A stretch of DNA of 64,000 nt from Leptotrichia sp. oral taxon 498 (lineage in GTDB: Bacteria; Fusobacteriota; Fusobacteriia; Fusobacteriales; Leptotrichiaceae), in the NCBI RefSeq assembly GCF_002240055.1, contig NZ_CP016753.1:1178001-1242000 (forward strand). The letters are read 5' to 3'. Below the pieces are notes generated by a model. That model saw only the letters and a program-made list of their open reading frames with translations. It was not told where the DNA came from and searched no databases. Made by a program: the position numbers and the translations under genes. Shown here piece by piece: positions 1 to 64,000 of this stretch (positions are counted from its first letter, which is position 1; the number at the start of each line of letters is the position of its first letter).

Positions 1-158
1 GTTATTTATTAGCTTCAGAAGATACAAAAGAAAGAGAATTTTCAGTTTTAGAAAATATTAAAGACAATTATCCAAAATATGTGCTGTCGATGGATGAATT
101 TGATATGTCAAGAAATGGGATAAAGCATGTAAATTTGATAGAATTTTTAGTAAAATAA
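1..158 (+). CDS. ATP-binding protein, C-terminal fragment (AAA/DUF4143-like)
   Basis: Only the last 51 codons lie in the window; the reading frame starts at base 3 and ends with TAA at 156-158. The tail contains YPKYVLSMDEFDMS followed by GIKHVNLIEFLV. This resembles the extreme C-terminus of the large family of bacterial P-loop ATP-binding proteins with a DUF4143 domain, in which a restriction-endonuclease-like fold ends this way. The ATPase core is outside the window, so the assignment rests on tail resemblance only. Function in the cell is unknown for this family. Confidence 0.55.
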   Translation, partial: YLLASEDTKEREFSVLENIKDNYPKYVLSMDEFDMSRNGIKHVNLIEFLVK

Positions 159-243
159 GCTAACCGTAAAAATTGAATAATTGTAAAGAACAATATTGAT
201 TAAAAATAATATTTTTCAGTATTTTTTGTTATATAAAATAGTG

Positions 244-271
244 TTGCTAAAAGAAAAAAAGTAGGTATACT
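244..271 (+). promoter_or_regulatory. Predicted sigma-70 promoter for deoC
   Basis: TTGCTA at 244-249 and TATACT at 266-271 are separated by 16 bases, about 45 bases upstream of the deoC start. This is a pattern match in AT-rich DNA. Confidence 0.45.
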
Positions 272-317
272 TATAGTAGAATAAAAACAATAAATAATAA
301 AAGAGAAAGGAATGGTA

Positions 318-986
318 ATGATGGAAATAAACAAATTTATCGATCATACAATTTTGAAGGCGAGTACTACGAGAGAAGATGTAAAAAAATTATGTGAAGA
401 GGCTAAAAAGTATGGATTTTATTCAGTTTGTGTAAATGGGGCGAATGTTGAATATGCTTTTAGTCAAGTTAAAGACAGCGATGTGAAAGTCGCAGCGGTA
501 GTTGGGTTTCCTTTGGGAGCGATGGCAACAGATGTGAAGGTGTTTGAAGCGAAAAAGGCGATTGAAGATGGTGCTTCAGAAATTGACATGGTTATTAATA
601 TTGGAGCATTAAAAGATAAGGACTATGAATTGGTGGAAAACGAAATTAGAAGAATTAAAGAAGCAATTGGAAAAAATGTTTTGAAAGTGATTATTGAAAC
701 TTGCTATTTGACTGATAAGGAAAAAGTGAAGGCTTGTGAATTGGCTGTTAATGCGAATTCTGATTTTGTGAAAACTTCGACAGGTTTTGGAACTGGAGGG
801 GCTACATTTGATGATGTGGAACTTATGAAAAAAGCAGTTGGAAATAAGGCAAAAGTTAAGGCAAGTGGTGGAGTGAGAGACTTTGAAACTGCGAAAAAAT
901 ATATTGAACTGGGTGCTGAAAGATTAGGAACAAGTTCTGGAATTGCGATTGTGACTGGGGCTGAGAACGAAGGTTCTGGATACTAA
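318..986 (+). CDS. deoC: Deoxyribose-phosphate aldolase
   Basis: Cytosolic class I aldolase that splits 2-deoxyribose 5-phosphate into glyceraldehyde 3-phosphate and acetaldehyde in deoxynucleoside catabolism. The family signatures are clear: IDHTILK near the N-terminus, EIDMVINIG in the middle, the Schiff-base lysine in DFVKTSTGF, and the second conserved lysine in VKASGGVR. Length (about 222 residues) is normal. Three in-frame ATGs lie at 312, 318 and 321. The purine-rich AGAAAGG ends at 310, so 312 is too close; 318 (7-base spacing) or 321 (10-base spacing) is the likely start. No other deo genes are adjacent; the next gene encodes an unrelated exported protein. Confidence 0.96.
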   Translation: MMEINKFIDHTILKASTTREDVKKLCEEAKKYGFYSVCVNGANVEYAFSQVKDSDVKVAAVVGFPLGAMATDVKVFEAKKAIEDGASEIDMVINIGALKDKDYELVENEIRRIKEAIGKNVLKVIIETCYLTDKEKVKACELAVNANSDFVKTSTGFGTGGATFDDVELMKKAVGNKAKVKASGGVRDFETAKKYIELGAERLGTSSGIAIVTGAENEGSGY

Positions 987-1024
987 ATTTTTAGATTTTC
1001 TTAAATAAAAAAGAGGTGGGAAAG

Positions 1025-1846
1025 ATGAAATTTAAAAATTATTTATTTTTTGTGTTTTTACTATTAATTTCTGTAATTAGTTTTGGAAAAAATACGAATG
1101 CTCAAGAAATTTTATTGACTGATAACGGTGTAATTTTAAATTTAAGAGGGATTTTTAAGATGGATTGGGACAAAAGTGATCCAGATGTTCCTTGTTTTGC
1201 AACAGGATATGGTGAAATGCTATTTTATCCTGAAAATAAGGATATTGTGAATGGGAAACCCTTAGTTTTGAGGCTTAGAGATTTTGACTATAATAATCCA
1301 GATGTGAATGTGGATTATGAAAAGGAAGCAGCTAAGGAAGAAAAAATTATTACTGAAACATTGAAGAAAAATTTTCCAGAAGAATACAAAAAAATGCAAA
1401 AAATTAGTAAAGGGAAATTTGAAGTTCCAGCGACAGTTAAGATAAAAAAGGTTTTGCCTTATACAGAATGTGATTTTACGACTGTTTACGCTTATGCTAC
1501 AGAATTAAAGAGAGTTGATGGTGCGAAATCGAAAATTACTGAAGTTAAAACAAAAAAATCAAAGGATTTTGAAGAAGAGTTTGCAGATCCTAATGAACCT
1601 TTTGATTTGAAAAAATATAAAGTGAGTTCAAAGGATGGATATGCGAATTTGCGTGAAAAACCGACAACAAGCTCAAAAATTATTTCAAAAATGGATAATG
1701 GAGCTATTGTAAAATATATTACAAAATCTGGCGACTGGTATTATATTTTTGATGTTGAATATCCTGATGAGAGTAATAAACTCTCAAAAATAAAGGAATA
1801 TCGAGGTTTTATTCATAAAAGCCAGTTGAAAAAATATGTTGATTAA
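1025..1846 (+). CDS. Exported SH3-domain protein
   Basis: A 273-residue protein with a cleavable signal peptide (residues 1 to about 26: MKFKN, a hydrophobic stretch, then NTNA-QE). Its C-terminal third looks like a bacterial SH3 domain: KDGYANLREKPTTSSKII, then GAIVKYI, GDWYYIF and RGFIHKSQL. Such domains usually bind peptidoglycan or cell-surface ligands, so a periplasmic or envelope role is inferred. The central region is charged and matches nothing I recognise. A GTG in the same frame lies at 1016, but AGAGGTGGG overlaps it and is well placed for the ATG at 1025, which I take as the start. Confidence 0.75.
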   Translation: MKFKNYLFFVFLLLISVISFGKNTNAQEILLTDNGVILNLRGIFKMDWDKSDPDVPCFATGYGEMLFYPENKDIVNGKPLVLRLRDFDYNNPDVNVDYEKEAAKEEKIITETLKKNFPEEYKKMQKISKGKFEVPATVKIKKVLPYTECDFTTVYAYATELKRVDGAKSKITEVKTKKSKDFEEEFADPNEPFDLKKYKVSSKDGYANLREKPTTSSKIISKMDNGAIVKYITKSGDWYYIFDVEYPDESNKLSKIKEYRGFIHKSQLKKYVD

Positions 1847-1869
1847 AAATTTGAAAATACAAAAATTTT

Positions 1870-1972
1870 ATACTAAATACCATTTGAAAAATAGGAAAAT
1901 ATTTTATTTATTTTCTTGAAAAGAGTCTTGCTCTCTTGTTAAATAGAATTCATATCTAATGGGAAATAGTAT
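1870..1972. repeat. Short inverted-repeat element (ATACTA...TAGTAT family)
   Basis: A 103-bp intergenic element with imperfect terminal inverted repeats: ATACTAAATACCATTTGA on the left, and on the right a sequence whose reverse complement begins ATACTATTTCCCATTAGA. A small internal hairpin (AAGAG/CTCTT) lies near 1920-1937. The same terminal sequence occurs in three places between 34040 and 34233, so this is a dispersed repeat family. Confidence 0.6.
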
Positions 1973-1999
1973 GGAAATATAGAAAAAGGAAGAGAAAAA

Positions 2000-2713
2000 A
2001 TGACTTTTGAAGAAATAGAAAAATTTTATAAGAAAGACACTATTACGGTAGCAAAGGAATTACTCGGAAAAATTTTGATTTCAAAAAATGAAAATGAGAT
2101 ATTTGCTGGATATATTGTTGAAACGGAGGCGTATTTGGGGGAATTTGACAGAGCGGCTCACGGTTACGGGAAAAAGCGGACTCCAAAAGTAGAAGCGTTA
2201 TTTGAAAAGGCTGGAACTGTCTATATTCACTCGATACACTCTCATAAAATGTTAAATATTGTGACTTGTGAGAAAGGGAATCCACAAAGTGTGTTAATCC
2301 GAGCGATAGAGCCAATTTTGAATATTGAAAGAATGGAAGAAAATCGTGGGAAAAGTGGAATTTTAGTGAGTAATGGTCCGGGAAAATTTACAAAGGCATT
2401 TGGGATTGATGATAGATTTTATAAGATGGAAATTCAGATTATTGAGAAAAATATGTTTGAAATTGAAAATTTTTTTGAAAAATTAGAGAATAAAAATTTT
2501 GGAATTAAATATGACATTTCTAAAATAAATGAGAAATATTTGTATCTTGATTTTGAAAATGCTAAAATTCCTAAGAAAATAGGTACTTCTGCGAGAATCG
2601 GAGTTCCGAATAAAGGTGTTTGGACTGAGAAAAAGTTGCGATTTTTTGTGGAAGGAAATAGGTTTGTTTCTGGGACGAGGAAAGCGGATATGAAAGATGA
2701 TGTTTGGGAGTGA
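2000..2713 (+). CDS. mpg: 3-methyladenine (alkylpurine) DNA glycosylase, AAG/MPG family
   Basis: Base-excision repair enzyme of the AAG/MPG fold that flips out and removes alkylated purines. Visible signatures: VAKELLGKILI near the start, IVETEAYLGEFDRAAHGYGK (the family's VETEAY region with the catalytic Glu), KAGTVYIHSIHSHKMLNIVT (corresponding to the usual GxxYVYxxYGxxxxxN stretch) and GPGKFTKAFGI. Length 237 is slightly above the usual 190-210 because of a charged insertion around residues 150-180 and a C-terminal extension. The common VYxxYG is IHSIHS here, a divergence in the substrate pocket. GGAAGAGAAAAA precedes the ATG. Confidence 0.88.
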   Translation: MTFEEIEKFYKKDTITVAKELLGKILISKNENEIFAGYIVETEAYLGEFDRAAHGYGKKRTPKVEALFEKAGTVYIHSIHSHKMLNIVTCEKGNPQSVLIRAIEPILNIERMEENRGKSGILVSNGPGKFTKAFGIDDRFYKMEIQIIEKNMFEIENFFEKLENKNFGIKYDISKINEKYLYLDFENAKIPKKIGTSARIGVPNKGVWTEKKLRFFVEGNRFVSGTRKADMKDDVWE

Positions 2714-2782
2714 AATATTTTTATTGTAATTTTTGTTTGAAAAGAAATTTATAAAATTGAGTTTGAATCGAAAGGAGAATAT

Positions 2783-3517
2783 GTGAAGAAAAATATCTTA
2801 AAAGTATTGTTATTTCTAGTTTTGGCAAATGTGGGATTTGGAGATGCTGCTCAAATTTTAGGAGATTATTATTCGATAGACAACGGAAAAGTTTATTATA
2901 GAAATGAAATTTTGGAAGGAGCAAATCCGAAAACTGCTGAGTTGATAGGATTTTCTCTTTTAAAAGATGATAAGAATGTTTATTATATGGGTGAAAAAAT
3001 CAAAGATGTAAAAATTAAAAATTTTGAGAAAATAGGTAAAAATTATTGGAAAAATGATAATAAAATTTATTATTTGAATAAAAAAATAGAAAATGCTGAT
3101 ATTATGAGTTTTAAAGTTTTAAATGAAGATTTTGCGAAAGATAAAAATAATGTTTATAGCGGGAATGAATCAATAGGTAGAGGAATTAAAGATCCTAAAA
3201 CATTTGAATTTTTGCCAAATGGAATAATAAATGCTACATTGTATGGAAAAGATAAAAATAATGTGTATTATATTGAAAATAAAATGATAAATTGTTTTGA
3301 TACATACTATTCTATTTATGAAGTAAAAGGAATTAATAAAGATAAAGTAGAAGTTATGAATAAATGGTTTATAAAAGATGATAAAAACATTTATTTTAAA
3401 GGTGAAATTCTAGAAGATGCAGATTATAATACATTTGAAGTACTTCCAAATGGAGATGGAAAAGATAAAAATAGAAGTTATGAATATTTGACTAAAGATG
3501 AATTGAAATGGTTTTAA
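2783..3517 (+). CDS. Secreted DKNYY-repeat protein
   Basis: A 244-residue exported protein. It has a signal peptide (KKNILKVLLFLVLANVGFGDA) and several degenerate DKNNVYY/DKNIYF repeats, each a short beta-hairpin unit (for example DDKNVYYMGEKI, DKNNVYSGNESI, DKNNVYYIENKM, DDKNIYFKGEIL). These match the DKNYY family common in fusobacteria and oral Gram-negatives; the role is unknown. The gene starts with GTG at 2783, and AAAGGAG sits at 2771-2777; the overlapping ATG at 2781 is followed at once by TGA in its own frame. Confidence 0.78.
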   Translation: MKKNILKVLLFLVLANVGFGDAAQILGDYYSIDNGKVYYRNEILEGANPKTAELIGFSLLKDDKNVYYMGEKIKDVKIKNFEKIGKNYWKNDNKIYYLNKKIENADIMSFKVLNEDFAKDKNNVYSGNESIGRGIKDPKTFEFLPNGIINATLYGKDKNNVYYIENKMINCFDTYYSIYEVKGINKDKVEVMNKWFIKDDKNIYFKGEILEDADYNTFEVLPNGDGKDKNRSYEYLTKDELKWF

Positions 3518-3562
3518 TCAAGGAAAAATTAATTTTTTATACAGATAAAATAAAAAAGATAG

Positions 3563-4006
3563 GAAACAAAAATAGAATTTAGAATTATAACATACAGTAT
3601 TTTTGGGGCAAGACTTACCAATGGAAGGGAACTTGCTCGGAGCTTAAAAAAGTATAATCCAGATTTTATCGGACTTCAGGAAGTCGATAGAAATACAAAA
3701 AGAAGTAAATTTCGGGATGTTGTACAGGAAATGGCACAGGAAGGTGATGTAAAGTTTTTGTGCGGAGATTTTAATCTTTTGTCAACGACGGAATATTATG
3801 CGAAAATTAGGAAAGATTGGAATGACAGCTATTTTCAAGGTAGAGATTTGGAAAATAAGAAAAATTCTGAAAATAGGAAGCTTGAAAACATCTAGAATTG
3901 ATTATATGATGGCAAAAAAAGAGGATGATTGCAGCGTTAAGAAGAGTTTTTATATTAATGATGATTCGAGGATTGGACGTATATGGCGATTCTTGAGGTG
4001 GAGTAA
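3563..4006 (+). pseudogene. Decayed endonuclease/exonuclease/phosphatase-family gene
   Basis: A broken member of the metal-dependent phosphodiesterase family (exonuclease III/DNase I fold). One frame reads IITYSIFGARLTNGRELA, then PDFIGLQEVD (metal-binding Glu), and then jumps within about 15 residues to FLCGDFNLL (catalytic GDFN). The central 100-150 residues are therefore missing. That frame stops at 3893-3895. The C-terminal motif RIDYMM continues in another frame from about 3896, and the tail YMAILEVE ends with TAA at 4004-4006 after a further frame change. No ATG opens the gene. A MITE lies directly downstream. Confidence 0.75.
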
Positions 4007-4015
4007 ATTTGTTGG

Positions 4016-4113
4016 GAGAGTGTCCGAAAGTGTAAACTTTTTTGTGTAAATAAACTAGAGAATCCTTATATTACTGAATTTGTATATATTTACACAAAAT
4101 TCTGGATACTCTC
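4016..4113. mobile_element. MITE-like element related to the IS256-type element at 60035
   Basis: About 98 bp, non-coding, with terminal inverted repeats: GAGAGTGTCC on the left and GGATACTCTC on the right (reverse complement GAGAGTATCC). The right end continues inward, read outward-in, as AGAATTTTGTGTAAA, almost the same as the left terminus of the IS at 60035 (GAGAGTGTCC then ATAATTTTGTGTAAA). A second copy lies at 13566-13652. The element sits 10 bases beyond the end of the decayed phosphodiesterase gene. Confidence 0.65.
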
Positions 4114-4140
4114 TCTGGGAGAAATATTTTTTATTTTTAA

Positions 4141-4977
4141 CTATTTTTTTGACAATTTTATTATTTCATCTTCACATCTTTTCAAATTGGAACTTTCTTT
4201 TCCGATTTCTTTAAAATATCTATAAGTTTTTACTTTTATATCAGAAGCCGCTTCCTCATCAATAACTAATACAGAATTTTTATGTAGCTGCAATGCCGAG
4301 ATTGTCCAAAGATGATTTACTCCACCTTCTATTCCGTGATAAACTGCTCTCGATTTTTTATAGCCATCTGCAAGTATTATAATTTCATCAGAATCAGTTA
4401 ATGTGCCAACTCCAATTGTAAGTGCAGCGGTCGGAACTTTTTTCATATCATTTTCAAAAAATCTAGAATTTGCTAAAATCGTATCATATGTTAAATCCTT
4501 TTTTCTAGTTCTGGAAGAAAGTGAAGAACCTGGCTCATTAAAGGCTATATGACCATCTTCGCCAACTCCACCCAAAAATAAATTAATTCCTCCGACTTTT
4601 TTTATTTTTTCTTCGTATTCATAACATTCTTTTTCCACATCTTGCGTCATTCCATCCAAAATATTAATATTTTCTTTTTTTATATCAATATATTTGAAAA
4701 AATTTTCATTCATAAAATAATGATAGCTATTTTTATGATTTGCATTTAATCCAACATATTCATCCATATTAAAAGTTACCACATTTTGAAATGAAATTAT
4801 TTTTTTCTCATTTAATTCTATTAACTTCCTATAGGTTTTAAGGGGAGTTGCTCCAGTTGGAAGTCCTAGCACAAAAGGTTTTTCTTTTGTAGGACTAAAT
4901 TTTAAAATTCTTTTTGCTATTTTATAAGCAGTCCAATTCCCTATTTCTTCACTATTTTTTAAAATCATTACTTTCAT
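4141..4977 (-). CDS. nagB: Glucosamine-6-phosphate deaminase
   Basis: Converts glucosamine 6-phosphate to fructose 6-phosphate and ammonia, the last step of amino-sugar catabolism in the cytosol. Signatures: [13 protein letters not shown] (phosphate-binding loop), [12 protein letters not shown] (catalytic Asp), [19 protein letters not shown] (catalytic Asp/His/Glu region) and LTIGVGTL. Length 278 is typical (about 260-280). AAGGTG (4982-4987 on the minus strand) is correctly spaced from the ATG at 4977; the GTG at 4986 overlaps it. No nagA is adjacent, and the gene is flanked by unrelated genes. Confidence 0.95.
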
Positions 4978-5124
4978 TTTTTTCACCTTAACTTTATTTT
5001 ATTGCATTACACATTATATAGTATAATCTATATTTTACCATTGTCAACAAATAATTTTTATTAATTTATCAAGAATTATTAAATTTTTCTTACAAATTTA
5101 TATTATTTTTTCTGTTAAAAAAAA

Positions 5125-5673
5125 TTAATTGTTGTTATGAAACAGCCAATCTAAAAATACTCTTGTATTTTTTTCTGTTTCAGGGCTAAGTCTTTTAGAC
5201 TTTTTAGATTTTAACAAAGCGTCTAATTCATTTTCTGAAAGCATTTGAAAGTCACTTCTTTCATATCTTTTACCTTTTTTTGTTTCCGCTCCCGGACTAA
5301 TTACATAATCAATTGTAATTCCGTAAGAATCTGTAACTGGTGTATCCTGTTTCTTTCTGCTTTTTACATAATATTTTTTTTCAGTTCTGTATCTTAATAT
5401 AGGATATTTTTCTTTATCATAGGATTTTACATCATCAAGCGGTGTATATGAAACTCTATATTTATTTCCAACAGGAACTACATTCACAAAATAGTTAAAT
5501 TCTCTGCAGTCTATTTCATCTGTTCCCGGCACTTCGGTACAAAACAAGTCTTTTTGATTTGAAACATAAATCTGCACCTTTGGCAAGAAAAAACTTTCTA
5601 CTTCACTAGTTGTCATTTCAGAAAAAGCAAATGTTCCAAAAATAAATACTAACATTAAAATAAATTTTTTCAT
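5125..5673 (-). CDS. Exported protein of unknown function
   Basis: A 182-residue protein with a clear signal peptide (MKKFILMLVFIFGTFAFSE). The mature part is hydrophilic, carries two cysteines about 11 residues apart (LFCTEV and EIDCREF) that could form a disulfide in the periplasm, and is rich in aromatic beta-strand-like segments followed by a basic C-terminal helix. I do not recognise the family. It is a single gene between nagB and the divergent mnmA paralogue, with AAAGAAGG upstream. Confidence 0.6.
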   Translation of the reverse strand: MKKFILMLVFIFGTFAFSEMTTSEVESFFLPKVQIYVSNQKDLFCTEVPGTDEIDCREFNYFVNVVPVGNKYRVSYTPLDDVKSYDKEKYPILRYRTEKKYYVKSRKKQDTPVTDSYGITIDYVISPGAETKKGKRYERSDFQMLSENELDALLKSKKSKRLSPETEKNTRVFLDWLFHNNN

Positions 5674-5893
5674 AATTTAAAACCTTCTTTCTTTTTTATA
5701 TTTTTTCTATAATAAAATTATATCACAAAAATTTTATTTTTTCATTTTTTTGATTAAAAAAAGCAATTTTTCTTAGTTTCTTACATTACAAGTATTTTTA
5801 TATTATTTTATAAAAAATTATGAAATTTTTTTATATTGTGATAAAATATAATGAATATAAATAAAAAAATAAAACTTTTTAAGAAAGGCAAAA

Positions 5894-6958
5894 ATGAAAA
5901 AAGAAAAAGTTGTAGTCGGAATGAGTGGTGGAATCGACAGCTCTGTTGCGGCATTTTTATTAAAGCAGCAAGGATATGAAGTAATTGGCGTAACTTTAAA
6001 ACATTTACCTGATGAACTTTCAGAAAATCCAGGAAAAACTTGTTGTTCACTGGACGATATTAACGATGCGAGATACACTTGCTATAAACTTGGAATTTCC
6101 CACTATGTGATTAATGTTACAAAAGAATTTCAAAGTGAAGTGATGGACTATTTTATAAAAATGTATAATGCTGGTAAAACTCCGTCGCCGTGCATAATTT
6201 GCGATGAAAAGGTAAAAATAAAAAAAATTGTGGAATTTGCCGATAAAATGGGAATAAAATATATTTCAACTGGACATTATTCTAAAAAAAGTTTGAACGG
6301 ACTGCTTTTGTGGGATAAAAACAATAGAAAAGATCAGTCATATATGCTTTATCGACTCAACAAAGATGTTGTAAAAAGATTTTTGTTTCCACTCTCAGAA
6401 TATGAAAAATCACAAGTTCGTGAAATTGCAAGGCAAAATGGGATTCACACTCACGATAAACCTGACAGCCAAGGGATTTGTTTTGCACCAAACGGTTATA
6501 TTCCTTATTTAAAAAAAGTTTTGGGAAATGAAATCAAAGAAGGAAATTTTGTGGATAAAAACGGAAAAATAATTGGAAAACATATCGGTTACCAATTTTA
6601 CACAGTTGGACAACGAAGAGGACTAGGACTTAATTTGGGAAAAGCGTTTTTTGTTGTGGAAATAAGACCTTCTACAAATGAAGTTGTCGTCGGAGATTTT
6701 GAAGAAATCCTAATTGATAAAGTTGAAGTTATAAATTACAAATTTCATTGTGAAATAAAAAAAATTCTTTGCAGAGAACTTACTGCAAGACCAAGATTTT
6801 CGTCTAAAGGATTAAGTGGAAAACTATATTTTGAAAACAGGAAATTATATTTTAAATTTAACGAAAAGACGCATGAAAATTCACAAGGACAACATATCGT
6901 GTTTTATTTGAAAGATGAGTTGATAGGTGGCGGAGAAATAAAGAACTTTGAAAAATAA
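5894..6958 (+). CDS. mnmA: MnmA-type tRNA 2-thiouridylase, CxxC variant
   Basis: PP-loop ATPase that adenylates and thiolates uridine 34 of tRNA, or a close relative doing a similar thiolation. The ATP-binding loop GMSGGIDSSVAA is at residues 9-20. The catalytic-cysteine region reads PSPCIICDEK, giving C100 and C103 as CxxC instead of the DxxC of classical MnmA; the third cysteine is C196 in SQGICF. GHY and YTVGQRRGLGL are conserved. The CxxC plus distal C pattern recalls [4Fe-4S]-dependent thiolases such as TtuA/NcsA, so a cluster-dependent mechanism is inferred. CCSLDDINDAR near residue 56 is another mark of this subgroup. A second, classical MnmA starts at 63344. AAGAAAGG precedes the ATG. 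Confidence 0.85.
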   Translation: MKKEKVVVGMSGGIDSSVAAFLLKQQGYEVIGVTLKHLPDELSENPGKTCCSLDDINDARYTCYKLGISHYVINVTKEFQSEVMDYFIKMYNAGKTPSPCIICDEKVKIKKIVEFADKMGIKYISTGHYSKKSLNGLLLWDKNNRKDQSYMLYRLNKDVVKRFLFPLSEYEKSQVREIARQNGIHTHDKPDSQGICFAPNGYIPYLKKVLGNEIKEGNFVDKNGKIIGKHIGYQFYTVGQRRGLGLNLGKAFFVVEIRPSTNEVVVGDFEEILIDKVEVINYKFHCEIKKILCRELTARPRFSSKGLSGKLYFENRKLYFKFNEKTHENSQGQHIVFYLKDELIGGGEIKNFEK

Positions 6959-7099
6959 GTTTTTTATTAAAAAAAGACTAATTCAAAAAAATTATGATGT
7001 TGTAAAATAAACAATATATTTTTTATTAAAAAAATTTTTTAAAATAAACTAAAGAAAAAAATAAATTAAAATAAATAAAGCAAAGAAAGAAGGTATAAA

Positions 7100-7567
7100 A
7101 TGTTTTTTCCAATGTGCATTAATTTAGAAAACAAAAAGATTTTAGTAATTGGCGCTGGAAAAGTTGCTGCTAGAAAAATTAAAAAAATTGCTGATTATGG
7201 CACGGATATTACGGTTTTGTCAAAAGAAATAAAAAAAAGCGAAATTTTGGAAATTAAAAATATAAAGTTTGAAAAAAAGACTTTGGAAAATAATCAAAAT
7301 GAAATTGAAAAAATTGTAAAAAATTATTTTTTGGTAATAGCTGCGACTAACGATGAGAATTTGAACGAAAAAATTGCAGTAATTTGTGATAAAAACAATA
7401 TTTTAGTGAACAATGTTTCTTCAAAAACTACGATGAATGCAATGTTTACAGGAATCGTAAAAAATGATGAGTTTCAGATTTCAATTTCTACAAATGGAAA
7501 AAACTGCAAGCGAAGTCGAGCAATGAAAGAAGAAATTAAAAAAGTTTTGAATAAAATTGAAAATTAA
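7100..7567 (+). CDS. Precorrin-2 dehydrogenase / sirohydrochlorin ferrochelatase-like protein
   Basis: A 155-residue NAD-binding protein matching the N-terminal module of CysG and yeast Met8p, which oxidises precorrin-2 to sirohydrochlorin and may insert iron to give siroheme. Evidence: the opening FPMCINLENKKILVIGAGKVA with the GxGxxA dinucleotide loop; VIAATNDENLN, the usual AATxDxxxN motif; and NNVSSKTTMNAMF, corresponding to the conserved region with the catalytic Asp in CysG. It is shorter than the full CysG N-module (about 210), because the C-terminal dimerisation arm is reduced. It lies 33 bases upstream of hemB, so the two are probably co-transcribed. Siroheme is needed by the sulfite reductase at 37889-39598. 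Confidence 0.85.
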   Translation: MFFPMCINLENKKILVIGAGKVAARKIKKIADYGTDITVLSKEIKKSEILEIKNIKFEKKTLENNQNEIEKIVKNYFLVIAATNDENLNEKIAVICDKNNILVNNVSSKTTMNAMFTGIVKNDEFQISISTNGKNCKRSRAMKEEIKKVLNKIEN

Positions 7568-7600
7568 AAAAATTTAGAAAATAAAAAATGGAGAAAAAAG

Positions 7601-8569
7601 ATGTTTAAAAGACACAGAAAATTGAGAAAAAACGAAATGATTAGAAATCTTGTAAAAGATATATATTTGGAAAAATCTGATTTGATTTATCCAATTTTTA
7701 TTGAAGAAGGGGAAAATATCAAAAGTGAAATTCCGTCAATGCCAGGAATTTTCAGATATTCGATAGATAGACTTTCAGAAGAGTTAGATGAGCTTGTAAA
7801 ATTGGGAATAAATTCCATTTTGCTCTTTGGAATCCCAAAACATAAAGACGAATGTGCGACACAGGCTTACAACGAAAACGGTGTCATTCAAAATGCAATA
7901 AGATTTATCAAAAAAAATTATGACAATTTTTTAGTAATTTGTGATGTTTGTTGCTGCGAATACACAAGTCATGGACATTGCGGGATTTTGGATAAAGATG
8001 GATATGTGAAAAATGATGAAACGATAGAAGTCATTGGGGAAATTGCACTATCTTATGCAAAAGCTGGAGCGGACATTGTAGCGCCATCAGATATGATGGA
8101 TGGAAGAATTGAAAAGATTAAAGAAGTCTTGGAGCAAAATCATTTTGAAAATATACCGATAATGGCTTATTCTGTCAAATATTCTTCAGCATTTTATGGG
8201 CCTTTTAGAGATGCAGCTGATTCAGCACCGCAATTTGGTGACAGAAAATCATATCAGATGGATTTTAGAAGAAATAAAGATATAACTAGTGAAGTCTATG
8301 AAGATTTAAAACAGGGAGCGGACATCGTTATTGTAAAACCAGCACTTGCTTACCTCGATGTGCTAAAAAAAGTAAGTGACTCTTTTGAAGTGCCAACTGT
8401 TGCATACAGCGTTTCTGGAGAATATTCGATGACAAAAGCTGCAGCACAAAATGGCTGGATAGATGAAGAAAAAGTCGTAATGGAACAGATGTTTGCGATG
8501 AAAAGAGCGGGTGCAAGTTCGATAATAACTTATTACGCAAAAGAAGTAGCTAAAAATCTAAAACAATAA
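7601..8569 (+). CDS. hemB: Delta-aminolevulinic acid dehydratase (porphobilinogen synthase)
   Basis: Condenses two 5-aminolevulinate molecules into porphobilinogen, the first common step of tetrapyrrole synthesis. The metal-binding cysteine segment is CDVCCCEYTSHGHCG, so the zinc-type cysteines are present. The two active-site lysines are in AYSVKYSSAFYGPFR and DIVIVKPALAYLD. Length 322 is standard. GGAGAAAAAAG precedes the ATG. Its pairing with the precorrin-2 dehydrogenase points to siroheme (and perhaps cobalamin) as the product; no hemC, hemD or cobA lies in the window. Confidence 0.96.
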   Translation: MFKRHRKLRKNEMIRNLVKDIYLEKSDLIYPIFIEEGENIKSEIPSMPGIFRYSIDRLSEELDELVKLGINSILLFGIPKHKDECATQAYNENGVIQNAIRFIKKNYDNFLVICDVCCCEYTSHGHCGILDKDGYVKNDETIEVIGEIALSYAKAGADIVAPSDMMDGRIEKIKEVLEQNHFENIPIMAYSVKYSSAFYGPFRDAADSAPQFGDRKSYQMDFRRNKDITSEVYEDLKQGADIVIVKPALAYLDVLKKVSDSFEVPTVAYSVSGEYSMTKAAAQNGWIDEEKVVMEQMFAMKRAGASSIITYYAKEVAKNLKQ

Positions 8570-8682
8570 ATTCTTTTATTTTTTTAAATACAGATAAAAA
8601 TTTTATTCCTTTTTATAATGAAAATATGTTATAATATTTTTAAAATTCATAAATTTTTAAATATAAAGAAAGTGGGAAAATT

Positions 8683-10035
8683 ATGAAAATAATTATAGTT
8701 GGAGCTGGTGTTGTAGGAGAATCTCTTTGCAGTGAATTATCTGAAGTGGGAAACGATGTCATATTAGTTGAAAAGGAAGAGCAAAGACTGAATAAAATAG
8801 TTGAAACAAATGATGTAACAGGATATATAGGAAACGGAGCCTCATATGAAACACTGCTTGAAGCTGGAACTGATACAGCGGATATTTTCATCGCAACAAC
8901 ACCAACTGATGAATTAAACATAATGGCTTGTATTATTGCCAAAAAAATGGGAGCAAAATATACGATTTCAAGGGTAAGAAATCCTGAATACGGTTCAAAT
9001 TTGAGTTTTGTCAGAGATGATTTAGGTATTTCGCTAATAGTGAATCCAGAAATGGAATCAGCTAAAAACATAGCAAATAAATTATTCTTTCCAAATGCCT
9101 TAAGTGCAGAAAGTTTTTTTTGGCAAAGAGCGAATATGATTTCACTAAAAATTGAAGAAAACAGTTTTCTAAAAGATATGCACCTAAAAGACTTGGATGT
9201 AGATCAAAGTGAAAAAGTTATAATCTGTATTGTTGAAAGAGGAAACGATGTGTTTATTCCATCTGGAGATTTTCAAATTTTGAAAAATGACGTAATTTAT
9301 GTTATGGGACCGACAGAAGCCGTTAGAAAATTTTACAAAAAAATGGGATACAGCCGATATGTAAATTCTTCGATGATCATTGGTGGAGGAACAATTTCTC
9401 ATTATTTGATAGACATTCTTTTAAGAGAAAAAAAACAAGTGAAAGTCATTGACAGCGATATGCAAAAATTAGAACATCTAAGTCAAACATTTCCAAATGT
9501 TTGCGCAATTTATGGAGATGAGACAGATCACGAATTTTTAATAGATGAAGGAATTAAAAATTTTGATTCCATTGTTATGCTTAGTGACAGTGATGAAGAA
9601 AATATGGTTTTATCAATGTTTGCAAGATCACTCACAGCTTCAAAAATAGTTACAAAAATAGACAGGACATTACTTCTTCCAATTATTGAAGATTACGGGG
9701 TAAAATCAACTGTAATTCCTAAAAAAGTTATCGCTGACATCATAATAAGAGTAGTCAGAGCTAGAATAAATACAAGAGGCTCAAAAATGAAAACGCTTCA
9801 CAGATTGTGTGAAAATAGAGTAGAACTTATTATTTTTGAAATAAAAAAAGAAAGCCATATAGTTGGAATTCCACTAAAAGATTTAAAATTAAAGACAAGT
9901 GTAATAATTGCAGGTATTTTTAGAAATGACAATTTAATTTTTCCTGGTGGAAATGATACGATAGAAACTGGAGATTATGTAATGATTATAACAACAACTC
10001 CAATAGATGACTTTGAAGGAATTGTTTTAAAATAA
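8683..10035 (+). CDS. trkA: Trk potassium transporter regulatory subunit TrkA
   Basis: Cytosolic NAD/nucleotide-binding gating subunit of the Trk K+ uptake system. It has the classical duplicated layout of 450 residues: RCK-N domain 1 starting IIIVGAGVVGESLC (GxGxxG, residues 2-15), RCK-C 1 around residues 135-225, RCK-N domain 2 starting MIIGGGTISHYL (near 232), and RCK-C 2 ending GDYVMIITTT. The gene lies 37 bases upstream of trkH, so they form a transporter operon. A TATAAT at 8630-8635 is a plausible -10 site for it. GAAAGTGGGAAAATT precedes the ATG. Confidence 0.95.
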   Translation: MKIIIVGAGVVGESLCSELSEVGNDVILVEKEEQRLNKIVETNDVTGYIGNGASYETLLEAGTDTADIFIATTPTDELNIMACIIAKKMGAKYTISRVRNPEYGSNLSFVRDDLGISLIVNPEMESAKNIANKLFFPNALSAESFFWQRANMISLKIEENSFLKDMHLKDLDVDQSEKVIICIVERGNDVFIPSGDFQILKNDVIYVMGPTEAVRKFYKKMGYSRYVNSSMIIGGGTISHYLIDILLREKKQVKVIDSDMQKLEHLSQTFPNVCAIYGDETDHEFLIDEGIKNFDSIVMLSDSDEENMVLSMFARSLTASKIVTKIDRTLLLPIIEDYGVKSTVIPKKVIADIIIRVVRARINTRGSKMKTLHRLCENRVELIIFEIKKESHIVGIPLKDLKLKTSVIIAGIFRNDNLIFPGGNDTIETGDYVMIITTTPIDDFEGIVLK

Positions 10036-10072
10036 ATAATTAAATAACAAATTAATTACAAGGAGCAAGAAA

Positions 10073-11521
10073 ATGAACAAAAAAATGATAAGTTTTGTAA
10101 TTGGAAAAATTTTAATACTAGAAGCTGGACTGATGCTTTTGCCATTAATTATAAGCTTTTTATACAAAGAGGATATTTTACATATGATGTCATATGGAAT
10201 AGTGATTTTACTACTTTTGGCAGTAGGTCTTCTAATGTCGCTAAAAATTCCAATTGATAAAAATATTCAAGGGAGAGAAGGTTTCGTAATAGTGGCTTTA
10301 TCTTGGATATTTATGTCAGCTTTCGGAGCACTCCCGTTTGTAATATCGAAAGAGATACCGTCATTTGTAGATGCCTTTTTCGAGGTTGTCAGCGGTTTTA
10401 CGACAACAGGTTCGAGCATAATTACAGACTTGACCAAAATTAGTCACTCAAATTTATTTTGGCGAAGTTTTACTCACTTTGTAGGAGGAATGGGAGTGTT
10501 AGTTTTAGCACTTGCAATTTTGCCAAAATATTCTCCAACTTCTGTCTATGTAATGAAAGCTGAAGTTCCAGGACCAACATTTGGTAAAATAGTTTCAAAA
10601 TTGTCATCTACCGCAAGAGTGTTATACAAAATATACACAATTATGACAATAGTTTTAATAATTTTACTTCTATTTGGAGGTTTAAACTTATTTGAAGCAA
10701 GTTTACTAGCATTTGGAACAGCGGGAACAGGTGGTTTTGGTATAAGAAATGGAAGCATTCTACCGTACCATAGCGCTTACATTGATGTCGTGCTGTCAAT
10801 TGGAATGTTAGTTTTTGGAGTGAACTTCAATGTCTATTATTTCATTTTAATTGGAAAAGTAAAAGAAGCGCTAAATAACGAAGAACTAAAATATTATTTA
10901 CTAATTGTATTTATTTCAATTGCATTAATAGTTGCAAATATCTCAAAATCATATAGTTCAATATTACATTGTATAAGAGATGTACTGTTTTCCGTATCTT
11001 CCGTGATGACAACAACAGGTTATTCAACGGCAGATTTTGGGAAATGGCCACTTTTCTCGCAAGTAATTTTGCTAATTTTAATGTTTTTTGGTGCATGTGC
11101 TGGTTCTACTGCAGGTGGGCTAAAAATTTCCAGAGTAATTTTAATGATAAAAATACATTTTGCAGAAATAAGACAAATGATAAGTCCGAATCGTGTTATT
11201 TCAATCTCTTACGAAGACAAACCTGTAAGTTTGAAGATGCAAAAAAGCATAGCAGTATATTTTGTTGTTTATGCAATAGTTTTTATGGCCATGCTTCTAC
11301 TGATTTCATTTTCTACAGATGACTTTTTAACAGCATTTAGTGCAGTTGCTGCAACTTTTAACAACATAGGTCCAGGACTCGGAAAAGTGGGTCCTGCATA
11401 CAGCTTTGCCAACTTAAATGATTTTTCTAAAGTTGTATTAAGTTTCGCAATGTTAGCTGGAAGATTAGAAATTTTTCCAATGCTAATACTATTTTCACCA
11501 CTAACTTGGAAATTAAAATAA
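10073..11521 (+). CDS. trkH: Trk potassium transporter membrane subunit TrkH
   Basis: Integral membrane K+ channel-like subunit (482 residues) with the four pore-loop repeats of the SKT superfamily. Selectivity-filter-like segments visible are SGFTTTGSS (near residue 107), FGTAGTGGFG (near 215), SSVMTTTGYST (near 310) and NNIGPGLGKVG (near 428). Multiple transmembrane helices run throughout. It is paired with TrkA upstream. A second, different K+ uptake pair (KtrAB-like) is at 39775-41803. AAGGAGCAAGAAA precedes the ATG. Confidence 0.95.
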   Translation: MNKKMISFVIGKILILEAGLMLLPLIISFLYKEDILHMMSYGIVILLLLAVGLLMSLKIPIDKNIQGREGFVIVALSWIFMSAFGALPFVISKEIPSFVDAFFEVVSGFTTTGSSIITDLTKISHSNLFWRSFTHFVGGMGVLVLALAILPKYSPTSVYVMKAEVPGPTFGKIVSKLSSTARVLYKIYTIMTIVLIILLLFGGLNLFEASLLAFGTAGTGGFGIRNGSILPYHSAYIDVVLSIGMLVFGVNFNVYYFILIGKVKEALNNEELKYYLLIVFISIALIVANISKSYSSILHCIRDVLFSVSSVMTTTGYSTADFGKWPLFSQVILLILMFFGACAGSTAGGLKISRVILMIKIHFAEIRQMISPNRVISISYEDKPVSLKMQKSIAVYFVVYAIVFMAMLLLISFSTDDFLTAFSAVAATFNNIGPGLGKVGPAYSFANLNDFSKVVLSFAMLAGRLEIFPMLILFSPLTWKLK

Positions 11522-11579
11522 GAAAATTTTTATAAACTAAAGATTTTAGGAGAAAATTTGAAAAAATTATTTATCACTC

Positions 11580-11608
11580 TTGCATTTTTTTTGTAAATAT
11601 GCTAATAT
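11580..11608 (+). promoter_or_regulatory. Predicted promoter of tuf
   Basis: TTGCAT (11580-11585) and TAATAT (11603-11608) are separated by exactly 17 bases, 40 bases upstream of the tuf start. This suggests tuf has its own promoter and is not only read through from trkH. Confidence 0.55.
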
Positions 11609-11648
11609 TAAGACAAGAAATAAAAAAATATGGAGGAAAAAGAGAAAG

Positions 11649-12833
11649 ATGGCAAAAGCTAAATTCGAGAGAAGTAAACCACACGTAAACATAGGAACAA
11701 TTGGTCACGTAGACCATGGAAAAACTACTTTGACAGCAGCAATTTCAAAAGTGTTGTCTGATAAAGGGCTTGCAGAAAAAGTTGATTTTGAAAATATCGA
11801 CCAAGCTCCTGAAGAAAGAGAAAGAGGAATCACAATTAACACAGCTCATATTGAGTATGAAACAGCAAAAAGACACTACGCACACGTAGACTGTCCAGGA
11901 CATGCGGATTATGTAAAAAATATGATTACAGGAGCAGCTCAGATGGATGGAGCAATCCTAGTAGTATCAGCAGCTGATGGACCAATGCCTCAAACAAGAG
12001 AACATATCCTATTGGCAAGACAGGTTGGAGTACCTTACATTGTAGTATTCTTAAACAAAGTTGATATGGTAGACGACGAAGAATTACTAGAATTGGTAGA
12101 AATGGAAGTAAGAGAATTATTAAATGAATACGGATTCCCAGGAGATGATGTACCAATAATAGCTGGATCAGCATTAGGAGCATTAAATGGGGAAGCAAAA
12201 TGGGTAGAAAAAATAATGGAATTAATGGATGCGGTAGATACATATATTCCGACACCAGAAAGACCAGTTGACCAACCATTCCTTATGCCAATTGAAGATG
12301 TATTCACAATTACAGGAAGAGGAACAGTAGTAACAGGAAGAGTAGAAAGAGGAGTAGTAAAAGTTGGGGAAGAAGTAGAAATCGTAGGAATTAAGCCAAC
12401 TTCAAAAACTACAGTAACAGGAGTAGAAATGTTCAGAAAATTATTGGATTCAGGACAAGCTGGAGATAATATAGGAGCATTGTTAAGAGGAACTAAGAAG
12501 GAGGAAGTGGAAAGAGGACAAGTACTTGCAAAACCAGGAACAATCACTCCACATACAGGATTCAAGTCAGAAGTATACGTACTTACAAAAGATGAAGGAG
12601 GAAGACATACTCCATTCTTCACAGGATACAAACCACAGTTCTATTTCAGAACAACTGACATTACAGGAGAAGTAAACTTGCCAGAAGGTGTAGAAATGGT
12701 AATGCCTGGAGATAACATTGAAATGACAGTGGAATTGATTCACCCGATTGCAATGGAAGAAGGATTAAGATTTGCGATAAGAGAAGGTGGAAGAACAGTA
12801 GCTTCAGGAGTTGTTGCAACTATTACTAAATAA
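11649..12833 (+). CDS. tuf: Elongation factor Tu
   Basis: GTPase that delivers aminoacyl-tRNA to the ribosome; 394 residues, the standard length. All G motifs are present: GHVDHGKTT (G1), RGITINTAH (G2), DCPGHADY (G3), NKVDMV (G4) and SAL (G5). Domains 2 and 3 end in [10 protein letters not shown]. The reading frame is open upstream to about 11580, but [16 protein letters not shown] is the true N-terminus, with GGAGG at 11632-11636 and further purines. It stands alone, not in a str operon (no fusA or rpsJ next to it). It is the least AT-skewed, most codon-biased gene here, as expected for high expression. Confidence 0.99.
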
Positions 12834-12864
12834 TTGATTTATTAAAGTCATCATAGTCAATAAT

Positions 12865-12897
12865 AAAAAAGAGCTAGATATTATCTAGTTCTTTTTT
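12865..12897 (+). terminator. Rho-independent terminator after tuf
   Basis: AAGAGCTAGATA and TATCTAGTTCTT form a stem (one G-U pair) followed by a T-run at 12891-12897. Confidence 0.85.
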
Positions 12898-13042
12898 ATT
12901 GATTAGAAAATTGAAATTTTTATAAAACTAGGATTTTCATAATTTATTACAATTTTTTTGTTTTTAAGGTATAATATTAACGAAAGGAGGCTATAAAAAT
13001 AACTATTCTATGAAAGAATTTTAAAAAAATAAGGTGATAAAA

Positions 13043-13519
13043 ATGAAAAAAAAATTTTTTAATGTGATAATTATATTATTCTTAACAGTTTCTTCACTAA
13101 TCTTTTCAAAAAATTTGATATATAGCGATACAAATGAAATGACAGGAAGTTATACCAATGAACTAAAATTAAGAATGAGTAAAATTGAAAAAAATGTTAT
13201 TTCAAAATATAAAGATGTGAGTGGGAATGACTATAACTTTAGAAGAGCAGCTCAAGAAATTTATGATTATTGGGATAAAGAATTAAATATTATTTATAAT
13301 AAATTGATGGAAAAATTAAATCCTAAAGCAAAAGAACGTTTGATTCAATCACAAAAAGACTGGATAGAATACAGAGATGATGACGGAACTTTCAGATATT
13401 GTATAGAAAATGAAGAAGGTGGGACACTTGGAATTAATCGTGCAATTTCAGCAAAAATAAGAACCGTGAAAGAACGAACTTTAAATTTAGCTTATATATA
13501 TGATAATTTAAATGATTAA
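13043..13519 (+). CDS. Exported LprI-like (DUF1311) protein
   Basis: A 158-residue exported protein with a signal sequence (MKKKFFNVIIILFLTVSSLIFS). The C-terminal half fits the DUF1311/LprI family: YDYWDKELNIIYNKLMEKL, then RLIQSQKDWIEYRD and an EEGGTLG segment. LprI of Mycobacterium is a lysozyme inhibitor, so an envelope-protection role is possible but inferred. AAGG at 13031-13034 favours the ATG at 13043 over the GTG at 13034. The single-gene unit is bounded by the tuf terminator upstream and a MITE downstream. Confidence 0.75.
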   Translation: MKKKFFNVIIILFLTVSSLIFSKNLIYSDTNEMTGSYTNELKLRMSKIEKNVISKYKDVSGNDYNFRRAAQEIYDYWDKELNIIYNKLMEKLNPKAKERLIQSQKDWIEYRDDDGTFRYCIENEEGGTLGINRAISAKIRTVKERTLNLAYIYDNLND

Positions 13520-13565
13520 AACTTATTAATAAAATATGATTAAAAAATCTTATTTTGGGGGAATT

Positions 13566-13652
13566 AGAGAGTGTAAATTTTTTTTATGTATATAGCAAAG
13601 AATTCCTATATTATTGAATTTATATATATTTAAAAAAATCTAGACACTCTCT
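13566..13652. mobile_element. Second MITE-like element (family of 4016-4113)
   Basis: An 87-bp palindromic element with ends AGAGAGTGT and ACACTCTCT. The interior matches the copy at 4016: AGAATTCCTATATTATTGAA here versus AGAATCCTTATATTACTGAA there, then TATATATTTA in both. It is shorter because the left arm lacks the inner GTGTAAAC stretch. It sits between two genes and interrupts none. Confidence 0.6.
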
Positions 13653-13687
13653 GAATAATTTTTCTTTTTTCTATTAATTTCTACAGA

Positions 13688-14323
13688 CTATTTTAGTTTT
13701 TTTATCGGATACCGAATGATTATTTTCATTTTACTCACATCAACTTTTCTAGGATCGCTCAAATATATTTCATGATGAGGTGTTTTTTCTGTTATATTAA
13801 AAATATAACCTTTTTTTCTAGCATATTCCTCCATTGATGAAATAGTTTTAGGCTCATCATCATAGGAACCTATGTGTACACATTGTACGCAAATTCCTTC
13901 TTTATAAGTAAAAAACTCAACTTTGGAAAAATCTTTTTTCTTTTTGTCAGTTGCTACTTTTATAGCCCATTCAAAATCTTCTTTTTTAATAAAATCAGGC
14001 AATCTTATTAAGGAAATCCAGCTTAACTTTTCTTTTTCCAATTTACTATTTTCCTGTTCTTTTTCCGAACACCACAATCCTTCAAGCGGTGGAACAACAT
14101 AATTAAAAAATCCTTCGATTTTATAATCACTTTTATAACTCATTTTTAATGTGTAAGCGATAGCATATATTAATTCAAGTGCTTTCTTGTATTCTCCATT
14201 TTCTTCATTTGGATTGCCTTTCCCTCTGATGGAAAGAAAATTCATTTCAGGAATTTCTACTATAACAGGTTTTTTCCCAGAATTGTAAAATTGTTTTTCT
14301 TCTTTTTTAAAATCAAATGTCAT
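13688..14323 (-). CDS. GyrI-like small-molecule-binding protein
   Basis: A 211-residue cytosolic protein resembling stand-alone GyrI-like (SHS2 fold) proteins. The opening FDFKKEEKQFYNSGKKPV, the strand VEIPEMNFLSIRGKGNPNE, the segment EGLWCSE, and the end YEEYARKKGY-like helix followed by HHEIYLSDPRKV are typical of that family. These domains bind small amphipathic ligands; some members are gyrase inhibitors or hydrolases, and the substrate here is unknown. It is the last of three minus-strand genes (15048, 14464, 13688), each with a good AAGGAG site. A WYL regulator precedes that group. Confidence 0.75.
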   Translation of the reverse strand: MTFDFKKEEKQFYNSGKKPVIVEIPEMNFLSIRGKGNPNEENGEYKKALELIYAIAYTLKMSYKSDYKIEGFFNYVVPPLEGLWCSEKEQENSKLEKEKLSWISLIRLPDFIKKEDFEWAIKVATDKKKKDFSKVEFFTYKEGICVQCVHIGSYDDEPKTISSMEEYARKKGYIFNITEKTPHHEIYLSDPRKVDVSKMKIIIRYPIKKLK

Positions 14324-14463
14324 AATTAATCATTCTCCTTTGTTCTAAATTTTTTTTATTACTTAATAAACATTTATGAATATTATTAATGCAATATTCA
14401 TAGTTTTAAATTTTTTCAAAACTATTTGTTTTTTTAATATTTTTTTAAATAAGATTCCAAGAA

Positions 14464-14946
14464 CTATTTTACTGCGATATAAATATTAATTTCCATATTT
14501 TTAGGATCGTCTCCAGCTATATATTCTTCAAAATCATAAGTATAAGTTCTTTCTAATTTTTCTCCCTGTTCTCCAAAATTCTTCCAAAAATTAATCCAGA
14601 AATTAGTAACTTCTGTCTGTGGATTTCCAAAAAGAGAAAATTTTGCGTATTTTCCGCTTGGAATGAATATTTTTGTCAATTTTTTGCTAATATTTTTACT
14701 TTCCTTTTTCACTTCACAACCCACAAGATTTCTATATTCAAAACTATTTTTAGTATTATAATCGAAATAAACTGCCATTGTATTTTTATTTACTCTGTCT
14801 TTTATATTTTTTATTTCTCCTCCATTTTCACCACGAAACTCATTCCACATTTTTCCAATTTTTTTTGATGTATTTTTGTCATTTTTCATTCTTTCAGATA
14901 ATCCAACCACTGTTTTTTCTTTAATTTCCACTATTTCGTATTTCAT
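14464..14946 (-). CDS. GyrI-like / AraC effector-binding-domain protein
   Basis: A 160-residue stand-alone effector-binding domain. It begins KYEIVEIKEKTVVGLSERM, the usual first strand of the GyrI/BmrR-type ligand domain, and has MWNEFRG, VYFDYNT, IFIPSGKYAKFSLFG and the terminal MEINIYIAVK. No DNA-binding domain is attached, so it is probably a ligand-binding or sequestering protein. It differs from the GyrI-like neighbour at 13688, so two members of the superfamily lie side by side. AAGGAGATC is placed before the ATG. Confidence 0.75.
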   Translation of the reverse strand: MKYEIVEIKEKTVVGLSERMKNDKNTSKKIGKMWNEFRGENGGEIKNIKDRVNKNTMAVYFDYNTKNSFEYRNLVGCEVKKESKNISKKLTKIFIPSGKYAKFSLFGNPQTEVTNFWINFWKNFGEQGEKLERTYTYDFEEYIAGDDPKNMEINIYIAVK

Positions 14947-15047
14947 TTTAATCGATCTCCTTTGTACTTTTTATTTTTTAAAAGTTTCCAATTTATAAAA
15001 AAACTTTTTAATTTTAAATAATAATAATAATATTTATATTTTGAAAA

Positions 15048-15623
15048 TTAATCATTTTTTTTAGAAGTGTAAAATAATATATAAAGACCTAAAATACAGA
15101 CTACAAGTCCAATAATTGCGGGTATAAAGATAGATTTTCCTACTTCTCCCGCAAAAATAACACTTCCAAACATTTTACTTATGGCAATTAACACTAAAAC
15201 TGCAATTCCTAATTTTAAATTTCTTTTCCACAGTGCTTTCGACAATCCCCATAAAGAAATGAAGACTATAAAAATTCCTATTAATTTTGTATAAAAAGGA
15301 CTATTTAAAAGAAATTTTTGTTCTAAATTTAAAAATTCATTTACTTGTGTGCTAACACTCGTTGGTTTGGGAAACCAAAACATACTCGTCAAAAGAAAAA
15401 AGATTGTCATAAAAATGCCCGTTAATTTTCTTTTGTATGAAAAATAACAAAAAGGTATTAGAAATAAAGGTCTTATATACCAGCTTAAAATATTATGATG
15501 CCGTTCAAATGTCCAATTTAAAAAAGATTTATTAAAAAAAAGCAAACATATAAATAAAATTGTTAATAAAATAAAAACCAAACTTCCCAGTTTATCAATA
15601 TTATTTATTTTGTTTTTAGTCAT
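15048..15623 (-). CDS. Six-helix membrane protein of unknown function
   Basis: A 191-residue integral membrane protein. I count six hydrophobic helices: about residues 12-30, 43-60, 67-84, 107-126, 133-153 and 163-186. A charged tail, TSKKND, is probably cytosolic. It has no catalytic motif that I recognise. It heads the minus-strand group with the two GyrI-like proteins, downstream of the WYL regulator gene but separated from it by a terminator. GAGGACAAAA precedes the ATG. Confidence 0.6.
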   Translation of the reverse strand: MTKNKINNIDKLGSLVFILLTILFICLLFFNKSFLNWTFERHHNILSWYIRPLFLIPFCYFSYKRKLTGIFMTIFFLLTSMFWFPKPTSVSTQVNEFLNLEQKFLLNSPFYTKLIGIFIVFISLWGLSKALWKRNLKLGIAVLVLIAISKMFGSVIFAGEVGKSIFIPAIIGLVVCILGLYILFYTSKKND

Positions 15624-15773
15624 TTTTGTCCTCCTGTATTCTTTAATATTTTTCTTTCGTTCGGTACCAATGCTACAAAAGATTTTTCCTATTCTGAAAA
15701 TTTTTCTAAAATCATAATTACAATTTTTTTACTGATTTTTTTCAAATAAATTTATTTTCAAATTTATTATAGC

Positions 15774-15803
15774 AAAAAAAATATGACAACAGTATGTCAT
15801 ATT
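15774..15803 (-). terminator. Rho-independent terminator of the WYL regulator gene
   Basis: On the minus strand AATATGACA and TGTCATATT form a perfect 9-bp stem with a 6-base loop, followed by a T-run, 7 bases after the regulator's stop codon. Confidence 0.8.
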
Positions 15804-15809
15804 AAAAAT

Positions 15810-16715
15810 TTATATTTTATAGTTTTCTCTCATTTTTTCAACTTTCTTTGCCAAAATTTCTCTGATTCTTGTAGGTTTTAAAACTTTTAAATGTTCTCCA
15901 AAAGACAGTAAATATCCGTATAACCATTCATTTTCAAAAATTTCTATAGTTATCTCAAAATTTCCATTTTCTTTTTTTGCGATATTTTCTTCAAAAAATT
16001 CGTCGTATACACGGTAAGCTTGAGATTTATCAACTTCAATCACTATTTTTGTGCCTTTTCCATTCACATTATTTTGATTTTTCAAATCTTCCTTTTTGAG
16101 TTCTCTTTCAAAATGTTCACAAGTCAATTCCAAATTTTTTATTCTAGCTATTTTAAACTGCCTAATATCTTTTTTCTTGCGACAATATGCAAAAAGATAC
16201 CACGCTTTTTCTTTAAACCACAATTTTAGTGGTTCTACCGTTCTTTTGGACTTTTTTCCTTTTGTATTAAAATAGATAAATTTTATAACTTTTTTTTCAA
16301 GTATTGAATTTTTAATTTTTTCAAACAAAATACTATCATTTTCACCGTATCTTGAAAAATCAACTTCGATCCAGTCATCAGCCTTTCTATTAAAAATGGA
16401 GTTTAATTTTGTTAAAGTGATGTTATTTTTAGAATATTGGACCGCATTTAAGCTCTGAAGAGCAAATAAAATCTCATTTTGTTCATTCTGAGATAAAAAA
16501 GATTTATCTATCGTAAAATTTTTTATAAGTCCAATTCCTCCATATCTTCCTTTTTCCGAATAAACTGGAATTTGTGCTAATGTCAAAGTTTCAATATCTC
16601 TGTATATCGTTCTTTTGGACACTTCAAAATGACATGCTAGTTTTTCTGCTGTCACTTTCTTTTCCGTCAATAAAATTTGTACAATTTCAAAAAGTCTGGC
16701 TAATTTTATATTCAT
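15810..16715 (-). CDS. YafY-type transcriptional regulator (HTH + WYL)
   Basis: A 301-residue DNA-binding regulator. Residues 1-60 form a winged helix (LARLFEIVQILL, then KLACHFEVSKRTIYRDIETL). Residues about 130-205 form a WYL ligand domain (IKFIYFNTKGKKSKRTVEP, then AWYLFAYCR). The C-terminal extension (WCX-like) ends LRIRE-style in PTRIREILAKKVEKM. WYL proteins sense nucleotides or other small ligands. The nearby GyrI-like genes, which bind small molecules, are the obvious candidate targets, but this is inference. It is divergent from the outer-membrane gene at 16841. Confidence 0.88.
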   Translation of the reverse strand: MNIKLARLFEIVQILLTEKKVTAEKLACHFEVSKRTIYRDIETLTLAQIPVYSEKGRYGGIGLIKNFTIDKSFLSQNEQNEILFALQSLNAVQYSKNNITLTKLNSIFNRKADDWIEVDFSRYGENDSILFEKIKNSILEKKVIKFIYFNTKGKKSKRTVEPLKLWFKEKAWYLFAYCRKKKDIRQFKIARIKNLELTCEHFERELKKEDLKNQNNVNGKGTKIVIEVDKSQAYRVYDEFFEENIAKKENGNFEITIEIFENEWLYGYLLSFGEHLKVLKPTRIREILAKKVEKMRENYKI

Positions 16716-16840
16716 AATTTATCCTTTTTTTAAAATATTTTTTAGCTTAACAATATCTTAACAATTATACTCTATTTTTATAAAAAAGTAAAAAAATTTC
16801 TAATAAGATCTTGCAAATTTCAAATTATGAGGAGAAAAAA

Positions 16841-17518
16841 ATGAAAAAGTTATTAGGTTTACTAGCAATGATATTGGTAATATCGTCATTATCTTTAGCG
16901 GAAAATGATCAAGATATTTTAAAGAACATTTCGTTAGATTCTAAATGGAGTCAGACTTATTATGATAAAGACGAGAATGACGCAAATAGACTTGGAAATG
17001 AAGGATTTAAGAAAAAAAATAAAGAAAGATTCAGATGGACTGAAGAAGTGGAAGGAACTTTGGGTCTTAACAACGAATGGGGATTAGATGCAAATTTCCA
17101 TTATCGTGAACATAATGACAGATTTTATGAAGATGGGAAAAGAACACAAGCTAAAGGAGCAGAAAAATTTTCAGTTATAGAATTTGCTAAAGCAGCTCAA
17201 TGGGGTTCTCTTGACACAACTACAAAATTAGGATGGAGAAACTGGACTTATCGTGAAAATGGTGGGGTTGGTTCTCAACATACAGTTGGACAGTCAAATG
17301 AATTTTCAGTTTGGACTAACTTAGGTTACAAAGCTGATATTGATACACCAGTTGGAGTAATTACAATTAATCCAAGAATTGGTTATAGACCAGTAGATAA
17401 AAATTATAAAAAAGGAAATGCTTGGAAATATGACTATTATAACTCTGACAGTAAAAGAAAAATCGAAGAAGAAAATGAGTTAAATTTTGGATTAAAAGTG
17501 GGATTAGCAGTTAAATAA
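16841..17518 (+). CDS. Outer-membrane beta-barrel protein, short paralogue
   Basis: A 225-residue protein with a signal peptide (MKKLLGLLAMILVISSLSLA) and alternating beta-strand pattern, rich in aromatic and glycine residues and ending in LKVGLAVK. It is clearly paralogous to the next gene: DQDILKN, GFKKKN, TLGLNNEWGL, WGSLDTTTKLG and NEFSVWT match DQDIVKN, GFKKKN, TLGLNDEAGL, WGDLDTTTKLG and NEFTVWT. About 110 central residues of the longer copy are absent here, so it may form a smaller barrel or be a deletion derivative. The start is the ATG at 16841 behind GAGGAG. Confidence 0.75.
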   Translation: MKKLLGLLAMILVISSLSLAENDQDILKNISLDSKWSQTYYDKDENDANRLGNEGFKKKNKERFRWTEEVEGTLGLNNEWGLDANFHYREHNDRFYEDGKRTQAKGAEKFSVIEFAKAAQWGSLDTTTKLGWRNWTYRENGGVGSQHTVGQSNEFSVWTNLGYKADIDTPVGVITINPRIGYRPVDKNYKKGNAWKYDYYNSDSKRKIEEENELNFGLKVGLAVK

Positions 17519-17532
17519 TAAAAAAGAAATAT

Positions 17533-17574
17533 AAACTATTTGCATTTGAAATTTTAAATGCAAATAGTTTTTTT
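17533..17574 (+). terminator. Rho-independent terminator
   Basis: AAACTATTTGCATTT pairs perfectly with AAATGCAAATAGTTT over 15 bp with an 8-base loop, followed by a T-run. Confidence 0.9.
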
Positions 17575-17596
17575 ATAAAGAAAATTTGAAAAAGGC

Positions 17597-17625
17597 TTTA
17601 CAAAAAGATTTAGTTATGGTAAAAT
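17597..17625 (+). promoter_or_regulatory. Predicted promoter of the long outer-membrane paralogue
   Basis: TTTACA (17597-17602) and TAAAAT (17620-17625) with a 17-base spacer, 56 bases before the start codon. With the terminator just upstream, this makes the two paralogues separate transcription units. Confidence 0.6.
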
Positions 17626-17680
17626 AACATTAAATTACTAGATTAAATTAAAATTTTAGGTTTTTAGGAGGAACTAGAGT

Positions 17681-18727
17681 ATGAAAAAATTATTAGGATT
17701 ATTAGCATTTATGTTAGCAACTGTATCTTTTGCACAAACTGATCAGGATATTGTAAAAAATGCTTATTTTGATCAAGATTTTAGAGTAAAATACAATGAC
17801 CAATATGGAGATAAAGCTAACCACATTGGAAATGGAGGATTCAAGAAAAAAAATATAAAAGGAGTAAAATCGAGAACTGAAGTTGGAACAACTTTAGGGT
17901 TAAATGATGAAGCTGGGTTAAATGCTAGCCTTTTATACAAACACGAAGTATTTGGAGAATTTGAAAATGGTAAAAGAAATCATTTCCTACAAGCAACTGA
18001 TTTAGTAGATGGAAATTTATCTAAAGATATTACATGGGGAGATTTAGACACAACTACTAAATTAGGAGTTAGACACTGGACAAATAAAGAGGGTAAAAGA
18101 CATACAAAAACAAATGGAGAATCAAACGAAATCTACTTTGGACCAACTTTCGGAATGAATGTATTAGGACAAAATATCAAAACAACTTTAGAAGCTGTTT
18201 ATTTTGGACAAAGACAAAGTGGTAACCAAGATAACAGATACTATAGAAATGGAAATGATGGCGCTAGAAATGGTTGGGGAGCTAACTTATCATTAGGAAC
18301 TGATGGTAAACTTTTGGATAATAACTTTGGAACAATCAGTTACGATGTAACATTAGATCACTTTTTAAGAGATGCTAGTGGAAAAAATAATAAATCAAAT
18401 GTTAGACTTGACTATACAGTGGGAGTAGGTTATGATACACCTTCATTTGCTGGATTCTATGCATTTGTTAGACCTGAAAATGAATGGTCTAAACATACTG
18501 CAACTGATGGATATGAAAATGAATTCACAGTATGGACTGGATTTGGATATAAAAAAGAATTCGATACTTCAGTTGGAACAATCACTGTTAACCCTAGTGT
18601 ACGATATTCACCAGTTAACAAATTAACTGACAAAGGTGAATACTGGAATAACGGTAGTGAAAAGAAAACTACAGTTGAAAATAATGAGTTAAGAGCTGGA
18701 GTTAAAGTAAGTTTAGATGTTAAATAA
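17681..18727 (+). CDS. Outer-membrane beta-barrel protein, long paralogue
   Basis: A 348-residue exported protein with a signal peptide (MKKLLGLLAFMLATVSFA) and a long run of amphipathic beta-strands, ending in GVKVSLDVK. It is predicted to be an outer-membrane barrel. I do not see an enzyme motif; the family looks like small fusobacterial outer-membrane proteins of unknown substrate. Residues about 150-265 are unique to this copy compared with the shorter upstream paralogue. AGGAGGAACTAGAGT precedes the ATG, and a separate promoter and terminator bracket the gene. Confidence 0.78.
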   Translation: MKKLLGLLAFMLATVSFAQTDQDIVKNAYFDQDFRVKYNDQYGDKANHIGNGGFKKKNIKGVKSRTEVGTTLGLNDEAGLNASLLYKHEVFGEFENGKRNHFLQATDLVDGNLSKDITWGDLDTTTKLGVRHWTNKEGKRHTKTNGESNEIYFGPTFGMNVLGQNIKTTLEAVYFGQRQSGNQDNRYYRNGNDGARNGWGANLSLGTDGKLLDNNFGTISYDVTLDHFLRDASGKNNKSNVRLDYTVGVGYDTPSFAGFYAFVRPENEWSKHTATDGYENEFTVWTGFGYKKEFDTSVGTITVNPSVRYSPVNKLTDKGEYWNNGSEKKTTVENNELRAGVKVSLDVK

Positions 18728-18742
18728 TTAAAATAATAATAA

Positions 18743-18772
18743 AGTTGGCGGTGTAAGCTGCCAATTTTTTGT
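18743..18772 (+). terminator. Rho-independent terminator
   Basis: TTGGCGGT and GCTGCCAA form an 8-bp stem (two G-U pairs) with a 4-base loop, followed by six T residues. Confidence 0.8.
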
Positions 18773-18802
18773 TACAAAAAAATAAAATTATTTCAAAATT
18801 GG

Positions 18803-18831
18803 TTCACAAATGCTTAAAAATTTAGTATAAT
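18803..18831 (+). promoter_or_regulatory. Predicted promoter of the L,D-transpeptidase operon
   Basis: TTCACA (18803-18808) and a perfect TATAAT (18826-18831) with a 17-base spacer. Confidence 0.65.
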
Positions 18832-18890
18832 ATAAATGTTAAAAACTAATAATAAAATATAAAAAATGATTTTTAAAATAGGAGAAAAAA

Positions 18891-18935
18891 ATGAAGAAAA
18901 AAATTTCAGAAGGGGGAACGCAATTTGAAAAATAG
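18891..18935 (+). CDS. Possible 14-codon leader ORF overlapping the transpeptidase start
   Basis: ATG at 18891 behind a good GGAG (18881-18884) opens MKKKISEGGTQFEK and stops with TAG at 18933-18935, inside the next gene, which begins with TTG at 18925 in another frame. The main gene's own AGGGGG lies inside this leader. Such an overlap is what translational coupling or a regulatory leader looks like; a decayed former N-terminus is the alternative. Confidence 0.4.
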   Translation: MKKKISEGGTQFEK

Positions 18936-20556
18936 TTTAAAAAAGGTTTTGAGGGGAAAAATAGAAAGGAAAGATAAATCTAAAAAAATAAAAATAAGTA
19001 TTTTTGCTCTATTAAACGTATTCTTTGGAATGACTTCTACTGCCAGCCAAAACATTAATTTACCTAAGGAATTCACTCAAAATGTAGCTGTTAGTGGGTA
19101 TGAAAATGCAATTTTTGACTATGATTTTAACAATGATGGAACTGATGAAAAAGTTGTGGTTAGCTATAATGAAGAAAATAACTTTTTAGATGTAGTTGTT
19201 TCCATTTACACAAATCAGAATGGGAAAAATATGCTAAGTTATCAAATAACTTTTGATAAAAAGATAAATATTTTAAATTTAGACGAAATGCCTAAATTGC
19301 TTAACAAAGTGAAGGAATATTACGGTGAATATTCTAAGAATATGGCATCAAATGAAACTAGGCACATACTGATTTATGATGATAATAGAAATTCCAAAAT
19401 ATTATTTGATAAACTAAAATTTGATAAACATTCACCTAAAGATTTAGATAATTTTTTATTTATAAAAAGTTCATCGGAAATGCTTGATGCGCCGAATGGA
19501 AAATCAATTACAAACTTAAAATACAGTGAAAAACCAAAACTTCTATTTGAGATGGTATCAAATGAAAATCCACAAAAATTATACTACACTGAGATTACAA
19601 AAAAAGCGAGTACAAATGTAAATCACATTAAAGAAAAAAAATCCAAAATAAAACCTAAAACTTTTAAAGGATTTGTGGTAGATAGAGGAAGTAATGTAAT
19701 AAAAAGAGGATTTTTTTGGGATAAAATGGTTGCAAAAATGGACAGCGTCAATAAATTTATTGAAGAAGCGATAAATGCTGGAGAAGATATTAATATAATC
19801 ACGGAATACTCACCACTTTCTCATGATGTGGCAAGTAAAAAAGATAAATTTGGAAATAAAAACAACCAAAGTATAGTAGCTTACACAAATCCTAATAAAA
19901 AAGGAGAAATTATAAATGTGCCAGATCAAACTTTATTTAGGATTTTAGGCGAAGAAAAGGGAATGTTAAAAATTGAAACACCATTTTATGGCGGACCTTA
20001 TTATATTTCTAAAAATCAGAATAATTATAAAAAAGTTGAAAATATAAATGGCGCTGTCAATAAATTCGTTGCTATTGACCCAAGCAGTCAAGCAGAAATG
20101 TTATTTGAAAGAGATCCAAAAACAAATAAATATAAAGTTGTAACTTATTCGTTTGTAACGACTGGAAAAGATGGAAGCGGTTCTTATGAAACACCTCATG
20201 GGGCGTTTTTAATTGCATTCACAAGAGGATATATGCCATTTACAAGAAAAGCTGGACCTGGAGATACGCCTCTTTCTGGACGACCTGATTTAACAATCGG
20301 AGGAGTTGCTAAATTTGCTGTGAGATTCAGCGGTGGCGGATATTTGCATGGAATACCTGTAAATACTCATTTTAAAGGTGAAACAGCTTTAACTGACACG
20401 GCTGCAAAAATAGGAACTTATAAAGAATCACATAAATGCGTCAGACATTTCGATGACCAAGTTGGATTTATTGTTGACTGGGTAAATGCGGGAAGTAAAA
20501 TTAAAGATGGTGATAATACAATACCTGAAGAACCAGTAGTTGCAATAGTTTTATAA
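18925..20556 (+). CDS. L,D-transpeptidase (YkuD) family exported protein, copy 1
   Basis: Predicted periplasmic peptidoglycan cross-linking enzyme (543 residues, TTG start). A signal or anchor helix lies around residues 24-40 (ISIFALLNVFFGMTSTAS), followed by an acidic DYDFNNDGTDEKV loop resembling an EF-hand-like calcium site. The catalytic domain is in the last third: SFVTTGKDGSGSYETPHGAF, FSGGGYLHGIP (conserved His) and SHKCVRHFDDQ with nucleophile Cys505. The usual motif is SHGCxR; Gly is Lys here. The region around residues 185-230 aligns with the SH3 domain of copy 2 but is degenerate. Copy 2 starts 21 bases downstream, so they form an operon. Confidence 0.85.
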   Translation: MKNSLKKVLRGKIERKDKSKKIKISIFALLNVFFGMTSTASQNINLPKEFTQNVAVSGYENAIFDYDFNNDGTDEKVVVSYNEENNFLDVVVSIYTNQNGKNMLSYQITFDKKINILNLDEMPKLLNKVKEYYGEYSKNMASNETRHILIYDDNRNSKILFDKLKFDKHSPKDLDNFLFIKSSSEMLDAPNGKSITNLKYSEKPKLLFEMVSNENPQKLYYTEITKKASTNVNHIKEKKSKIKPKTFKGFVVDRGSNVIKRGFFWDKMVAKMDSVNKFIEEAINAGEDINIITEYSPLSHDVASKKDKFGNKNNQSIVAYTNPNKKGEIINVPDQTLFRILGEEKGMLKIETPFYGGPYYISKNQNNYKKVENINGAVNKFVAIDPSSQAEMLFERDPKTNKYKVVTYSFVTTGKDGSGSYETPHGAFLIAFTRGYMPFTRKAGPGDTPLSGRPDLTIGGVAKFAVRFSGGGYLHGIPVNTHFKGETALTDTAAKIGTYKESHKCVRHFDDQVGFIVDWVNAGSKIKDGDNTIPEEPVVAIVL

Positions 20557-20577
20557 AATAAATAAAGGAGAAAAATT

Positions 20578-22206
20578 ATGAAAATAAAAAAAATAAAATT
20601 TTTTATTCTAGCATTAGTTTCGATTTCAATGTTTTCGATAAATACTTTTTCAGCTTCTAAAAGCTCACAAAAAAATGATTGGAAAAAAGTAATCCTTGAA
20701 CCAGATTTAGATGGAGATGGAGTTAAAGATAAGATAGAGGTTGAATATATGCAGTCTGGAGACAGTGTCAAAATGACATTTACACCATTTGTAACAAAGC
20801 AAAAAGGAAAATATACAAAAGGTGAAAAAATTGAGAAAACAATTAAAAAAGAAGATTTTGAAAAAGAATTCGACAATTTTACAAAAAGTTATATAGCTGA
20901 ATATCCTAAAAATCAATCTGTGAAAAAAAAAACACAAAATGATAATAAAAAAGTAAATTCTAATGATGAAAAGAATAAAGATTCAGAAAATTTAGACAAT
21001 ATAAAAAAAGCACAAAATTCTGTAATAACACCTGACAATCAAGATAAAAAAGATGACAAAAAAATTCAAATAAAAAATTCAAATTCAATAAAAGGACCCT
21101 ACAGTTATTCAACTTACTACTTAAAGGAAAGACCAAAAAATTTGACTTTTAATTATGTTTATGACAAAAATTCGCCAAAAGATATGGATGAATTTGTTTT
21201 TATCAAAACTAATTCAAATATTAGAAAAGAGCCAAATGCAAATGCCAAAGTTATAAAAGAAGCAAAATATGGAAATAAATTTAAAGTTGTCGGAGTTGTT
21301 AAAGGTAATGGCGATGGAAAAGGCGAATGGTACGAAGTATTTTTTGACGGCCAGCTTGGATATATTTCAAAATCTGTTGCTGAAAAAAGAGAATTTGACT
21401 GGGATGATATGATGAAAAAGGTGGATAAAACAAATGCTTTTATCAATGATGCACTTGCAAAAAGTAAAAAAATATATGTTTTGGACGATTATGTTCCACT
21501 AGGTGGAAGCAGTGGCGGGAATCGAGACAAATTTGGGAATAGAGCAAATCAAAGTGAACCAGCCTACTCTAGTTCAAGTTTTAAAGATGCGATAAATATA
21601 CCTGATAGAACGATTATGACCATTGAAGAAGACAATGATAAATATACAAAAGTTAAAATAGACGCTTTTGATGAAGGAACTTATTACATAAAACCTTCAA
21701 CTCGAAAGATGTTAAAAGATTCTGGAATAACTAAAGAAATCGAAAGATTTATCTATGTTGACAGAAGCAGCCAAAATGAAATGATTATTGAAAAAGCAGG
21801 AAATGACTGGAATGTAGTTACTTCATCATTTGTAACAACTGGAAAAGATAGTGGAAGTTCTTTTGCAACACCATATGGAACATTCTTAATCGCTTATTCA
21901 AAACCTGTTATGCAATATACTGGCTCTGATAATAAAGCTGTGGTAGGAGATGCTAAAAATGCCGTAAGATTTAGCGGTGGCGGATATATGCACAGCATCC
22001 CTTCACTATTTGAGCCAAAAAATACAAGGGAACAAAGAAAAAAAGCTACAGCTGCAAAAATTGGAACTTATCCAGAATCACATAAATGTATAAGACATTA
22101 CGACGACCAAATCAAATTTATTTACGATTGGTTAGGAAATTCGACTCCTAATGATAAAAATGGACTTAGAACTCCAAGTAAACCAACTGTGATGTTAGTT
22201 AAATAA
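20578..22206 (+). CDS. L,D-transpeptidase (YkuD) family exported protein with SH3 domain, copy 2
   Basis: A 542-residue paralogue of the preceding gene. Order: signal peptide (residues 1-26, ending FSAS); a DLDGDGVKDKIEVEY calcium-loop motif near 42-56; a Lys/Asn/Asp-rich low-complexity linker (about 105-165); a bacterial SH3 domain (about 203-270: FIKTNSNIRKEPNANAKVI, GEWYEVFFDGQLGYIS); and a YkuD catalytic domain with SFVTTGKDSGSSFATPYGTF, FSGGGYMHSIP and SHKCIRHYDDQ (Cys504). Probable role: L,D-cross-linking of peptidoglycan or attachment of proteins to it in the periplasm. AAAGGAG precedes the ATG; a terminator follows. Confidence 0.88.
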   Translation: MKIKKIKFFILALVSISMFSINTFSASKSSQKNDWKKVILEPDLDGDGVKDKIEVEYMQSGDSVKMTFTPFVTKQKGKYTKGEKIEKTIKKEDFEKEFDNFTKSYIAEYPKNQSVKKKTQNDNKKVNSNDEKNKDSENLDNIKKAQNSVITPDNQDKKDDKKIQIKNSNSIKGPYSYSTYYLKERPKNLTFNYVYDKNSPKDMDEFVFIKTNSNIRKEPNANAKVIKEAKYGNKFKVVGVVKGNGDGKGEWYEVFFDGQLGYISKSVAEKREFDWDDMMKKVDKTNAFINDALAKSKKIYVLDDYVPLGGSSGGNRDKFGNRANQSEPAYSSSSFKDAINIPDRTIMTIEEDNDKYTKVKIDAFDEGTYYIKPSTRKMLKDSGITKEIERFIYVDRSSQNEMIIEKAGNDWNVVTSSFVTTGKDSGSSFATPYGTFLIAYSKPVMQYTGSDNKAVVGDAKNAVRFSGGGYMHSIPSLFEPKNTREQRKKATAAKIGTYPESHKCIRHYDDQIKFIYDWLGNSTPNDKNGLRTPSKPTVMLVK

Positions 22207-22229
22207 AATTATGTTTAAATTTTTAAAAT

Positions 22230-22272
22230 AAAAAAGAAAATATCTTAAAAATTAGATATTTTCTTTTTTTCA
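22230..22272. terminator. Bidirectional terminator between transpeptidase operon and comEC
   Basis: AAAAAGAAAATATCT and AGATATTTTCTTTTT form a 15-bp stem with flanking A- and T-runs, so it can serve both converging units. Confidence 0.85.
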
Positions 22273-22296
22273 TTATTTTTTATTATTTTTTTTTTA

Positions 22297-23751
22297 CTAT
22301 TTTTTATCAAATATAAAAAATGGAATGATTTTGAAAACTAAAATAAACAAAATTATATAAAAACTAAAAATGAATAAAATCGAAAATTTTTGTGAAACTC
22401 CAATTTGAAGCAGTGGAATTTTACTTCCAGCGTAAATAAATCCTTCAAATGAACCAAAAACAATTTTTGTGATAAATACTAAAATTGAATTTAAAAATGT
22501 TATTTTTAATATATTTACAAGCATTATAAAAAATAAAATTTGAATTACAATCGTTCCAATTGGCACACCAATTATATTTAATAAGAAAGAAAATAATGGC
22601 AATTTTTGAAAATAATATAAAAATAAAGGAATACTCGTAAATTGAATTACAAAACTTAAAAACATTAAGTCAACAGTATTTCTTAAAATTTCATTTTTTA
22701 TTTTAGAAAAAATTGACTTTTCAAAAAATTTTTTTATTGGTGGATACACAAAGATAATAGCAATTACCGCCATATAAGAAAGCTGCATTGAAATATCAAA
22801 AATCGAATAAGGATTTAGTACAACATTTACAACAAACGATATTAAAAGTGATTTTTTACTCTCTTCTTTCTCAAATAAAATTCTCGCTAAAATCATCATC
22901 GCACCCATGATATAAGCTCTTAAAATCCCTGGAGAAAATCCTATCAATGCACAGTAAAATGTCAAAATAACGAGAGCAAAAATATATTTTGGACGATATG
23001 CCAGCGAAATCATGTCCAAAAGTTTGACAATTCCAATGATGACAAGGGAAATATGCGTTCCAGAAATCACAATTAAATGTGCAAGTCCCGTATATTTGAA
23101 TTTATCTTTCATATCTTTTGAAACTTCAGATTTTTCTCCTAAAATCGCTGCTTTTGAAAAAGCGTAGAGGTTGTCTTCAGTCAAAAATAAATCGTCAAAA
23201 ATATTTAAAATATATTTTCTAAAAATATTTAGTTTTGACTCTTTCCAACCAATTATTTTTCCATCAAAAGTTGTATAATTATTTTTTGTCGTAATTCTTT
23301 TTACATCAAAGTTTATCAAATAAGTCCCGTATTCAAAATTTTTTGTATTTTTTATGGATGCCTGATTTTTTAAATATTTGTTATTTATTTTCAAAATGCT
23401 TCCACGACTTCCATCCATTTTTACATAAAGAATTTTTTCCCCTTTTAAATCACCTTTAAAAGTTACAAAATTAAGATAAAAAATAAAGATTATAACACCA
23501 ACTAAAAATAAAATAATAATTTTAAAATTATTTTTTATCTCTTCAATTCCAATTTTTTTATTGAAAAAATTTAAAAAATTTTCTTTTTCTTTTTGAAGTC
23601 TTTTTTGTAATTCAACTTTTTTCTTTTCTTTTTCTTGAAATTTTTTCATTTGTAAATCATATTCTTCAAGAGAACTATTTTTTTGTGTTTTTTTATTTTT
23701 TTGAATTTCTACTTTTTTAAAATTAATTTTATCAAAATCCCTTTTTTTCAT
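22297..23751 (-). CDS. comEC: ComEC/Rec2-type competence membrane protein
   Basis: Inner-membrane channel protein for DNA uptake. The family core LIVISGTHISLV (near residue 225) and GFSPGILRAYIMGAMM are clear, with about ten transmembrane helices. Length is 484, against 650-800 for full ComEC: there is no C-terminal metallo-beta-lactamase-like domain, so this is a core-only form. The N-terminal 60 residues are a very basic coiled coil (EKEKKKVELQKRLQKEKEN), unusual for the family. The start ATG directly abuts the stop of the upstream prepilin gene (TAAATG), indicating translational coupling and a shared role in transformation or pilus function. Confidence 0.88.
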   Translation of the reverse strand: MKKRDFDKINFKKVEIQKNKKTQKNSSLEEYDLQMKKFQEKEKKKVELQKRLQKEKENFLNFFNKKIGIEEIKNNFKIIILFLVGVIIFIFYLNFVTFKGDLKGEKILYVKMDGSRGSILKINNKYLKNQASIKNTKNFEYGTYLINFDVKRITTKNNYTTFDGKIIGWKESKLNIFRKYILNIFDDLFLTEDNLYAFSKAAILGEKSEVSKDMKDKFKYTGLAHLIVISGTHISLVIIGIVKLLDMISLAYRPKYIFALVILTFYCALIGFSPGILRAYIMGAMMILARILFEKEESKKSLLISFVVNVVLNPYSIFDISMQLSYMAVIAIIFVYPPIKKFFEKSIFSKIKNEILRNTVDLMFLSFVIQFTSIPLFLYYFQKLPLFSFLLNIIGVPIGTIVIQILFFIMLVNILKITFLNSILVFITKIVFGSFEGFIYAGSKIPLLQIGVSQKFSILFIFSFYIILFILVFKIIPFFIFDKK

Positions 23752-24294
23752 TTAAATTTCTTCTTCCCACAAACTTGCTTTCAAATAATCTTCGTTCAAC
23801 TTTATTGGAATTTTTGCACGATAAATGCTTATAATCGGATATTTTGCTGCATTTATTGTGTTTGTAGAAATTCTGTAATATATTTTTTCGCCTTTTTTAT
23901 CCAAAAGATAAATTGAAAATCCTTTTTCAAAATTGCCTTCATTTGTGGTATTTCTCAAAAAATCGGCATTTTTATTGGAATTGTTTGTCATATAAGACAG
24001 ATTATCTGAAATTTTTAATTTATCAATTATCTCTTTTTTTCCTTTGACATTATCTAAAAAATATGCCATTTTTTCAGATATTTTGAAATCCAATGTATAA
24101 ATTTTTTTATTATATTGCGCATATTGCTGAATCTTACGGATAAAGCTACTTATATTTCGCTTCTGGATTGCAAATTCTTGGAGCTGTTTTTGTTTTTGTA
24201 AATTATTTGAAATAGCTAAAAATAAAATAGCTACGATTGAAATGTATAACAAAACCTCAACAAGAGTAAATCCGCTTGATTTATTCTCGTTCAT
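23752..24294 (-). CDS. Prepilin-like protein (type IV pilin N-methylation motif)
   Basis: A 180-residue pseudopilin. The N-terminus MNENKSSGFTLVEVLLYI has the prepilin peptidase site (G before F, Glu at +5) and a hydrophobic helix to about residue 30. The remainder is a globular periplasmic domain of beta-strands. The frame is open 21 codons further upstream, but GGGGACGG lies just before the ATG at 24294 and the shorter N-terminus is the conventional one. The adjacent comEC suggests a component of the competence pseudopilus. No ATPase or prepilin peptidase gene is in the window. Confidence 0.88.
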   Translation of the reverse strand: MNENKSSGFTLVEVLLYISIVAILFLAISNNLQKQKQLQEFAIQKRNISSFIRKIQQYAQYNKKIYTLDFKISEKMAYFLDNVKGKKEIIDKLKISDNLSYMTNNSNKNADFLRNTTNEGNFEKGFSIYLLDKKGEKIYYRISTNTINAAKYPIISIYRAKIPIKLNEDYLKASLWEEEI

Positions 24295-24400
24295 TTTAAC
24301 CGTCCCCTTCTCTTTTTTATTTCTTTTTTTATTTCTCCCCTTGATTTTATTATACAATAAAAATTAATAAAAATCAATATATAATTAATTTATTTTTAAC

Positions 24401-24445
24401 TTAAAAAACTATCTCAAAAATTTAAATTTTAAGATAGTTTTTTTG
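24401..24445. terminator. Terminator after the pyruvate:ferredoxin oxidoreductase gene
   Basis: AAAACTATCT and AGATAGTTTT form a 10-bp stem with A/T runs on both sides; it lies 17 bases past the minus-strand stop codon. Confidence 0.8.
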
Positions 24446-24461
24446 TATTATTATTTTTTTA

Positions 24462-27400
24462 TTATTCTTCTACTGAATAGTCAATCGACGCTAGTCTTCT
24501 GTAATAATTCCAAGTTGCTCTTGAATCACTCATATTAGCTTCAAGTAATACTTTCGCTTTTTCTGGGAATTCTTTTGCAAGTGTTGCGTATCTTCTTTCA
24601 CCCAATAAAAATTCCTCATATTTATCCCAAGCAGGACTTCTTGAATCTAATTGCAATGGATTTTTACCTTTTGCAACCAACTGTGGATCAAATCTGAATA
24701 TTGGCCAATATCCAACTTCTGTAGCTAATTTTTCTTCTGACATAGCTTTACCCATACCTGTTTTAATTCCGTGTTCGATACAAGGCGAATATGCTATAAT
24801 TATTGAAGGTCCTTTGTAATTTTCAGCTTCTCTTATCGCTTTTAATGCTTGGTTTTGATTTGCTCCCATTGAAATTTTTGCAACATATATATTTCCATAT
24901 GTCATAAGCATTGCTGCCAAATCTTTTTTCTTAGATGGTTTTCCTGATGCGGCAAATTTTGCAACAGAACCTGTTCTTGATGATTTAGATGCTTGTCCTC
25001 CTGTATTTGAGTAAACTTCCGTATCAAGTACCAAAATATTTACATCTTGTCCTGACGCAAGTACGTGGTCAAGTCCGCCAAATCCGATGTCATAAGCCCA
25101 TCCATCTCCACCAAAAATCCAAATTGATTTTTTAACTAAATATTGTTTTAATGCTATCATATCATCAATTTTTGCTTTAATTTCAGCATCAGTTGCAGCT
25201 TTACTTTCTTTTTCAAGCAATTCTACCAATTTATCTCTAATTTCAGCTGTTTTATCTCCATTGTCAAAATTTTCGATAAAGTTATTAAACAATTCTGCCA
25301 ATTCTGGTGAAACTTTTTCTTTAATTTCTTCCATATTTTCCAAAATTCTTTGTCTGATCGTATCGATTGCGTGATGCATTCCAAATCCGTATTCTGCATT
25401 ATCTTCAAATAGTGAAGAAGCCCAAGCTGGTCCACATCCACTCTCAGCTGTCGTATACGGTGTTGAAGGAACTGAAGCTCCATAAATTGAAGAACATCCT
25501 GTCGCATTTGCAACCATCATTCTTTCACCAAATAACTGAGTTACTAATTTTATGTAAGGAGTTTCTCCACAACCTGCACACGCTCCAGAAAATTCAAATA
25601 ACGGTTTTGCAAATTGTGAACCCTTTACAGTATTTTTACCTAAAATTTTATCTTTGTATGAAACATTGTTAAATAAATAGTCTGTATATTCAACTTCATT
25701 TTTTTCAATTTGTGATTCAATAGGTTTCATAACGATTGCTTTTCCTTTTGGTGCAGGACAGACATCTACACAGACGCTACATCCTGTACAATCAAGAGTC
25801 GACACTTGAATTTTAAATTTCAAGTCATTCATTCCACGACCCATTGCTTTAATTGTAGGCATTCCTTCTGGTGCTTTAGATATTTCTTCTTCATCTATTA
25901 AAAATGGTCTGATTACAGCATGTGGACAAACATATGCACATTGATTACATTGTATACACATATCTGGCTGCCATTCAGGAACTTCTGAAGCAACTCCTCT
26001 TTTTTCATAGTTAGCTGTTCCGCTTTTGAATGTACCGTCGACCATTCCGTTTTCAACGATTGCAGATACCGGCAATTCATTACCTTTCATTAAATTAATT
26101 GGGTCAACGATTCTTTTTATAAACTCTGGTTTTGCTTCATCTATAATTTTTTCATCAACTTCTAAATTTGCCCATTCTGGTAATACTTCCACTTCTTCCA
26201 GTCCATCTGTTCCTTTGTCAATCGCATTCCAGTTTTTCTGGACTATGTCGTCCCCTTTTCTACCGTAACTTTTTTTAGCGTATTCTTTCATGTATTCTTT
26301 AGCTTCTTCATAAGGAATTACATTTGCTAAATTGAAAAATGCCGATTGCATAATTGTATTTGTTCTATTTCCCAAACCGATTTCTTTTGCCAATTTTGTC
26401 GCATTTATGATGTAAAATTTAGCTTTTTTAAGTGCTAACGCTCTTTTAACTTCATTCGACAGGTGTTTAACTAATTTTTCCTTGTCCCAAATTGTATTTA
26501 ATAGAAATGTTCCACCTTCTTTTAATCCTGAGATCATATCGTATTTTCCAAGATATGCAGCCACAGAACAAGCGACAAAATCTGGTCTAGTTACCAAATA
26601 TGTCGAACGAATTGGCTTTCTACTGAATCTTAAGTGGGAACGAGTAACTCCTCCCGCTTTTTTAGAGTCATATGCAAAATATCCTTGTGCATACAAATTT
26701 GTTTTATCCCCGATAATTTTAATTGAGTTTTTATTCGCCCCAACTGTTCCATCTGAACCAAGTCCATAGAATAGACATTCTTTTACATCATCATTTCCTG
26801 TAAACACTTCTTCTTCCAAAGCTAGTGAAGTAAATGTTACGTCATCAATAATTCCTATTGTAAAGTTATTTTTTATTTCTTTTTGCGCCAAGTTTTTATA
26901 AACTGCGACTATTTGTTCAGGTGTTGTATCTTTTGAAGAAAGTCCATATCTTCCTCCAACAATTTCAGGCGCATTTTCTTTTCCATAATAAAGCGCTTTA
27001 ATATCTGTGTATAAAGGTTCTCCAACAGCACCTTGCTCTTTTGTTCTATCCAAAACTGCAATTTTTTTAACTGATTTTGGCATTGCATCAAAGAAATATT
27101 TGCTTGAAAAAGGTCTATATAAGTGTACATTTAAAACTCCTACATTTTCTCCTTTTGCGTTCAAATAATCTACTACTTCTTTTATTGTTTCATTTACTGA
27201 TCCCATTGCAATTATTACTCTTTCAGCATTTTCTGAACCGTAATAAACAAATGGTGCATATTTTCTTCCAGTATATTCGCTTATTTTTTGCATATAGTCA
27301 TTTATTATGTCTGGTACCGCTTCATAGTATTTATTTTGAGCTTCTTTTGCCTGAAAATAAATATCGTCATTTTGCGCTGTTCCACGAGTTACAGGATTTT

Positions 27401-28031
27401 CTGGGTTTAACGCTTTTTGTCTGAATTCATGCAAAGCATCTCTATCGATTAAACTTTCCAAAAATTTATAATCCATAACTTCCACTTTGTTAATTTCGTG
27501 AGAAGTTCTAAATCCATCAAAAAAGTGTAATGTTGGAACTTTAGATTTTAGTGCTGAAAGATGTGCCACTGCTGCTAAATCCATAACTTCTTGCACAGAG
27601 CTTGTTGCAAGCATAGCCCAGCCAGTCATTCTCGCTGAATAAATATCTTGGTGATCTCCAAATATTGAAAGTGCATGGGAAGATAGCGAACGAGCTGCCA
27701 CATGCATAACTCCTGGCAACAATTCCCCTGCGATTTTATACATATTAGGCAACTTTAAAAGTAGCCCTTGTGATGCAGTAAAAGTCGTAGTCAGTGCTCC
27801 CGCTTGAAGTGAACCGTGAACCATTCCTGCAGCTCCTGCTTCTGATTGCATTTCCACAACTTTAACTGGTTTTCCAAATATATTTTTTTGTCCGTATGCC
27901 GCCCATTGGTCAATTACTTCAGACATAGTTGATGACGGCGTAATTGGATAGATTCCTGCTACTTCAGTAAATGCGTATGCCACATGTGCCGCAGCCATAT
28001 TTCCATCCATTGTTTTCATTTCTTTAGCCAT
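24462..28031 (-). CDS. nifJ: Pyruvate:ferredoxin (flavodoxin) oxidoreductase
   Basis: Large single-chain enzyme (1189 residues) that oxidises pyruvate to acetyl-CoA and CO2 and reduces ferredoxin; the central anaerobic pyruvate step. Domain order: PP/pyrimidine domain (DGNMAAAHVAYAF, YPITPSSTMSE); central gamma-domain (GLGSDGTVGANKNSIKI); two-[4Fe-4S] ferredoxin domain (CIQCNQCAYVCPHAV and CTGCSVCVDVCP); and TPP domain with a proximal cluster cysteine in GACAGCGETPY and the TPP motif GDGWAYDIGFGG followed by NTGGQ. The start is the ATG at 28031 behind GGAGGG; a TTG overlaps that site further up. It may feed ferredoxin to the sulfite reductase. Confidence 0.98.
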   Translation of the reverse strand: MAKEMKTMDGNMAAAHVAYAFTEVAGIYPITPSSTMSEVIDQWAAYGQKNIFGKPVKVVEMQSEAGAAGMVHGSLQAGALTTTFTASQGLLLKLPNMYKIAGELLPGVMHVAARSLSSHALSIFGDHQDIYSARMTGWAMLATSSVQEVMDLAAVAHLSALKSKVPTLHFFDGFRTSHEINKVEVMDYKFLESLIDRDALHEFRQKALNPENPVTRGTAQNDDIYFQAKEAQNKYYEAVPDIINDYMQKISEYTGRKYAPFVYYGSENAERVIIAMGSVNETIKEVVDYLNAKGENVGVLNVHLYRPFSSKYFFDAMPKSVKKIAVLDRTKEQGAVGEPLYTDIKALYYGKENAPEIVGGRYGLSSKDTTPEQIVAVYKNLAQKEIKNNFTIGIIDDVTFTSLALEEEVFTGNDDVKECLFYGLGSDGTVGANKNSIKIIGDKTNLYAQGYFAYDSKKAGGVTRSHLRFSRKPIRSTYLVTRPDFVACSVAAYLGKYDMISGLKEGGTFLLNTIWDKEKLVKHLSNEVKRALALKKAKFYIINATKLAKEIGLGNRTNTIMQSAFFNLANVIPYEEAKEYMKEYAKKSYGRKGDDIVQKNWNAIDKGTDGLEEVEVLPEWANLEVDEKIIDEAKPEFIKRIVDPINLMKGNELPVSAIVENGMVDGTFKSGTANYEKRGVASEVPEWQPDMCIQCNQCAYVCPHAVIRPFLIDEEEISKAPEGMPTIKAMGRGMNDLKFKIQVSTLDCTGCSVCVDVCPAPKGKAIVMKPIESQIEKNEVEYTDYLFNNVSYKDKILGKNTVKGSQFAKPLFEFSGACAGCGETPYIKLVTQLFGERMMVANATGCSSIYGASVPSTPYTTAESGCGPAWASSLFEDNAEYGFGMHHAIDTIRQRILENMEEIKEKVSPELAELFNNFIENFDNGDKTAEIRDKLVELLEKESKAATDAEIKAKIDDMIALKQYLVKKSIWIFGGDGWAYDIGFGGLDHVLASGQDVNILVLDTEVYSNTGGQASKSSRTGSVAKFAASGKPSKKKDLAAMLMTYGNIYVAKISMGANQNQALKAIREAENYKGPSIIIAYSPCIEHGIKTGMGKAMSEEKLATEVGYWPIFRFDPQLVAKGKNPLQLDSRSPAWDKYEEFLLGERRYATLAKEFPEKAKVLLEANMSDSRATWNYYRRLASIDYSVEE

Positions 28032-28230
28032 TTTTCCCTCCAAAAATTAAAATTTCATAGATTTTCTATGATTTTATCAAATACATTTTATAATTAAATT
28101 AATAGAAATAATTTCTATTATCTAATTTAATAAATTATCCACAATTTTATTAAATTTTATCTTCAAATATATATTTTTAGAAAAAATAATTATATAAAAA
28201 TGATTTGATTTTTAACAACTACTAATACAA

Positions 28231-28259
28231 ATTGTAATATCTTTTTTCTTGGTTGTCAA
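28231..28259 (-). promoter_or_regulatory. Predicted promoter of nifJ
   Basis: Read on the minus strand: TTGACA (28254-28259), 17-base spacer, TACAAT (28231-28236). The transcript would have an unusually long 5' leader of about 195 bases before the ATG, AT-rich and without an obvious riboswitch. Confidence 0.65.
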
Positions 28260-28315
28260 GTATTATTATATATTTTTTAAACTATTTTTGTCAATTAATT
28301 TTTTTATTGAAATTT

Positions 28316-29152
28316 TCAAATTTTTTCTGATTTATGTTCCACAATATTTTTTATTATAAGAATAACTATTGAAACTAAAACAAGTATTGATGATACTGCA
28401 AACGCTGAGGTTATCGCATCCGATGTTCCCGATAAATAAAGCGCATCTATTTCAAGCGGCAATGTAAATGTTTTTCCCCTTGCCTTTGACAGAGCATTTA
28501 CTGCACCAAATTCTCCTAAAGCTCTTGCTGTACAAAGTATTATTCCGTAAAAAAGTCCCCATTTTATCTGCGGAAAAGTTATTTTTCTAAAAATCGTGAA
28601 CCCACTTGCTCCCATCAACGCTGCTGCTTCTTCTTCAGCTTTTCCTTGTGCATTCAAAATCGGAATAATTTCTCTTGCAATAAACGGAAATGTGACAAAG
28701 ATTGTAGCAAGAATTACTCCTGGAATTGCAAATACAATTTTTATATCTAGGACAAAAAATTGATTTATTTTTTCAATAATCGCATTTGCCCAGCCCATTC
28801 GACCAAAAGTCATAATAAAGGCAAGTCCCGCTATTAAAGGAGAAATTGAAAAGGGAATATCAATTAATGTCGCAAGAATATTTTTTCCACGAAAAGAAAA
28901 TTTTGTTATTAGCCACGCAACTGTCACTCCAAAGACAGTATTTACCAAAACTGCTGAAACTGTAGCAATTATTGTAACTTTTAATGCTGATAAGACATTT
29001 TTATCCGTTATGCTGCTAAAATAAAACTTCCAGCCTTTTTGAAGTGAATTTAGAATTATTGAAGCGAGTGGCAGCAAAAGCATTGTAAATACAAATAAAA
29101 AACTTATTGTGATAAGAACATATTTTATTATATTATTTTCTTTTTTCATCAT
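28316..29152 (-). CDS. cysW: Sulfate ABC transporter permease CysW
   Basis: Inner-membrane permease of the sulfate/thiosulfate importer. About six helices and the cytoplasmic EAA loop are visible (EEEAAALMGASGFTIFRKIT), followed by GRALGEFGAVNAL, typical of CysW. Length about 278 is standard. TGGAG overlaps the ATG at 29164, so the start is more likely the ATG at 29152. It is the last gene of the unit running from cysD. Confidence 0.92.
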   Translation of the reverse strand: MMKKENNIIKYVLITISFLFVFTMLLLPLASIILNSLQKGWKFYFSSITDKNVLSALKVTIIATVSAVLVNTVFGVTVAWLITKFSFRGKNILATLIDIPFSISPLIAGLAFIMTFGRMGWANAIIEKINQFFVLDIKIVFAIPGVILATIFVTFPFIAREIIPILNAQGKAEEEAAALMGASGFTIFRKITFPQIKWGLFYGIILCTARALGEFGAVNALSKARGKTFTLPLEIDALYLSGTSDAITSAFAVSSILVLVSIVILIIKNIVEHKSEKI

Positions 29153-29245
29153 TATTTTCTCCATTTTTTATTTTTTAAATACAAATATGTTTATGCAAAT
29201 AAACACAATTTTTTTTTCTTTTTCATTTTCTCTATTTTTTACTTT

Positions 29246-30109
29246 TTAAATATTATTTGTTCTTTTAAATTGTTTCATTTGCACCATATTTATTAAAAAC
29301 AGCAAAATAAAAGAAATTACTAACATAAGTAAAGCTATTGCCGTTGCTGATGGATAATCCACATAATTTAATTTTTGCATAATTACATATGAAATAACTT
29401 GCGTGTGTTCTTTAAAACTGTTTCCAGAAATATAAATTACACTTCCATACTCGCCAATTCCTCTTGAAAAAGCCAATCCAAATCCTGTGAGAAGCGCAGG
29501 TTTTATCTCGGGAAAAATCACTTTAAAAAAAGTCGTAGTTTTATTTGCACCCAAAATATATGCGGCTTCTTCATATTGACCGTCCAGTTTTTCCAAAATT
29601 GGCTGGACACTCCTCACAACAAAAGGAATTCCGACAAATATTAAGGCTATAACAATCCCTATATGAGTGTACGAAATCTTTATTCCAAATTTTGCAAAAT
29701 ACTTTCCAACCATTCCCGTATTCGAATACATTTTCGCAAGAGTTATTCCTGCAACAGCTGTTGGAAGCGCAAAAGGAAGTTCTAGAAGTCCATCTAAAAA
29801 TCTTTTTCCAAAAAAATCATATTTTACAAGAACCCAAGCTAAAATTAAGCCAAAAATGCAGTTTACAACCGCTGCTAAAAAAGAAAGTGAAATACTTGTA
29901 AACAAAGCATAAACAACTGATTTTTGCGAAATTAACTTCCAAAACTGACTCGGCGACAATTTAAACGAATAAATCAGTATTGAAACAAGCGGGATTAAGA
30001 CCAAAACTGAAAGCATCGCAAGTGTTATTCCAAGTGATAAATTAAATCCAGGAATTGTCGCTTTAGCACTTTTTTTTACAAAAAAACTTTTCTTTAATTT
30101 TAATAACAT
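29246..30109 (-). CDS. cysT: Sulfate ABC transporter permease CysT (CysU)
   Basis: Partner permease of CysW (287 residues). It has the EAA loop QYEEAAYILGANKTTTFFKV followed by FSRGIGEYGSVIYISGN, the mark of CysT. Helices span about residues 30-52, 75-100, 110-130, 147-165 and 255-278. It lies between the binding protein and cysW with short gaps (43 and 93 bases), consistent with one operon. Confidence 0.93.
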   Translation of the reverse strand: MLLKLKKSFFVKKSAKATIPGFNLSLGITLAMLSVLVLIPLVSILIYSFKLSPSQFWKLISQKSVVYALFTSISLSFLAAVVNCIFGLILAWVLVKYDFFGKRFLDGLLELPFALPTAVAGITLAKMYSNTGMVGKYFAKFGIKISYTHIGIVIALIFVGIPFVVRSVQPILEKLDGQYEEAAYILGANKTTTFFKVIFPEIKPALLTGFGLAFSRGIGEYGSVIYISGNSFKEHTQVISYVIMQKLNYVDYPSATAIALLMLVISFILLFLINMVQMKQFKRTNNI

Positions 30110-30152
30110 CTTCCACTTCCTTTCTATTCTATTCTATATTTTAACCTATATT

Positions 30153-31190
30153 TTAATTTTCCATAATTTTGTCAAAAATTTTACCTTCTTCAAAAAATTT
30201 CTCATAAACTTTTTTCCATCCACCAAAATCTTTTATTGTTGTTAGTTTCATATTCAAATTAAATTTATCCTTATATTTCTCAAGTATTTCTTTATTATAC
30301 GGTCTATATCCGCTTTGTGCTATAATATTTTGAGCTTTATCCGAATATAAATACTCCAAATATTTTTGGCTAATTTGAAAATTTCCATTTTTCTTTGCAA
30401 TCTTATCAACTACAGCAACCGTCGGCTGAGCTAAAATACTTATAGTCGGATAAACAATCTCAAAGTCATTTGGATATTCTTTCACTGTTGCAAGTGCTTC
30501 ATTTTCCCAAGAAATAAGCACATCTCCTTGTCCATTTTCCACAAAAGTTGTAGTTGCAGCTCTAGCCCCAGAATCCATAACCGCTACATTTTTATAAATT
30601 TTTTTCACAAATTCACTAATTTTATTCTCATTATTATTTCCAAATTTTTTCATTCCATAAGACCAAGCCGCCAAAAAATTCCAACAAGCTCCTCCACTGC
30701 TTTTTGGATCTGGAGTTATGACTTTTACTCCATTTTTTGTCAAATCATCCCAATCTTTTATATTTTTAGGATTTTTCCGTCGAACGAGAAACACAATTGT
30801 CGAAGTATATGGCGAAGAATTTCCTGGAAAATTATTTATCCAGTTTTTTCCTAATAAATCAACTTTTTCCAAAAGCGAAACATCATTTTCTAGCGCCAAA
30901 GTTACAACATCCGCATCAAGCCCTTCAATTACAGAACGAGCTTGAGAACCTGAACCACCGTGAGACTGCACAATTCTTACATCTTTTCCATATGTCTTTT
31001 TATAATATTCTGAAAATTCCTTGTTATATTTTTCATATAATTCACGAGTTGGATCATATGAAACATTTGTAATTTCTATTTGAGATTTTTTATTTTTAAT
31101 TTTAGCATTTTGTCTTATAATTCCAATTGTATATAAAATTATTGCTGCAAAAATAAGAATTATTGGTATTTTAAAATTTTTTATTCCCAT
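30153..31190 (-). CDS. sbp: Sulfate-binding protein of the ABC importer
   Basis: Periplasmic or membrane-anchored sulfate receptor (345 residues). Typical Sbp signatures: NVSYDPTRELYEKYN, QSHGGSGSQARSVIEGLDAD, VITPDPKSSGGACWNFLAAW and SGARAATTTF. The N-terminus has one hydrophobic helix (residues 9-25, PIILIFAAIILYTIGII) without a clear cleavage site or lipobox cysteine, so it may remain tethered to the inner membrane. It starts 16 bases after cysN ends. Confidence 0.95.
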   Translation of the reverse strand: MGIKNFKIPIILIFAAIILYTIGIIRQNAKIKNKKSQIEITNVSYDPTRELYEKYNKEFSEYYKKTYGKDVRIVQSHGGSGSQARSVIEGLDADVVTLALENDVSLLEKVDLLGKNWINNFPGNSSPYTSTIVFLVRRKNPKNIKDWDDLTKNGVKVITPDPKSSGGACWNFLAAWSYGMKKFGNNNENKISEFVKKIYKNVAVMDSGARAATTTFVENGQGDVLISWENEALATVKEYPNDFEIVYPTISILAQPTVAVVDKIAKKNGNFQISQKYLEYLYSDKAQNIIAQSGYRPYNKEILEKYKDKFNLNMKLTTIKDFGGWKKVYEKFFEEGKIFDKIMEN

Positions 31191-31206
31191 TTTTCCCCCT
31201 TTTGTG

Positions 31207-32895
31207 CTATATCACATAAGAGTAATCGGTGCTCACAACTCTTCTATAAGTTTCAAATTTCGCCCATTTATTATGAATTTCAGAAATATTTTTATTTTTT
31301 TGCCAGTCTTCTAAAAAGTCTTGCATATCCTGTTTTTTATTGATATTTAGTGCACATCCCCCTGTATCTACAAGCGGAAGTCCTGTGTAATGATAATCAG
31401 AAAGTTTAATTATATCAAAAATTTTATAATTTCTCACAAGCACTGCTGCGCCATCTTCAACTGAAATAATGTCAAAATATTCTGGATATTCAAAACTATC
31501 CCCTTTTCCAGTAATTTTGTCATCCACAAAATAAGTTTTTTTATTTTCTTCAGATTTAGAAAGTCTTGCGTTTTTTAAGTCAAAATACATTTCTTCAAAA
31601 ATATAACCATTTTTTATAACTATGTCATCTTTTTGAAAATACGGTATTTCTTCGCTAACTTTCACATTTTCCACAACTCCAGCGGCAGCCGTCTGATGTG
31701 ACAATCTATCAATTAAGATAAGTTCTCCCAAAACCTTATTTTTCTTAAATTTATCAACTATCACTTTATCCGAAAACTCTATTTCACAAAGTGCAATTTC
31801 ATTTTTAGTTATTGAATCTATTTTTATCTTTTCTCCAGTATTTACATCAATTTGGTATTCAACTTTTTTAATTATCGCAGGAATTTTTTTAGTTCCAATT
31901 TTTGCCAAATACTCTTTTCCAATTGTCAATTTATCATCGTCCATCCAAAGCAATGTTGCACTTATATTTTTTGATGCAAAAAGTTCATTATTGTCAGTTA
32001 TAACCGAACCACGGCTCACATCCACTTCCCTATCCAGCTGAATAGTTACTGCTTGTCCTACAAAAGCGCTATCTACGGTTTTATCTCCATTTAAAATTGA
32101 TTTTACAACGGCAGTTTCATTACTTGGCAGCACAGTTACAGTTTGTCCAACTTTCACTTCACCGCTCTCGATTTGCCCTTGAAATCCTCTAAATTCATGA
32201 TTTGGTCGACAAACTCTTTGAATTGGGACATAAAAAGATGAATTTTTATCTTCGCTTGTAACATCGACTGTTTCCAAATATTCAAGAACACTCTCACCTT
32301 TGTACCATTCCATATTTTTTGATTTTGTTGTAACATTGTCACCTTCAGTTGCACTCACAGGTATAATTTTAATATTTTCTAAATTAAGTTCTCTTGCAAG
32401 TTCATTAATCTGTGCCACAATTTCGTCAAACTTTTCTTTGCTATAATCTGCCAAATCCATTTTATTTACCGCAAAAACAAAATATTTAATTCCGACTAAA
32501 GAACAAATTCTTGTGTGTCTTCTAGTTTGAATTAAAACTCCTTTTGTGACATCTAAAAGTAAAATTGCAACTTGTGCAAAGGATGCCCCAACAGCCATAT
32601 TTCTAGTATATTCCTCATGACCAGGAGTGTCTGCCACTATAAAACTTCTCTTATCTGTCGTAAAATAACGATATGCCACATCTATCGTTATCCCCTGCTC
32701 TCTTTCTGCAATAAGTCCATCCAGAAGTAGCGAATAGTCGATTGCACCGCCTCTTGAACCAACTTTACTGTCCAAAATAAGTGCTTCTTCCTGATCCGCA
32801 TAAAGTAATTTGGAGTTGTATAAAATATTTCCAATTAAAGTGGACTTCCCGTCATCCACACTTCCGCAAGTTATAAATTTCAATAATTTTGCCAT
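31207..32895 (-). CDS. cysN: Sulfate adenylyltransferase GTPase subunit CysN
   Basis: EF-Tu-like GTPase that drives ATP sulfurylase (with CysD) to make adenosine 5'-phosphosulfate. G motifs: GSVDDGKSTLIG (G1), ADTPGHEEYTRNM (G3) and NKMDLADY (G4). Length 562 is longer than E. coli CysN (about 475), but the extra C-terminal 100 residues carry no P-loop and are not an APS kinase; they end HNKWAKFETYRRVVSTDYSYVI. So APS, not PAPS, is the expected product, matching the AprAB genes upstream. The start overlaps the cysD stop by one base (TAATG). Confidence 0.96.
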   Translation of the reverse strand: MAKLLKFITCGSVDDGKSTLIGNILYNSKLLYADQEEALILDSKVGSRGGAIDYSLLLDGLIAEREQGITIDVAYRYFTTDKRSFIVADTPGHEEYTRNMAVGASFAQVAILLLDVTKGVLIQTRRHTRICSLVGIKYFVFAVNKMDLADYSKEKFDEIVAQINELARELNLENIKIIPVSATEGDNVTTKSKNMEWYKGESVLEYLETVDVTSEDKNSSFYVPIQRVCRPNHEFRGFQGQIESGEVKVGQTVTVLPSNETAVVKSILNGDKTVDSAFVGQAVTIQLDREVDVSRGSVITDNNELFASKNISATLLWMDDDKLTIGKEYLAKIGTKKIPAIIKKVEYQIDVNTGEKIKIDSITKNEIALCEIEFSDKVIVDKFKKNKVLGELILIDRLSHQTAAAGVVENVKVSEEIPYFQKDDIVIKNGYIFEEMYFDLKNARLSKSEENKKTYFVDDKITGKGDSFEYPEYFDIISVEDGAAVLVRNYKIFDIIKLSDYHYTGLPLVDTGGCALNINKKQDMQDFLEDWQKNKNISEIHNKWAKFETYRRVVSTDYSYVI

Positions 32896-33797
32896 TAAAA
32901 ATACCCCTCTCTTTTTCTTTTTTCCATGCTTCCAGCACCGTTATCGCTGTCAATGACACGGCTTGTACGCTCTGATTCCACCGAACTTAATGTTTCATCT
33001 ATTATTTCTTCCAAAGTTACGGCATTTGATTCAACAGCACCTGAAAGCGGGTAATCTCCAAGCGTTCTAAATCTTACCATTTTCATTTCAGGAACTTCTC
33101 CGTCATTTAATCTCATTCGCTCGTCATCCACCATAATTAAATTTGATCCTCTTTTTACAACAGGTCTTTCCTTTGCTGAATAAAGCGAAACTATTGGTAT
33201 ATTTTCTCTTTTTATGTATTCCCAAATATCTTTTTCAGTCCAATTTGAAATTGGAAAAACACGGATACTTTCCCCTTTATTTATTTCAGTATTATAAAGT
33301 TTCCACATCTCAGGTCTTTGATTTTTTGGATCCCAAGCCTGATTTGAATTTCTAAATGAAAAAATTCTCTCTTTTGCCCGACTTTTTTCTTCATCTCTTC
33401 TTCCACCACCAAATGCGGCAGTAAATCCATATTTATTAAGTGCTTGTTTTAACGCCTGAGTTTTCATTATGTCTGTAAAAGACGAGCCGTGGTCAAAAGG
33501 ATTGATATTTTTTTCAACGCCTTCAGGATTAATGTATTCAAGCATCTCAATCCCCAACTCTTTTGCCCTCCTATCTCGAAACTCTATCATCTCTCGAAAT
33601 TTCCAAGTCGTGTTCACATGTAAAAACGGAAATGGCGGTTTTTCTGGATAAAATGCCTTCATTGCCAAATGCAGCATAACAGAACTGTCTTTTCCAATTG
33701 AGTAAAGCATAACTGGATTTTCACATTCCGCCGCTACTTCTCTTATGATATATATCGCTTCTGCTTCTAATTCATCTAAATGAGATAATTCTTTCAT
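32895..33797 (-). CDS. cysD: Sulfate adenylyltransferase subunit CysD
   Basis: Catalytic ATP-PPi subunit of ATP sulfurylase (300 residues, standard). Features: the PP-loop [48 protein letters not shown], and the C-terminal [13 protein letters not shown]. It is the first gene of cysD-cysN-sbp-cysT-cysW. The promoter at 33865-33893 and a palindrome at 33894-33905 lie upstream. AGGAGAGTAAAAT precedes the ATG. Confidence 0.97.
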
Positions 33798-33864
33798 ATT
33801 TTACTCTCCTTTTCTTTTTTTTATTATAAATAATTTTTACGTTTACTTTTATTTTTCATAGCTC

Positions 33865-33893
33865 ATTATCGCATATAACATTTGTACAATCAA
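33865..33893 (-). promoter_or_regulatory. Predicted cysD promoter
   Basis: On the minus strand TTGATT (33888-33893), 17-base spacer, GATAAT (33865-33870). Confidence 0.5.
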
Positions 33894-33905
33894 TTGTATA
33901 TACAA
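33894..33905. promoter_or_regulatory. Palindromic operator TTGTATATACAA upstream of cysD
   Basis: A perfect 12-bp palindrome directly abutting the -35 element of the cysD promoter. The same 12-mer occurs once more that I could find, at 39692-39703, just after the -10 of the sulfite reductase promoter. Confidence 0.55.
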
Positions 33906-34039
33906 ATTAATTAGACTTAATTTTACTTTGATTTTCAAAATTATTTTAAGATATATTATATTAAAATCATAATTTGCTATTTTTAAGAATAAAAATTAAA
34001 TTATACTATTACCCATTTAAAAAGCGAAAATTATATCTT

Positions 34040-34233
34040 ATACTAAACCCCATTTGAATAACGAATACATTATAAATCTTTTTATTAGATTAAATCTGAT
34101 ATTTTCTTTTAAATAATTAAAATAAATATTCACTTTTTAAACAGGGAATAGTATTAATTATTTAGAAATATTAAGTCTTTTTTCCTTGTTGAAAAAATTT
34201 TAATAAATTGGTTATTCAAATGAGATTTAGTAT
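34040..34233. repeat. Compound copy of the ATACTA inverted-repeat family
   Basis: Ends matching the element at 1870 occur three times: ATACTAAACCCCATTTGAAT at 34040; an inverted end ACAGGGAATAGTAT at 34141-34154; and another inverted end CAAATGAGATTTAGTAT at 34217-34233. The outer pair (34040 and 34233) match each other over about 20 bases. This looks like a full element with an extra terminus, or two nested copies. The neighbouring 33906-34039 is AT-rich and I see no gene in it. Confidence 0.5.
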
Positions 34234-34276
34234 TAATAAAAAAAGACCGGTTAATACTATATTTAACCTAATCTTT

Positions 34277-34480
34277 TTACAAAATAAGTGAACTACTCCC
34301 ACTTGTAGAAGAGGGAGCTTCTTGGGAAGTATCTGCTTTTGCTAGCCAAATATATTTACCAAGCTCAAAGGTCTGTCCCTGCCCTGACTATGAATATTAT
34401 ACCATATAAGAGCTGTTATTTCAAGCTATATTCTGCAATTCATCTCCCACTTATAGAAGAAGGAGACTTCTTGCTAAATA
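34277..34480 (-). mobile_element. IS200/IS605-type relic with terminal hairpins and tnpB tail
   Basis: Two degenerate hairpins of the kind recognised by IS200/IS605 transposases: CTCCCACTTGTAGAAGAGGGAG at about 34295-34317 (flanked by AGTGAACTA) and CTCCCACTTATAGAAGAAGGAG at about 34444-34465, each followed by a CTTCTTG stretch. Between them, on the minus strand, 34277-34387 is open and ends ADTSQEAPSSTSGSSSLIL, resembling the tail of TnpB-family proteins that run across the terminal hairpin. Everything else of the element is gone. It has inserted next to the ATACTA repeats, in the gap between the two sulfur units. Confidence 0.45.
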
Positions 34481-34504
34481 TTGTTAAAATTTTAATGATA
34501 ACTT

Positions 34505-34633
34505 TTATTTTTCATAATTGTGGTCGTATCTTATACACGCTGTTCTCGAACCCATTTCACATAAATATCCATCACAACCAACTAATGACATCATTGTTAG
34601 AATAATAACAATTAGTTTAAATAATTTTGACAT
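34505..34633 (-). CDS. Small predicted lipoprotein (42 aa)
   Basis: Begins MSKLFKLIVIILTMMSLVGC: a basic N-terminus, hydrophobic core and a good lipobox (LVGC), then a short mature part with two further cysteines (YLCEMGSRTACIR) ending HNYEK. A GGGGGAAATAAGA site precedes the ATG at 34633, supporting real translation. It would be anchored in the inner or outer membrane. It lies 134 bases downstream of aprB, so it might be the last gene of that unit or stand alone. I do not recognise a family. Confidence 0.6.
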   Translation of the reverse strand: MSKLFKLIVIILTMMSLVGCDGYLCEMGSRTACIRYDHNYEK

Positions 34634-34767
34634 TCTTATTTCCCCCTTAAAAATATAAAACGCTCAATTTATTTTAATTATATCACTTTAAAATTATATT
34701 TTTATTATTTTTTAATTTTTTATTAATTATAAATCAAAAAAAATTTTATTATCCAAAATTATATTTT

Positions 34768-35094
34768 CTAATATTTATTTGCATCTTTTCTATTGATGTC
34801 AATCACTTGAGTTGTACCATCCCTTTTTTCAATTATCCAGCTCAGAATATCGCCTTTTTCCTTCGTTACCATTGTACTTCCATTTCCTCCGATGTCAGCT
34901 CCTAAAAAAAATGAAATTGCTTGCACTGGACATTCTTTTACGCATGAAACGCAGCCCCAGCAGTCTTTTGGATATTTCATAACCGCTTTTTTATTATCCA
35001 TTTTTAAATCAGTCATTTCTATCAAAGTTCCTGGACAGACTTGTGTGCATTTTGTGCAGCCTATACACTTTAATGGATCAATTACTATGCTCAT
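34768..35094 (-). CDS. aprB: Adenylylsulfate reductase beta subunit, ferredoxin-like (AprB type)
   Basis: A 108-residue two-[4Fe-4S] protein. The clusters are bound by C10xxC13xxC16xxxC20 and C45xxC48xxC51xxxC55, the second as CWGCVSCVKECP, typical of AprB (the Trp next to cluster II is characteristic). It passes electrons to the FAD of AprA for reduction of APS to AMP and sulfite. It is shorter than dissimilatory AprB (about 150 residues), lacking the long C-terminal tail that wraps AprA. The start overlaps the aprA 3' end by 17 bases, so translation is coupled. Confidence 0.88.
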   Translation of the reverse strand: MSIVIDPLKCIGCTKCTQVCPGTLIEMTDLKMDNKKAVMKYPKDCWGCVSCVKECPVQAISFFLGADIGGNGSTMVTKEKGDILSWIIEKRDGTTQVIDINRKDANKY

Positions 35095-36775
35095 AGAAAT
35101 CCTCCTTCACTATTTCTCTTGTAAAAACTTCCAACTTATCATTTATCAATTTTGAATTAACATATTTAAAAAATTTCTCGTCCATTTTTGGATGATCCAA
35201 ATTTTCATTAAATGTGTGCCATCTCGTCTCTTTTCGGTAAAGCAAATGTGCAATTAATGACTTACAAACTAAAAGTCTATCTTTTAATTCATATGCAAAC
35301 ATCAAATCATGCATATCTTCCGCTTTTGCACCTTTTGAAAGTTCGATTAGCTGAGAAATTTTTTCATCCGCCAATTTTAACTGTTTTTCATTAAACTGAT
35401 AATTTGTAGAAATTCCTCCAGCGTATTCGTCCATCACTTTTTGCATTCCCTCTTCCAAATCTTCTATTGAAAATTCATTTATCTTATTTTTCTCAAAATT
35501 TAAAATATTTTCATATTCTTTTATTATTTTCTCAGATTGTTCAGAAAAATTTTGATTTTCTTTATTTTTTTCATTTTCCAAATTTATCTTTGAAATTACG
35601 TCAAGTGCAGCAATTTCCCCTTCTGCCAATGCTCCTGTGACATATTTTTGTGGAAAGCCTCCAGCTACATCTCCTGCTGCATAAAGACCTTTTACAGTCG
35701 TCTCTCTATTCGTATTTATCCAAAATCCACTCGCTGTGTGTCCTCCAACTATGTAAGGCTCTGTTCCTTGAATTTCAACATCCTGCTCATTTGGATTTTT
35801 CCCGCTCTCTATCCATTTAAGCGTCTGACTTGGCGCCATATTTAAATACGCTTTTAACAAACTTTTACTTTCTTCATCGGTAATTCCACTCGTCTTTAAA
35901 TAACATGGACCATTTCCCAGCTGATTTTCCTTAACTGTTCCATAAACCCGCTCACTCGTTGTAATTCCGTATTTATCCTCATATACAAAGCCTCTTGAGT
36001 TTACTTGCTTTGCTCCAACTCCCTGTGCAATCGTTCCAGTTGGTGCAATCGTGTCTTTACATCTAAGCGCAATAAATCTCATTTCAAAAGTTGTCATCTC
36101 TGCTCCAGCTTTTATTCCCATTGCATATCCAGCACCCGTGTTAAATGGCGGATACCACATTTTATGTCTGGAAAAGCCTGGATTATTTGGCTTATAAAGT
36201 CCAGAAGCTCCTCCTGTCGCAACAATCACTTTTTTTGCTAAAATTTTATAAGCCGCATTTTCTATTATAGAAAAACCTACCGCTCCTTTAATTTCGCCAT
36301 TTTCTGTGATTAAGTCTGTTATATTTACAGTATTTAATACTTTTACATTTTTAGACTTTTTCACAGCATTGGCAAGTATCGGTTTAAAATTTTCTCCATT
36401 TATTTTAATATTTCTATTTCCACGGTTGACATATTCCCCGTTTGCATCTTTCAAAATTACAAGTCCTAATTTTTCAACCTCAGCCGTAATTTCGTTGAAT
36501 CTATTTGCAGCGGTTAAAACCAAATCTTTTCTCACAATTCCATTTGCATCTTTTATCGTGTAATCTACATAATCTTGCGGTACCCTGCCTTTCACATTAT
36601 ACGCATTAATGGCATTGATTCCAGCTGCAAGACATCCGCTTCTTTTAATATTCGCTTTTTCTACAACAAGCACCGATAAATCAGAGTTTTTGCTAATTGT
36701 TACAGCCGCATAGCAACCAGCTGTTCCACCCCCGATAATTAGCACATCCGTTTCAAGTTCTTTTACTTTTAGCAC
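35078..36775 (-). CDS. aprA: Adenylylsulfate reductase alpha subunit, flavoprotein (AprA type)
   Basis: A 565-residue FAD protein of the fumarate reductase/AprA superfamily. N-terminal Rossmann loop DVLIIGGGTAGCYAAVTI (residues 10-27); NAYNVKGRVPQDYVDYTIKD and GNGPCYLKTSGITDEE are AprA-like; the FAD C-terminal motif reads GLYAAGDVAGGFPQKYVTGALAEG. It reduces APS to sulfite and AMP with AprB. Dissimilatory AprA is longer (about 610-660). Located between cysA and aprB with cysDN nearby, its role here is assimilatory. It could in principle be another FAD dehydrogenase, but the neighbours argue strongly for APS reductase. Confidence 0.88.
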   Translation of the reverse strand: MLKVKELETDVLIIGGGTAGCYAAVTISKNSDLSVLVVEKANIKRSGCLAAGINAINAYNVKGRVPQDYVDYTIKDANGIVRKDLVLTAANRFNEITAEVEKLGLVILKDANGEYVNRGNRNIKINGENFKPILANAVKKSKNVKVLNTVNITDLITENGEIKGAVGFSIIENAAYKILAKKVIVATGGASGLYKPNNPGFSRHKMWYPPFNTGAGYAMGIKAGAEMTTFEMRFIALRCKDTIAPTGTIAQGVGAKQVNSRGFVYEDKYGITTSERVYGTVKENQLGNGPCYLKTSGITDEESKSLLKAYLNMAPSQTLKWIESGKNPNEQDVEIQGTEPYIVGGHTASGFWINTNRETTVKGLYAAGDVAGGFPQKYVTGALAEGEIAALDVISKINLENEKNKENQNFSEQSEKIIKEYENILNFEKNKINEFSIEDLEEGMQKVMDEYAGGISTNYQFNEKQLKLADEKISQLIELSKGAKAEDMHDLMFAYELKDRLLVCKSLIAHLLYRKETRWHTFNENLDHPKMDEKFFKYVNSKLINDKLEVFTREIVKEDFYEHSN

Positions 36776-36799
36776 ATTAAACCTCCTTTTTATAAGTTT

Positions 36800-37864
36800 T
36801 TAAATTACGACATCGTTTTGATTTCGAGTATTTGCATTTTCCAAAATTTTCACTTTTTCGTCATTATCAAAAACAAAAGCACGATAAATATATACATTCA
36901 CTTCTTCATTATTGAAAACCGCATCTTCTTCAATTTTTCTATTCCCTTTTATTAGAATCCCGTTAACTCTAACTCCAACTTCTACTTCTTTTCCACGAAA
37001 AAGTGTATATTCCACAACCCCTTTTTCAGTCGAAGCCGAATATCTAAATCGCTCCCCATTTTTTATAATCGTAACATTTTCTGCTCTAATTATCGCTTTT
37101 GAATTATTTTCCAAATGTTCAAATCCCTTAAATTTATTTATGCTCTCAAGCTCAATCGGATTTCCCATAAATTTTGCCACAAATGCAGTTTTTGGATTAC
37201 TGTAAATTTCTTTGGGAGAACCCACTTGCTCAATTCTCCCTTTATTTGTGACAATTATTTCATCAGCAACTTCTATCGCTTCTTCTTGGTCGTGTGTCAC
37301 AAAAATACTCGTAATTCCAACTTTGTCAATGGTTTTGCGAAGCCAGTTTCTAAGCTCCTGTCTAACTTTGGCATCAATTGCAGCGAAAGGCTCGTCTAAC
37401 AAAAGAAGTTCTGGATTTGGTGCTAATGCCCTTGCAAAAGCCACTCTTTGTCTTTGTCCACCAGACAGCTGATTTGGATAACGATCTCCCAAATTTTCAA
37501 TATTTACAAGTTTCATAAGTTTTTTAACTCTCTCTTTTATGACACTTTTTTTTTCCTTCATAATTTTTAGTCCAAACGCAATATTGTCAAAAACAGTCAT
37601 ATACCGAAAAAGCGCATAATTTTGAAACACAAAGCCAATTCCTCTTTTGCTTGGTGAAATATCATTTACAACTTTTTTGTCAATGATTATCTCTCCTGAA
37701 TCAGGAGTTTCAAGTCCCGCAATCATTCGCAAAATTGTTGACTTTCCACTTCCAGAAGGTCCTAACAATGCTACTAATTTTCCTTTTTTTATTCCTAAAT
37801 TGATGTCATTTGACGCTTTGTAGTCATTGTACATCTTATTCACATCTTTTAATTCAACATACAT
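36800..37864 (-). CDS. cysA: Sulfate ABC transporter ATPase CysA
   Basis: ATPase of the sulfate importer (354 residues). Walker A LLGPSGSGKSTILRM, Q-loop FVFQNYALFRYMTVFDNIAFG (the phrase typical of CysA), signature LSGGQRQRVAFARAL, Walker B LLLDEPFAAIDAKVRQEL, H-loop FVTHDQEEA. The C-terminal TOBE-like domain (from about residue 240) ends in variable charged sequence. It is separated from the permease genes and sits between aprA and the sulfite reductase, 24 bases from each. Confidence 0.95.
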   Translation of the reverse strand: MYVELKDVNKMYNDYKASNDINLGIKKGKLVALLGPSGSGKSTILRMIAGLETPDSGEIIIDKKVVNDISPSKRGIGFVFQNYALFRYMTVFDNIAFGLKIMKEKKSVIKERVKKLMKLVNIENLGDRYPNQLSGGQRQRVAFARALAPNPELLLLDEPFAAIDAKVRQELRNWLRKTIDKVGITSIFVTHDQEEAIEVADEIIVTNKGRIEQVGSPKEIYSNPKTAFVAKFMGNPIELESINKFKGFEHLENNSKAIIRAENVTIIKNGERFRYSASTEKGVVEYTLFRGKEVEVGVRVNGILIKGNRKIEEDAVFNNEEVNVYIYRAFVFDNDEKVKILENANTRNQNDVVI

Positions 37865-37888
37865 GATTTTCCCTCCCTTTTCTTTATT

Positions 37889-39598
37889 CTACCAAGCCTT
37901 TTCGGCATCAATTTTACGAAATTCGTTAAAATCAACATTTTTTACTTCAATTTCTTTGTAATCTTCAATTAATCCAAGAAATCTATCTTCATTTGCAAAT
38001 TTTTCAAATTCAATATTTTCATTTTTTATAATATTTGCAATATCTTCAAGAAAATATGGTATTTTATTTGCTTTTATTTCTCCCAAATTTTCATTAAGTT
38101 TAACAGTTTTTCCACTAAATTCTCCCCTTGCAAAAATTGCAAAATATTCCCCATCTTTTTTTCTTCTTCCACTAAAACCAAGTCTAGCGATTTGCGGAGT
38201 TGCACAAGAATTTGGACATCCAGTAACTTTTATTTGTGGCAAATAATTTGTAAGCTCTCTTTTTTCATCGTTGTCAAAAAATTCAAAAATGTAGTCCAAA
38301 ATTGGCGGAGTATCCAAAATTCCAACATTACAAGTCGTACTCCCAATACAAGAATATGAACTGTAAAATTCATTTCCTCCGTAATATTCGCTCATAATTT
38401 CTTTTAATTTTAATACATCTTCTTTTTTAAGTCCACGAACCAAAATACTTTGAAAACTTGTAAGTTTCAATTCAACTTTGTAATCCAAATTTTTTACAAA
38501 TTCAATTAATTTTTCTCCATCTTCCTTATAAATATTTCCTCTCGCAGGTCTTAAATAATATCCGTATTCTCCTTTATACTTTCCTGCCACGATATTTTTT
38601 TCATTTTTCAAGAATTCGTCGTTTTTAATACTTTCATCCGTATTTTCTTCACTAGAAAATATTTTTATTTTTTCTAATTCTTTTTCTCTATCCAAAATTT
38701 CTCTTTCTTCAAGCAATTTTCTCGTATAAATTTTAAGGCTGTCCCCTTTTTCTGCATAAAAATTAGAAATATATTCGTTACACAATTCCAAGAATTTCTC
38801 TTCCCCTAAATTTAGCAAAACATAACGAAGTCTTGCTCTAGCACGAATTTTACGATTTCCATGGTCATTAAACACATTTCTTATTGCATGAATATAATAC
38901 AAAAATTCGTCTTCTTCAATAAATTCCCTTAAAACAATCGAATTAGTCGAAATTGGTCCAATTCCTCCGCCAACATACACTCTAAATCCTTTTTTCCCGT
39001 CTTGAATAACCGCTTGAAAACCAATGTCATTTATTTTCACATAAAGTGAATTTTCTTCTTTATTTGAAAAAGCAATTTTATATTTTCTCGGTAAGTGCAT
39101 AAATTCGCGACCGTTTAAAATGTAGTCAGTAACAATTCTAGCATGAGGCGAAACGTCAAAAACTTCTTCTTCAAATCCAGTTGTTTCGGGAGTAATTACA
39201 GCTCTGGTTGAATCTCCGCAAGTCGCTTTTGTAAAAAATCCTCTTTTTGAAATAACCTCCAAAATTTTTGGTAAATTTTCTTTTTTCATTCCGTGTAGCT
39301 GAAAATCTTGTCTAGTTGTAAGATGAAGTCTTCCATCACAATATTTTTGCACAACGTCTAATAAATATTCAAAGTCTTCAATGTCTATTTTACTTTCAAA
39401 AAATCGAGGTCTTGTCATATAAGTATCTTTAATCCTACCTTCGGTATAAAGTGCAAACGAAGTTCTAAGTTTATTCCACTCCTTTTCTTTTTCCTTGTCT
39501 TCAAAAGATTCTTGAGTCAGATTTAAAATAAAATCCAGCTCTTTTTTCTCTCTCTCTTTCTGATAGTTTTCAATTTCCTTAAAATCATTCAATTTCAT
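37889..39598 (-). CDS. Siroheme [4Fe-4S] sulfite (nitrite) reductase
   Basis: A 569-residue assimilatory enzyme of the ferredoxin-type nitrite/sulfite reductase family, reducing sulfite to sulfide by six electrons. The two ferredoxin-like domains include LHLTTRQDFQLHG (siroheme/substrate-binding arginines). The cluster/siroheme cysteines are in SCIGSTTCNVG (C-x5-C, near residue 415) and GCPNSCATPQIA (C-x3-C, near 461). The sulfate genes around it favour sulfite as substrate. The true start is ATG 39598 behind GGAGGG, 17 codons inside the longest frame. It heads the sir-cysA-aprA-aprB unit and depends on siroheme from genes like those at 7100-8569. Confidence 0.93.
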   Translation of the reverse strand: MKLNDFKEIENYQKEREKKELDFILNLTQESFEDKEKEKEWNKLRTSFALYTEGRIKDTYMTRPRFFESKIDIEDFEYLLDVVQKYCDGRLHLTTRQDFQLHGMKKENLPKILEVISKRGFFTKATCGDSTRAVITPETTGFEEEVFDVSPHARIVTDYILNGREFMHLPRKYKIAFSNKEENSLYVKINDIGFQAVIQDGKKGFRVYVGGGIGPISTNSIVLREFIEEDEFLYYIHAIRNVFNDHGNRKIRARARLRYVLLNLGEEKFLELCNEYISNFYAEKGDSLKIYTRKLLEEREILDREKELEKIKIFSSEENTDESIKNDEFLKNEKNIVAGKYKGEYGYYLRPARGNIYKEDGEKLIEFVKNLDYKVELKLTSFQSILVRGLKKEDVLKLKEIMSEYYGGNEFYSSYSCIGSTTCNVGILDTPPILDYIFEFFDNDEKRELTNYLPQIKVTGCPNSCATPQIARLGFSGRRKKDGEYFAIFARGEFSGKTVKLNENLGEIKANKIPYFLEDIANIIKNENIEFEKFANEDRFLGLIEDYKEIEVKNVDFNEFRKIDAEKAW

Positions 39599-39691
39599 AT
39601 TTTTCCCTCCAAAAATTTTTTTATTTAATAAAAAACTATTTATCCACAATTATTTTTTATTTATTATATACTTTTTTACATTATTTTATAA

Positions 39692-39703
39692 TTGTATATA
39701 CAA
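39692..39703. promoter_or_regulatory. Palindromic operator TTGTATATACAA at the sulfite reductase promoter
   Basis: Same perfect 12-bp palindrome as at 33894-33905. Here it lies about 12 bases downstream of the -10, overlapping the start of the transcript, a position typical of a repressor site. Confidence 0.55.
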
Positions 39704-39715
39704 AAATAAGCCTAT

Positions 39716-39744
39716 ATTTTAAATTTGTATAAAATGATTGTCAA
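39716..39744 (-). promoter_or_regulatory. Predicted promoter of the sir-cysA-aprAB unit
   Basis: On the minus strand a perfect TTGACA (39739-39744), 17-base spacer, TAAAAT (39716-39721). The transcript leader would be about 110 bases. Confidence 0.7.
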
Positions 39745-39774
39745 AGTTTTGTTTAACCTCGTTTTGTTTAACCT

Positions 39775-40446
39775 CTAATTCCCTAGATATTCCCTATTAA
39801 ACTGTATCATTTTTTCAACATTTACAACGACCAAAAGCATATCATTTTCCAAAATTTTTTCATCTGGCAAAAGCGATATTCTCAGTTCTTCGCCTTTTCT
39901 TTTTATTCCAATTACATTCATTTCATATTTTTTCCTTAAATTCAGCTCGATAAGACTTTTTCCAATAATTTTTTTAGGCGCTTTAAATTCAAAAATCCTA
40001 TATTTTTCAGAAAATTTCAAATGCTCTGTCACATCTGGCTTTAAAAATTCAAAAGCTAATTCTCTTCCAACACTTTCATCAGGAAATACAACTTTTTTCG
40101 CTCCAATTTTTTCTAAAATTTTTCCTTCAATTTTTGTAATAGCTTTACAAATAATTGTTTTTATGCCCAGCTCCTTTAACATAACTGTAACTAATGCGCT
40201 TGTTTGCAAACTTCCTTCAATGCAAATAAAAGCCACTTCAAAATCATCACTGCTCACCACTTTTTTTAGAGAATTTTCTTCTGTTACATCAAAAGAAACC
40301 GCTTCTCCAACAATTCCGTCATCTATTATCTGCTGTGTAAGTTCTTCATTTTTATCGATTACAAGCACAGTTTCGTTGTGATTATAAAGCGTCTTTGCAA
40401 TACTTCTTCCAAATTTTCCCGCTCCTATAACTAAATATCCTGCCAT
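39775..40446 (-). CDS. ktrA: Potassium uptake regulatory subunit (KtrA/TrkA family)
   Basis: Single RCK protein of 223 residues: N-terminal NAD/nucleotide fold GYLVIGAGKFGRSIAKTL (GxGxxG) and a C-terminal RCK-C domain from about residue 140 (FEFKAPKKIIGKSLIELNLR). The single-repeat architecture is KtrA-like, unlike the duplicated TrkA at 8683. It gates the membrane subunit encoded 16 bases upstream. AGGAGG precedes the ATG. Confidence 0.9.
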   Translation of the reverse strand: MAGYLVIGAGKFGRSIAKTLYNHNETVLVIDKNEELTQQIIDDGIVGEAVSFDVTEENSLKKVVSSDDFEVAFICIEGSLQTSALVTVMLKELGIKTIICKAITKIEGKILEKIGAKKVVFPDESVGRELAFEFLKPDVTEHLKFSEKYRIFEFKAPKKIIGKSLIELNLRKKYEMNVIGIKRKGEELRISLLPDEKILENDMLLVVVNVEKMIQFNREYLGN

Positions 40447-40462
40447 TTTTTCCTCCTAAAAA

Positions 40463-41803
40463 TTATCCTATTAAAATATTTTCCTGTGGATAAGTGTAAC
40501 GTCCTTTTTTTAAATTTGACTTCGATAATGCCAAAGCAATTGTAAGTGGACCAACTCTTCCAACAAACATCGTAACTATAAGTATAAATTTTGAAATGTC
40601 CGCAAGGCTTGGAGTCAAATTTCTTGAAAGTCCAACTGTTCCAAACGCTGAAAACACTTCAAAAACCAAATCCAAAAGATTCTTATTCCTTTCAAATAAA
40701 ATCAATAAAAATACACAAATTGTCGTATAAATAAGTGAAATGAATAATACAGTTATTGCTTTACTGTAGATCCTCCAGCTTACGCTTCTTTTATCATATT
40801 CAATCGTATCTTTATTTTTTAATGTCGCTAAAGTTCCTAAAATTATAAGTCCAATCGTTGTAGTCTTTATTCCGCCACCAGTTGATCCAGGGGAAGCTCC
40901 AATAAACATAAGAATAACAAATAATAGTGAAGTTGACCTCTTTAGACCCAAAATTGAAATTGTATTAAATCCTGCTGTTCTCGTCGTTACACTTTGAAAA
41001 AATGATGCTTCCAATTTTTGTCCAAAAGATAAATTTCCAATTGTACTTTTATTGGAATATTCCAAAATTAACATCGCAATCATTCCTATTATTACTAAGA
41101 AAATAGATATTTTAATACTTAATTTAGTTGTTGAAGTCAATCTTTTTTCTTTTTTCCGCAAAACATTATAACAATTTAAAATCGTTGAAAATCCAATTCC
41201 ACCCAAAAATATCAGAAGCGGAATCGTCATATTTATTATAAAACTATTTTTAAATCCGTATAAATTATCTGAAAATAGTGAAAATCCCGCATTACAGAAA
41301 GCCGAAACAGAATGAAAGAAAGAATAATAAACTGCTTTTAAAAAACCAAATTTTTTTATAAATTCAAAAAATAAAATAACAGTTCCGATAAATTCAATGA
41401 TAATTACAGAAAAAATAACTTTTTTCACATATTCTTCGATTTTAAAAGTCGTGTCAATATTTATATCTTCCTGAACGATTTTTTTCGTGTAATACCCAAT
41501 TTTTTTGGAAATCATAATGATTATAACTGAGGTGAATGTTATAACTCCAAGCCCTCCAAGCTGGATCAATACTAAAATCACCATTTGCCCAAAAATATTA
41601 TAAACGCTGCCTATATCAATACTGGAAAGCCCTGTCACACAAATAGCTGAAGTTGCTATAAAAAATCCGTCAATCAATTTCACACTTTTACCATACCTCA
41701 TAGAAATTGGCAAAGACAACAAAATCCCACCTAAAATTGTAACTACCATAAATGAGAGCAATATTGTCATATATGGCGAAAAAGATTTATTTTTTAAAAA
41801 CAT
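40463..41803 (-). CDS. ktrB: Potassium uptake membrane subunit (KtrB/TrkH family)
   Basis: A 446-residue integral membrane protein of the K+ transporter superfamily, with pore-loop segments TSAICVTGLSS, FHSVSAFCNAGFS, QSVTTRTAGFNT and VFSAFGTVGLSR. The glycine-containing filters and FIGASPGSTGGGIKTTT are typical of KtrB. The ATG at 41818 overlaps GGAGG, so the start is ATG 41803. It is paired with ktrA. Ktr systems are often Na+-dependent, so it may complement TrkAH at 8683-11521 under other conditions. Confidence 0.92.
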   Translation of the reverse strand: MFLKNKSFSPYMTILLSFMVVTILGGILLSLPISMRYGKSVKLIDGFFIATSAICVTGLSSIDIGSVYNIFGQMVILVLIQLGGLGVITFTSVIIIMISKKIGYYTKKIVQEDINIDTTFKIEEYVKKVIFSVIIIEFIGTVILFFEFIKKFGFLKAVYYSFFHSVSAFCNAGFSLFSDNLYGFKNSFIINMTIPLLIFLGGIGFSTILNCYNVLRKKEKRLTSTTKLSIKISIFLVIIGMIAMLILEYSNKSTIGNLSFGQKLEASFFQSVTTRTAGFNTISILGLKRSTSLLFVILMFIGASPGSTGGGIKTTTIGLIILGTLATLKNKDTIEYDKRSVSWRIYSKAITVLFISLIYTTICVFLLILFERNKNLLDLVFEVFSAFGTVGLSRNLTPSLADISKFILIVTMFVGRVGPLTIALALSKSNLKKGRYTYPQENILIG

Positions 41804-41916
41804 TTTATTTTCCTCCATTCATTCACTTTTTACTTTTCTAAAATAAATTTATCACATTCATTTTTTTTTGTCAATAAAAGTAAAATATGAATTTTAGAAA
41901 AAATATTTATTTGGTA

Positions 41917-41944
41917 TTGACAATGAAAAAATTTGGGATATACT
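41917..41944 (+). promoter_or_regulatory. Predicted promoter of the porin gene
   Basis: Perfect TTGACA (41917-41922), 16-base spacer, TATACT (41939-41944). Confidence 0.7.
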
Positions 41945-42002
41945 TATATAAAGATTTGAATTAAATAGAATATTAATAAAAAATTATATGGAGGGATTTA
42001 TT

Positions 42003-43379
42003 ATGAAAAAAAGGCTATTACTGGCTCTAACAGCGTTTTTACTGGCTTGTACATTTGTAAATGCAGAAACACTTGAAGAAAGAGTGGATAGACTTGAAAG
42101 AGAACTAAGAGAAACTAAAGAAGAATTACAAAAACAAATTGCTGAAAAACAAGCTCCTGCTCCAGTTGTAGCAGAAGCTCCAGCATTAGACATATCAAAA
42201 TTAACTGATGGATTTGAATTTCACGGTTATGGAAGAGCAGGACTTCTTATAAATCAAAATGGAGATAAAGGAAGCTCATTCAAAGTTCAAGATGAAGGAT
42301 TTGCTCAAAAATATAGATTAGGTAATGAAGATGACACTTATGCTGAATTAGAATTGGTTAAAAAATTTGATGTAAATGGAGCAAAAGGTTCAGTTCACTA
42401 TATGTTTTCAACAAAATCAGGTGCAGGAGACGAATATAAAACATGGACTTCAGGAAGTTCAACAAATCCAGGTTCTGAAAACGATTCATTTAAAACTAGA
42501 CAATTTTATGTTGATATAACTCCAAATGATGGAGCTACTTATTGGGCAGGAAAAAGATATTATGCAAGAGAAGATATTCATATAAATGACTATTATATTA
42601 GAAACTATTCAGGAACAGGTGCAGGAATTCAAAATATTAAACTTGGTTCTGGAGCAGCTGATGTTGCATTAATTGCAAACGATCCTAGCGATCATCCTGA
42701 ATATACACTTCATTCAAGATATTCAGTAGGACCATGGGCTTTTGAACTAGCAGGACACACAATGAAATCAGATTCTATAGATAAAGATATAACTGAATGG
42801 GGAGCACAAGGTTCTGTAAGTTATAGCCTGCCTGGTTTTTATGGATTAAAGGACAAAGGATCTTCTAAAATAGTTCTTCAAGGTGGTAAAGGACTTGGTT
42901 CTGGAAGTGGACTTGGAAGTGCTACTGCTTGGGGAGATACTAGAAAAGACGCTTACTCTGTGAATTTAGTGACATACGGTCAAGCAAATCTTTCAGACAG
43001 ATGGCAAATTATGCCTGAATTAGGTTATAGATACGATAAAAATTTTGGTGGAAAAAAAGATCAAAAACAACAATGGGTAACAACTGGAATAAGAGTTGTC
43101 AATCCAATTACACAACATTTTGCTATGCAATATGAAACAGGACTGGACTATGTGAAAGTTGATAAAGGAAATACAAACTACGACAGCGGACTATTCAAAT
43201 TAACAGTTGCTCCAACTTTGAAACTTGACACGGATAATTTCTGGGGAAGACCTGAAATTAGAGCATTTGTAACTTATGGACATGGATTGGGAGATAAGAA
43301 ATTTATAAGAGTTGATTCGGATGGAAAAGAGCGTAATAAAGGTGTTCAGTTTGGAGTTCAAACAGAAGTTTGGTTCTAA
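42003..43379 (+). CDS. LamB-like carbohydrate porin
   Basis: Outer-membrane barrel (458 residues). Signal peptide MKKRLLLALTAFLLACTFVNA; a periplasmic coiled coil (EERVDRLERELRETKEELQK, about residues 24-45); a Pro/Ala linker; then a barrel beginning GFEFHGYGRAGLLINQNG and ending GVQTEVWF with the terminal Phe expected for BAM recognition. GYGRAG near the first strand and KRYYAREDIHINDYYIRNYSG are typical of maltoporin-family proteins. The sugar specificity cannot be read from sequence. The ATG at 41988 overlaps the GGAGGG site; 42003 is the real start. A strong promoter suggests an abundant protein. Confidence 0.88.
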   Translation: MKKRLLLALTAFLLACTFVNAETLEERVDRLERELRETKEELQKQIAEKQAPAPVVAEAPALDISKLTDGFEFHGYGRAGLLINQNGDKGSSFKVQDEGFAQKYRLGNEDDTYAELELVKKFDVNGAKGSVHYMFSTKSGAGDEYKTWTSGSSTNPGSENDSFKTRQFYVDITPNDGATYWAGKRYYAREDIHINDYYIRNYSGTGAGIQNIKLGSGAADVALIANDPSDHPEYTLHSRYSVGPWAFELAGHTMKSDSIDKDITEWGAQGSVSYSLPGFYGLKDKGSSKIVLQGGKGLGSGSGLGSATAWGDTRKDAYSVNLVTYGQANLSDRWQIMPELGYRYDKNFGGKKDQKQQWVTTGIRVVNPITQHFAMQYETGLDYVKVDKGNTNYDSGLFKLTVAPTLKLDTDNFWGRPEIRAFVTYGHGLGDKKFIRVDSDGKERNKGVQFGVQTEVWF

Positions 43380-43419
43380 TTTATAACTTTTGATAAAAAA
43401 TTATTATTTTAAAATTTTA

Positions 43420-43480
43420 GGGAAAATCATTTTTCAGTAAATAAAAAAATTATATTGTAAATGATTTTCTCTTTTTTTAT
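43420..43480 (+). terminator. Terminator after the porin gene
   Basis: GGGAAAATCATTT pairs with AAATGATTTTCTC over about 12 bp (one G-U) around a long AT loop of about 26 bases, followed by seven T residues. Confidence 0.6.
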
Positions 43481-43533
43481 AAAAAAACTATTTATTAATC
43501 AAATATTTTACTTAATCAACTAAAAAACTAAAA

Positions 43534-43562
43534 TTGTATTTTAATTCTAAATGTGATAAAAT
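43534..43562 (+). promoter_or_regulatory. Predicted promoter of ppc
   Basis: TTGTAT (43534-43539), 17-base spacer, TAAAAT (43557-43562), 46 bases before the start. Confidence 0.55.
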
Positions 43563-43608
43563 GAATTATTAGAAACCATAACTATAATTATGAAGGAGAG
43601 TGAAAATT

Positions 43609-46422
43609 ATGAGTTTAAAAAATTTGCCAATAACTCCGCTTTTATCGGTACAGCTCGATGAACAGCAAGAGGCTTTATTTGCAAATAATGAATTATTAGC
43701 TAACCTTTTAGGAGAAACTATATTCAATTATGCTGGACTACATATTTATCAGACTACTGAAAATCTTACGGCCGCCTCGAAAAATTACTATAAAACACTT
43801 AAGCATGTGGCTAGGGAAAATTTATCTTTATTTTGCTCTGATTTAACTGACAGTGAAATTCTACGTGTAATTAGAAGTTTTTCGATTGCAGCGGCACTGG
43901 CTAATATTGCGGAAGATGTATATCAGACGCATCAGCAAAGAAGAGTTCGTATTTCCAATAAATTACAAATCGGTACACTTGAAAAATCTCTGCAAAATCT
44001 AAAAACTAAAGGTATTTCACAAGAAAAAATACTTGAAGCAATGGAAAAAGTATCAGTTGTCCCTGTTTTAACAGCACATCCAACACAAGTTCAAAGAAAG
44101 ACTATTTTGGATATTACAAAAAAAATAACTGATGTTTTAGATCAATATGAAAATGTAAAATTAAAACAAATTGATGAAAAAGAATGGATTGACAAATTGA
44201 ACCGTGAAATTCAAATTTGGTGGCAAACTTCTATGTTGCGTGAATCCAAATTACGTGTTACAGATGAAATCAGCAATGCTCTAAGTTATTATAATATTAC
44301 ATTTTTTAGCGAAATTCCAAACTTGATAAATAAATTTCAGGAAATTTCACAAAAAATGGGAAATTCGGTACAAAATTCGCAATCTTTAATTCCGCTGACA
44401 ATGGGAATGTGGATTGGTGGAGATAGAGATGGAAATCCTTTTGTAACAGTTGACACATTGGAAAAATCTGCTCAAGCACAGGCAATTACATTGTTTCAGC
44501 ACTATTTCTCAGAAGTGGAAAAAATTTACAGAGATTTGTCAATGTCTATTACAATGACAAATGTTACAGAAGACTTACAAGCTCTGGCAGATGCCTCTGG
44601 AGAAGTTTCTCCTCACCGTACAAAAGAGCCTTATAGAAGAGCTGTTACAACAATAAGAGACAGACTTATTGCAACTGCTTATAACTTGTGTGACAAAAAT
44701 ATTAACTTGTTGCCACCAAAGAGAAAAAATGGAGTTGACGTTCCATACAGGAATTCAAAGGAATTTACAAAAGATTTAGTTATTGTCGCTGAATCACTTA
44801 TCCGAAACAACAGTGAATTTTTAACTCATGGAACGCTTAACAACTTAATCTGTGCAACTGAAATTTTTGGATTTCATCTTGCCACAATAGATTTAAGACA
44901 GGATTCAAGTGTCCATGAAGTCTGTGTTGCAGAATTATTAAAAAGTGCAAATATTTTAGGAGATTATTTAAGTTTGCCAGAAGAAGCTAGATGTAAAGTT
45001 CTACTTCGTGAGTTGGAATGCGATCCTAGAATTTTAAGTGATCCAACTATCCCACAAAGTGAATTGCTTTCCAGTGAGCTTGCAATTTTTAAAAAAGCGA
45101 AATCGCTTCATGAAAGATTTGGGAAAAAAATTATTGAAAAAAATCTTATCTCTCATGCCACAAGCGTGTCAGATATGCTAGAAGTAGCTATTTTATTAAA
45201 AGAAGCGAACCTTGCTAAAGGAAACAAAGAAAATGAATTTTGTGATTTATACATAGTTCCATTATTTGAAACAGTTGAGGATTTAGAAGCTGCACCAGAT
45301 ATACTTAGAAAATGGTTTAGCCTTCCAATTGTGCAAAAATGGATGGAAAAGAATGGAAGAAAACAGGAAGTTATGTTAGGTTATTCTGACAGCAACAAAG
45401 ATGGCGGATATTTGAGCTCCAGCTGGTCTTTATATAAAGCGCAAAAAGAACTTACAGCTGTAGGACATGAATTTGATGTACAAATTTCATTCTTCCATGG
45501 TCGTGGTGGAACTGTCGGTCGTGGTGGTGGACCAAGTTATGAGGCGATTTTGGCCCAACCCGAAGGAAGCACAGATGGAACGATAAGACTTACAGAACAA
45601 GGGGAAGTAATAGGAGCAAAATACGGAAATCCAGATTTAGGATTTAAAAATTTGGAGGCGTTAGTTTCTGCAGCGCTTGAATCTAGTGCTTTGACAGTGG
45701 AAGATGCCGCTTGGGAAGAATATGAAAATATTATTGAAGAAATTTCTAAATTAAGTTATCATTCTTACAGAGATTTAGTTTATAATACAGAAGGTTTTTC
45801 AGACTTTTTCTTTGAAGTAACTCCGATAAACTTTATTTCTGGTCTAAATATAGGTTCTAGACCATCATCAAGAAAGAAAAAACAGACACTTGAAAGTCTT
45901 CGTGCAATTCCTTGGGTATTCTCATGGTCGCAAGCTAGAATTATGCTACCTGGTTGGTACGGAGTTGGAACAGCTTTTACCAAATGGATAAGTGATGATG
46001 AAAAAAAACTTGAAGTTTTACAAAAAATGTATGCTGAGTGGCCATTTTTCAAATCTACAATCTCAAACGTAGATATGGTTTTATCAAAATCAGATGTATC
46101 AATCTTTGCGGAATATGTAAAACTTGCAAAAGATCAAAAAGTTGCACAGGAAATTTTAAAAGAAATTGTAACAGAATGGGAACTTACAATAGATGTTCTT
46201 AAAAAAATCACTAAAAACGATGTTTTATTAGCTGACAACGCAGAACTTGCAAGCAGCTTAAGAAACCGTTTGGCATATTTTGACTCAATGAACTTCTTGC
46301 AGATTGAATTGATAAAAAGAGCAAGAAAATTTGAATCTATAGATGAAATTCCGAGAGAGTTAAGAAAAGCCATTCACATTTCAATAAACGGACTGGCAAC
46401 AGGACTTCGTAATAGTGGATAA
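43609..46422 (+). CDS. ppc: Phosphoenolpyruvate carboxylase
   Basis: Cytosolic anaplerotic enzyme making oxaloacetate from PEP and bicarbonate; 937 residues, close to the usual 880-970. Signatures: VLTAHPTQVQRKT with catalytic His (near residue 157), GGDRDGNPFVT, LGYSDSNKDGGY (near 590), FHGRGGTVGRGGGPSYEAI (near 630), and the C-terminal GLATGLRNSG with the terminal residue pattern of the family. ATG 43609 lies behind AAGGAGAG. It is a single-gene unit with its own promoter and terminator. With the malic enzyme gene at 61538 apparently broken, it may be the main C3-C4 link here. Confidence 0.97.
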   Translation: MSLKNLPITPLLSVQLDEQQEALFANNELLANLLGETIFNYAGLHIYQTTENLTAASKNYYKTLKHVARENLSLFCSDLTDSEILRVIRSFSIAAALANIAEDVYQTHQQRRVRISNKLQIGTLEKSLQNLKTKGISQEKILEAMEKVSVVPVLTAHPTQVQRKTILDITKKITDVLDQYENVKLKQIDEKEWIDKLNREIQIWWQTSMLRESKLRVTDEISNALSYYNITFFSEIPNLINKFQEISQKMGNSVQNSQSLIPLTMGMWIGGDRDGNPFVTVDTLEKSAQAQAITLFQHYFSEVEKIYRDLSMSITMTNVTEDLQALADASGEVSPHRTKEPYRRAVTTIRDRLIATAYNLCDKNINLLPPKRKNGVDVPYRNSKEFTKDLVIVAESLIRNNSEFLTHGTLNNLICATEIFGFHLATIDLRQDSSVHEVCVAELLKSANILGDYLSLPEEARCKVLLRELECDPRILSDPTIPQSELLSSELAIFKKAKSLHERFGKKIIEKNLISHATSVSDMLEVAILLKEANLAKGNKENEFCDLYIVPLFETVEDLEAAPDILRKWFSLPIVQKWMEKNGRKQEVMLGYSDSNKDGGYLSSSWSLYKAQKELTAVGHEFDVQISFFHGRGGTVGRGGGPSYEAILAQPEGSTDGTIRLTEQGEVIGAKYGNPDLGFKNLEALVSAALESSALTVEDAAWEEYENIIEEISKLSYHSYRDLVYNTEGFSDFFFEVTPINFISGLNIGSRPSSRKKKQTLESLRAIPWVFSWSQARIMLPGWYGVGTAFTKWISDDEKKLEVLQKMYAEWPFFKSTISNVDMVLSKSDVSIFAEYVKLAKDQKVAQEILKEIVTEWELTIDVLKKITKNDVLLADNAELASSLRNRLAYFDSMNFLQIELIKRARKFESIDEIPRELRKAIHISINGLATGLRNSG

Positions 46423-46446
46423 TAATAAATAATTAATTTATAAAAC

Positions 46447-46485
46447 AAAAAGCTGCATCTAAATAAAAGATGCAGCTTTTTATTT
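46447..46485 (+). terminator. Rho-independent terminator after ppc
   Basis: AAAAAGCTGCATCT and AGATGCAGCTTTTT form a perfect 14-bp stem with a 7-base loop; it can also serve the converging polC gene. Confidence 0.92.
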
Positions 46486-46514
46486 AATTGATTTTAAGTT
46501 TTAGTGAAAAAATC

Positions 46515-49500
46515 TTAAAATAATTTTCCTTGATTTTCTTTTTGTATTCCTTCCACACATTCATAATCTTCCAGTATTTTTAATACAGTTTTATTTAACT
46601 TCGTTCTCTTCGTCAAATCTTCCAGTGACAAAAATGGGTCTTTTTCCCGCTCTGATACAATCTTTTCAGCAACAGACTCACCAAGCCCGTCCACAGCAAT
46701 AAGTGGCAGCTGAATTTTTTTATCTTCTGTTATTGTGAAAAGCTTTGCGTTGGATGTCAAAACATTTGGCTTTGCAAGTTCAATGTTACGATAATTCATC
46801 TCTATTAAAATCTCATACAAAAATAATTCCTGCTTTTGTTTTGCATTCAAATTTGGATTTGATTCCAGCTCCCTTCTTAAATTTTTCAATTTTTTTAGAG
46901 AAGGTGAATCTTCTTCTGTACCAGATTTTTTCTTTTCAAAAAACATCGTAGTCATTTTAAAATCTCCGACTTTTCTATTTAAAAAAGCTGCATAAAATTC
47001 CACAGGATAATGAACTTTAAAATATGCAATTCTCACCGCCATCATAACATATGCCACAGCGTGTCCCTTTGGAAACATATATTTTATTTTTTCACAAGAA
47101 TCTATGTACCACTGCTCAACACCTTTTTCTTTCATCAATGCTGAATATTCTTTCCATTTATCAGGATCTTTTGTAGGTCGTCCCTTTCTCACAAATTCCA
47201 TTATTTTAAATGCTAAAGATTTATCCAGTCCGTCGTCGATAAGCTTATTCATAATGTCATCTCTCACCGTTATAATCTGGCTCAATGTTGCAACTCCACT
47301 TCTCACATAGTCCTGCGCATTATTTAGCCAGACGTCTGTTCCGTGCGAAAGCCCTGAAATTCTTACCAATTCCGCAAAAGTTTTTGGTCTTGTGTCAACT
47401 AACATTTGTTTTACAAAAGATGTCCCAAACTCTGGAATCCCTGAAGTTCCAGTTTGAGAACCTATATCATCTGGACTCACTCCAAGTGCTTGAGTTCCAC
47501 TAAAAAGACTCATGACTTCTTTATCGTCAAGCGGTATCTTATAGATGTCAACTCCCGTCAAATCCTGTAAAATTCTAAGCGTAGTTGGATCGTCGTGTCC
47601 TAAAATATCTAATTTTACCAGTTGCTCGTCCATAACATGATAGTCAAAATGCGTTGTTTTAAAATTAGATTTCATATCATTTGCAGGTCTTTGTATTGGA
47701 CAAAAATCGTAAATTGACTTGTCTTTTGGAACTACTATCATTCCTCCTGGATGCTGTCCAGTTGTTTTTCTCGCTCCTTCACATCTCATCGCAAGTCTTG
47801 TAACTTCAGCTTTTCTCTCTTTTATTTCTTCCGTTCTTTCACTTTCTTCCAAATATTTTTTTACATAACCAAAAGCATTTTTTTCTGCTAATGTAGAAAT
47901 TGTTCCAGCACGAAATACATTTTCAGAAGTTTCAGGATATTCAGAATTTTTAGGATTTTCAAAATCTTCAAAATTTATAATTTTTTCAATATCTTCAATA
48001 TTTTCAATATTTTCAAGAGCATCTGAATTAAATAGCCATTCAGTATATTTATGAATTTTCCCTTGATATTCTCCAGAAAAATTTAAGTCAATATCTGGCA
48101 CTTTTTCTCCGTTAAATCCCATAAACACTTCAAATGGTATTGCATGTCCATCTTTTATATATTTTGTACCACATTTTGGACAATTCTTATCAGGATAGTC
48201 AACTCCATTTCCTTCTTCATTCATAAATTCAGTATGCTTGCAATTTGGACATCTGTAGTGTGGATAAAGTCCATTTACTTCAGTAATTCCCATAAGATAG
48301 GCGACAATAGACGAACCGACTGAACCACGGGAACCAACTAAATATCCTTTTTTTACCGATTTTTTAACCAATATCTGCGCAATTAAATAAAGTACAGAAA
48401 AGCCATTTCCAATAATCGAATTTAACTCTTTCTCCAGTCTTTCTTTCAAAACCTGATCAACATCATCGCCATAAAGCTCCTCTAATTTATCATAAGTCAT
48501 TTTTCTTACTAACTCTTCAGCCCCTTTTATCTTTGGTGGATAAAATCCTTCAGGAACCGGTCTTATTCCGGCATCAATCATATCAGCAATTTTATTTGTA
48601 TTTTCAACAACAATTTCATTTGCAATTTCATCGCCTAAATATTTAAATTCTTCAAGCATTTCTTCAGTTGTCCTAAAATATAGTTCTCTATCAAAAAATT
48701 CGTATCTTGAACCATCGACAAACTTAGTTTTTCTTAAATTTCCACTTCCTAAAAGTAAAACATTTCTATTAATTGCTTCTCTTTTGTCTAAATAATGTAC
48801 ATCTCCTGTAGCAACAACTATTTTTCCTAATCTTTTCCCCAAATCATAAAAATATTTATTCATTTCTTTTATTACTTCTAAATTCTCAATTTCACTCGTA
48901 TTTTTTTCTACCAGTTCATTATATGTAATTGGTGGTTGTATTTCTATATAGTCATAAAATTTTGCCTTTTCTTCAATTTCTTCTATTTCTCCACGCAAAT
49001 AAAGATTTATGAGTTCCCCTCTATTTCCATATATCCCAGTTGCTGAACTTGCAAGAAGTAAATTTTCTCTCATTTGTTTTAATAATGTTTTTGGAATTCG
49101 CGGTTTTCTCATCCCAAAGTAGTCAATGTGCGATTTGGAAATTAACTCATATAAATCCCTTAATCCTTTTTGATTTTTTACTAAAATCATCGTATTCAAT
49201 GTTTCAGCATTTTGAATATTTGGTTGAAGATTCATATTTATATCTTTTAGTGTCAGAATTCCTTTTGTTATAATCATATTAAAAAATTTCTGAAAAACTT
49301 CAGCAGTTGCTCTTGCATCGTCAATAGCTCTATGGTGTGATTCTAATATTATTCCAAAATATTTAGTCAAATTTGCCAATCCAAATTTTTTTTCATTAGT
49401 AAGAAGTGCCCTTGCAAGTGGAAGGGTATCAACTACACTTGGGGAAAACTCTAAATTTTGGTCAATTGATTTTTGCTTAATGAATCCCACATCAAATTTT

Positions 49501-51053
49501 GCATTATGTGCAACAACTGTGGAATCGCCACAAAATTCTAAAAATCTTGGTAAAATTGTTTTGATGTCAGGAGCATCTTTTACCATTTCATCAGTAATTG
49601 AAGTAAGTTTTACAATTTCTTCAGGAATAGGAATTTTAGGATTTACAAATTCAGAAAATTCGTCAATAATTTCCTTCCCTTTCATTTTTACTGCCCCAAT
49701 TTCAATTATTTTATCATTAAACGGATCAAATCCAGTAGTTTCTATATCGAATACAACATATGTTTCTTCTTCAATTCCCAAATCTTTCGGATTAGTAATC
49801 ATTTGAGCTTCATCATCTACAACATATGCTTCCACTCCGTAAATAATTTTAAAATTTTCATTCGCTTCTTTAAATGCAAACGGGAATGAATGCACCACTC
49901 CAAAATCTGTTACCGCGATGGCACTATGCCCAAATTCTTTTGCTCTTTTTGCATAATCTTTAATTGACATAACTCCGCTCATTTCACTCATATTCGTGTG
50001 AGCATGAAGTTCAACTCTTTTTTTTGGTGCATTATCCTCTTTTTTAGTTTCTTCTGCTTCAATCGACTCCAAATCTTGCACTCCAATGTAATCTTCGGTA
50101 TAAAAATCATCTTTTTTGTAATATCCTTTTACCTTTACCCAATCATTTACTTTAAGTATCGCAATTTGTGCTTCATCTTTAGGATTTAAAAAAATTTTAC
50201 AATTTATCGAATCATTGTAATCGGTTATTAAAAAATCATACATTAAAGAATTATTTTTTGTTTCTCTTATATCGATTTTAAAAATTTTCCCTTCAACTTC
50301 AACAGGTTTTATTATTTTTCCATCATTTTTTACAATTTTTATATTTTTTAAATCTGAAATTTCAAATTTTTGCGCATTTTCTATTTTTTCACCTTTAAAC
50401 TTACTTTTTTTAAAGCTGCTTTCTCCATTTAAGGCAGATGAATATTCAAGTGAAGAACCTTTTATAATATTTTCGGGTAAAACTTCTCCAACGAGTGGTT
50501 TTTTATTTTTTTTGTTATCATTATTTTCATTATTTCCGTCATTTATATTGCTTTCAAAATTTTTATCTACAATTTCTATTTTTAAATTTCTGTTTAACAC
50601 TTTAGAAATTCTCATTTCCAAAGCTTTAAAAATTTCATCTTGTTTCATTTTCTTTACAGCTTCCTGCGACAAAAGCTCTAAATAAATTATATTTCCAAAA
50701 ATTTTGATTTCATAATTTGTCAAATACACAGCATATTTATTTTTTTCTGTCTTTTTATACTCAATAACAAAGGTAATAAATCCTTTTACATCGTTAAAAA
50801 TCAGTTCTTCATCCACGTCAAACTTTATTTCAATTTTGGTTTCTCTCTCTTTTTTACAAATCAATTTTCTTAATTTTGAAATATCATCAATTGCATTTTC
50901 GTAATCGCCAATGACAATACTCATAACAATTCTTTTTTCAAGTGCAAACATATTCACAAACTTTATTTCAAAACTTTTTATATTATATTTTTGTAAAAAA
51001 CCTACGGATGGCTTTATTTTACGGTATTTTTCTTCTTTAATGCTATCTTCCAT
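46515..51053 (-). CDS. polC: DNA polymerase III alpha subunit, PolC type
   Basis: Replicative polymerase with proofreading (1512 residues). Order: N-terminal domain (1 to about 230); OB domain (about 235-335); PHP domain split by the exonuclease (starts KKRVELHAHTNMSEMSG near 344); DEDD exonuclease (VVFDIETTGFDPFNDKIIE near 430 to DDARATAEVF near 590); PHP remainder; zinc-binding CPNCKHTE...CPKCG (about 934-965); palm with PDIDLNFSGEYQGKIH (near 988); fingers QHPGGMIVVPKD; and duplex-binding C-terminus. An extra stretch of about 35 Glu/Asn/Ile-rich residues interrupts the palm around 1008-1043. PolC is usual in Bacillota and Fusobacteriota. Confidence 0.98.
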   Translation of the reverse strand: MEDSIKEEKYRKIKPSVGFLQKYNIKSFEIKFVNMFALEKRIVMSIVIGDYENAIDDISKLRKLICKKERETKIEIKFDVDEELIFNDVKGFITFVIEYKKTEKNKYAVYLTNYEIKIFGNIIYLELLSQEAVKKMKQDEIFKALEMRISKVLNRNLKIEIVDKNFESNINDGNNENNDNKKNKKPLVGEVLPENIIKGSSLEYSSALNGESSFKKSKFKGEKIENAQKFEISDLKNIKIVKNDGKIIKPVEVEGKIFKIDIRETKNNSLMYDFLITDYNDSINCKIFLNPKDEAQIAILKVNDWVKVKGYYKKDDFYTEDYIGVQDLESIEAEETKKEDNAPKKRVELHAHTNMSEMSGVMSIKDYAKRAKEFGHSAIAVTDFGVVHSFPFAFKEANENFKIIYGVEAYVVDDEAQMITNPKDLGIEEETYVVFDIETTGFDPFNDKIIEIGAVKMKGKEIIDEFSEFVNPKIPIPEEIVKLTSITDEMVKDAPDIKTILPRFLEFCGDSTVVAHNAKFDVGFIKQKSIDQNLEFSPSVVDTLPLARALLTNEKKFGLANLTKYFGIILESHHRAIDDARATAEVFQKFFNMIITKGILTLKDINMNLQPNIQNAETLNTMILVKNQKGLRDLYELISKSHIDYFGMRKPRIPKTLLKQMRENLLLASSATGIYGNRGELINLYLRGEIEEIEEKAKFYDYIEIQPPITYNELVEKNTSEIENLEVIKEMNKYFYDLGKRLGKIVVATGDVHYLDKREAINRNVLLLGSGNLRKTKFVDGSRYEFFDRELYFRTTEEMLEEFKYLGDEIANEIVVENTNKIADMIDAGIRPVPEGFYPPKIKGAEELVRKMTYDKLEELYGDDVDQVLKERLEKELNSIIGNGFSVLYLIAQILVKKSVKKGYLVGSRGSVGSSIVAYLMGITEVNGLYPHYRCPNCKHTEFMNEEGNGVDYPDKNCPKCGTKYIKDGHAIPFEVFMGFNGEKVPDIDLNFSGEYQGKIHKYTEWLFNSDALENIENIEDIEKIINFEDFENPKNSEYPETSENVFRAGTISTLAEKNAFGYVKKYLEESERTEEIKERKAEVTRLAMRCEGARKTTGQHPGGMIVVPKDKSIYDFCPIQRPANDMKSNFKTTHFDYHVMDEQLVKLDILGHDDPTTLRILQDLTGVDIYKIPLDDKEVMSLFSGTQALGVSPDDIGSQTGTSGIPEFGTSFVKQMLVDTRPKTFAELVRISGLSHGTDVWLNNAQDYVRSGVATLSQIITVRDDIMNKLIDDGLDKSLAFKIMEFVRKGRPTKDPDKWKEYSALMKEKGVEQWYIDSCEKIKYMFPKGHAVAYVMMAVRIAYFKVHYPVEFYAAFLNRKVGDFKMTTMFFEKKKSGTEEDSPSLKKLKNLRRELESNPNLNAKQKQELFLYEILIEMNYRNIELAKPNVLTSNAKLFTITEDKKIQLPLIAVDGLGESVAEKIVSEREKDPFLSLEDLTKRTKLNKTVLKILEDYECVEGIQKENQGKLF

Positions 51054-51138
51054 TTTATCCCCCTTAATTTTTTCTTATAGTTTACTTCGTTTGTTAGTTT
51101 ACTCCTAACTTACATTTTTTTAATATTCTAAATACAAT

Positions 51139-51885
51139 TTATTTTATTTTATCTCCTGTCATTATTAACGGCATTGAATTCTCAGCATTAAATTCTGATT
51201 TATCAAATCCACCATAAATTTTTATATTTTTGAATCCTATTTTTTCAAAATAATTTTTTAATTCACTGTATTCAATATTTAAAAGAATTTCTTCATTTTC
51301 TATTTTATTATCTAAAATCGTTTTAAAAATAATATTATTTTCTTCATTCAAATAATAGGCTCTCTCAAATTTTACTTTTTCATTTTCAATCAACGGAAGA
51401 TTTCCAAGAAAATTATTTTTATTTTTATTCTTCTCTTTGTTCTTTATAAATTTTACAAAATTAATAATTTGAATTATAATTTTCCCGCCATCATTCAATT
51501 GGTTGTAGGAGTTTTCTAAAAATTCATAAATTTCTTTTTTACTGTTTAAATGTGGCAATGCATTTCCTATGTTTATTATTGTGTCAAAGTTTGGAAATTT
51601 ATCTATGTTTAACATATTTTCATTTAGAATCAAAATTCCTTTTTCAGCTGCTTTTTTTATAAGCCTTTCGTTTAAATCAATTGAAGTTAGTTGTAAACCT
51701 TTTTCATTCAAATATTTTGTCACTTTTCCTGTTCCTGCTCCAACGTCAAGTATCTTTCTACCTTTTACTTCTTCATCTAAAAATTTTTTCTGCATTGATG
51801 ATAGAGGGAAAATGTAGTCGTATTTATCTGCAATTGTGTCATAAAATTTTTTCATGCTTTTTTCATTTTCTTTTCTATTTGGCAT
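51139..51885 (-). CDS. Class I SAM-dependent methyltransferase
   Basis: A 248-residue Rossmann-fold methyltransferase. Motif I is ILDVGAGTGKVTKYL (about residues 46-60); the acidic motif II is LTSIDLNERLI; motif IV-like FDTIINIGNALPHLN follows. The N-terminus FYDTIADKYDYIFP is common in methyltransferases acting on small molecules or quinones. The substrate cannot be told. A long Lys/Asn-rich insertion (KNKEKNKNKNN, near residue 150) is typical of AT-rich genomes. AGGAGCTGATTTT precedes the ATG. Confidence 0.85.
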   Translation of the reverse strand: MPNRKENEKSMKKFYDTIADKYDYIFPLSSMQKKFLDEEVKGRKILDVGAGTGKVTKYLNEKGLQLTSIDLNERLIKKAAEKGILILNENMLNIDKFPNFDTIINIGNALPHLNSKKEIYEFLENSYNQLNDGGKIIIQIINFVKFIKNKEKNKNKNNFLGNLPLIENEKVKFERAYYLNEENNIIFKTILDNKIENEEILLNIEYSELKNYFEKIGFKNIKIYGGFDKSEFNAENSMPLIMTGDKIK

Positions 51886-52142
51886 AAAATCAGCTCCTTT
51901 TATAATTTTATTTTTATTAAAAATATTATTTTTTTATCTACAAATTTAATATTTCTTTTTGCAAAATAAATTATATCACAAAAATTTTACTTTTTCATTT
52001 TTTTTATGAAAAGAGCAATTTATCTTCCTCTTTTAAAAACCTGCAACTTCTTAATAAATTTCATTAAAAAAATTTTTAATTTCTTTTTTTTTAAAATATG
52101 TTATAATTCTAGTAAATATATAAAGAATGGAGAATTTTTAGC

Positions 52143-53012
52143 ATGAATATATTTGAGAAAAAAATAAAAATTAACGAACTTACAAATTTAAGAAATAATC
52201 TTATGAAAGAAGGAAATGTCACAAAGGAAGTTGAAGTTTTAAAAGAATTGTCGCCACTTATTGAAGAAGTTTTCGGTGAGAAAAGTGATGAAAATATAAA
52301 AATTTTAAATGAAGTTGGGGGAACTCTAAAATATGTCGGCGAGTATGACAAAGCAAAAAACGCTCTTTTAAAAGCGCAAAAACTTATTATTGGGCGATAT
52401 GGGGAAAATAGCGTTCCTTATGCGACTTGCAGTTTAAATTTAGCTGAAGTTTACAGATTTATGAAGCAATATGACCAGACGGAAGAAATTTATTTAAATG
52501 CAATGAGAATTTACGAAGAAAATAATTTGCAAAATGACTATGTTTACGCAAGTGTCTGCAACAATTTAGCACTTTTTTATCAGGAACTTTCACAATTTGA
52601 AAAAGCGATTTCTCTTCAAGAAAAAAGTTTAAAGATTTTAGAAGAAAAAGGAGAGAATCCGATTCAATATGCAATAACATTAAGCAATCTTGTGCAACCT
52701 TACATAAAAATAAAAAATATGGAAAAAGCGAACAAATATTTAAAAAAAGCGCTAAATTTAATCGAAATTGAAGTTGGAAAATCTCACAACTTGTATGCTG
52801 CTATTTTAAACAATGTCGCAAGTTTTTACTTTGAAGAAGGTGAATATAAAAAAGCACTTGAACTTTTTAACGAAAGTTTGGAAATCTGTAGAAATGCTTT
52901 TGGCGAAAACAGTAATAACTATAAAAATATTTTGGAAAATATTCAAATTGCAAAAGAAAAAATTGGAGATAATTCTGAATCTTATGATAAAACAGAATAT
53001 ATCAGCTGGTAA
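52143..53012 (+). CDS. Tetratricopeptide-repeat protein
   Basis: A 289-residue protein built almost entirely of TPR units of the kinesin-light-chain type, for example YDKAKNALLKAQKLI, YDQTEEIYLNAMRIYEE, FEKAISLQEKSLKILEE, MEKANKYLKKALNLIE and YKKALELFNESLEICRN. There is no signal peptide or enzymatic domain, so it is probably a cytosolic scaffold. It lies 20 bases upstream of the DUF4037 gene, with the DUF4125 gene beyond, and this trio is likely one operon. GGAG lies 10 bases before the ATG. Confidence 0.85.
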   Translation: MNIFEKKIKINELTNLRNNLMKEGNVTKEVEVLKELSPLIEEVFGEKSDENIKILNEVGGTLKYVGEYDKAKNALLKAQKLIIGRYGENSVPYATCSLNLAEVYRFMKQYDQTEEIYLNAMRIYEENNLQNDYVYASVCNNLALFYQELSQFEKAISLQEKSLKILEEKGENPIQYAITLSNLVQPYIKIKNMEKANKYLKKALNLIEIEVGKSHNLYAAILNNVASFYFEEGEYKKALELFNESLEICRNAFGENSNNYKNILENIQIAKEKIGDNSESYDKTEYISW

Positions 53013-53032
53013 AAATGAAATTAGGAGAAAAT

Positions 53033-53980
53033 ATGGAAAAGATAAAAGGTTTGGAATTATCCAAAAAATATTTTGAAAAAGTTTATTTGCCAATTATAAA
53101 ATCAGAATTTCCTGAAATATTGGAAAAAATGGCGGCAGGACTTGCAGGAGAAGGCTCGGAGTGCTTTGGTTTTGATGATGAAATTTCAAAGGATCACGAC
53201 TTTGGTCCATCTTGCTGTATTTGGCTGGACAACAATGATTTTGAAAAATATGGATTAAACTTACAAAAAAGACTAAATGAACTTCCAAAAGAATTTATGG
53301 GATTTCCAGTTTTTTGTGAAAGCGAATTTGGAAGCAACAGGCGAGGTGTGCTAAATATCGACGACTGGTACTACAAATTTTTAAATCGAGCTGACTGTCC
53401 AAAAGATTTATATGAATGGCGACTAATTCCAGAAAAATTTCTAGCAACTGCTACAAATGGAGAAGTTTTTTTAGATAATTTAGGAAAGTTTTCAAAAATA
53501 AGAAATGAATTAAAAAATTATTTTCCAGAAGACATAAGACTAAAAAAAATTGCCGCAAGATGTATGAAAATGGCACAATCTGGACAATATAACTATTACC
53601 GATGTATGCGAAGAGGAGAAATCATTGCAGCTAGACTTGCTGAAAGTGAATTTATTTCTGAAGCAATCCACATGATTTTTTTACTAAACAAAACCTACAA
53701 GCCTTTTTACAAATGGATGGCAAAAAAAATGAAAGAACTTCCAATTTTAGGAGAAAAAATTTATTTTTTAATCGAAGAATTAATAAAACTTCCGACAGGT
53801 GCATTAAATAGAAAAGGAGAAATAATCGAGGAAATAAGCATGTCTGTAATTAACGAGCTGAAGCGTCAAAGTTTAGTTCCAAGACAAATCCCAAGCGATT
53901 TTTTACAAGACTACGGGCCTTTTGTCCAGCAAAAAATTAGCGATGAAAAACTTCGCAATTTACATCCAGCGTCAGATTAA
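53033..53980 (+). CDS. DUF4037 protein with nucleotidyltransferase-like core
   Basis: A 315-residue cytosolic protein that fits DUF4037. The N-terminal core AGLAGEGSECFGFDDEISKD followed by HDFGPSCCIWL looks like the GS...D-x-D-x-D arrangement of Pol-beta-type nucleotidyltransferases. The C-terminal half is helical (RNELKNYFPEDIRLKKIAAR, YYRCMRRGEIIAARLAESEF, YKPFYKWMAKKMKELP) and resembles the helical domain of aminoglycoside nucleotidyltransferases. Transfer of a nucleotide to a small molecule or protein is a hypothesis only. AGGAG at 53022-53026 selects ATG 53033 over the in-frame ATG at 53015. Neighbours: TPR protein upstream, DUF4125 downstream. Confidence 0.78.
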   Translation: MEKIKGLELSKKYFEKVYLPIIKSEFPEILEKMAAGLAGEGSECFGFDDEISKDHDFGPSCCIWLDNNDFEKYGLNLQKRLNELPKEFMGFPVFCESEFGSNRRGVLNIDDWYYKFLNRADCPKDLYEWRLIPEKFLATATNGEVFLDNLGKFSKIRNELKNYFPEDIRLKKIAARCMKMAQSGQYNYYRCMRRGEIIAARLAESEFISEAIHMIFLLNKTYKPFYKWMAKKMKELPILGEKIYFLIEELIKLPTGALNRKGEIIEEISMSVINELKRQSLVPRQIPSDFLQDYGPFVQQKISDEKLRNLHPASD

Positions 53981-54089
53981 ATAAAATCAATAAACTAAAT
54001 TTATTAATTAATTAAAAGAAAAATAAAAAAAATATTGTTGTTAGTAATATTAGTATTAATATTAATATTATTAATTAAGAAAGGAAAAG

Positions 54090-54722
54090 ATGGATAGAAA
54101 TATTACAAAAAAAGAAAGTTATATAAGACAAATTTTAAAAAGGGAATGGGAATTTTTCCAGCAAGTGCACCACACCGAAGGAAGAGCTGAATGTCAAAAT
54201 AATCCCGCGGAATTTGAAATTATGAGAAGAAGCCAGTGGGAAACACTTCCTTGTGAAATTTTGGAGAGTTATTTAGAAGATTTAATTTTGGCAAAACATA
54301 AAAATCAAAACTTAGTTCAGGATAAATATGCCAGAATGATGGAATTTAGCTCTCCAAAAGAATTTGAACTGATAAAATCATATTTGCCAGAAATTTCTTT
54401 AGAAAAAAAAGAAATTATAAAAAAAATTGTGAAAATCTATTTAAAATGGGAACTTGAAATAATAGAAAAATATCCGCACTTGGCTTCTAAAGCAAGACCG
54501 CTTTACTCAAAAGATGATACGCCAAATTACACTTCAATTGAAACATACTTAAAAGGCGAATTAGCTTCATATTCCTTAAAAACTCTAAAATTATATTATA
54601 ATTTTATTTTGGAATATTTAAATCAAAATAAAAATTTAGCGCTTGAAAATATTCAAAATATCGTTTTGAAAAAGGGATTTTCTTCGCTGGAAGAAGCTGA
54701 AAATATAAAAACAGAAATTTAA
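54090..54722 (+). CDS. DUF4125 family protein
   Basis: A 210-residue, mostly helical, soluble protein matching DUF4125. Recognisable stretches: ILKREWEFFQQVHHTEGRA, FEIMRRSQWETLPCEILES, YARMMEFSSPKEFELI, and HLASKARPLYSKDD followed by SIETYLKGELASYS. There is no known catalytic motif; His, Glu, Arg and Trp are conserved-looking in the first 60 residues. Its placement after a DUF4037 gene agrees with the recurrent pairing of these two uncharacterised families that I recall from other genomes. AAAGGAAAAG precedes the ATG. A hairpin terminator follows. Confidence 0.75.
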   Translation: MDRNITKKESYIRQILKREWEFFQQVHHTEGRAECQNNPAEFEIMRRSQWETLPCEILESYLEDLILAKHKNQNLVQDKYARMMEFSSPKEFELIKSYLPEISLEKKEIIKKIVKIYLKWELEIIEKYPHLASKARPLYSKDDTPNYTSIETYLKGELASYSLKTLKLYYNFILEYLNQNKNLALENIQNIVLKKGFSSLEEAENIKTEI

Positions 54723-54729
54723 AAAAATA

Positions 54730-54780
54730 AAAATCAATATTTCTAAAAATTATAAATATTTTTAATATTGATTTTTTTTA
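54730..54780. terminator. Bidirectional terminator
   Basis: AAAATCAATATT and AATATTGATTTT form a 12-bp stem with a further AT-rich inner pairing, flanked by A- and T-runs, between two converging genes. Confidence 0.7.
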
Positions 54781-54783
54781 TTT

Positions 54784-55839
54784 TTAATTTAGTAAATTTT
54801 TATATTCTATTTCCGTTTTTCTTATAATTTCTACTTTTTTCTCATTTATCATTTGACGAAAAAATACATTTTTTATTTGGTTGCTCTGAGATGAAAAATA
54901 GTTTCTTACATTTTTTATAATATTTTTTAAATATTCTTCTTTTGTCTTTTCCTGCGCCTTTTTTAAAGCCTCTTTTTTTTCTTTCAACATTTCTTCCAAT
55001 AACTCTATTTCTTCTCTTTTAATTGAGTCAAGTCTCTTCGCTCTCAAAACCTCTTCTTTACCAAACTCATCCAAAATATCCAAATTTTCTATATTCTCAG
55101 AAAAATCACTTTTTCTCTCGTCTTTCTGCATCTGTTTGTCGTCATCTTCTTGCAATGCTTCCACTTTTTCAGCCTTTTTCGCAAAAATTTTACTGCTCAA
55201 TTTTGAAAAAAATCCACTTTTTTTATTTGGATTTTCCACTTCTTCTTCATAATTTATTTCAATTTCAATTTGTGTTTTTTTATCCAAATCTTCTAATTCT
55301 GCGTTTCTAATATTTCTAATTTTTTCCAGTCTTTCTTTTTTCATTTTAAATTTTTCAAATTTTTGAATTTCCCACTTTTCCCTTATCTTTTCGTTATTAT
55401 AATCCATTTTTTTATAAAAGATTTCTTTTTTTAATTTTTCTATTTCATCTTTTTCACTTTTAAAATCTTCAATTTTTCTCTTGATTTCCGAATCAAAAAA
55501 AGAAATTTTACTAGTCTGATTCACTTCTTCCGAATAATTTTTTATAATAAGTTTCACTTCCAAAAATAAATCACTAAAATTTGTATTCAGAAATTTTTTA
55601 TTTCTCTCTTTTATATCTTCTAAATTTTGAATCATATCTTTCTCTAGAAATTGACTCACATAAGTTTCGATGTTTTCCAAACTTTGATATGATTTTTCTT
55701 CTAAAAATTTTATAATTTTATTTTCAGATTTTTTAAGTTCTGATTCCAATTTTTTATTTATTGAATTTTCAATTTCATTTGTTCTAATTTCCAAAAGATT
55801 TTTTATATCTTGTAATTTATCCATTTTTTGTTTTTTCAT
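54784..55839 (-). CDS. Coiled-coil protein of unknown function
   Basis: A 351-residue, highly charged (Lys/Glu-rich) protein. It is predicted to be largely coiled coil, for example residues about 125-195 (DEIEKLKKEIFYKKMDYNNE and what follows) and about 270-305 (REEIELLEEMLKEKKEALKK). The middle has a short GFFSKLSSKIFAKKAEK stretch that could be a surface-binding amphipathic helix. No signal peptide or enzyme motif is seen. I do not recognise a family; large GTPase-associated or cytoskeletal-type proteins look similar at low resolution only. It is a single gene converging on the DUF4125 unit. Confidence 0.6.
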   Translation of the reverse strand: MKKQKMDKLQDIKNLLEIRTNEIENSINKKLESELKKSENKIIKFLEEKSYQSLENIETYVSQFLEKDMIQNLEDIKERNKKFLNTNFSDLFLEVKLIIKNYSEEVNQTSKISFFDSEIKRKIEDFKSEKDEIEKLKKEIFYKKMDYNNEKIREKWEIQKFEKFKMKKERLEKIRNIRNAELEDLDKKTQIEIEINYEEEVENPNKKSGFFSKLSSKIFAKKAEKVEALQEDDDKQMQKDERKSDFSENIENLDILDEFGKEEVLRAKRLDSIKREEIELLEEMLKEKKEALKKAQEKTKEEYLKNIIKNVRNYFSSQSNQIKNVFFRQMINEKKVEIIRKTEIEYKNLLN

Positions 55840-56003
55840 TTCAACTCCAATTTTTTCATATTTTCAATATTTTTTCCTTATATAATTATACTAAAAAAAC
55901 AAAAATAAAACAAAAATTTTTTGGAAAATTAAAGATTTCAATAAACAAATAAATAAATAAATTAATTAATATAATTTGAATTTTTTGAAAAAAATTTATA
56001 AAT

Positions 56004-56570
56004 TTACTTGAATACTTTTGAACTTTTTTTATAGACAACTTCTTTGACACCCATTTTTACATTTGAGATACACGCAACTACAAAAAAATAATCCGATAAT
56101 CTATTTATATATTGCATTCCATATTCATTCACATCTTCATTTTCTTCAAAAAGTTTTACTATTTTTCTCTCAAGTTTCCTAATATTAGCACGAATTAAAT
56201 GAAATAAACTAGAAATTTCACTCCCGCCAGGAATTATGAAGCTCTCCAGTTTAGGCATTTGTGGAATATATTTATCAATCAAACTTTCCAGCCATTTCAC
56301 ATCTCCACTTTCCTGCTTGTACTCTCTAAGTTTATCTGGTGTTGCCAAATCACTTCCACAGTCAAATAATTGCTGCTGTATTTTCTCACATTCTTTTAAA
56401 ATTTCTTCCAACTCAGTCACATTTCGCATTTTTGCAACAAGCACTCCAAGCATTGAGCAAACTTCATCTACAGTTCCATAAGCATCGACACGGCTGCTAT
56501 TTTTACTAACTTTTTTTCCACCATATAATTTTGTAAATCCTTTATCTCCATATTTTGTATAAATTTTCAT
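56004..56570 (-). CDS. Cob(I)alamin adenosyltransferase, PduO type
   Basis: Transfers the adenosyl group of ATP to cob(I)alamin or cobyrinate (188 residues, usual length). Signatures: KIYTKYGDKGFTKLYGG (ATP-binding N-terminus, usually TKxGDxGxT), SSRVDAYGTVDEVCSMLG, FDCGSDLAT, and the C-terminal RANIRKLERKIV followed by YINRLSDYFFVVA. The presence of an adenosyltransferase suggests that the cell uses adenosylcobalamin. It lies 77 bases downstream of the ComM-like gene on the same strand. Confidence 0.93.
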   Translation of the reverse strand: MKIYTKYGDKGFTKLYGGKKVSKNSSRVDAYGTVDEVCSMLGVLVAKMRNVTELEEILKECEKIQQQLFDCGSDLATPDKLREYKQESGDVKWLESLIDKYIPQMPKLESFIIPGGSEISSLFHLIRANIRKLERKIVKLFEENEDVNEYGMQYINRLSDYFFVVACISNVKMGVKEVVYKKSSKVFK

Positions 56571-56647
56571 ATTTTTTTATCCTTTTTTATTTTTTTTTAA
56601 TTTTCTTTTTTATTTATATTTTTTTGTTTTTATGTCATTTAATTTTT

Positions 56648-58195
56648 TTATTTTTTTCGATAATTAAGTGCTTCTAATAAATGCTCTTTTTTTATATTTT
56701 CTTCTCCCGCAAGATCAGCAATCGTTCGTGAAACTTTTAATAATTTGTCAAACATTCTCGCTGACAACTTTAAGTTATCAACCGCTTCTTTCATTATTTC
56801 CTGAGTTTTTTTATCAATTTTACAATATTTATTTATTTGTCTTTTAGTCATTGCATAATTTAACATATTCGATTTAAATCGCTTTTTTTGAATTTCTCTG
56901 GCTTTAATTACTCTTTTTTGAATAACTTCAGATTTTTCTGATAAAGTTTCACAAAATAGCTCTTCCTTTTTTAACTGGCGCATTTCTACATACAAATCCA
57001 TTCTATCCAAAAGTGGTCCTGAAAATTTTTTTTGGTATCTTTTTATATCCAAAGGACTGTCGTGGCAAAGCGGATTATCAGGAAAATATCCACTTGGCGT
57101 AGGATTTGAAGCTGTGATTGTTATACTTTTCACAGGATACGTCATCGTAAAATTTGCTCTGGAAATAACTATTTTCCCATCTTCCAAAGGCTGGCGCAAA
57201 GTTTCTAGTGTTTTTCCCTCGAATTCTCCAACTTCATCTAAAAATAGCACTCCATTTAATGCCAAAGTTATTTCTCCAACTCTTGTTGCACCTCCCGCAA
57301 GTGCCACTTCTGTAGCTGAATAATGTGGCGCACGAAAAGGTCTTTTCGTAATTATCGGATCTTTTTCACTCAAAAGTCCTGAAATGCTGTAAATTTTTGT
57401 AGTTTCAATTATTTCTTCTTCTGTCATCTCGGGAAGTATCGTCGTAAATCTTTTTGCAAGCATTGACTTTCCTGAATCAGGATCTCCTATTAAAAATACA
57501 TTATGTCCTCCAGCGGCGGCAATTTCTAGCGCTCTTTTTGCTAAAAACTGACCTTTTACATCGCAAAAGTCTATCTTTTCATCTTCATTCTGAGAATCTT
57601 TTTCTTTTATTTCATCATTTTTATTTTTTGAAATCTCAATATTTTTTTCATCCGCATTTTTACATAAGTCTTCCACACTTATTTCTTTTTCAAAAAAATC
57701 TAAAACCTCTTGTATATTTTGCACAGGAACTATTTCAATTCCCGAAATAAGTTTAGCTTCGTTGTAATTTTCAAATGGTACAATCACTCCTAAAAAATTT
57801 TTTTCTTTTGCCAAAATAGCCGCATTTATTGCTCCAGTCACCGATTTTATTTTACCATTTAAAGAAATTTCTCCCAAAATCAAATAATTTTTAAAAATTT
57901 CAATATTTGGAATTTTCCCAATATTTGCAAGTATTCCTAAAAAAATACTTAAATCAAAATGACTTCCTTTTTTTTTAATATTTGCTGGAGATAAATTCAC
58001 AAGAACTCTTCTGACTGGAAACTCAAATTCCATATTTTTAAAGCAGCTTCTAATTCTCTCCTTGCTCTCAGAAATTGCCTGATCCCCCATTCCAACAATA
58101 TTAAACACAGGAAGTCCTCGTGACAAATCGACTTCCACTTCCACAATATATGTATCTATCCCAAAATAGCTACAACTAAATAAACTTATAGCCAT
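56648..58195 (-). CDS. comM: YifB/ComM-type Mg-chelatase-like AAA+ ATPase
   Basis: A 515-residue protein with an N-terminal Lon-like domain (SYFGIDTYIVEVEVDLSRGL...GMGDQAISESKERI), Walker A FLIGDPDSGKSMLAKR (near residue 240), Walker B GVLFLDEVGEFEG, a sensor in ITASNPTPSGYF and the C-terminal RMFDKLLKVSRTIADLAG helical domain. In Haemophilus and Vibrio, ComM promotes branch migration in natural transformation, so a link with comEC and the prepilin at 22-24 kb is plausible. AAAAGGGGG precedes the ATG. An Asp/Glu/Lys-rich insertion lies near 185-210. Confidence 0.92.
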   Translation of the reverse strand: MAISLFSCSYFGIDTYIVEVEVDLSRGLPVFNIVGMGDQAISESKERIRSCFKNMEFEFPVRRVLVNLSPANIKKKGSHFDLSIFLGILANIGKIPNIEIFKNYLILGEISLNGKIKSVTGAINAAILAKEKNFLGVIVPFENYNEAKLISGIEIVPVQNIQEVLDFFEKEISVEDLCKNADEKNIEISKNKNDEIKEKDSQNEDEKIDFCDVKGQFLAKRALEIAAAGGHNVFLIGDPDSGKSMLAKRFTTILPEMTEEEIIETTKIYSISGLLSEKDPIITKRPFRAPHYSATEVALAGGATRVGEITLALNGVLFLDEVGEFEGKTLETLRQPLEDGKIVISRANFTMTYPVKSITITASNPTPSGYFPDNPLCHDSPLDIKRYQKKFSGPLLDRMDLYVEMRQLKKEELFCETLSEKSEVIQKRVIKAREIQKKRFKSNMLNYAMTKRQINKYCKIDKKTQEIMKEAVDNLKLSARMFDKLLKVSRTIADLAGEENIKKEHLLEALNYRKK

Positions 58196-58397
58196 TGTAT
58201 CCCCCTTTTGTTTTTAATTAAATTTTAACAATGTTATTATACCATTTTTATTTTATTTTTTCAAATAAAATAAATATTTTTTTCTCAAATAATAGAAAAA
58301 ATTTAAAAATAATGGTAAAATATAAAAAATAATGATAATAAATAAAAAATTTTATAAAATTGTTAAATAAAATAAAAAATATTACGAGGTGAAAAAA

Positions 58398-59951
58398 TTG
58401 AACGAAAAAAAAGAGAAAATTTTAATTGTTGACTTCGGGTCGCAATATACTCAATTAATTGCAAGAAGAATTAGAGAAATGGAAGTTTACTGTGAAATCG
58501 TCCCATTAATTGATGTAGAAAAAATCAAAAATGGAACTGAACCTGTAAAAGGAATCATTCTTTCTGGAGGACCTGCTTCAGTTTATGAGGAAAACGCTCC
58601 AACAGTTGATAAAGCTATTTTTGATTTAGGATTACCTATTTTAGGAATCTGTTATGGAATGCAACTAATCACTCACTTAAACGGTGGAAAAGTTGAAAAA
58701 GCTGATTCGAGAGAATTTGGAAAAGCTATTTTAGAAGTTATAAACGGAGAAAATCCTTTATTTAAAGAAATTAAGAAAACTTCTAGCATCTGGATGAGTC
58801 ACAACGACCACATTACTGAATTGCCTGAAGGATTTGAAATAATTGCACAAACTGACTCTTCAATCGCTGCAATTACAAATAACAATGGAATTTATGCATT
58901 GCAATTCCACCCAGAAGTAGTTCATTCTGAATGTGGAACTGAAATTATTGCTAACTTTGTTTTCAATATTTGTAAATGTGAAAGAAACTGGAAAATTACA
59001 AGTTTCATTGAAGAAAAAACAAAAGCGATTAAAGAAATCGTTGGAGACGAACATGTTTTACTTGCGTTATCAGGTGGTGTGGATTCTTCAGTTGCAGCTG
59101 TTTTGATTAATAATGCGATTGGAAAACAATTGACTTGTATGTTTGTAGACACTGGACTTCTTAGAAAAGACGAAGGTAAAAAAGTTTTAGAATATTATAA
59201 AGAACATTTTAATTTAAATATCGTTTTTGTTGATGCGAAAGATAGATTTTTAAATAAATTAAAAGGCATAGATGAGCCAGAAGCTAAAAGAAAAATTATT
59301 GGACATGAATTTATCGAAGTTTTCAATGAAGAAATTAGAAAATTAAAAGGTCAAGAAGGTGCAAAATTCTTAGCACAAGGTACAATTTACCCTGATGTTA
59401 TCGAATCTCAATCAATAAAAGGCCCTTCTCATACGATAAAATCTCACCACAACGTTGGAGGACTGCCAGAAGACTTGAAATTTGAACTATTAGAGCCTCT
59501 AAAAGAATTGTTTAAAGATGAAGTTAGAAAAGTTGGACATGAATTGGGACTACCTGACACAATTATTAATAGACACCCATTCCCGGGACCAGGACTTGGA
59601 ATTAGAGTAATTGGAGAAGTTACACCTGAAAAAGTAAGAATTTTACAAGAAGCTGACGACATTTTCATTAATGCTTTGATGGAAGAAGGATTATATGGAA
59701 AAGTGGATCAAGCATTCGTTACTTTATTACCTGTTAAAACTGTAGGAGTTATGGGTGACCAAAGAACTTACGAATATGTGGCAGCTATCCGTTCTGTAAA
59801 CACTATTGATTTTATGACAGCAACTTGGTCTAAATTGCCTTATGAATTTTTAGGAGATGTTGCAAATAAAATTATCAATAATGTAAATGGTATAAACAGA
59901 ATTGTTTATGATATTTCTTCTAAGCCTGCAGCTACGATTGAGTGGGAATAA
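58398..59951 (+). CDS. guaA: GMP synthase (glutamine-hydrolysing)
   Basis: Converts XMP to GMP using glutamine and ATP (517 residues, standard). The N-terminal class I amidotransferase starts [20 protein letters not shown], with catalytic Cys in GICYGMQL and His/Glu in QFHPEVVH. The ATP-PPase domain has the PP-loop [15 protein letters not shown]. The C-terminal dimerisation domain has [17 protein letters not shown] and ends [15 protein letters not shown] (58386-58391) is spaced 6 bases from the TTG at 58398, which I prefer; the GTG at 58389 is an alternative start. Not clustered with guaB here. Confidence 0.98.
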
Positions 59952-60034
59952 TTAATAAAATTAATTTTAATACTTTAATTACTGCCTTTGAGTATATCAA
60001 TAAAATATAAAAGTACCAAAAAAGTACTAAAATT

Positions 60035-61391
60035 GAGAGTGTCCATAATTTTGTGTAAACTCAAAATATAATATATGGTACAGGATGGTATTTTTATCAT
60101 CCTGTTTTTAAATTCTTCCTTCAAAATAAATACTTAACTGAGAATATATTTCTCCCCAGCCTGGTATTCTTCCAGCCCATTTCCTTGTTGCTTCCTTTAA
60201 ACTTACTGACTTCATCAATGCTTCATCTGTTGAATAAAGTGATTTCGTCTTCGTATACTTTCTTAACTGCCTGTTTAAGCTTTCTATCGGGTTTGTCGTA
60301 TATATCAGCTTTCTTATCTTTGTATCATATTTAAAGTATGTTGTCAACTTATTCCAGTTACTTCTCCAGGAATTTATCACTGCCATGTACTTTTTAACCC
60401 CATTTTTCTTCTAATTCATCTAATTTAAACTCTGCCTGTTCCAATGTTGGTGCATTGTACATTTCTTTTAAGTCTGATGTAAATTCCCTTACATCTTTGT
60501 AAGATATGTATCTTATGCTGTTTCTAATTTGATGAACCACACATTTTTGAATTTCTGTCTTAGGGAACACCGAAGATATTGCTTCGCTGAACCCTTTTAA
60601 ATTATCAACAGACATAATTAGTATATCTTGAACTCCTCTGTTTTTAAATTCATTTAAAACATTTAGCCAGTACTTGCTTGACTCATTTTCTCCTATCCAA
60701 AATCCTAAAACCTCCTTTCTTCCTTCCTTATCTATTCCTATAGCTAAATATACTGCCTTTTTAACAACAACTCCATCTTTTCTTACACTGTAATGGATAG
60801 CGTCCATAAAAACTATTGGGTATACATCCTCAAGCTGTCTAGACTGCCATTCTCTAATTTCAGGTATAATTTTATCTGTAATTTTACTGATCATAGATGG
60901 TGAAACATTAATTCCATAAAGATTATTGAGATGGTCCTCGATATCTCTATTGCTCATTCCTTTAGCATAAAGAGAAAGAATCTGACCTTCAATGCCAGTA
61001 ATTTCTCTTTGATATTTAGGGATAATCTGAGGCTCAAACTCAGCATTTCTATCTCTAGGAATATCTAAGTCAAGATTGCCATACTCACTTCTAACAGTTT
61101 TCTTGGAATGTCCATTTCTAGCATTAGAGGTAGCCTTATCTTTCATAGAATGTTTAGCATACCCCAGTTCATTCTCAATTTCAGCTTCAAGCATAGTTTG
61201 AATAGCACCCGAAAGCAAATCTTTAAGCAAATCCTTAATATCATTAGTATCTTTAATATTGTAGTCCTCAATCAGTATTTTAAAAATTTCGTTGTCAATT
61301 TTCTTTTTAGCCATAACAAAAACCTCCAAATATTATACAGTTATTTTACCATATATTATTTAGAGGTTTACACAAAAATTTTTACACACCC
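60035..61391. mobile_element. IS256-family insertion sequence
   Basis: A 1357-bp element with imperfect terminal inverted repeats of about 26 bases: left GAGAGTGTCC then ATAATTTTGTGTAAAC, right (reverse complement) GGGTGTGTAA then AAATTTTTGTGTAAAC. Inside is one minus-strand transposase gene broken by a frameshift. The 8-base flanks (CTAAAATT left, TAACTTCC right) are not a target duplication, so the insertion is old or has been rearranged. It sits between guaA and a truncated rpiB. The two MITEs at 4016 and 13566 share its ends. Confidence 0.85.
60108..61314 (-). pseudogene. IS256-family transposase, frameshifted
   Basis: DDE transposase of the mutator/IS256 group. The first part (61314 to 60394) carries NELGYAKHSMKDKATSNARN, FMDAIHYSVRKDGVV (first Asp) and IMSVDNLKGFSEA (second Asp), and ends EEKWG then TAA. 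The remainder resumes in another frame as KKYMAVINSWRSNWNKL, then IYTTNPIESLNRQLRK with the catalytic Glu, to 60108. One extra T at about 60393 explains the break: TGGGGT-T-AAAAAG. Without it the gene would encode about 400 residues, the family norm. The first fragment alone lacks the Glu and should be inactive. The start is ATG 61314 behind GGAGG. Confidence 0.88.
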
Positions 61392-61436
61392 TAACTTCCG
61401 TTTTTTGTTAAATAAATCTTTAATTAAACATCTTTT

Positions 61437-61541
61437 CTAATATGCTTTTCGGCAATCGCTATAACCTTGTGACTCCAGCAATTCCTTAATTTCTTTTTTT
61501 AAATTAAATCCGGCGTGATCTCCAGCCATTGCTATTTTCAT
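61437..61541 (-). pseudogene. rpiB: Truncated ribose-5-phosphate isomerase B (rpiB) fragment
   Basis: The first 34 codons of an RpiB/LacB-type isomerase: [20 protein letters not shown] then LLESQGYSDC, with the substrate-binding Asp-His of GDHAGF. A TAG follows after RKAY. About 110 further residues (including the catalytic region) are absent; the IS256-type element begins 46 bases beyond. The ATG overlaps the stop of the malic enzyme gene (ATGA), and AAGGAG is well placed, so the gene was once translated in an operon with it. A related rearrangement or the IS insertion may have removed the rest. Confidence 0.8.
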
Positions 61542-63128
61542 AAAATCATCTCCTTGTATTCAGGAATCCATTTTGCATTTTTTATTGCTTCTTTTAAATC
61601 GCTTATGGGTTCTGTATTTAATTTTTGATCTAGTACGCTTTGTCCAACTGACAGTGCCACAGTTTCAGAAAATTCTGTCAGTTTTGATACTGGAGGAAGT
61701 ACAGCAGCTCCAGGTTTTGTTGTGTCGATGATTCCACCTAGTGAATGTGCGGCTGCTGAGATTATTTTGTCGTTTACAATCTTTGATTTTGTTGCGATAA
61801 TTCCAAGTCCTAACCCAGGATAGATTAGAGCATTGTTTGCTTGTCCAATTTCATAGGTGATTCCGTTAAGCTCTATTGGATCTGATGGTATTCCTGTTGC
61901 AACGAGAGCTTTTCCGTCTGTCCAGTGGAAAAATTATTGGTCTTGCAGTGTGTTTTGCCATTTCCTGAACGATTTCCTTTGTGAAAGTCTTTGGCACTGT
62001 GGAAGTTCCGACAAGTATAGTTGGTTTTACAGCTTTTACAGCGTCTTCCAAAGTAGTTAATTCATTTGCATTTGTAAATTCGCTTCGTTTTCTTGCAAAA
62101 GTAGTTTGTTCTGGAGTTAGTCCTTCTGTGTCTTCAAATAATAAGCCTTGTCTGTCAACTAGATAAAACCGCTTTTTTGCTTCTTCTTCAGAAAGACCCT
62201 GTGCAACCATTTCATTAAAAATACGTCTAGCAATTCCAGCTCCAGCAGTTCCTGCACCAAAACACATATAAACTTGCTCAGTAAGCTTTTCGCCTGAAAT
62301 TTTTAATGCGCCTAAGATTCCAGCTAAAGTGATAATTCCAGTTCCCTGTATATCGTCGTTAAAAGTTGCGATTTCATTTTCATATTTATTTAAAATATTT
62401 GCCGCATTTAATCTTCCAAAGTCTTCCCAGTGAAGATATAAATTTGGGAAAAGTTTTTCAGCTGTTTTTACAAATTTGTCTATAAAGTTATAATATTCAT
62501 CTCCTCGAACTCTCTCAAATCTATTTCCCAGATACAAGTCATTTTCCAGCAGTTCTTTTCTATTTGTTCCAGCATCAATTACAACTGGCAGGACAGTAGC
62601 GGGATCAATTCCAGCGGCGGCAGTGTAAACCATCAGTTTTCCAACTGAAATGTCAACTCCGTTAGTTCCCCAGTCACCAATTCCAAGGATTCCTTCTGCA
62701 TCAGTAACGACAATTAAACGGATTTTTCTGTTGTCAGCAGCATTTTTTAAAATAGTTTCTATGTTTTCTGGCTCTTTTACTGATAAATAAGCCGCATTTT
62801 GAGGATTTACAAATAATTCACTGTAATTTTCTATGCTTTCTGCAATTACAGGATCATAAACAATTGGCATAAATTCAACTACGTGTTTGCTAAATAAATA
62901 ATAAAATAATGTTCTGTTTGTATTAAAAATTTCCATTAAGAAATGTCTTTTTTCAATTAACTTGTCTTTTTTCAGAAATTGCCCATAAGTCTGTTTTGCC
63001 TGTTCATCTATAGTTTGAATATACGGCGGTAAAAGTCCTAATAATCCGTATTTTTCACGCTCTTCTTTGGTAAAAGCTGTTCCTTTGTTGAGAAATGGAT
63101 TGTTCAAAATCTCATAGCCTGATTTCAT
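61538..63128 (-). pseudogene. NAD-dependent malic enzyme, frameshifted by internal deletion
   Basis: Oxidative decarboxylation of malate to pyruvate. Intact parts: [50 protein letters not shown]-like [42 protein letters not shown], and [15 protein letters not shown]. At about 61930 the frame ...ARPIIFPL runs into [15 protein letters not shown] in another frame. The family usually has about 16 residues (starting SNPT) between FPL and WTDGKA, so roughly 50 bases are missing. From there the second frame is open to the stop at 61538-61540 (ending [11 protein letters not shown]). As read, translation ends early with [18 protein letters not shown] (420 residues). Confidence 0.85.
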
Positions 63129-63247
63129 AGTTAATCACCTCTAAATAATATTTTAAATTTATTTTTTACAATAATCTGCTAACATTAAGTATAACACTGA
63201 AATATGAAAAAATCAATTTGTTTATCCTGTTACTTAAATTATTTTCC

Positions 63248-63276
63248 TTGTCTGTTGCAATATATTATGATATACT
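63248..63276 (+). promoter_or_regulatory. Predicted promoter of mnmA
   Basis: TTGTCT (63248-63253), 17-base spacer, TATACT (63271-63276), 68 bases before the start codon, in the divergent region between the malic enzyme gene and mnmA. Confidence 0.45.
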
Positions 63277-63313
63277 TATTTTTATAGAAAGAAAGGTTTT
63301 GAAAGAAGTTTAA

Positions 63314-64000
<687 letters not shown>

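Follow-up and report, generated by a model that had tools for sequence, protein, structure and literature searches.

DUF4125 proteins are strongly tied to glycyl-radical enzymes (GREs) across genomes, and the three neighbouring genes of Leptotrichia sp. oral taxon 498 that encode a TPR protein, a DUF4037 protein and a DUF4125 protein form one conserved module, which probably helps to make, guard or regulate these enzymes. GREs, which are destroyed by oxygen, drive trimethylamine and skatole formation in the gut, the fermentation of pyruvate and the anaerobic breakdown of hydrocarbons. How cells open these enzymes for activation and rescue them has long been poorly understood beyond the PFL of E. 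coli. A putative GRE partner family that is widespread and has a nucleotidyltransferase attached offers a testable handle on this step, together with a candidate function for two DUF families. The TPR-DUF4037 fusion was known before, having been noted in 2013 (PMC3710099), whereas the tie between DUF4125 and GREs is new here.

The trio occupies positions 52143-54722 of the window, i.e. the stretch of 64,000 nucleotides that was analysed, and its three ORFs lie on the same strand in the order originally described: a TPR protein of 289 aa (52143-53012, +; Pfam TPR_12, E 1.4e-34), a DUF4037 protein of 315 aa (53033-53980, +; PF13228, E 2.8e-38) and an all-helical DUF4125 protein of 210 aa (54090-54722, +; PF13526, E 4.2e-71). 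The 20-base spacing reported for the first two genes is correct given a DUF4037 start at 53033, an ATG that follows GGAG (an in-frame ATG is also found at 53015), and 109 bases separate the DUF4037 and DUF4125 genes. The terminator expected 3' of the third gene was recovered as an A+T-rich hairpin that carries a run of T residues (54729-54776, no strand assigned; MFE -12.9 kcal/mol, z -3.42, 0 of 200 shuffles equally low), which a G+C-based consensus terminator scan missed. This hairpin stands between the DUF4125 gene and a gene on the opposite strand (54784-55839, -), whose product is a coiled-coil-like protein of 351 aa without Pfam match; since that gene is convergent with the trio, the hairpin is able to serve both strands. 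The nearest named locus found was that of Leptotrichia hongkongensis.

That the three genes represent one protein module follows from their conserved order and from natural fusions. Indeed, DUF4125 was detected in 32 of 98 Fusobacteriota genomes, with a strong DUF4037 match directly adjacent in 32 of 32. Among 80 loci found in genomes other than the source genome, all three parts were encoded by a single ORF in 20 (mostly in other phyla, three-part fusions being frequent in gut and sediment anaerobes), TPR and DUF4037 formed one ORF in seven, DUF4037 and DUF4125 one ORF in three, and three separate genes were seen in 20; DUF4037 and DUF4125 occurred without a TPR call in a single locus. The domain content of two fusions was confirmed by Pfam. 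The TPR protein of the window corresponds to the N-terminal part of the TPR-DUF4037 and TPR-DUF4037-DUF4125 fusions seen elsewhere, and an HMM built from the TPR segments of such fusion proteins scored 356 bits against it. Natural fusion is strong evidence for joint action of the three parts. The co-occurrence of the two DUF families that was put forward originally is thus real and stronger than stated, far from the chance level that would have spoken against it, and the proposal of a conserved functional unit is upheld both by adjacency in Fusobacteriota and by the one-ORF fusions.

The tie to GREs was examined in two samples that were not picked by gene context. Of 294 Dehalococcoidia genomes, 58 contained a GRE, as against 15 of the 15 that carried DUF4125 (P 5e-12), and in a sample of 345 Desulfobacterota genomes a GRE was present in 108 overall, compared with 30 of the 32 genomes with DUF4125 (P 9e-15), relatedness being ignored in both P values. 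For the two Desulfobacterota genomes with DUF4125 and no detected GRE, one of the hits is a fragment. Physical linkage points the same way: in the Desulfobacterota sample, with only the listed GREs counted, linkage within 10.5 kb was observed in 11 of 37 cases (0.5 expected), and 12 loci of the 80-locus set showed a GRE sequence over 1.14 Mb of flanking DNA, where about 1-2 were expected. A set of 35 genomes gave 13 linkages for 0.7 expected, a figure that is biased because some of its loci were picked after GREs had been seen; the Desulfobacterota and 80-locus sets are those relied on. No GRE lies within 10 kb of the majority of DUF4125 loci. When linkage was placed on the DUF4125 tree, at least nine changes were required if only well-supported branches are considered, and the best tree required 14, so that GRE linkage is not one inherited locus. 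These changes, together with the lack of a GRE bias where DUF4037 occurs without DUF4125 (one of six), provide a partial control for the relatedness behind the P values.

The Fusobacteriota are uninformative as to GRE presence, because 88 of the 98 genomes carry one. Of the 33 DUF4125 copies in this phylum, a single one has a GRE nearby, and this copy is a paralogue rather than a member of the trio. In the source genome, the sole GRE found is of PFL type (C1:511508-513271) and lies about 0.7 Mb from the trio, which is not linked to it. Dependence on GREs and linkage to GREs, taken together as the mark of a GRE accessory, were both found for the DUF4125 family, but not, as physical linkage, for the source genome's own copy. 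On this evidence, a functional link between DUF4125 and GREs is very likely.

Gene order suggests where this link may operate. In the neighbour map of the 80 loci, GRE and GRE-activase genes recur, and DUF4125 follows a GRE activase after about 22 bp in L103, 40 bp in L175, 73 bp in L073, 74 bp in L177 and 107 bp in L178. In G067, a genome of the source genome's family, a second DUF4125 gene sits inside a choline-lyase operon (L172), surrounded by an activase and microcompartment-like genes, and the GRE of this operon matches CutC (1647 bits for a cut-off of 1050). For the GRE of L177, the best match is benzylsuccinate synthase alpha at 1396 bits, the genes running GRE, AAA_5/CbbQ_C ATPase, VWA protein, radical-SAM activase and DUF4125, with the same order in L178, while the GRE of L179 is an indoleacetate decarboxylase. 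The linked enzymes, which include CutC, BssA-like and indoleacetate decarboxylase, differ in chemistry and have only the glycyl radical and its activation in common, and on this ground DUF4125 is placed at that step; we consider it likely, though with less confidence than the link itself, that DUF4125 acts on the GRE or its activase rather than in substrate metabolism. AAA_5/CbbQ_C ATPase genes resembling the BssE chaperone stand beside GRE- or activase-linked DUF4125 in L177 (with the VWA protein), L178, L175, L100 and L141.

A broader role has to be weighed here, namely that the trio regulates anaerobic catabolism in general, covering CoA, Fe-S and radical enzymes, and that its tie to GREs is a by-product of how common GREs are in these operons and organisms. 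DUF4125 carriers do belong mostly to anaerobic lineages, and other DUF4125 neighbourhoods, with no GRE in view, contain ETF, CoA-transferase, fumarase-like and TRAP genes as well as genes for a 2-hydroxyacyl-CoA dehydratase activator. However, such a by-product fits poorly with the direct adjacency of activase and DUF4125 in several operons, with the unrelated chemistry of the linked GREs and with the near-absence of DUF4125 from GRE-less genomes in two phyla, and we regard it as improbable.

Rather less probable still is a division of labour in which DUF4125 alone serves GREs, the TPR-DUF4037 part answering another signal and having become coupled to DUF4125 in certain lineages so that both are regulated together. 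DUF4125 was found without DUF4037 in 29 of the 80 loci, a few of which may be cut by short contigs, and DUF4037 without DUF4125 displayed no bias towards GREs (a GRE in one of six). Nevertheless, all three parts have been fused repeatedly, and their co-occurrence persists even when they are unlinked: among GRE-containing Dehalococcoidia, unlinked DUF4037 tracked DUF4125 (8 of 15 genomes, against 9 of 58 overall; P 2.6e-5). Taken together, a functional role in GRE biology for the complete TPR-DUF4037-DUF4125 module seems somewhat more probable than its absence. Standalone DUF4125 genes of Lachnospiraceae (L102, L107, L119, L127, L129, L134) are located in a conserved housekeeping block next to genes for a DUF6320 zinc-ribbon protein, a condensation-like protein and an alpha/beta hydrolase. 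In two Chloroflexota loci, a protein of ~125 aa with a Phage_ABA_S sandwich domain is encoded between DUF4125 and TPR-DUF4037 (L131:10694-11071 and L124:5302-5694).

The DUF4125 protein of the window matches PF13526 over its full length (profile positions 2-197 of 197). Its AF2 model is of high confidence (pLDDT 95.3) and all helical, and a structure search of the PDB with this model matched no known fold. Twelve residues were invariant in 62 of 62 sequences (E19, F23, C35, Q36, R46, K79, Y80, M83, M84, R136, Y153 and E157). A redox-cysteine mechanism was considered on account of Cys35, invariant in this main alignment; yet the residue is missing in L175 and in L177 and L178, which represent the benzylsuccinate-synthase-type operon, so that such a mechanism is not universal.

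DUF4037 is confidently assigned, by fold and acidic motif, as a Pol-beta/ANT-type nucleotidyltransferase, its activity being predicted. An N-terminal domain of this type (GEGSE...FDDEISKDHD) is followed by a C-terminal HEPN-like helical domain, and the PF13228 match covers residues 135-235 only, i.e. the C-terminal helical half. The AF2 model (pLDDT 95.9, pTM 0.92) retrieved 3c18, ANT(4'), kanamycin nucleotidyltransferase, ANT(6) and LinB by Foldseek, with E-values of 1.8e-4 to 5.5e-4 and a probability of 1.00 for 3c18 and ANT(4'), although whole-chain TM-scores reached only 0.34-0.45. Across 47 homologues, G39, G41, D49, S52, D54, H55, D56, R190, R194 and W228 were invariant, and the GS motif (G41-S42) and D54-H55-D56 were invariant or nearly so, with the DxD present in 47 of 47. 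The features by which ANT/Pol-beta superfamily members are recognised, a nucleotidyltransferase fold with a helical HEPN-like tail and GS and [DE]x[DE] motifs, were thus observed; the nucleotidyltransferase core read from the sequence in the original prediction is supported by the match of the model to aminoglycoside nucleotidyltransferase folds and by the conserved acidic motif. PDB sequence searches with single proteins and profiles gave no match for DUF4037 or DUF4125, and no NCBIfam family scored above its cut-off for either. Elsewhere in the source genome, a second gene with a weak DUF4037 match (L002:1153-1929, near 1516249 of G000:C1) lies downstream of a purH-like gene and encodes a Pol-beta nucleotidyltransferase of another kind (PF18765, PF04439), with no TPR or DUF4125 gene adjoining.

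The closest solved folds, ANT(4'), kanamycin nucleotidyltransferase, ANT(6) and LinB, could suggest that DUF4037 is an aminoglycoside-like adenylyltransferase of small molecules and that the cluster is an antibiotic-response system. DUF4037 shares fold, domain order and the acidic DxD with these proteins and 3c18, but at about 10-14% identity, with a motif of its own (GEGSE-x(4)-DDExS-x-DHD), with TPR and DUF4125 as partners to which it is also fused, and in no resistance or mobile context. The trio is moreover near-universal in the source genome's genus and family, and the one DUF4125 match in a plasmid collection is a chromosome-sized record of 2.1 Mb. We therefore consider a resistance function highly improbable: the unit and the nucleotidyltransferase core proposed originally both stand, while the antibiotic-response reading, of which neither sequence nor context bears a sign, does not, and the GRE tie and the natural fusions had been overlooked.

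Equally improbable is a nucleotidyltransferase-HEPN toxin-antitoxin or anti-phage system. The C-terminal half of DUF4037 is assigned to the HEPN superfamily in PMC3710099, but it is listed there without a conserved RNase motif; in our homologue alignment of this half, no conserved RxxxxH (HEPN Rx4-6H) was seen, a conserved RxxxR being present instead. Furthermore, the trio is stably present across a family, and PADLOC models matched neither DUF4037 nor DUF4125, the TPR protein receiving a generic weak match only. A scan of viral contigs for DUF4125 gave no match. A human faecal record titled 'Bacteriophage sp.' and marked as unverified (L185; MT835476.1 80587-89501) holds TPR-like and DUF4037 genes amid cell-like genes and is probably bacterial DNA.

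Known GRE maturation and repair factors were also compared. BssE/TutH-type AAA ATPases and GRE activases share operons with DUF4125 (L177, L178), but DUF4125 is neither an ATPase nor a radical-SAM protein, and no solved fold related to it was found. GrcA/YfiD, the spare glycyl-radical subunit of GRE repair, would likewise serve a GRE in trans, but DUF4125 lacks a glycyl-radical domain. GlnD and GlnE are nucleotidyltransferase regulators of glutamine synthetase, in which a Pol-beta nucleotidyltransferase with a helical tail switches a metabolic enzyme; they are a model for the possible action of DUF4037, with a protein as presumed target, and no membership by sequence is claimed. An independent published case is the limonene ring-cleavage operon (PMC12583861), in which bssE is followed by lrcL (DUF4125) and lrcM (DUF4037), in a single operon that is transcribed and expressed; the paper gives LrcL and LrcM no function, and its available text describes no TPR partner.

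DUF4125 would accordingly be pictured as a GRE accessory factor that may bind the GRE, the radical-SAM activase or the complex of the two and help to install the glycyl radical, to protect it or to remove it safely, the direction of this effect being inferred. TPR-DUF4037 would regulate the action of DUF4125 by nucleotidyl transfer, with either a component of the GRE machinery or DUF4125 itself as the probable acceptor, the HEPN-like tail and the TPR partner perhaps selecting the target, and the transfer could be a switch tracking oxygen, substrate or ATP. That DUF4037 modifies a protein of the GRE machinery is a fair guess at best, which we hold with more doubt than belief. In the source genome, the trio would serve the unlinked PFL-type enzyme, as judged from the family and from this being the sole GRE found. 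The full proposal is an unrecognised GRE control system common to five or more phyla, in which a TPR-DUF4037 nucleotidyltransferase switch would act through the new-fold DUF4125, which in turn would open, guard or quench the radical of enzymes as varied as PFL, choline lyase, benzylsuccinate synthase and the decarboxylases; it is tentative and, as a whole, rather unlikely.

Finally, a SAM methyltransferase gene (51139-51885, -) is divergent from the trio, and a homologue with 64% identity (L172:648-1376) adjoins the choline-lyase operon with the DUF4125 paralogue in G067; this shared neighbour may be a coincidence.
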